Source: a virus. From it: 28,191 bases of DNA. Position numbers and translations under genes: made by a program. Positions 1 through 28,191 of this stretch are shown here, in pieces (position 1 is the first letter of the stretch; each line of letters opens with the position of its first letter). The DNA lies in the IMG/VR virus record IMGVR_UViG_3300001349_000052, positions 4,093-32,283 of that record; one strand, 5' to 3'. The notes beneath the pieces were generated by a model. It saw nothing but the letters and a program-made list of their open reading frames with translations. It was not told the origin of the DNA and did no database searches.

Positions 1-2
1 TA

Positions 3-131
3 AATTCAGCTGATGAACGTCTACAAGAAATAGATACTAAAGGTACATTTAAAAGTGATGATGAAATAGGTTGGTTTTTTAAACAAATAAAGGTATTACA
101 AACAAGTTTATCTCGATTTAAAATCGACTAA
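3..131 (+). CDS. C-terminal fragment of an unidentified protein (5' end outside window)
   Basis: An open frame enters from the left edge and ends at TAA 129-131, giving 42 residues. The visible tail is hydrophilic and helical-looking and ends QTSLSRFKID. No family can be recognised from so short a piece. It stops 8 bases before the ATG of the gp55-like gene and lies on the same strand, so the two are probably co-transcribed. It could be any phage gene; no function is proposed. Confidence 0.6.
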   Translation, partial: NSADERLQEIDTKGTFKSDDEIGWFFKQIKVLQTSLSRFKID

Positions 132-139
132 TAAAACAT

Positions 140-853
140 ATGGAACCTATAAAAAAGAAAAGAAGACCTAAGAGTAAAAACTACTTTACCCATGATACTG
201 AATTAGCTATTGTAAGATACAATAACGAACCTGATTTTGAAGTTAGAAGTAATATATACGATAAAGAAATACATTACCCCTTCTTCAAACTCACCCAGAA
301 TATAATTCATACCTTTAAATTCTACCATACAGAAGTAGAAAATTTAGAACACCTCCAACACGAGATAATTGTTTTTTTATTATCTAAAATTCACCTATTT
401 GACCCAACACGAGGAGCTAAAGCTTACTCGTATTTTGGTACGATAGTTAAACGTTGGTTAATCTTACATAACACTAAAAATTATAATAAAAAAATTAAAA
501 AAGTACCTGTTGATGTATTAACTGGGGAAAACTCTACACACACATATAAAATGGGTGATGAGATTATAAAATCAGATTTAGATAATTATATTGATATATT
601 TGTAGACCATGTTACAGCAAATATATTTAAATTATTTCCTAAAAAGAACGATGCACAGATAGCAGATGCCATCCTTGAGTTATTTAGAAAAAGGGAAACA
701 TTAGAAGTTTTTAATAAAAAAGCACTATACATATATATTCGTGAAATTATAGATGTAAAAACCCCTAAAATTACCAAAATAGCTGATAAACTTCATAGTA
801 TATTTAAGGAACAATATATATTCTATCTAGAAAATGGTTACGCTAGATTCTAA
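140..853 (+). CDS. gp55: gp55-like late-transcription sigma factor
   Basis: Probable phage sigma factor that redirects host RNA polymerase to late promoters, as T4 gp55 does together with the sliding clamp. The recognisable part is a sigma region-2-like segment at about residues 66-110. It has an acidic helix (ENLEHLQHEIIVFLLSKI), then FDPTRG (87-92), then KAYSYFGTIVKRWLI (94-108), matching the core-binding and -10-recognition helices of the family. The N-terminus is very basic (KKKRRPKSK). At 237 residues it is longer than T4 gp55 (185). The extra C-terminal part includes a possible helix-turn-helix around 200-225 (VKTPKITKIADKLHSIF). No clear clamp-binding tail is visible. The gene lacks the TATTTATAAY element found before the late blocks, so it is probably expressed earlier, together with the upstream gene. 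The start follows the previous stop by 8 bases without a Shine-Dalgarno. Alternative: another phage-encoded sigma-like protein. Confidence 0.8.
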   Translation: MEPIKKKRRPKSKNYFTHDTELAIVRYNNEPDFEVRSNIYDKEIHYPFFKLTQNIIHTFKFYHTEVENLEHLQHEIIVFLLSKIHLFDPTRGAKAYSYFGTIVKRWLILHNTKNYNKKIKKVPVDVLTGENSTHTYKMGDEIIKSDLDNYIDIFVDHVTANIFKLFPKKNDAQIADAILELFRKRETLEVFNKKALYIYIREIIDVKTPKITKIADKLHSIFKEQYIFYLENGYARF

Positions 854-869
854 ATCCTTCTTATATCCA

Positions 870-882
870 TATTTATAATAAA
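870..882 (+). promoter_or_regulatory. Putative late promoter element (copy 1)
   Basis: TATTTATAATAAA lies in the 37-base gap between the gp55-like gene and the next gene, 21 bases before ATG 891. The same 13-mer recurs at 4004. The element contains TATAAT at 874-879, which would put a transcript start near 885 and leave almost no leader. Promoter function is inferred from position and repetition. Confidence 0.6.
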
Positions 883-890
883 ACAATATT

Positions 891-1244
891 ATGGGAGCAC
901 TAGACAGCGTTGTATTTGGCAAAAAGAAATTTTCTGATATATTAAGTGAAATTTACGATAACCAAAAAACAAAACAACAACAAATTTCAGGATTAATTTC
1001 AGAATTAAAACCTCTTATTAGTGATATAGGTGATGCTACTTTAATTGTTCCACTTATTAAAGAATATATGGAAATTGGAGTTCGTAATGATGAACAACTA
1101 ATTAAAATGGCCACTATTATACAACGGGTTGTAAATAATTCTTCAAGTGAGGAAGTAGGTGGAATTACTGAAGAAGAAAAGGCACAATTAATGGCTGAGT
1201 TAGATAAACTTACTGATAGCTATGAAGAAAAGAAAAATAAATAA
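891..1244 (+). CDS. Small helical protein, unknown function, first gene of a late block
   Basis: 117 residues, not assignable to a named family. It starts MGALDSVVFGKKKFSDILSE and looks all-helical, with two long amphipathic segments (about 15-45 and 55-80). The C-terminus is highly charged, rich in Glu and Lys (EEEKAQLMAELDKL), and could form a coiled coil. There is no signal peptide or membrane segment. The gene follows a TATTTATAAT element and overlaps the next gene by one base (TAATG), so it is translationally coupled to the gp5/gpV-like protein. That suggests a baseplate or tail-assembly role, either structural or chaperone-like. A gp33-like transcription co-activator was considered because of the sigma factor next door, but no motif supports it. 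Confidence 0.75.
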   Translation: MGALDSVVFGKKKFSDILSEIYDNQKTKQQQISGLISELKPLISDIGDATLIVPLIKEYMEIGVRNDEQLIKMATIIQRVVNNSSSEEVGGITEEEKAQLMAELDKLTDSYEEKKNK

Positions 1245-2554
1245 TGTTAAAAACTGGATTTTCAAAATTAGCATCTGCTTCATCACAGGCCTCTAGGAAT
1301 AATTCCTCCTCTAATAATTTTTCTTCAAATGAAAATATTAGTACTGAATTCTTTCTAGCTAGAGTAATAGATATATCAATAAATTCAAACTCAGAATTAT
1401 TTGAGAATACAGGTGAATGGGGAGGTATTGGTTCTATTAAATTCCAGAAATTAGATAAAGTTATAAATCCTTCTGTTAAATCTGAAGAAAATACTACTTT
1501 TGCTACTCCATTAAATTCTCAAATTAAAAGTTATCCTTTAGTAAATGAATTAGTTTTAATACTTAAAGGACCTGCAACTTCAAATGCACAAACCTCAGGA
1601 ACATCTACTTATTATTATGTAAATTCTGTAGCTTTATGGAATAACCAACATGTTAATCCTTACCCTGATAATGTATTTACTAATACGGAAGTTGCTCCTC
1701 CTATGAATAAAAGTATATTTGATATATTAGCAGGTAGTACTAAAAAACAATCTGAAACAGTTACTCAAGTAAATTTAAATGGTAATAGTAAAGGAACATT
1801 TTCTGAAAAAGCAAATATCCATCCTATTTTACCATTTGCCGGTGATAATATATTTGAAGGTAGATTTGGTAACAGTATTAGATTAGGAAATACTTCTAAA
1901 ACAGGAGGGAAACAAAATAATTGGTCTGAAACAGGAGAAAATGGAAGCCCTATTTCTATACTTAGAAATGGACAACCAATATCGGGTAGTTCTGAAGGGT
2001 ATATTCCTGAAGTAGAAGATATAAACAAAGATTTAACTTCTATTTATTTAACTTCTACCCAAAAAATCCCAATTGAAGTAGCAACTTCTATAACAGCAGC
2101 AGGTGAGGCATCAACAGTACCCTTTTCTACAATAACTTCACCCCCTGTTAAATCCCCTAAATCATATAATCAACCTCAAATAATACTAAGTTCAGGTAGG
2201 TTATTATTTAACTCTATAAGTGATAGTATAATTTTATCTTCACATAAATCTATAGTAGCTGAATCTCGATTAGATGCAGGGTTAAAATCCCAAACTAGAA
2301 ATGTAAATATAATAGCTGAAAAAGGTATAGTAAGAGTAGGTACTGAAATGGCAGACCAATCCGCGGTTAAAGGTGATGATTTTAATATACAATTTGATGC
2401 TCTATTAGTTCAATTAAAACTTCTATGTAAGGCACTAGAAAATGAACCTGCTCTTTCAATAGCAAAGGCACAAGCAACTTTAACATCAGGTAACATTGAT
2501 ACTATAAGGCAAGCTTTACCTAATTATTTATCTAAAAAAGTAAAAATAACATAG
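1244..2554 (+). CDS. Baseplate spike/hub protein, gp5/gpV-like
   Basis: 436 residues. The N-terminal 30 residues are Ser/Asn-rich. Residues about 35-135 look like the OB-fold domain of phage hub/spike proteins: beta-strands such as FFLARVIDISIN, then PLVNELVLILKGP, then YYYVNSVALWNNQHVNPYP. The middle carries EGRFGNSIRLG (205-215), SPISILRNGQ (235-244) and EDINKDLTSIYLTSTQKIP. Residues about 310-367 are short alternating beta-strands (PQIILSSGRLLFNSISDSII, later NVNIIAEKGIVRVG), as expected for a trimeric beta-prism or needle. No lysozyme domain is visible, unlike T4 gp5. The gene sits before gp25 and gp6 homologues, which fits a baseplate hub role. It overlaps the upstream gene by one base and ends in TAG, the only non-TAA stop in the window. 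The exact homologue (gp5, gpV or another hub protein) is uncertain. Confidence 0.6.
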   Translation: MLKTGFSKLASASSQASRNNSSSNNFSSNENISTEFFLARVIDISINSNSELFENTGEWGGIGSIKFQKLDKVINPSVKSEENTTFATPLNSQIKSYPLVNELVLILKGPATSNAQTSGTSTYYYVNSVALWNNQHVNPYPDNVFTNTEVAPPMNKSIFDILAGSTKKQSETVTQVNLNGNSKGTFSEKANIHPILPFAGDNIFEGRFGNSIRLGNTSKTGGKQNNWSETGENGSPISILRNGQPISGSSEGYIPEVEDINKDLTSIYLTSTQKIPIEVATSITAAGEASTVPFSTITSPPVKSPKSYNQPQIILSSGRLLFNSISDSIILSSHKSIVAESRLDAGLKSQTRNVNIIAEKGIVRVGTEMADQSAVKGDDFNIQFDALLVQLKLLCKALENEPALSIAKAQATLTSGNIDTIRQALPNYLSKKVKIT

Positions 2555-2555
2555 T

Positions 2556-3998
2556 ATGGAAAGGAATGAAGATTTAGAAAATACCCTTCTAGACCTTGCT
2601 GGTCAATTTATACAAACAGATAAGGGAAAAGCATTAATTGCTAAGGCAGAAGCAGTAAAAGGGGATGTTGAAGCTTTTAAACAAAAATTAGATAATAACA
2701 AAGAATTATTTGATGAATTAAAAGAAAAATACAAACCAGTAATTTTAACTTTTACTACTAAAGGTAGAGTATTTGATGAACAGACTGGTGATCCCCTTGT
2801 TGGTGTTGAGGTACAACCTGAATTATTATTATACCCTATGATTGAAACTAGGGATGATGAGGGTAAAATAAAATATAAGCACGATAAAGATAGTAAAAAG
2901 AAAATAAAAACAGATGCCGAAGGTAGATATACTATAAGATTTGGTGTACCTGCTTTACCTAACTTAAATAATAAAATATTAGTTAAACCTATAGTACTAT
3001 ATCAAAAAGAAAAATATCTACCTGCTATCCAAACTCTAATTACAGGTGAAAATGAAGTATTACAAACACTTCCAATAAAATCTTTAATTAATCTAGATAT
3101 CGCGGCGGAACAAGCTGCTCAAAAAATTAAAGAAGAAGTAGGCAACGCAGCAGAAAAAGCAGCGGATTTTGCTTTAGAAGCAGCAGAAAAAGCCTTAAAT
3201 GTAATACAATCCCAAGTAATGAAAATGGCACTTGTATGTCAAACTAAGCTATTTCCCTTAGCTATATCCTTAATGATTGTATTTGGTATAGCAAAACGAG
3301 AGCAAGCATTACAAAGACAAGAAAAATGTCCTAATAATGCCCTATTAAAGGCTGCTATTAAACGTAGAAACTCTATTGTAAGACAAATTAACCAAATTTG
3401 GGGGGTTATAGCTGCTAATACAGCATTAGCGGCACTTATACTTTATTTAAGTATTCAATTTAAAATAGGAAAAATAAGCATAGGTTCTATTCCTTTACCT
3501 TTAGGTGCCCCTTTAGGAGTAGGTGTTCCTTATAATATAGTATCCAAATTACAAGGAATAGAAGACTTACTAAAAGACTTTGAAGATTTTAGTAAACAAT
3601 TAAAAACAGCATTGATAATATCACTTGTATTTCTAATTATATCTTTAATTATTATACTAAAATATATGAAAACAGTAGATTTACTAATAAATAGATGTTC
3701 AGATGGTAGTATACCTATGGATGAAATCAATGCTGAACTTTTAGCATTATCTGATGCCGCTAAAGAAGATGGTAATGAAGAATTACAACTTGTAAATGGA
3801 TTTAAATTATTAGTTGTACCCGTAATTTCAGAACAGCAGAGTGATGAACAAGGTGATTTATATAGAAGAAGAGCAATCGCCAAAAATGCAGATGGAGTTA
3901 TTATCCTTGAGGGTGAACCTTCATTTAGTGCTGAGGATCAAATATTACTTGATGAACTCGCGTTTTACATTAAACAAAATAATTTAAAAGCATATTAA
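2556..3998 (+). CDS. Virion-operon protein with carboxypeptidase-regulatory-like domain and hydrophobic segments
   Basis: 480 residues. The N-terminal 60 residues are helical. Residues about 67-172 match the carboxypeptidase-regulatory-like (transthyretin-type beta-sandwich) pattern: TTKGRVFDEQTGDPLVGVEV (67-86), then TDAEGRYTIRFG (119-130). This fold is very common in Bacteroidota surface proteins. An Ala/Glu-rich helix follows (183-215, repeats such as AAEKAADFALEAAEKAL). Hydrophobic stretches lie at about 226-246, 282-303 and 350-371; the last two are strong transmembrane candidates. The C-terminal 100 residues are soluble and acidic. There is no signal peptide. The gene is last in the 891-3998 block and starts 2 bases after the previous stop. 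A membrane-spanning protein in a baseplate operon may be a virion component that enters the host envelope at injection, but this is inference. Confidence 0.6.
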   Translation: MERNEDLENTLLDLAGQFIQTDKGKALIAKAEAVKGDVEAFKQKLDNNKELFDELKEKYKPVILTFTTKGRVFDEQTGDPLVGVEVQPELLLYPMIETRDDEGKIKYKHDKDSKKKIKTDAEGRYTIRFGVPALPNLNNKILVKPIVLYQKEKYLPAIQTLITGENEVLQTLPIKSLINLDIAAEQAAQKIKEEVGNAAEKAADFALEAAEKALNVIQSQVMKMALVCQTKLFPLAISLMIVFGIAKREQALQRQEKCPNNALLKAAIKRRNSIVRQINQIWGVIAANTALAALILYLSIQFKIGKISIGSIPLPLGAPLGVGVPYNIVSKLQGIEDLLKDFEDFSKQLKTALIISLVFLIISLIIILKYMKTVDLLINRCSDGSIPMDEINAELLALSDAAKEDGNEELQLVNGFKLLVVPVISEQQSDEQGDLYRRRAIAKNADGVIILEGEPSFSAEDQILLDELAFYIKQNNLKAY

Positions 3999-4003
3999 TA
4001 TAA

Positions 4004-4016
4004 TATTTATAATAAA
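4004..4016 (+). promoter_or_regulatory. Putative late promoter element (copy 2)
   Basis: TATTTATAATAAA, identical over 13 bases to the copy at 870, in the 29-base gap before ATG 4028. TATAAT is at 4008-4013. It would drive the wedge block from 4028 to 14199, in which the genes are separated by at most 5 bases. Confidence 0.6.
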
Positions 4017-4027
4017 GTAACAGATAT

Positions 4028-4423
4028 ATGAAATTAAGTCAACTAAAAACAATCGTAAAGGAAGCCGTAAAAGAGGCAATCCAAGAAGAAATGAAAGATA
4101 TTCTTATGGAAGCTGTACGTAGTTCTAAACAAACAGTTATCGAAACTAAATCACCTTCTCCTTTAACTGGGGTAGGAACACCTGGACCTATGAACCCAAT
4201 AGCTCAAACTCCTATGCATGAAGATAAAAGGATGGAAATGAGAGAAAACATACAAAGTGTATTAGGATCTATGATGCCTGATGCTAATGGTAATATAAAA
4301 GCAACAACAAATAGTATGCCATTACAAATGGGTAGTATGGATACAACTAGCCCAAATGGTAGTTTACCCCAAGGTGAAGTAGATATGAGCCAAATAATGA
4401 GTTTAATGAAAGGTAAGATATAA
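4028..4423 (+). CDS. Small protein with N-terminal amphipathic helix, unknown function
   Basis: 131 residues with no family recognised. The first 35 residues form a strongly charged amphipathic helix (LKTIVKEAVKEAIQEEMKDI) that could be a coiled coil or assembly signal. The remainder is low-complexity, rich in Pro, Met, Gly, Ser and Thr, and probably disordered (for example GVGTPGPMNPIAQTPM). The C-terminus ends MSQIMSLMKGKI. It is the first gene after a TATTTATAAT element and is followed after 1 base by gp25, so it belongs to the baseplate wedge block. An assembly factor or a flexible minor virion protein would fit, but this is not shown by the sequence. Confidence 0.7.
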   Translation: MKLSQLKTIVKEAVKEAIQEEMKDILMEAVRSSKQTVIETKSPSPLTGVGTPGPMNPIAQTPMHEDKRMEMRENIQSVLGSMMPDANGNIKATTNSMPLQMGSMDTTSPNGSLPQGEVDMSQIMSLMKGKI

Positions 4424-4424
4424 T

Positions 4425-4832
4425 ATGGCGTTTGGAGCAATAAATAAATTCCCAAATGACACTAGACCCCGAGTAGGTATAGGTGTTAATATACCTTTTA
4501 ACGAAGGTGGGGTATTTACTCCAAATTACACAACAGCAGAATCAATTAAGAATAATTTAATTAATTATTTTTTAACAAACCCAGGAGAAAGACCAGGTAA
4601 TCCTAGATTTGGTGGGGGTTTAAGAGCATTTATATTTGAACAAATTACAAATAATAATTTAGAATATTTAAAAGAAGATGTTTCTAACAAAATAAAAGTT
4701 AAATTTCCTAATGTTGAAGTAGTTGAATTAAATGTTTTAGCAGCAACAGATAACAATGAAGTAACAATACAATTGTATTATAGAGTAACTAACACTTCTA
4801 TTGAAGATGAACTCGTATTAAATTTCGCATAA
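4425..4832 (+). CDS. gp25: Baseplate wedge subunit, gp25/gpW-like
   Basis: 135 residues, close to T4 gp25 (132). This family (gp25, P2 gpW, type VI secretion TssE) joins the inner baseplate to the first sheath ring. The diagnostic core is LINYFLTNPGERPGNPRFGG (45-64), with the conserved Gly-Glu-Arg and the Phe-Gly that follows. Next come a helical segment (LEYLKEDVSNKIKVKFPNV) and the C-terminal beta-strands VTIQLYYRV and ELVLNF. It overlaps the gp6-like start by one base (TAATG), so the two are coupled. The gp25-gp6 order is typical of contractile-tail baseplates. Confidence 0.9.
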   Translation: MAFGAINKFPNDTRPRVGIGVNIPFNEGGVFTPNYTTAESIKNNLINYFLTNPGERPGNPRFGGGLRAFIFEQITNNNLEYLKEDVSNKIKVKFPNVEVVELNVLAATDNNEVTIQLYYRVTNTSIEDELVLNFA

Positions 4833-6673
4833 TGGCAATAAAAAGAAACATAAACTACATAAATAAAGAATTTTCGGAGTATAGGTCTCAATTAATTAAT
4901 TACTCACAGACTTATTTCCCAACCACTTATACTGACTTTACGGAGACATCACCTGGTATGATGTTTATTGAACAAGCCGCTTATGTTAGTGATGTATTAT
5001 CCTTTTATTTAGATAACCAAGTTCAAGAGAATTTTTTACAATATGCAAGACAAAATAGTAACTTATATGATTTAGCATATATGTGGGGTTATAAACCTAA
5101 GGCAACAGGTTTAGCAGAAACCACTATGGAATTCTACCAACAACTACCAGCTAAATTAGTAGATAATGAATATATACCTGATTATGATTACTCAGTAACA
5201 ATTCCAGCCAATACTACTATAAGTACCCAAACAGGTACATCAATTAAGTTTTCTATAGAAGATCCAATTGATTTTTCAGTTTCATCCTCTTCGGACACAA
5301 CGGAGGTATTTATTGCTCAAACAAATGCTGGTGTACCTTCATATTATCTACTCCAAAAAACTAGAAAAGCATTTTCAGGAACTATAACTACAGATAGTTT
5401 TACGTTTACTAACCCACAAGAATTTCAAACTGTAACTTTAACATCCCCTAATATTGCGGGTATTATAGATATATTTGATTCTGAGGGAAACAGATGGTAT
5501 GAAGTAGATTATTTAGCCCAAGATTTAGTATACGATAGCTTAAAAAATACAAATGTAAATAGTCCTAATACTTTTGAGGATTCGGATGCACCATTTTTAT
5601 TACAAACTAAAAACGTTCAAAATAGGTTTGCTACGAGATTTTTATCCCCCACAGAACTACAAATTCAATTTGGGTCAGGAAACCCAGCAGATACAACAGA
5701 AGATGTAATACCAAATTCTATGAATGTAGGTTTAGGTTTACCATTTGAGCAAGATAAACTTACAACAGCTTATAGCCCAACAAATTTTATATTTACAAAT
5801 ACTTATGGTGTTTCACCAACAAATACCACTTTAACAGTTAGGTATTATACGGGTGGTGGGGTTCAATCTAATGTATTATCAAATACGATTACTAATTTAG
5901 ATAATAACAACATTACTTTTAATAAAAACAACTTAAACCAAGCAACTTCAAATTATATTTTTAACACTGTTGCCGCTAATAATAAAATAGCGGCGAGTGG
6001 GGGTCAAGATGGTGACACGATAGAAGAAATAAGACAAAACTCTATATCACAGTTTTCTACTCAATTAAGAAATGTAACTCAAGATGATTATTTAGTAAGA
6101 GCTTTAAGCATGCCCTCTAAATATGGTACTATATCAAAAGGATGGACACAAAAACCTAATGCTGATGATGGTAATACTACATTGGATTTATATGTATTAT
6201 CCAATAATCTTAACAATAAATTAAATTTGGCATCGGATACACTGAAACAAAATTTAAGGACATATATAAACCAGTATAGAATGATCGGTGATACTATTAG
6301 TATTAAAGATGCATTCATTATTAATTTTGGGGTTTCATTTGAAGTGATAACTTATCCTAATTTTAATAGTAATGAAGTAATAGAAAGATGTATATCGGCT
6401 TTAAAAGATTATTTTTTAACTGATAAATGGCAAATAAACCAACCTATTATAGTACCTGATATTTACGTATTATTAGATACTTTAGATGGGGTACAAACTG
6501 TAAAAACAGTTAATATTGGTAACTTAGCAGGAACATCATCAGGATACTCACAATGGGCTTATGATATGAGTGGAGCAAATCAAAATGGAACAATATACCC
6601 ATCATTAGACCCAAGTATATTTGAACTTAAATACCCAGACACAGACATACAAGGAAGGGTAGTAAACTTATAA
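4832..6673 (+). CDS. gp6: Baseplate wedge protein, gp6 / baseplate J-like
   Basis: 613 residues (T4 gp6 is 660). It forms the wedge core that links baseplate sectors and transmits the sheath-contraction signal. The N-terminus has the family-like pattern TDFTETSPGMMFIEQAAYVS (about 35-54), followed by SFYLDNQVQENFLQYARQN and LYDLAYMWGYKPK. The baseplate J-like core is at about 386-445: GGQDGDTIEEIRQNSISQF, then LRNVTQDDYLVRAL, the usual Gly-Gly-x-Asp-x-(Glu/Asp) and Arg-x-Val-Thr-x-x-Asp-Tyr arrangement. The C-terminal third holds alternating strands and helices (ISALKDYFLTDKWQINQPI) as in gpJ relatives. The gene overlaps gp25 by one base and the next gene starts 2 bases after it. Confidence 0.88.
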   Translation: MAIKRNINYINKEFSEYRSQLINYSQTYFPTTYTDFTETSPGMMFIEQAAYVSDVLSFYLDNQVQENFLQYARQNSNLYDLAYMWGYKPKATGLAETTMEFYQQLPAKLVDNEYIPDYDYSVTIPANTTISTQTGTSIKFSIEDPIDFSVSSSSDTTEVFIAQTNAGVPSYYLLQKTRKAFSGTITTDSFTFTNPQEFQTVTLTSPNIAGIIDIFDSEGNRWYEVDYLAQDLVYDSLKNTNVNSPNTFEDSDAPFLLQTKNVQNRFATRFLSPTELQIQFGSGNPADTTEDVIPNSMNVGLGLPFEQDKLTTAYSPTNFIFTNTYGVSPTNTTLTVRYYTGGGVQSNVLSNTITNLDNNNITFNKNNLNQATSNYIFNTVAANNKIAASGGQDGDTIEEIRQNSISQFSTQLRNVTQDDYLVRALSMPSKYGTISKGWTQKPNADDGNTTLDLYVLSNNLNNKLNLASDTLKQNLRTYINQYRMIGDTISIKDAFIINFGVSFEVITYPNFNSNEVIERCISALKDYFLTDKWQINQPIIVPDIYVLLDTLDGVQTVKTVNIGNLAGTSSGYSQWAYDMSGANQNGTIYPSLDPSIFELKYPDTDIQGRVVNL

Positions 6674-6675
6674 TT

Positions 6676-7851
6676 ATGGCCATATATAAATTATTCCCAG
6701 AAAAAGATGCAGCTATATATAGTGCATATCCTGCTATGAATACAGGATTAGATCCTATATTAGAGGTAAACAATAAAGTAACAGATTTAAATCCTACAGC
6801 ACAAGTAGCTAGGACATTAGTTAAATTTGATCAAAATGAAATAGTAAATGTTCTTGATAACATAGCAAAAGTTACAGCATCTGCAGGTGTTGTTTGGGAT
6901 GTTGATTTAAATTTATATGTTGCTAAAGCATCCAATGTAACTATAGATTCTAACATTATTGTCGCACCTCTTTCGGGGTCATGGAATAATGGTACAGGTC
7001 AATATTTAGATAGTAACATTAATGGTACAGGGGTAAGTTGGAAATATACTGACTTTTCAGGTTCAAATGAATGGGTTACAGCTGGATGGGCTCCTTTAAT
7101 TACAGGTTCCTTTTCAGGTAGTAATAATGCAGGTGGTGGAAATTGGTATACCGGCTCAGGTGGTTATCCAAATATCCCACAAGCTTTAACTTCATCACAA
7201 GAATTTAGTTTAAGAAGTAATAAAGATTTAAAAGTAGGTGTTAGACCTGCTGTTGAAGTATGGTATTCATCTTCACAAGATATAAATTCAGGATTAATTG
7301 AAATAGAAAACCAAGGATTTATAGTTAAATGGGATAATGAATTTGAATTCATTACCTCTAGTGCTATAACACCTCAATTAAGTTATTATTCTGTAGATAC
7401 AAATACAATATATCCTCCTCAATTAGATATAAAATGGAGAGATTTTAATTATAATACAGGGACATTAGATGTAATTGATACACCAGATTTATTTGTTGCT
7501 TTAGATAATAATCCTGGAGTATTTTATAGTGAAAGTATTAATCAATTTAGATTAAATGTAAGACCTGAATTTCCCGTACGTACATTTAAAACAGGGTCTT
7601 TATACACAGTTAATAACGCTCTACCTTCAGAATCATATTATGCTATTAAAGATCTAGATACTAATGAATTCGTAGTGGACTTTGATAACCAATATACACA
7701 AATTAGTTGTGATGAAACTGGAAGTTTCTTCACTGTTTATATGAATGGTTTGGAACCCGAAAGATATTATAATATATTAATCCAAACTAATATTAAAGGT
7801 AATACAATAGTTATGGATGAAAATTATTACTTTAAAGTAGTTAATGGGTAA
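6676..7851 (+). CDS. Virion protein with N-terminal DNRLRE-like beta-sandwich
   Basis: 391 residues. The first ~145 residues follow the layout of DNRLRE/CBM-like beta-sandwich domains: KDAAIYSAYPAMNTGLDPIL (10-29), then ARTLVKFD (44-51), then WDVDLNLYVAKASNV, then VAPLSGSWNNGTGQY and TGVSW. In other proteins this fold is a surface or carbohydrate-binding module. The rest is beta-rich, with a conserved-looking strand set around YPPQLDIKWRDFNY and a C-terminal Ig-like segment (YYNILIQTNIKGNTI). Its place directly after gp6 suggests a baseplate peripheral or fibre-attachment protein. I could not match it to T4 gp8, gp9 or gp10. There is no signal peptide or membrane segment. The start is 2 bases after the gp6 stop and lacks a Shine-Dalgarno. 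Confidence 0.65.
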   Translation: MAIYKLFPEKDAAIYSAYPAMNTGLDPILEVNNKVTDLNPTAQVARTLVKFDQNEIVNVLDNIAKVTASAGVVWDVDLNLYVAKASNVTIDSNIIVAPLSGSWNNGTGQYLDSNINGTGVSWKYTDFSGSNEWVTAGWAPLITGSFSGSNNAGGGNWYTGSGGYPNIPQALTSSQEFSLRSNKDLKVGVRPAVEVWYSSSQDINSGLIEIENQGFIVKWDNEFEFITSSAITPQLSYYSVDTNTIYPPQLDIKWRDFNYNTGTLDVIDTPDLFVALDNNPGVFYSESINQFRLNVRPEFPVRTFKTGSLYTVNNALPSESYYAIKDLDTNEFVVDFDNQYTQISCDETGSFFTVYMNGLEPERYYNILIQTNIKGNTIVMDENYYFKVVNG

Positions 7852-7856
7852 ACAAC

Positions 7857-8387
7857 ATGGAGAGAATTAAAGAAAGAATAGATCTTGCAAAAGAAGTATA
7901 TTCCAAAACGGGGTATCCTATAATAATTGATACCAACTTTAACGAGTTAGGTAATCTCTCTGTTAATGAGGAATTAGAAATAACAGTTACTGTTAATGAA
8001 TTCTTTCAATATTATAATGATCTATTTTATGAAATCCCTGCTCTTGGAGATACTAATTCTCACCAATATCTAATAGAAACTAGTAAAGAATATATTGGAT
8101 TTGAGGATACTAATAAGATAATTGAAGCCCTAAGAAAAGAAATTACCCAATTAAGAAGAGATTTATTACAATCACAAATAGAAAAAGCAGAAGCTTTATC
8201 GGGTACTAATTTAGGTTTAGATATAAACTCAATAGATGATGTAGAAATAAATTCAGATGATTATCGACAAATAGTAGATAGTGTTTCAGACGTAGGAGAT
8301 AGTCCTGCTTCAAACACTACTAATACAACTATTGTAAGCAGTTCACCTGCAAATCCAACATCAACATCAACAAGCGGAGGATACTAA
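7857..8387 (+). CDS. Virion-operon protein with coiled coil and Ser/Thr-rich tail
   Basis: 176 residues, family not recognised. The N-terminal ~90 residues look folded (mixed alpha/beta, GYPIIIDTNFNELGNL). A probable coiled coil spans about 92-120 (IIEALRKEITQLRRDLLQSQ). The C-terminal 35 residues are a low-complexity Asn/Ser/Thr/Pro tail ending SGGY. The last codons also form the only clear Shine-Dalgarno-like sequence in the window (GGAGG at 8376-8380), upstream of the next gene. Its position inside the wedge block suggests a small structural or trimerising adaptor for the giant protein that follows. Confidence 0.65.
   Translation: MERIKERIDLAKEVYSKTGYPIIIDTNFNELGNLSVNEELEITVTVNEFFQYYNDLFYEIPALGDTNSHQYLIETSKEYIGFEDTNKIIEALRKEITQLRRDLLQSQIEKAEALSGTNLGLDINSIDDVEINSDDYRQIVDSVSDVGDSPASNTTNTTIVSSSPANPTSTSTSGGY
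8376..8380 (+). promoter_or_regulatory. Shine-Dalgarno-like GGAGG before the 1936-residue protein
   Basis: GGAGG lies 8 bases before ATG 8389, inside the Gly-Gly codons at the end of the upstream gene. No other start in the window has a comparable sequence. It may boost initiation of the giant gene or be a codon coincidence. Confidence 0.4.
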
Positions 8388-8388
8388 T

Positions 8389-11300
8389 ATGGAAGAAAAA
8401 AATAACATAACAATAGTTCAAGTAGACCCAACCACATTTGAATATCAAGAGTATTCGGAACAAGATAATAATCTAATAGAATCTAGAATATTAGATACAG
8501 ATTTTACTTCATCAAGTGATTACATTGAATATTATATCTACGATAATTCGAAGAATTTGTTATTTCCTAATCAAGGAGAAGAAACAAGAATATATGACCA
8601 AAGAGAATATAGTGTAATAGAAGGAGATACTATACTATACCCAGCTCAAAATTTAGAAAATATTGGGTATGATAGTGGTACTTTTTATTCTACCTATAAT
8701 TTTTATAAAAAAAGATTAACATCTGACCAATTTGCAAATTATTATATTTGTGAAATTAGCTCAGACAGAACAGAACTTAGGTTAAAAAGTTCAACAATAC
8801 CCTCTGATTTAATAATATCATCTTCACAAGAGTTTATTGAATATAGAGAAAATGCTGATTATTTTGTAGATTTTTTCCTTAATTTTGGAAATGACCAACA
8901 AGCTATTGCTAATAATTTAAGATTAGATGTTGAAACAGAAGTAGAACCTTCAGTATTAATTAAATTATATGAACCTTTACCTCCTAATTTTACTTTAAAG
9001 TCTACATTATGGGTAGTAGAAGAAATATCTTCACCACAGGCATATAAAGTAACTTTCCCCGAGGAAGATTTTATACCTAATGACTTTCAATTAATAAAAG
9101 GACCAAATTATAGTATATCTGTAACCCAACAAACGGGGGAGGCGTCACAAAATTTTAATTATAATACTTTACTTAGTACAAATATAACAAGTTCATTTGA
9201 CCAATTAAAAAACATATTAAATAGAAAAGAAATAAACATTAATGTAAACTATGAAGATTACAAAGAGTTTGTACATTTCTCTTCTGCACAGACAAGATTA
9301 GAAAATTTTTATTATAAAGTAGGGCTAATTCAATCCTCAAATACAAAAATAGGCAATTTACCTACTACTGATGGGTTATATAGCGCAAGTAAAGCAGAAT
9401 TAACAACTTCAATTACTAAGGTAATTGAGGGTTTTGATGGATATGAGTATTTTATGTACTATAATAGTGGTTCACTTAAATCCTACCCAAAATCTAATAC
9501 AGAACCCCCTTACATTCTAGAACCAACAACTAGTACAATAGTTAAAACCTGGTTAGGTAGTGCAGACCCTGAAAATAGTTATTATGGTGGTCAAGCTTTA
9601 AGAGCAAATGAATATGATGAAAATAACCAAGATTATCTATATAACTCAATACCAGAATACTTAAGATCAGACCCCAATAACGAAAAATATGAATTATTCG
9701 TTGATATGGTTGCTCAACAGTATGATAACACATGGTTATATACTAAAAATATTACCACTAGATTTGACGCGGATAACCGTTTAGATTATGGTATTTCTAA
9801 GGATTTAGTAGCAGATGCTATTAGAGATTTTGGTGTTAAATTGTATTCAAATAATTTTAATTCAAACGATTTATATACATCCTTTTTAGGACTTACCCCT
9901 TCAGGTAGTACATTCCCTTTCCCATATATGACGGGTTCAATTGGTGGCGCGGTTGCGACACCTTCTGGGTATGAGTACATAACTACCCAAATATCGGCAT
10001 CGAATGATATAGTCCCATTGGATGATGTTAACAAGCGTTTATATAAACGAATTTACCATAATATACCATATTTACTTAAAACTAAGGGTACAGTAGCTGG
10101 TTTAAGAGCATTAATTACTTCATATGGTATCCCAGATACTATTTTAAGAATAAATGAATTTGGTGGTAAAGATAGAAATGATTTTCAAGATTGGGATTAT
10201 AGTGAAAATGTTTATAATTATGCTTTCCATGCAGATGGAGGGGTTAATAGTTATATAACATCTTCTTTTGTATTAAATCAAGATTTCCCAAATAGTGCTA
10301 CAGCACCAAGATCAATGCAATTTAGGTTTAAGACACCTGGACTACCAGATGAAACTCAAAACCCACCACCATATTATTATAATATATGGAAAACAGACCA
10401 AAATAAATCTAATATTACATTAGAATATTCAGGGACAGGTTTAACATCAGGTTCATATTCTGGGTCAATTCCATCCCTTGATAACCAATATGGTAAACTA
10501 ACTTTTTGGCCTGATGGTGCTAATAATACTAATGATACTGCCTCTATAACTTTACCTTTCTTTGATGGAGGTTGGTGGTCAGCTATGGTAACAGTAGATT
10601 ATAATAATTCCGAAAAGGCTATTTTATATGCCGCTAATAGAATTGGTGACAAAATAGGATTTACAGGTTCAGATTCTACTACTTACACGTGGCAATATTA
10701 TGCTACAAGTGAAACATCTTCTTTTAGTGAGGGTACTTATAGTTTAAATGGAGACAATTATGTTCAATTTACTGGAGCATTTCAAGAAATAAGATATTGG
10801 GATATACCATTAAGTGAAAGTTTATTTTATGATTATGTTGTTAACCCATATTCAACACAAGGTAATACAATTAATTCTACCCCTCTAGACTTAGCTTTTA
10901 GAGCGGATTTAGGTACACAATTAATAACTTCTAGTAGAACATCAATACACCCTAAAGTAACAGGATCTTGGGTAACAACAAGTTCATTTAGAGATGACAG
11001 TTCATTTTATGTGCAAGGTAATTTTATAGAAAACACTGAAGAAATTTACCTAAACCAAGTACCAGGAGGTATTAAAAACAGAATATCAGATCAAATTAAA
11101 ATTGATCAAGAAGTATTGCCATTAGGTGACACATTATCTCCTTATATATCTATTCAACAGTCAGTCTTCCCTAGTGGAAGTAATCCAAGCATAAATTATT
11201 TAGAAGTAGCATTTTCACCTACAGACCAAACTAACGATGATATTATAGCACAAATAGGTGCATTTAATTTAGGAGATTATATTGGTGATCCAAGACAAAT

Positions 11301-14199
11301 ATCAGAATCAGGGTATTCATATTCTCAATTGGATAGACTAAGGGATGAATATTTTACAAAATATATAGATAGTTATGATGTAAATGATTTTGTTAGGTTA
11401 ATTAAATTCTTTGACAATTCATTATTTAAAATGTTAGAAGATTTTACACCTGCTAGAACAAGTTTATCGTCTGGTGTTGTAATTAAACAAAACTTATTAG
11501 AAAGAAATAGACAAAGACCAGCACAAGTTTCTTCTGCTGTAACTATGTCTACTTACTTTGAAAACACACCTTCAGATCCATTTAGTGAGGTGGTACCAAT
11601 AGTTCAAAAAGATCAAGTACTAGAAGGTACAGTATTATCACAAGCTAGAGATTTTAATCCTGGCTCTAATGATTACCCACAAAACAATAAAATAAGTGGT
11701 TCATCCATATATGTTTTTGATGGGGGAACAGGTGGTGTATTTGACCCCTTTAATACCATATACAACGCACCAATAAGCACCTCAATACAAGAAACATGTT
11801 TACCATTTTATTCGTATTCTTCTTCTAACGATTTAACAGCAGCAGAATATAATTATGGTACTGTTTTATTCTCAAGTACAGTTGGAACTTCAACTAATAC
11901 AATGAGTTTTAGTATATATAATGAACAAGGAGGAAATAATGTTGAATTTTTTAACTCATTAACCTCATCAATATCCCAATCAGAAATATTTTTAAACTTA
12001 GGGATAGCTACTCCATACCCATTAACGGGGTTAGCAGCAGGCTTTAATGGTACTGATATTACACATCAAATAGATTTTATAGATATACTCCCAGATAATG
12101 GTTATGGGGATGCACAGTATGGGTCTGATTTTGTTGCTAATTCAAATACATATGGGTACCAAACTACCGCTTCATTTATAGCCCATTTAACAGTAATAAG
12201 CAATGGTCCTCCTGCAATATTATTAAAGGACGAAGATGAGTTATCTACTTTCTGCTTTGTAACATCTGGATCACCATATAGTGGTAAAACAGGTGCTGAA
12301 GTATCTGCATCATTATTTGGTAGAGCATATCCTGGGGTTATACAAGACATGGAAGAAATTGTATACCCAACAATGGGTACTAATTTCCCAATAGGTTCAA
12401 GTAAGGATATAAACTTAGATTCATATGGGCAAGGCCCTCTAACAATAGAAAGAATTGACCAACGTGAATTTTATAATGGAGAATTTCCTAATAATATAGA
12501 TGTAAAATTAAAAGATATTTGTGGTGCTTTTTTTGGACAAGACGATGTACCCGATTATCAATTTTATATTAATTGGTTTAATAAAAGAAGTTTTCCTGAA
12601 GAATTATTTCTAACCTCGTCAAATTTACCATTAAAAAGTAATATATGGTTATGGGCAGACACAATATCTGACCCTAAGACAGGATTAAACTCCCCATTAT
12701 TAGTAAACACAAATATACAAGTAAATGAACAGTTAGCTGTTACAACAAATCAATTTGTATATAGTAAAATCTCAGGAGTTGGGTCAAAGAAGGGTACAAT
12801 CTACCTTGAAACTGGACCTGGAGAAGGGGCGGGTAATGAAATAGTATCTGCATATTTTGATCCAAATTCTACAGCTCCTGAAGATTATGAAGGAGGGGGT
12901 ACAATTACAATTACAGCCGCTACTTTAATATCTTTAGGGTTTACTTTTGGATTATCAGAAAATGACTTAACACTTAACCTACCTACTCAAATATTAGACC
13001 CTGTTCCAACTAATAAAGTAAAATACATTAAAATCTCTAATAGTGATATTAATGGTGTTACAATACTTCCATTTATACAAGATAGTGAATATTTAATTTT
13101 AAATTTAACGGGGGCTTCTGATTTTAATAATACATTAATTGAAGGGTACCAAACATGGTATATATCAAATGCTTCAATACAAAATGATAACATTCCTGCT
13201 ACTGAAGATGCAACATTACTTATAATAAATGAACCACCTTCATCAGATGCTGTATCATCATTTGATTCTCAATTTGTTGATTTAACATTTAGTGCTAGTG
13301 GTGTATTTAATTATTATGCAACATCTTCTGGAGTTGACCCAACAGTTACTCCAAATATTAATCTTAGTGAATCTATAGCACAGGGATATTTCCCACCAAC
13401 TGATAGATCACCTGGTTTTCCAACAGAATCTTTCTTTAGAGGATGGGATGATGCAAGTTACTTACAGGCTGATGATGATGGAGATATATATAGAGTATCA
13501 TCAGGTACTGGTTTTAATACTGACCTTTTAGGTAATTTCAATACTGGTTCAAGAGAATTTGATGCCGATGAAGAAACAGGGCTTACAGCTGGAGCAGTAA
13601 ATGCTAAAAGTACTGTGCCTTGGTTTATGAATGCACAAGAATCATTAACACAAGTATTAGATAATTCATCATTAGTAGGAGACTTAGGACAAACTGATTT
13701 GCAGTTATATACAGGTTCAATAACTGCTTCTTCTGTTGAAATAGGTCTTACCTTAAATATGTTTGATGATCAGGCACCAATATACTCACCTACAGTGATA
13801 ATTGGAACACTTACTCAACCACCTCTTCCTTTTATTACTGTTAATTCCCCTAACAATTTATCTTCAGTACCAAATTTCCCAACTAGTAGGTATCCAATTA
13901 CGGTAACTACAAGTTTATCAACAATAAACTGGACGATATCAACCACATTTAATGATGGTAACAACTGGTTTAGATGTTATACTACACCAACAGGATACAC
14001 AGTTATTAATAGTGGACAAGGAACATTAACTGTTTATTTAGATATAGACATTGGGGGTTATGGAAGTTCTTACAATAGTACAGAAAGATCAGGAAATTTA
14101 AAATTCACAAATCAGGGTAACATTAACAATAATTTAAGAGTTTATATAGATCAAGATGTATGGGATGATACTGGTTCTGGTAATCAGGGAATTCTTTAA
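8389..14199 (+). CDS. Giant baseplate/tail protein: gpI (gp7-like) core, LamG-like lectin domain, C-terminal BACON-like domain
   Basis: 1936 residues. Residues 551-595 carry LYKRIYHNIPYLLKTKGT and GLRALITSYGIPDTILRI, the signature of phage tail protein I (P2 gpI; T4 gp7 occupies the same wedge position). Residues about 620-825 look like a LamG/concanavalin-like sandwich: MQFRFKTPG, WWSAMVTVDY, then FQEIRYWDIPLSESLFYDYV. A helical block at about 975-1045 (SQLDRLRDEYFTKYIDSYDV, FDNSLFKMLEDFTPARTSL) follows. Around 1504 is a fibre-like module (GTITITAATLISLG) shared with the next giant gene. Residues about 1815-1930 resemble a BACON domain: INWTISTTFNDGNNWFRC, a Gly-x-Gly strand, then ERSGNLKF and LRVYIDQDV. 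It follows gp25 and gp6, giving the canonical W-J-I wedge order. Likely role: a wedge protein extended into a host-facing, glycan-binding structure. The core assignment is stronger than the C-terminal domain calls. Confidence 0.7.
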   Translation: MEEKNNITIVQVDPTTFEYQEYSEQDNNLIESRILDTDFTSSSDYIEYYIYDNSKNLLFPNQGEETRIYDQREYSVIEGDTILYPAQNLENIGYDSGTFYSTYNFYKKRLTSDQFANYYICEISSDRTELRLKSSTIPSDLIISSSQEFIEYRENADYFVDFFLNFGNDQQAIANNLRLDVETEVEPSVLIKLYEPLPPNFTLKSTLWVVEEISSPQAYKVTFPEEDFIPNDFQLIKGPNYSISVTQQTGEASQNFNYNTLLSTNITSSFDQLKNILNRKEININVNYEDYKEFVHFSSAQTRLENFYYKVGLIQSSNTKIGNLPTTDGLYSASKAELTTSITKVIEGFDGYEYFMYYNSGSLKSYPKSNTEPPYILEPTTSTIVKTWLGSADPENSYYGGQALRANEYDENNQDYLYNSIPEYLRSDPNNEKYELFVDMVAQQYDNTWLYTKNITTRFDADNRLDYGISKDLVADAIRDFGVKLYSNNFNSNDLYTSFLGLTPSGSTFPFPYMTGSIGGAVATPSGYEYITTQISASNDIVPLDDVNKRLYKRIYHNIPYLLKTKGTVAGLRALITSYGIPDTILRINEFGGKDRNDFQDWDYSENVYNYAFHADGGVNSYITSSFVLNQDFPNSATAPRSMQFRFKTPGLPDETQNPPPYYYNIWKTDQNKSNITLEYSGTGLTSGSYSGSIPSLDNQYGKLTFWPDGANNTNDTASITLPFFDGGWWSAMVTVDYNNSEKAILYAANRIGDKIGFTGSDSTTYTWQYYATSETSSFSEGTYSLNGDNYVQFTGAFQEIRYWDIPLSESLFYDYVVNPYSTQGNTINSTPLDLAFRADLGTQLITSSRTSIHPKVTGSWVTTSSFRDDSSFYVQGNFIENTEEIYLNQVPGGIKNRISDQIKIDQEVLPLGDTLSPYISIQQSVFPSGSNPSINYLEVAFSPTDQTNDDIIAQIGAFNLGDYIGDPRQISESGYSYSQLDRLRDEYFTKYIDSYDVNDFVRLIKFFDNSLFKMLEDFTPARTSLSSGVVIKQNLLERNRQRPAQVSSAVTMSTYFENTPSDPFSEVVPIVQKDQVLEGTVLSQARDFNPGSNDYPQNNKISGSSIYVFDGGTGGVFDPFNTIYNAPISTSIQETCLPFYSYSSSNDLTAAEYNYGTVLFSSTVGTSTNTMSFSIYNEQGGNNVEFFNSLTSSISQSEIFLNLGIATPYPLTGLAAGFNGTDITHQIDFIDILPDNGYGDAQYGSDFVANSNTYGYQTTASFIAHLTVISNGPPAILLKDEDELSTFCFVTSGSPYSGKTGAEVSASLFGRAYPGVIQDMEEIVYPTMGTNFPIGSSKDINLDSYGQGPLTIERIDQREFYNGEFPNNIDVKLKDICGAFFGQDDVPDYQFYINWFNKRSFPEELFLTSSNLPLKSNIWLWADTISDPKTGLNSPLLVNTNIQVNEQLAVTTNQFVYSKISGVGSKKGTIYLETGPGEGAGNEIVSAYFDPNSTAPEDYEGGGTITITAATLISLGFTFGLSENDLTLNLPTQILDPVPTNKVKYIKISNSDINGVTILPFIQDSEYLILNLTGASDFNNTLIEGYQTWYISNASIQNDNIPATEDATLLIINEPPSSDAVSSFDSQFVDLTFSASGVFNYYATSSGVDPTVTPNINLSESIAQGYFPPTDRSPGFPTESFFRGWDDASYLQADDDGDIYRVSSGTGFNTDLLGNFNTGSREFDADEETGLTAGAVNAKSTVPWFMNAQESLTQVLDNSSLVGDLGQTDLQLYTGSITASSVEIGLTLNMFDDQAPIYSPTVIIGTLTQPPLPFITVNSPNNLSSVPNFPTSRYPITVTTSLSTINWTISTTFNDGNNWFRCYTTPTGYTVINSGQGTLTVYLDIDIGGYGSSYNSTERSGNLKFTNQGNINNNLRVYIDQDVWDDTGSGNQGIL

Positions 14200-14242
14200 A
14201 AAATGTAAAACCACTTGGAGTACAGAAAATAAAATATTATAT

Positions 14243-14256
14243 TATTTATAACTAAA
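14243..14256 (+). promoter_or_regulatory. Putative late promoter element (copy 3)
   Basis: TATTTATAACTAAA in the 65-base gap before ATG 14265, with TATAAC at 14247-14252. This is one of the longer intergenic gaps in the window. Nothing else is visible in 14200-14242 and no convincing terminator hairpin was found. Confidence 0.6.
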
Positions 14257-14264
14257 TATTAGCA

Positions 14265-17200
14265 ATGCCGGATCAAATTAAATATTACTTTAAAGAAGAC
14301 ACAAATCAAATATTAGTATCGGGTTCGGATAATAAAGCGGATATGAATGCTTTACTAACGTCTAGTAAATCTCCTAATCCTGATTTTGATCCGGAATATA
14401 CTGCAAAGATATCTTCTTTAGGTACAAGCGTTTCTTATATTGTACCGTCTGCTAATTCACTTAGTGCGGGTTCATTTACAATCCCAATAGAATCTAATCA
14501 AGAATTGTGGGTATATAGAGGTAAAGAACCTATAGGAGTACAAGATGCTAATGCATTTAGATATAACCCTTATTTACATAGACCATATAAAGCTTACATA
14601 TTAACAGAAACAGGTTCTGGACTACCAGTTGAACCTTGGCTACCAGTAGGTCTAGATTATTATGGTTCATATGTTTTAAACGCCCCAGGTACAAGTTTAA
14701 CTGATTCCAATACAAATACTTTCAGTGTATCTTTTGCTGGTTTAGGAGCAATAGCACAAGAATTAAATCTAAACGGGAATTATATTAACACCCAAAATGA
14801 ATCAGGTACATACCCCCCACCAAATGGTCTATTAACAACACAAGCTTTTAGTGGTTCATTTCAAGTATTTAATGAGGGTAGATTAATTCACCCTTATATA
14901 ATGACTAGGTATAGTCAAGGTGGTAATAACTCTTATGGTTCTACAGTATATTTATATCAAGAAAATACAACATCTTCGTTATTTCCACAAGATTTTAACA
15001 CAGATACAGATACAACAATATCACCACCAGTATCAAGTGATGACATAAAATTTAACTCTCTTACAGCGACATCAGTAACAACTATGTCTATGGGTGCTAC
15101 AAATGCCGCATTTGTTCCAACTCCCTTTTTAGAAAAACTACAAAACCTTTCTGAAATTCAAGATGGTAAACTGATAGGTACAGCTAGGGTTCGTTCTAAT
15201 TCTTTAACTACTAACTTTTTCCTATTTAATTTAGATCAAGTAAATTTAATAAGAACAGGTAATATAGTAGCATCTTCCATCTTTAATAATTCAGGACTTA
15301 TTGATTTTGCACCATCAACATATTTACTCAAATCAACAGACCCAAATTTACCCAACGATGAAATAATCCTTCAATCTTCAGATTATACTACTAGTGGTAA
15401 TGGAACAGGAGCAATTATTTATCTCAAGTATAGGATAGGAAATCCTCTATTAGGGAATATTGGTTATTATGTTTATAGAGCCAGAGCGGGTAATCAAATA
15501 GGACAAAATGGGTTATATTCTAGCGGGGATACTATAACAATAACAGCTGCTACTTTAATAAGTAAAGGGCTATCTCAAGCAACTGGAGATTTAGTACTAA
15601 CACTACAAACAATTAATATAACTGCTACAGGTGGTCAATTTTATGAATTAAAAGGAAATTTTAATAGTACATCTTCTGGGTTTAATATGTTTACAAACAA
15701 TGAATCAATAGATATACAGTTTGAGGGAGCTGAAATGCAAGGTACACTTAGACAGGGCCAATATTTTAGTGCTAATGTATTACCTACACAATTCCCAGGC
15801 ATTACGTTACCAAATGGAGATTTTACTTATACAAGTAGTGTATTTCAGGATTTAGATAATACAAGTGCCGCCTCTTCAGGTTCAACACAATTTGGGTTGT
15901 ACGCTGAATATGGATATTATGTAGGATATAAAGCATCATTATCAAATAATGCCATTTCCAATGTTACTCTTACATATACTGGGTCTCAAAATACAGGAGA
16001 GTATTTTGATTTACAACCAAACCAAGAAGCAATATTTGTTGCAGTCCCTGGTACTGTAACTACTAATTTAGGTGGAAATTCTCCATCAAACTTTGACCTC
16101 GTTGTTACTGCGTTTAATGCAAGAGCAAGAAGCCAACAAACCCCATTCGCTGACCCCGCAGGTATATTTTCTACTAGAGTAAATGATGTATATATTAACT
16201 ATTCATCTTCTCTTACTCAATCTTTAGATGGTTTATATATTTTTAATCAACTTCCACAAAATGATGTTCAAGTAACAGCTTCAATGTTTTTAAACGCATG
16301 GACAGGTAGTGATGATGGTGCAAAATATGGAACAGCGGATTATGGAACTGACATATATGGTGAAGGTGAAGAAGGTGATGGACCAACTTGGCCTACTGCT
16401 TCTATGAGAATATACACAGGTAGTTATCCAAATAGTGTACCTAACATAACATCAGACTTTGTAACTGAATCATTATTTTTAGATGAAAATATTCATGTTA
16501 ATGGTTTAGCTGTTACTATGAGTTACTTAATACCATCTGAATCAATTCAAATAAAGGATTGTTTATCATTATCTTTAGCTGTTACTTCATCACAACCCCT
16601 ATCTGAAATAGACAATTCACTTATTGTTAGTGAATATAAATTAGAATTTAATACACCTACAGCTAGTAGAGAGGGAGATGGTAGAGTACCTACATTCATT
16701 GAAAACGCATTTGAAGGTACATTAGGGTTTAGTAATACACCAGATTGTCAGCCTTTATTAAATAATACATTTGCATACAGAACAAATGGTCAAATACAAG
16801 AAATAGATTATTCTGCTAACATAACTAACCCAGTTAACTTTCAAAACATACTTAGTGGTTCAGCTGAAAAATCTTCAGTACCTGAATCTAATTATTCATC
16901 ATTTGGGTGGACACAAAATAGATACTTAGGTAGTAGAACATCGGCTAATGGTATAAATACTATTGATGGTTTACAAGGTGGTTATGGTAAGGTGCCTGTA
17001 ATTGATTATAAAAGAGCATATATTGCTTATTGTGATCAAATTATAGATCCATACCCAGTATTAAATAATAATACTCAATTTAACCTTAAATATTTAATTA
17101 ATGGTCAAGGAGATGCATTAAATCCCTTATTATCCCCTTATACTGCACTTGATGTAGAAGGAGTATGGGATGAAGGAGGTTTAGGAAACGTATCAATATC

Positions 17201-19661
17201 ACAAATATCAGGTTCATCACAATATGACCAATTAAATGGGTTTAAGACAACCTCTTTAGTGGCAAAACAACCACTACCAATATTATATTCTCAAACATCA
17301 TCTAATGGTTATGCGGATTCTATCCCATTAGAGGGAAATCCTAATTTTGTTAGTAGCTTTGAACAAGAGTTTATGCAATATTCAATGAGACTCCAAGGTA
17401 GTGTTTTTGATGTAAATAAAGTAAACCAACAAAATCCATCATATCTTAACTTATTTGCTGGTATTACAGGTTCTGGTGCTGACAAACCGTTAGATACCTC
17501 TAGGTTACAAGCAACATTTCTTAATAGATTTGGACAATTTGTAAGAGAATATGATGGGGTTTTAGTTGAAGGGGCGGTTCCACCTTCTATTATTATAAAT
17601 GGTGATCCAACAGCAGCAACAGGGGATGTTTTTCCATTGTCACCTGCACAATGGACAGGTTCAGAATGGTTTATAGAACCAGGTGCAGATCCTTCAACCC
17701 CAGACTACAATAATACTGCAACTACTAATCCATATTATGGTGCCCCAGGAGAAATATTTTTTACTTTAGATCCAGTAGCTAGTGCTAGTGCTGCAGGAAA
17801 TACTGCACTTTCAGATGATTATAAAGTTACATTAAATTATAAACAAACACAAACTCTCCCTAATAAATTTAGAACAAGGGTGGGACAAGGCTCATCTTGG
17901 AGTAATTGGAGTGGTACTTCATCTCGATATGGTAGTAATAGAGTAGGTGAGATTAAACTTTCTTTTCAAGTAACAAGCCAAGCCAATAATAATTCAAGTG
18001 ATTCTAATACTGGATGGTCAAGGAGAAAATTTAAATTTACAACACCACCAACTTTAAGTATATACTTTGGTCAAATAACTTCAACAAACGAAGTTAGTAT
18101 AACAGGACAACCTTTAGTACTAAATGTATCAGCAATATCATCAGATGAAAGCTTTTTTGGGTGGGGAGTAAATAAAGGATGGAAAACTGGTATATTTTGG
18201 CCACTTATTCAAAATGCAATTACAAGTGCGGGTAAACCTCTTTCTCAAGTAGCCTATGTAGAATGGAATTTTCAAGCAGAATCTGACTGCGCCATAGAGA
18301 CAGGGAAAAGATATAGATGGAAAGCAGAACCAACGTCTTTAGTTCAAAATCAAAGTGTAATTAATAGTGATGGTAGAAAAAATTATTTCAACCCAGATAG
18401 AATACCAGTAAAAGGGGAGGGATTAAGTGGAGGAGGTAATGCAACACCAATAAAACTCCAAGTTCCAGTTAAAGGTCCTTTTGTTAATATGGCTATAACC
18501 TCCCCTTCAGCAGAAGATAATACAGAGGATAATGCTATAAACGGACCTTATTGGGAATTTTCTCAATCTTTTTCATCAAACGATTACTCATATGCTTTTA
18601 CAAGCTCAACAGCAACATCAAACCCACCCTTTAATGGTAATTTTAATGATGTAGAACAACAACTACCTAATTTCTCTTTTGATAGTACTAATTATAGTAG
18701 TGTTGGAAATATATTTGTAGCATTTTCATCATCATTAGGTGAATCTATAACATCTGATGTAAATCAAATTAATACCCTTAGTGCTGGTAATAAAGGATTT
18801 ATTCAAATAGCAAACCCAACAAATAACGCACAGTTCTTTACGGGTTCTATCAATGGAAGTATACAACTTTTAGGTAGTGGTATAACGAAATATTATAGTA
18901 TCCCGGTAGATAATACACAAAATGTTTTCTTAAATCAAATAGAAGACGAGGCTAGTCTAAGTATGAATTTTACAAGAGGTAACGCAACATTACAACCTGT
19001 AAAAAACACATTATTATTAAAAGATGAAAATGGTAATATATCATACAATGATAGTTATTATATAGGATACTTGCCTTATAAACCAGGTCCTAGTACAGCA
19101 TTTCCTGGTGGGGAAGAACCAACAGATACAGCTTGGCCTCGTCCAAATTTAGAATGGAGAGTAGACCCTAATGACGAAATTCGTTTTGTAAATACTGAAG
19201 GTCAAACATATAAAATAATTGAGGTAATATCTCCATCTAGAAACCTTGCTGAAACTGGGATAAATAAATTAAAAATAATACTTGACCGAGATATTTCTAA
19301 TGGTGTTAATATTCAATTTTTCTTAATAAGAAGAAATGTATATTCTCCTAACACAGTTGTAGTAAATGATTTATTCCCTTATGGTTCATTACCACAATTA
19401 ACTAAATGGGTAGATTCTAAAAACACCGAAGTAATAAACACAGGTAGTACAGATACTGAACAAGAATGGACATCAACATTCCCAGCATCTCAATCATATA
19501 CTGAAAATGCTTCAGGTAGTTATATATCATACACACCACCATTAAGAAAACAAGATAATACACCTTCAGGTTTCTTATCCCCAGAATATCCAATAGCTAA
19601 ATTGGAAATTTCACCGGATGAAGTACTTCGTGACCTAAGGGATAAAAAACTAATAGAGTAA
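14265..19661 (+). CDS. Giant virion structural protein (1798 residues), probable tail/baseplate periphery or fibre
   Basis: No enzyme motif, signal peptide or membrane segment. It is beta-rich and full of Thr, Ser, Asn, Gly and Tyr, as in tail fibres and baseplate appendages. Features in order: a compact N-terminus (MPDQIKYYFKEDTNQILVSG) that may be the docking part; a fibre-like module at 422-450 (DTITITAATLISKG) also present in the preceding giant protein; a YGxxx pentapeptide run at 688-699 (YGTADYGTDIYG); a segment at about 820-900 with PDCQPLLNNTFAYRTNGQIQ and NRYLGSRTS; and a C-terminus with LEWRVDPNDEIRFVNTEGQ ending in a short charged helix (SPDEVLRDLRDKKLIE). It is the only gene between two putative late promoters, so it may be its own transcription unit. 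A T4 gp10-like or fibre-connector role would fit the gene order, but I do not recognise a homologue. Confidence 0.65.
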   Translation: MPDQIKYYFKEDTNQILVSGSDNKADMNALLTSSKSPNPDFDPEYTAKISSLGTSVSYIVPSANSLSAGSFTIPIESNQELWVYRGKEPIGVQDANAFRYNPYLHRPYKAYILTETGSGLPVEPWLPVGLDYYGSYVLNAPGTSLTDSNTNTFSVSFAGLGAIAQELNLNGNYINTQNESGTYPPPNGLLTTQAFSGSFQVFNEGRLIHPYIMTRYSQGGNNSYGSTVYLYQENTTSSLFPQDFNTDTDTTISPPVSSDDIKFNSLTATSVTTMSMGATNAAFVPTPFLEKLQNLSEIQDGKLIGTARVRSNSLTTNFFLFNLDQVNLIRTGNIVASSIFNNSGLIDFAPSTYLLKSTDPNLPNDEIILQSSDYTTSGNGTGAIIYLKYRIGNPLLGNIGYYVYRARAGNQIGQNGLYSSGDTITITAATLISKGLSQATGDLVLTLQTINITATGGQFYELKGNFNSTSSGFNMFTNNESIDIQFEGAEMQGTLRQGQYFSANVLPTQFPGITLPNGDFTYTSSVFQDLDNTSAASSGSTQFGLYAEYGYYVGYKASLSNNAISNVTLTYTGSQNTGEYFDLQPNQEAIFVAVPGTVTTNLGGNSPSNFDLVVTAFNARARSQQTPFADPAGIFSTRVNDVYINYSSSLTQSLDGLYIFNQLPQNDVQVTASMFLNAWTGSDDGAKYGTADYGTDIYGEGEEGDGPTWPTASMRIYTGSYPNSVPNITSDFVTESLFLDENIHVNGLAVTMSYLIPSESIQIKDCLSLSLAVTSSQPLSEIDNSLIVSEYKLEFNTPTASREGDGRVPTFIENAFEGTLGFSNTPDCQPLLNNTFAYRTNGQIQEIDYSANITNPVNFQNILSGSAEKSSVPESNYSSFGWTQNRYLGSRTSANGINTIDGLQGGYGKVPVIDYKRAYIAYCDQIIDPYPVLNNNTQFNLKYLINGQGDALNPLLSPYTALDVEGVWDEGGLGNVSISQISGSSQYDQLNGFKTTSLVAKQPLPILYSQTSSNGYADSIPLEGNPNFVSSFEQEFMQYSMRLQGSVFDVNKVNQQNPSYLNLFAGITGSGADKPLDTSRLQATFLNRFGQFVREYDGVLVEGAVPPSIIINGDPTAATGDVFPLSPAQWTGSEWFIEPGADPSTPDYNNTATTNPYYGAPGEIFFTLDPVASASAAGNTALSDDYKVTLNYKQTQTLPNKFRTRVGQGSSWSNWSGTSSRYGSNRVGEIKLSFQVTSQANNNSSDSNTGWSRRKFKFTTPPTLSIYFGQITSTNEVSITGQPLVLNVSAISSDESFFGWGVNKGWKTGIFWPLIQNAITSAGKPLSQVAYVEWNFQAESDCAIETGKRYRWKAEPTSLVQNQSVINSDGRKNYFNPDRIPVKGEGLSGGGNATPIKLQVPVKGPFVNMAITSPSAEDNTEDNAINGPYWEFSQSFSSNDYSYAFTSSTATSNPPFNGNFNDVEQQLPNFSFDSTNYSSVGNIFVAFSSSLGESITSDVNQINTLSAGNKGFIQIANPTNNAQFFTGSINGSIQLLGSGITKYYSIPVDNTQNVFLNQIEDEASLSMNFTRGNATLQPVKNTLLLKDENGNISYNDSYYIGYLPYKPGPSTAFPGGEEPTDTAWPRPNLEWRVDPNDEIRFVNTEGQTYKIIEVISPSRNLAETGINKLKIILDRDISNGVNIQFFLIRRNVYSPNTVVVNDLFPYGSLPQLTKWVDSKNTEVINTGSTDTEQEWTSTFPASQSYTENASGSYISYTPPLRKQDNTPSGFLSPEYPIAKLEISPDEVLRDLRDKKLIE

Positions 19662-19663
19662 CA

Positions 19664-19673
19664 TATTTATAAC
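19664..19673 (+). promoter_or_regulatory. Putative late promoter element (copy 4)
   Basis: TATTTATAAC starts 2 bases after the stop of the giant gene and 28 bases before ATG 19692. TATAAC is at 19668-19673. It would drive the three genes from 19692 to 22470. Confidence 0.58.
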
Positions 19674-19691
19674 ATATAATAATAAACACAA

Positions 19692-20357
19692 ATGGGATAT
19701 TTAAACAATTCAGTAATAACAGTTGATGCTATCTTAACAACAAAAGGTAGAGAATTGTTAGCAGCTAACGATGGTTCTTTTAGAATTACACAATTTGCAT
19801 TAGCAGATGATGAAATAGATTATACACTTTATAATCCAACACACGCCTCTGGTTCTGCATTCTATGGTGAAGCTATAGATGGAATGCCTCTATTAGAAGC
19901 ATTTCCTCTTGAATCACAAATAATGAAGTATAAATTAACAACATTACCAAGAGGTACTTCAAAACTCCCAGTATTAAATATAGGGTATAGTGCAATTACC
20001 TTACAACAAGGTGCTACTTTAGCTATTACCCCTCAAACTTTAAATTACTTAGGCAATGACCAAGTGTTTGAAACTGCGGGTTACAGTGTAACTATTGCAG
20101 ATATTAGATTATTAAATACATTTGAAGCAACGGGTATCAATACAGCGGCCGCTACAAATGCTAATATCAATTCTACAACAACTATTGGTACAAATGTTTC
20201 CTCAACAATTACAGGTACACAAGTCTCATTAAGAGCTACAACTGTAAATACATTGTTCGGGTCTAATTCAACTTTAGTTAGTACATTAACTGTAGTAGGA
20301 TTAGATAGTGGAGCAAGAATAACAGTTCCAATTACAATAACTAAATCAACAACATAA
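19692..20357 (+). CDS. Virion structural protein, unknown exact role
   Basis: 221 residues. The N-terminal ~100 residues (MGYLNNSVITVDAILTTKGR, then ITQFALADDEIDYTLYNPTH, then GEAIDGMPLLEAFPLESQ) look familiar to me as a conserved virion protein of marine T4-like phages, but no function is known to me. The C-terminal ~80 residues are Thr/Asn/Ser-rich beta-strands (STITGTQVSLRATTVNTLFG, then GARITVPITI) resembling an Ig-like module. There is no signal peptide. It is first in a three-gene block behind a TATTTATAAC element, with the paralogous pair directly downstream, which points to a distal tail or baseplate location. Confidence 0.65.
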   Translation: MGYLNNSVITVDAILTTKGRELLAANDGSFRITQFALADDEIDYTLYNPTHASGSAFYGEAIDGMPLLEAFPLESQIMKYKLTTLPRGTSKLPVLNIGYSAITLQQGATLAITPQTLNYLGNDQVFETAGYSVTIADIRLLNTFEATGINTAAATNANINSTTTIGTNVSSTITGTQVSLRATTVNTLFGSNSTLVSTLTVVGLDSGARITVPITITKSTT

Positions 20358-20367
20358 TATATAAAAC

Positions 20368-21408
20368 ATGGGATTTAAACGATTAGAAGCAGATGATTTT
20401 GTAGTAAGTGCACAAGCACAAACTTCAACCTGTTGGACAAATAATGCACCTACTTTAACTACATACTTTACCCAATCAAACCAGGTAAATGGTGCATCAG
20501 GGGTTTATTATACAACGGTATTTAACGAAAACCCAACGGGTTCAAATTCACAAGCTCAATTTGAAATAGCCTATGGTAATGCACTTGGAGGTGGTTCTTT
20601 AGCTTATAATGAAAATGTTGCCCCTGGTGTTTCACCAGCTTCAACAATTTATGGTCAATATAGAACATTAGTATTAGAAGATGAAAATTCTTCATTCGTA
20701 TTTGGGGGAGTTACTGGAAGTTCAATTTATGCTTTAAGTATAGAAAGAGCAAGATACAAACAATCACTATTCCCAGGTTCTATGAATCTAGTATTAGGTG
20801 GGCGTGTTGGTAACCCATCAGTAACAAATACTCTACAGTTAACTGATAACTCAAACATGGTATCTATACCTACATATTATGGTACAACCAGAGCATATGA
20901 GGTAATTAGTGGTTCAAATGGGTATGCTTATAATTCAGGTTCAGGAGGAAATGGATATACCGCAGCAAATGGTTCATATGGTTTATTCTTACCAGATATT
21001 GGAACAATTCTTCTAAATGGTGACGCTTTAGATTTAAATAGTAACGAGGGAATAAACTTAAACACTGATACAGATTCAAACACACCTGGTAATAACCCAG
21101 CAAGGATATTTCAAGCTTTTCTAACTGGATCACAATTTGGATTAAATTCTGAGGAAACAATTACTTCAGATTTTATATTTGTTAGAACTAGAAACAGTGA
21201 ATTTAACTATTCAGAAAACCCTTCATATATTTCAGGATCAACTGGTGAAGTTATTTATGATTATTTTATCAACAACCCACAAACATATATTACAACAGTA
21301 GGTATGTATAATGATAGTAATGAACTATTAGCAGTAGCAAAATTATCAAAACCTCTTAACAAAGATTTTACAAAAGAATCTTTAATTAGAGTTAAACTAG
21401 ATTTCTAA
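20368..21408 (+). CDS. Virion structural protein, paralogue A of a tandem pair
   Basis: 346 residues, no named family. Motifs: MGFKRLEADDFVVSAQ at the start; AQFEIAYGNALGGGS and STIYGQYRTLVLEDENSSF in the middle; SIYALSIERARYKQSLFPGS; SYGLFLPDIGTILLNGDAL. A C-terminal domain from 271 has NSEFNYSENPSYI, then YITTVGMYNDSNELLAVAKL and LSKPL. That C-terminal domain and the GLFLPDIG region are clearly similar to the next gene, so the two probably arose by duplication. The protein is beta-rich and soluble. Starting 10 bases after the previous stop without a Shine-Dalgarno, it is likely a fibre-proximal or baseplate peripheral component. Confidence 0.65.
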   Translation: MGFKRLEADDFVVSAQAQTSTCWTNNAPTLTTYFTQSNQVNGASGVYYTTVFNENPTGSNSQAQFEIAYGNALGGGSLAYNENVAPGVSPASTIYGQYRTLVLEDENSSFVFGGVTGSSIYALSIERARYKQSLFPGSMNLVLGGRVGNPSVTNTLQLTDNSNMVSIPTYYGTTRAYEVISGSNGYAYNSGSGGNGYTAANGSYGLFLPDIGTILLNGDALDLNSNEGINLNTDTDSNTPGNNPARIFQAFLTGSQFGLNSEETITSDFIFVRTRNSEFNYSENPSYISGSTGEVIYDYFINNPQTYITTVGMYNDSNELLAVAKLSKPLNKDFTKESLIRVKLDF

Positions 21409-21414
21409 AAATGA

Positions 21415-22470
21415 ATGGCGGCGTACAAAACATTAAACTCACAAGATATAATTATCTCACCATTAGAGATAACTAAGGGCTTTACTTTTGAAGGAAACGC
21501 CCTGACTGCATCTGATGTGGGTATTGATCGTTTTTTAGGAAATAAATTTTCTAGCACTGTAACAGGATATGTAACAGAAATAACCGAATCTAATGTATAC
21601 TATTCGGCCCAACAATTATATTATGCTAATTACATCTCTAGTAGTAATGGAGAAGTACAAATAGCTAACACACAATCTATAAACATTGATGGTACTACTA
21701 CAGGTAGAATAGCATCAAACGCCTTTAATAATTACGAACAAACAGACTTATCACCAGAAAAATACTGGCCTACTAGTTCTTATACTACTTATACTAGTAA
21801 TGGGGGTAACTATGGTGAATCTAGATATGGTGAAAGTAATTATGGTTTAGTAGTATACGAACCCTTTATTGGAGTACTTTCTGTACCTAAAGCAATGTTC
21901 GGTGATTATATTCAACCAAATTCCTTAAAAATTACTACTGATAGTGGGAGTTATTTTGATGATGGTGAAGGTAGACTCCAAATGAATGTCCCAACCAGTT
22001 ATAAAACAATAGTAGTAGGTAACGTCATATACGAACATGGTATGGTAATATTTACTGGAGGTGATAGAAAAACAGGGACAGGAAACTTTTCTGAGTATGG
22101 AGATTCAGAATATGGTGCTGGGTTTTATGGTGGAAGAACTGTGGGAAACAACGATGTTGAAAATTTTGTAGATACTGTTAATATAACTATGTCTTTCTCA
22201 TCTTCTTTTTCTATTTATGAGACACAATACAAATGTACGTTAGGGGAAAGTGAATTTAATTATACATTAAATCCTACAACAATAACTGGGTCAAGTAATG
22301 ATGGGTCTGTATATCCTTATGTAACAGGATCATATTTTTCTCCATATGTTACTACAGTAGGGTTATATAACAATAATAATGATTTAGTAGCTATTGGTAA
22401 ATTAGCACAACCGCTTCCAACCTCTAGAACTACTGACACAACAATTTTAGTAAATATTGACAGACAATAA
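21415..22470 (+). CDS. Virion structural protein, paralogue B of a tandem pair
   Basis: 351 residues. From 272 on (ESEFNYTLNPTTI, then YVTTVGLYNNNNDLVAIGKL, then AQPLP) it parallels residues 271-346 of the preceding gene. The segment YGLVVYEPFIGVLSVPKAMF parallels GLFLPDIGTILLNG there. The N-termini also share a spaced pattern (K-x-L-x-x-x-D then I/V-x-S). Unlike paralogue A it has two YGxxx pentapeptide runs: YGESRYGESNYG (133-144) and YGDSEYGAGFYG (228-239). The start at 21415 was chosen over ATG 21411, which is in another frame. It is the last gene of the 19692-22470 block. A role as a tail or baseplate appendage is inferred. Confidence 0.65.
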   Translation: MAAYKTLNSQDIIISPLEITKGFTFEGNALTASDVGIDRFLGNKFSSTVTGYVTEITESNVYYSAQQLYYANYISSSNGEVQIANTQSINIDGTTTGRIASNAFNNYEQTDLSPEKYWPTSSYTTYTSNGGNYGESRYGESNYGLVVYEPFIGVLSVPKAMFGDYIQPNSLKITTDSGSYFDDGEGRLQMNVPTSYKTIVVGNVIYEHGMVIFTGGDRKTGTGNFSEYGDSEYGAGFYGGRTVGNNDVENFVDTVNITMSFSSSFSIYETQYKCTLGESEFNYTLNPTTITGSSNDGSVYPYVTGSYFSPYVTTVGLYNNNNDLVAIGKLAQPLPTSRTTDTTILVNIDRQ

Positions 22471-22479
22471 AACTTTATA

Positions 22480-22493
22480 TATTTATAACAAAA
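22480..22493 (+). promoter_or_regulatory. Putative late promoter element (copy 5)
   Basis: TATTTATAACAAAA in the 41-base gap before ATG 22512, with TATAAC at 22484-22489. It separates the paralogue block from the fibre genes. Confidence 0.58.
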
Positions 22494-22499
22494 TATTAA

Positions 22500-24291
<1,792 letters not shown>

Positions 24292-24306
24292 AGATAAATT
24301 ACATAA

Positions 24307-25350
24307 ATGGCTACAGAACAATTATTATTTGGGAGTGTTACAATAAGTACTATATTTACAGAAACATTAGGAAACAACCAATTTATTAGATTAAATGGTA
24401 ATACTACTAATAGTTCTAATGTAATTACAAATGTTGCCGATAATGGGGCTAGCTATTTTGGTGTAGCTGAACTAAAGGTAGGAATGAAATTAATTTCTAA
24501 TGGACCTTTTAGTACAAAAGTTACTATAACATCAATATCAGGAACATCCCCAAATGCAACTATTGAAGTAGATGGTGTTGCTGCCTCTTCTACAACAGGA
24601 AATTTACTAAGAGTAGATCCGGGACCAGGACAAGCATTTATTGAATCAGGTTCAATGTCTTATCCTTCTGGGCAAACAGACATTAATGCAAGTTCTGTTA
24701 CAGGTAGTAATGATCCAGAATATGTAGCAGACGATTTACAATGGGCAGTAGCTGTACCAGTATCAAAAGATGGAGCTTTATCAACACAAAGAATAGGACA
24801 ATTTGCCCAATTTAGTTTGTTTGATGTTCAGAGTAGACCCAATGGTGTATCCGGAGGTTTAATAAATATGTTCATTACATCAAGTGGGGGAGATATGAAT
24901 GGCTTCCCAGATGGGTATAATTGGTTTAGTAGTACATCACAATGTATTATATATCAAGTTGGAAGTGAAAATAAAGTAGGTCCAATGTTTAATGCCTCAG
25001 ATGTAGCTATATCAGATGCCTTTGGATTTGCCCCAGGTCAAGTAATGGCTGGTAATATAATGAATACATTAACATCAGGATCATCAGGGGCAGGTTTCCC
25101 ATTTACCGGTTCAGCAGAAATTACAGGTTCATTAGCAGTAACAGGTAGTTCAGAATTTACAATTCCAGTAGGGAATGAAGCTAATAATTTCTTTATAAAA
25201 TCAGGATCTGCAGCAAACGATCCAAGAGTGTTTAACGTAAACGGTGAAGGAACAATACAGTTCTATGCTCAAGATAATGCTTATACACCAACCGCTGTAT
25301 TAGGTGGTTTATACTTTACTTCAGCATCTGCTTACATAGGAATAGAATAA
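24307..25350 (+). CDS. Virion/fibre-associated protein with TGS beta repeat
   Basis: 347 residues, no named family. The N-terminal ~110 residues form a beta-rich domain (TNSSNVITNVADNG, then VGMKLISNGPFSTKVTITSI). A middle domain contains DLQWAVAVPVSKDGALSTQ and MFITSSGGDMNGFPDGYNWF. Around 270-295 a TGS repeat (FTGSAEITGSLAVTGSSEFT) resembles those in the neighbouring fibre genes and precedes a C-terminal beta segment (NEANNFFIKSG, then VFNVNGEGTIQFYAQ). There is no signal peptide. Flanked by fibre genes on both sides, it is probably a fibre or adhesin component. It could also be a chaperone-like partner, though nothing in the sequence shows that. Confidence 0.65.
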   Translation: MATEQLLFGSVTISTIFTETLGNNQFIRLNGNTTNSSNVITNVADNGASYFGVAELKVGMKLISNGPFSTKVTITSISGTSPNATIEVDGVAASSTTGNLLRVDPGPGQAFIESGSMSYPSGQTDINASSVTGSNDPEYVADDLQWAVAVPVSKDGALSTQRIGQFAQFSLFDVQSRPNGVSGGLINMFITSSGGDMNGFPDGYNWFSSTSQCIIYQVGSENKVGPMFNASDVAISDAFGFAPGQVMAGNIMNTLTSGSSGAGFPFTGSAEITGSLAVTGSSEFTIPVGNEANNFFIKSGSAANDPRVFNVNGEGTIQFYAQDNAYTPTAVLGGLYFTSASAYIGIE

Positions 25351-25428
25351 TATTTAAATAGGTTGTCATATGTATAAATGTATAATTAATTAATTAATAA
25401 ATAGTAACTTAAAAAAACAAAAAAATCA
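25351..25428. other. AT-rich palindromic intergenic gap, possible promoter
   Basis: 78 bases without a gene, the longest gap in the window. It holds TATTTAAATA (25351-25360, a perfect palindrome), CATATG, GTATAAATG (close to the T4 late octamer TATAAATA) and a TTAA-repeat palindrome (TAATTAATTAATTA) around 25384-25397, then an A-rich run before ATG 25429. There is no exact TATTTATAA and no GC hairpin. It may contain the promoter for the fibre gene that follows. Confidence 0.4.
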
Positions 25429-27012
25429 ATGGCAACATGGAAAAAAGTAGTCGTATCGGGATCCGCGATATCGGCATTAAACAATGACGCTAACTATCTC
25501 GTAGATGGGCAAACAGACGCAGCCCTTACAGGCTCTTTTACTGGTTCATTTACAGGAGATGGTAGTAATTTAACAGGGGTAGTAGCATCAAATGCTAATC
25601 CTTTAACAAACGGGGTAGGAATTCAAACATTTAGTTATGATGGCTCAGTTAACGGCGTAACAGTAGATGTAGACGTATCTGCATTAGATGGTAATGGTCT
25701 TTCAACTTCAGGTAACGAGCTTGTAGTTCAAGCAGCTGATACAACAATTGCAGTAGGTGCAACTGGTATTAATGTAGTTGAAGCTAACTTATCTGGAATC
25801 CCAAACAGTGCACTAACAAACGATAGTGTAACACTAGGATCTACAGAAGTAGATTTAGGTACAACTGCAACTACACTTGCCGGTTTAACATTAACTGGAG
25901 CAGTAGTAACTGGTTCATTTAGTGGTTCATTTATTGGAACAACAAACCTACCAGATTTAACATCGGGTAATGGTTTAACAGGTGGTCCTTACGATGGAGC
26001 AGCAGCAGCAACATTTGCAGTACAAGCAGATGGTTCTACATTAGCTGTAGGAGCAGGTGGAGTTAAAGTAGCAGATGCTGGAATTACAGCAACTCAAATT
26101 GCAACATCAGTAGCAGGAGCAGGTTTATCAGGTGGTGCTGGTACAGCATTAGCAGTAAACGTAGATGATTCTTCAATTGAAATCAATACAGATACTCTAA
26201 GAGTAAAAGCATCAGGTGTTACTAATGCAATGTTAGCAAATGATAGTGTAACTATCGGTTCAACTGAAATTGATTTAGGTACTACAGCAGCTTCATTAGC
26301 AGGTTTAACTACAGTATCTGCAACCTCATTTACTGGTTCATTCAATGGAGATGGTTCAGATTTAACAGGAATCGCTTCAACTTTAGCACTTACAGGTTCT
26401 TCAGGTACTGGTACAGTAGCTTTAAAAACTCAAGCATTAAGTATATTAGCTGGAGAAGGTATTGATACAGTAGCTTCAGGTCAAAGTATTACAATTAGTG
26501 GAGAAGATGCTACAACAACCAACAAAGGTATCGCTTCATTTAATTCAGGCGATTTTGCAGTATCTACTGGAGCAGTAAGTTTAGCTTCAGATATTACAAT
26601 TGATAATGATTTAACTGTAACAAGAGATGCTTTAATTTCTAGAAACGCAGTTATATCGGGTAACTTAACAGTTGCAGGTACAGCAAGTTTCCAAAACACA
26701 CAAAACTTAGACGTAGCTGATAGATTTATTAGAATGGCATCAGGTTCAACAGCAGTTGGAGATGGTGGTATTGTAGTACAACAAACAGGTCCAGCAAATG
26801 GTGAAGCATTTGCTTATGACGCAGCAACTACAAGATGGAGTATGACTGGATCATTTGATCCAAGTACAGAAGCTTACACACCAGATGCATTTGTATCAGC
26901 AATAGTAGAAGGTGGAGCAGGTGTAGATACACCAGCAGCAGTAGTAGCTAAATATAATAAAAAAGGTAACATATTTGTAGGAGCAAATGAGGATATCTAT
27001 ATTTACTCATAA
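25429..27012 (+). CDS. Tail fibre protein with internally duplicated beta-repeat modules
   Basis: 527 residues. The N-terminus (MATWKKVVVSGSAISALNND) is of a type seen on fibre proteins of marine T4-like phages. The shaft is built of repeats. TGSFTGDGSNLTGV near the start recurs as TGSFNGDGSDLTGI. A ~65-residue unit ending NDSVTLGSTEVDLGTTATTL (about 132-151) recurs as NDSVTIGSTEIDLGTTAASL (about 272-291). Three DxSxLxV-type strands lie between. The distal part has SGNLTVAGTASFQNTQNLDV and DRFIRMASGSTAVGDGGIVV, and the C-terminus ends KKGNIFVGANEDIYIYS. Ala, Gly, Ser and Thr dominate, typical of a beta-helical or beta-spiral fibre. It is preceded by a 78-base AT-rich gap and followed after 13 bases by a small ORF. 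Receptor specificity cannot be read from the sequence. Confidence 0.75.
   Translation: MATWKKVVVSGSAISALNNDANYLVDGQTDAALTGSFTGSFTGDGSNLTGVVASNANPLTNGVGIQTFSYDGSVNGVTVDVDVSALDGNGLSTSGNELVVQAADTTIAVGATGINVVEANLSGIPNSALTNDSVTLGSTEVDLGTTATTLAGLTLTGAVVTGSFSGSFIGTTNLPDLTSGNGLTGGPYDGAAAATFAVQADGSTLAVGAGGVKVADAGITATQIATSVAGAGLSGGAGTALAVNVDDSSIEINTDTLRVKASGVTNAMLANDSVTIGSTEIDLGTTAASLAGLTTVSATSFTGSFNGDGSDLTGIASTLALTGSSGTGTVALKTQALSILAGEGIDTVASGQSITISGEDATTTNKGIASFNSGDFAVSTGAVSLASDITIDNDLTVTRDALISRNAVISGNLTVAGTASFQNTQNLDVADRFIRMASGSTAVGDGGIVVQQTGPANGEAFAYDAATTRWSMTGSFDPSTEAYTPDAFVSAIVEGGAGVDTPAAVVAKYNKKGNIFVGANEDIYIYS
25804..26308 (+). repeat. Intragenic duplication in the tail fibre gene
   Basis: The segment at about 25804-25890 and that at about 26224-26310 encode near-identical peptides (NDSVTLGSTEVDLGTT and NDSVTIGSTEIDLGTT) with many synonymous differences. 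The duplication is therefore not recent or is maintained by selection at the protein level. Confidence 0.7.
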
Positions 27013-27025
27013 TCAGTTTGAGTAA

Positions 27026-27226
27026 ATGGGTTTCAAATCAGGACATACTGAAATAGGCAAGGCAGACTCTCGTTTGAGTCTGCCATCCCTATCCCGTGAA
27101 GATTGTATATTACTATTAAATATAATTAAAAAAACTAATTTTACGGGGGAAGAAATGGAAAAAATTTATAATATTACTTTAAAAATACAAAACATATACC
27201 TTGTATTAGAAAAATTAGAAGAATAA
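27026..27226 (+). CDS. Small helical protein between fibre genes, unknown function
   Basis: 66 residues. The N-terminal ~25 residues are Ser/Leu/Gly-rich and probably extended (MGFKSGHTEIGKADSRLSLP). The rest is helical (REDCILLLNIIKKTNFTGEE, then EKIYNITLKIQNIYLVLEKL). No family is known to me. It starts 13 bases after the fibre stop, with no Shine-Dalgarno. Codons 12-20 form a perfect 9-bp hairpin in the mRNA, which could limit translation or mark a transcript end. The helical second half has the base use and amino acid pattern of a real gene, so I keep it, but with less confidence than its neighbours. It could be a small fibre-assembly factor. Confidence 0.6.
   Translation: MGFKSGHTEIGKADSRLSLPSLSREDCILLLNIIKKTNFTGEEMEKIYNITLKIQNIYLVLEKLEE
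27061..27084 (+). other. Perfect 9-bp inverted repeat (RNA hairpin) near the start of the 66-residue ORF
   Basis: GGCAGACTC (27061-27069), loop TCGTTT, GAGTCTGCC (27076-27084). The stem is GC-rich in an AT-rich genome. It lies 49 bases after the fibre stop. No T-run follows (ATCCCTATCCC), so a classic intrinsic terminator is not supported. A transcript-stabilising 3' structure or translation control is possible. Confidence 0.6.
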
Positions 27227-27255
27227 ATACTTATTAAGTCTAATCCATTAATTCA

Positions 27256-27269
27256 TATTTATAATAAAA
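27256..27269 (+). promoter_or_regulatory. Putative late promoter element (copy 6)
   Basis: TATTTATAATAAAA in the 60-base gap before ATG 27287, with TATAAT at 27260-27265. It shares TATTTATAATAAA with copies 1 and 2 and would start a unit with the second collagen-like fibre gene. Confidence 0.6.
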
Positions 27270-27286
27270 TATAATACCAACACCCT

Positions 27287-28191
27287 ATGGCCTTGCATTG
27301 GAGAGAAAACGTAGTTAGTGGATCAGAAGCTATACTAAAATCAGTAGATACAGATGATTATGTAAACGTAAGTGGATCATTATATGTATCCCAATCTATA
27401 TATGATACAGATGAAAGCCCCGGGGTAGATGGACAAGTATTATCATCTACAGTAACAGGTTCTCAATGGATAGACATATCAGGAGCACAAGGAGCAGATG
27501 GTGCTCAAGGAGCAGATGGTGCTCAAGGAGCAACAGGTCAAAAAGGTGAAAAAGGAGCAAATGGTGCTCAAGGAGCAGATGGTGCTCAAGGAGCAACAGG
27601 TCAAAAAGGTGCTCAAGGAGCAACAGGAGAAGGTACCCAAGGAGCACAAGGAGCAACAGGAACAGGTTTAGAAGGTCAAAAAGGATCTAAAGGTGAACCT
27701 AGTACAGTACAAGGTGCTCAAGGTGCAAAAGGTGCTATAGGTACAACAGGAGCACAAGGAACAGATGGCTCATTTGGTGGTGCTTCCTTTGACTATACAT
27801 TCTCAACTTCAACAACATCAGGTGACCCTGGAACTGGATTTCTAAGATTAGACAACACAACACAAAATACAGCTACAGAAATATATATTGATTCAGAAGA
27901 TGACAATGGGACATCTATAGATTCATTTTTAACAACTATGGCCAACGTGACTTCTGCGGTATTAGGCCACGTTAGAATTTCTAAATTAAACGACCCCAAT
28001 GCTTTTTTATTATTCGCTGTAGATAACTTAACAAACAATTCAGGTTGGTGGACTATAGATGTTATTACACCCGTATCTTCAGTAACTAACCCATTTGCTA
28101 ATTTAGAAGATATTTTAGTTTCTTTTGTTACCACAGGTGATAGAGGTGAAAAAGGTGCTCAAGGAGCAAATGGTGCTCAAGGAGCAACAGG
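27287..28191 (+). CDS. Second collagen-like tail fibre protein (3' end outside window)
   Basis: An open frame starts at ATG 27287 and runs off the right edge with 301 complete codons. Residues 1-65 are a globular start (MALHWRENVVSGSEAILKSV). From 66 to about 162 runs a Gly-X-Y tract of GAQGADGAQGATGQKG type with a few interruptions (GTGLEG, GEPSTVQG). Residues about 165-283 form a beta domain (FDYTFSTSTTSGDPGTGFLR, then ATEIYIDSEDDNG, then GHVRISKLNDPNAFLLFAV) of a kind I associate with marine phage fibre proteins. A second Gly-X-Y tract begins at about 284 ([16 protein letters not shown]) and is still running at the edge. So this is a collagen-domain-collagen rod. Its triplets favour Ala/Gln/Asp, unlike the Glu/Lys triplets of the first fibre. 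No proline except one GEP. Confidence 0.8.
   Translation, partial: MALHWRENVVSGSEAILKSVDTDDYVNVSGSLYVSQSIYDTDESPGVDGQVLSSTVTGSQWIDISGAQGADGAQGADGAQGATGQKGEKGANGAQGADGAQGATGQKGAQGATGEGTQGAQGATGTGLEGQKGSKGEPSTVQGAQGAKGAIGTTGAQGTDGSFGGASFDYTFSTSTTSGDPGTGFLRLDNTTQNTATEIYIDSEDDNGTSIDSFLTTMANVTSAVLGHVRISKLNDPNAFLLFAVDNLTNNSGWWTIDVITPVSSVTNPFANLEDILVSFVTTGDRGEKGAQGANGAQGAT
27500..27611 (+). repeat. 49-bp direct repeat inside the second collagen tract
   Basis: The 49 bases from 27500 recur exactly from 27563, 63 bases later. Both copies encode GAQGADGAQGATGQKG. Shorter copies of the same unit occur again at 28156 to the end. Exact identity suggests recent expansion or ongoing recombination. Confidence 0.75.

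Follow-up and report, generated by a model that had tools for sequence, protein, structure and literature searches.

BACON domains are frequent in gut Bacteroidota and in crAss-like phages, and the passages of the literature that discuss them leave their role open (PMC12853789, PMC11992087), with one report stating that their function is unknown (PMC12853789). The residues described as conserved are an N-terminal Trp, a central Asn, an Arg, and a C-terminal Gln (PMC6949934), and the structure of the BACON domain of BoGH5A is mentioned in two reports (PMC6949934, PMC12853789). According to the passages that address binding, this domain bound no tested substrate (PMC9853417), and the BACON domain of BT4244 bound no tested sugar, whereas its CBM32 did bind (PMC11992087); both domains have been read as linkers (PMC9853417, PMC11992087, PMC12853789). 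In gut phages, BACON domains associated with tails are reported to be tandem repeats, and isolated ones to lie away from tail proteins (PMC6949934).

Here we analyze a viral locus, a stretch of 28,191 nucleotides called the window below, in which a single BACON-like domain lies at the C terminus of ORF1, a giant protein of the baseplate region (Table 1). Like the bacterial domains of PF13004, exemplified by BoGH5A (PDB 3zmr), it is predicted to be an Ig-like sandwich, with Trp, Arg, and Gln in the same order. It differs from them in being C-terminal on a phage baseplate protein instead of N-terminal on a bacterial enzyme, in lacking the central Asn, and in having a score of its own below detection. 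With the viral BACON domains of crAss-like phages (PF19190, BACON_2; PMC6949934) it shares the presence of a BACON-type domain on a phage protein, but here one copy is fused to a contractile-tail baseplate protein, unlike the tandem copies described for their tail-associated domains (PMC6949934).

Table 1. Features of the locus, with positions in the window.
Feature	Position	Strand	Evidence or remark
gp25-like baseplate wedge protein	4425..4832	+	phrog_261 E=9.4e-19
gp6/gpJ-like baseplate wedge protein	4832..6673	+	phrog_219 E=1.5e-11; PF04865 30 bits, cutoff 21.1
ORF1, giant baseplate-region protein	8389..14199	+	1936 aa, domain at C terminus
LamG/pentraxin-like (concanavalin A-like) domain	10210..11052	+	ORF1 residues 608-888; VIA-align Z up to 17.0
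Stretch read as recombined allele	12679..13023	+	ORF1 residues 1431-1545; dS about 1 vs both near relatives
Conserved stretch immediately N-terminal of the BACON-like domain	13024..13788	+	ORF1 residues 1546-1800
BACON-like Ig-type beta-sandwich domain	13825..14163	+	ORF1 residues 1813-1925; leave-out profile, AF2 model, best PDB match
W1848, first conserved Trp of the domain	13930..13932	+	
W1860, second conserved Trp	13966..13968	+	read as Pfam BACON N-terminal Trp
R1900, invariant Arg of the domain	14086..14088	+	
Q1922, nearly invariant Gln	14152..14154	+	end of last strand
Gap between ORF1 and ORF2	14200..14264	+	65 nt; break point relative to unbroken ~3000-aa homologues
TATTTATAA motif before ORF2	14243..14251	+	candidate late promoter or start element
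ORF2	14265..19661	+	1798 aa; matches second half of unbroken homologues

A divergent BACON-like domain at the C terminus of ORF1

The preliminary description had placed a BACON-like domain at positions 13831-14190, which are ORF1 residues 1815-1934. Its quoted motifs are all present, namely TINWTIS (W1848), GNNWFRC (W1860), SGQG (G1878), STERSGN (R1900), and YIDQDVW (Q1922), and the C-terminal location is borne out: the domain takes up the last ~115-120 residues, where a profile of nine divergent relatives matches with E=2.8e-12 (42.7 bits) and hits no other ORF of the window. Since neither the window nor its two close relatives (L008 and L010, the three together forming the window trio) contributed to this profile, the domain is more than a chance resemblance. 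An hhalign comparison of the trio with the nine relatives gave 96.7% and E=4.4e-10.

A search with the C-terminal 369 residues found relatives on 5 viral contigs, which an alignment search extended to 15 loci. Our alignment of the domain, A2, holds 12 C-terminal sequences; it leaves out L001-L007 and L009 (contig repeats or near-copies), L019 and L020 (near-copies of L018), and L022 (domain absent). Two of its columns are invariant (G66 and R88, that is, G1878 and R1900) and three are nearly so (W36, W48, and Q110, corresponding to W1848, W1860, and Q1922). A2 also displays a paired-cysteine pattern, which we record as a remark because the four rows that lack it form one clade.

The assignment to the BACON family is indirect. 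The window domain matches no Pfam family at E<=10 and no PHROG at permissive cutoffs, and PF13004 has no match in the whole record; the homologous domain of relative L011, in the same place, nonetheless passes the PF13004 cutoff (7.1e-6, 26.4 bits against 25), the only one of the 12 A2 members to do so. Scores below cutoff were obtained for L013 against PF13004 (16.3 bits) and for L015 against PF19190 (13.7 bits), and the other A2 members, like the later relatives L034 and L048, matched no BACON model. Of the published conserved residues, the N-terminal Trp, the Arg, and the C-terminal Gln are fitted by W1860, R1900, and Q1922. The Pfam match of L011 begins just before the second Trp, so that, read with A2, W1860 and not W1848 appears to be the counterpart of the PF13004 N-terminal Trp. 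The central Asn is absent from the window, where A2 puts Ile; it is present in L011, L013, L014, L015, L016, and L017 and absent from L012, L018, L021, and the trio. Three domain versions were compared by tblastn with 50,697 phage records, without a match, and PDB sequence searches that started from the domain, from its alignment, or from L011 gave none or chance matches only. An hhalign comparison with the tandem BACON-like repeats of the crAss-like phage cr11_1 was not significant, at 0.8-3% when A2 or the trio was used and 0.3% with the nine relatives, but nevertheless above 30 column shuffles (top 0.14). Family A6, searched for in eight crAss-like genomes, occurred in none (0/8).

An AlphaFold2 model based on the 12-sequence alignment confidently predicts an all-beta domain (pLDDT 86.6, pTM 0.79). 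When 989 PDB chains were re-aligned to it, with Z scores within 1 counted as tied, 3zmr_A came first through its residues 42-128 (Z 10.1, rmsd 2.1 A, 85 aligned residues, 20% identity), tied with a GH115 domain, 4zmh, at Z 9.3. These residues of 3zmr_A form the N-terminal part of BoGH5A, which we take to be the site of its BACON domain. Foldseek alone returned no match below 0.001 for the domain model, and BACON-named viral models stand at ranks 14 and 17 in BFVD. Structure prediction of the domain agrees with the preliminary description, giving an Ig-like beta-sandwich with the BoGH5A BACON region as top match. That description would have been given up on the lack of a BACON profile match combined with a fold that is not Ig-like; we found only the former, and only for the window's own copy. 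Taken together, the relatives and the fold support a divergent BACON-like domain, with the expected fold, Trp, Arg, and Gln, and without the central Asn or a profile score of its own.

Baseplate neighborhood and relatives

The baseplate context of ORF1 is clear from its gp25-like and gp6-like upstream neighbors; downstream of it are collagen-like fibers. The earlier proposal of a T4-like wedge protein is supported as far as this context goes; as to identity, ORF1 taken whole matched no named wedge protein (gp7/gp8/gp10) among PHROG and PDB sequences. A fold model of residues 1-1130 was poor (pLDDT 56.4), and its match list, filled by the LamG-like domain, contained no wedge proteins.

Homologues of ORF1 occur in 6 of the 50,697 phage records; viral contigs contribute at least 554 stretches, from which we took the 80 best-scoring loci, not a random sample. 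Among cultured phages, those of Flavobacterium are the nearest relatives (36-49%), followed by a Microcystis phage (29-40%). One of them, Flavobacterium phage vB_FspM_immuto (MW353176), has the same gene order, with gp25-like and gp6-like genes, two proteins, a giant ORF1 homologue, and fibers. Its homologue differs in having 1265 aa, neither a BACON-like domain nor most of the LamG-like part, which is largely an alignment gap there. The BACON-like domain is also absent from the homologues in Microcystis phage Mel-JY01 and LR756508. Because the nearest cultured relatives infect Flavobacterium, the Bacteroidota host suggested by the preliminary description is plausible, although not proven, given the Microcystis phage. 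None of the three genomes grouped with the MAG of L025 has BACON (0/3), so this group carries no information on the host.

ORF1 and ORF2 match a single protein in many relatives

In many relatives, ORF1 and ORF2 are a single protein of ~3000 aa. In relative L040, ORF1 residues 4-1131, 1349-1422, and 1544-1750 match residues 2-1426 of one 3063-aa ORF, and ORF2 residues 5-216, 631-1012, and 1579-1798 match residues 1475-3063 of the same ORF. These limits leave about 50 residues of the L040 protein opposite the ORF1 end, its stop, the 65-nt gap, and the beginning of ORF2. A programmed frameshift joining the two ORFs was considered and rejected, since the frame of ORF2 relative to ORF1 is not constant among relatives and ORF2 has a start of its own as well as an upstream motif. 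The latter, TATTTATAA, is found exactly before the ORF2 start in 11 of the 15 split relatives examined.

Among the best-scoring loci, 27 of 101 core-bearing ORFs, counted with duplicates, matched the BACON-like profile, each a single time and at the ORF1 C terminus; the 15 closed ORFs of more than 2300 aa had no match. In all 12 nonredundant BACON-bearing ORF1 proteins, the single copy is exactly at the break. We built a quick tree (LG+G4, no mixture) from the 76 core fragments, out of 99 usable ones, that a 90% identity cut left, skipping L026 and L027 for short coverage. It groups all 12 BACON rows in one clade of 14 rows (SH-aLRT 100), together with L042, which is ended by a contig edge, and L035, which is split and has another C-terminal sequence. 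The sister of this clade comprises the unbroken L022 and L046 and the truncated L039. The counts do not separate gain of the domain from its loss, but the clade lies among unbroken forms. BACON was not detected in the split relatives L035 and L037.

The C-terminal domain changes fast

No part of ORF1 is less conserved than the BACON-like domain, which has 16-28% identity between the window and divergent relatives, against mostly 45-90% in the upstream blocks and 26-42% in parts of residues 1201-1500. In the three pairs of the window trio, the omega (dN/dS) of residues 1815-1930 (the tip) is 4.9, 2.35, and 3.1, whereas the rest of ORF1, residues 1430-1545 excluded, gives 0.09-0.10 (contrast with the tip, P = 7e-5, 6e-11, and 4e-10). 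Tests of dN>dS in the tip on single pairs (P = 0.135, 0.127, and 0.034) were not significant in two of the three, and a star-tree test gave P = 0.026, 0.011, and 0.004 for kappa values of 1, 2, and 4. An actual excess of dN over dS is modestly supported, resting mainly on one trio of related sequences.

Other relatives are heterogeneous. The tip of L034/L079 has an omega of 1.0-1.2 versus 0.14-0.17 elsewhere (P = 7.5e-4), L018/L019/L020 have no tip excess (0.23-0.52, on 2-5 tip changes), and deeper pairs give tip values of 0.45-0.86. L035/L037, whose tip is not BACON, also change fast there (0.62-0.72 versus 0.13-0.16), and fast change of the tip may therefore be a property of the position.

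Within ORF1, the rate signal is confined to the BACON-like domain, apart from the recombined stretch. The two are unlike, as dS is near 1 in residues 1431-1545 and 0.007-0.049 in the domain; this low dS led us to reject a horizontal swap as the cause of fast change in the trio. Against contig G013, the genes upstream of ORF1 have omega values of 0.06-0.29 and those of the fiber region 0.46-1.29; ORF2 has 0.63 against G013 and 0.53 against G014, with patches. Fast patches are not unique to the BACON-like domain, being also present in ORF2 and in the fiber genes.

Discussion

What could a BACON-like domain do at the end of a baseplate protein? The glycan or mucin binding put forward in the preliminary description is not supported by the passages on BoGH5A and BT4244, whose BACON domains bound no tested sugar (PMC9853417, PMC11992087), and mucin is a poor guess for the ligand, given no sign of an animal-associated habitat. 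To judge from substitution patterns, the fast change of the domain suggests contact with the host surface. We lean, if only slightly, toward a divergent BACON-like tip exposed on a split giant baseplate protein, under diversifying selection and probably contacting the host envelope. An ancestral baseplate protein of ~3000 residues would have been split in one clade, and the free C terminus thus created would have gained a BACON domain. Displayed outside the baseplate, the domain could contact something variable during adsorption, most likely the host envelope, with protein, LPS, capsule, or glycan as candidate classes of ligand. The complete scenario, in which the gene split allowed the new C terminus to capture a BACON domain that became a fast-evolving host-contact tip on the baseplate itself and not on a tail fiber, is more tentative, and we regard it as possible but doubtful.

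The strongest rival to an exposed host-contact tip is that the domain acts as a structural cap or spacer, stabilizing or spacing the C terminus freed by the split without binding any host molecule. Roles of this type have been proposed for bacterial BACON domains, and the linker readings of BoGH5A and BT4244, with no tested sugar bound, favor it (PMC9853417, PMC11992087, PMC12853789), as does the invariable position of a single copy at the break in the 12 nonredundant proteins. Yet a pure cap should be conserved, whereas conservation within ORF1 is lowest in this domain, which has an excess of amino acid changes in the window trio, and the split L035 and L037 do without a detectable BACON; we consider a cap unlikely. 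The excess of changes bears also on a third reading, in which constraint is relaxed and a nearly dispensable tip drifts with an omega near 1, without selection for change. The values for L034/L079 are those expected of such drift, and most single-pair tests of dN>dS were not significant; but the star-tree test of the trio favors omega above 1, and the 12 divergent relatives have retained both Trp, the Gly, the Arg, and the Gln, which makes relaxed constraint, in our opinion, less probable still.

Conserved residues also weigh on whether the domain is BACON at all. Another Ig-like domain, e.g., a chaperone-like or GH115-type sandwich, could merely resemble one: the window copy has no Pfam match and lacks the conserved Asn, and the GH115 domain 4zmh is tied in Z. 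We find this very improbable, as the domain retains W, R, and Q, its counterpart in L011 scores above the BACON cutoff, and the BACON region of BoGH5A leads the structural matches.

Within the searched literature, the arrangement of one BACON copy on a baseplate protein is new, because the gut phage domains treated in PMC6949934 are in tandem when associated with tails and off the tail when isolated. Among open-access journal papers, none describes such an arrangement, to judge by titles and the opening lines of abstracts. Relatives that are unbroken and lack BACON, set against split relatives that carry it, provide a clear comparison. The domain is small and expressible, allowing a direct test of host contact by phage BACON domains.

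Domains and variation in the split baseplate protein

The segment of ORF1 (the 1936-aa giant baseplate-region protein) at residues 1431-1545 has a dS of about 0.98 against both L008 and L010, the related loci closest to the window, with flanks near 0.05-0.2. Judged from sequence divergence, it is read as a recombined allele within a conserved gene. The predicted LamG/pentraxin-like domain of ORF1 (residues 608-888) had no match in a Pfam scan, and most of it is missing from the aligned homologue of Flavobacterium phage vB_FspM_immuto.

The C-terminal BACON-like domain, at 13825-14163 in the window, can carry two cysteines, one close to its first strand and one close to its last. Both are present in 8 of the 12 aligned C-terminal domains and both are missing from the other four (the window, L008, L010 and L012), which form one clade. 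The residues suggest a possible disulfide. Two related loci, L035 and L037, are split as in the window, but their ORF1 ends in a different sequence of about 230 residues, which also evolves fast; the L035 copy had no Pfam match.

In ORF2 (14265-19661), comparison with near relatives shows many amino-acid and few silent changes in patches at about residues 130-160 and 1200-1350. ORF2 had no match among 50,697 phage records.

Features and their coordinates (in the window unless a locus is named)
Feature	Coordinates	Strand	Basis
LamG/pentraxin-like domain, ORF1 residues 608-888	10210-11052		Predicted fold, Z up to 17.0
High-dS segment, ORF1 residues 1431-1545	12679-13023		dS against L008, L010
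Split ORF1 relatives, different C terminus	L035 8980-14619; L037 8986-14631		
347-aa gene, fibre region	24307-25350		Comparison with G013 counterpart
TATTTATAA copies	870-878, 4004-4012, 14243-14251, 19664-19672, 22480-22488, 27256-27264	+	Motif search of window

Fibre region and repeated motif

The 347-aa gene shares 43.7% identity with its counterpart on the related contig G013, versus >85% for genes upstream of the fibre region, and its dN/dS is 1.29 across the full length. This gene is a candidate receptor-binding fibre gene.

All six copies of TATTTATAA lie in gaps directly 5' of a gene start, and none was found on the minus strand of the window. This number was reached in 0 of 5000 simulated gap sets (the gaps total 384 nt). 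For this group of phages, the motif is a candidate for a late promoter or a start element.
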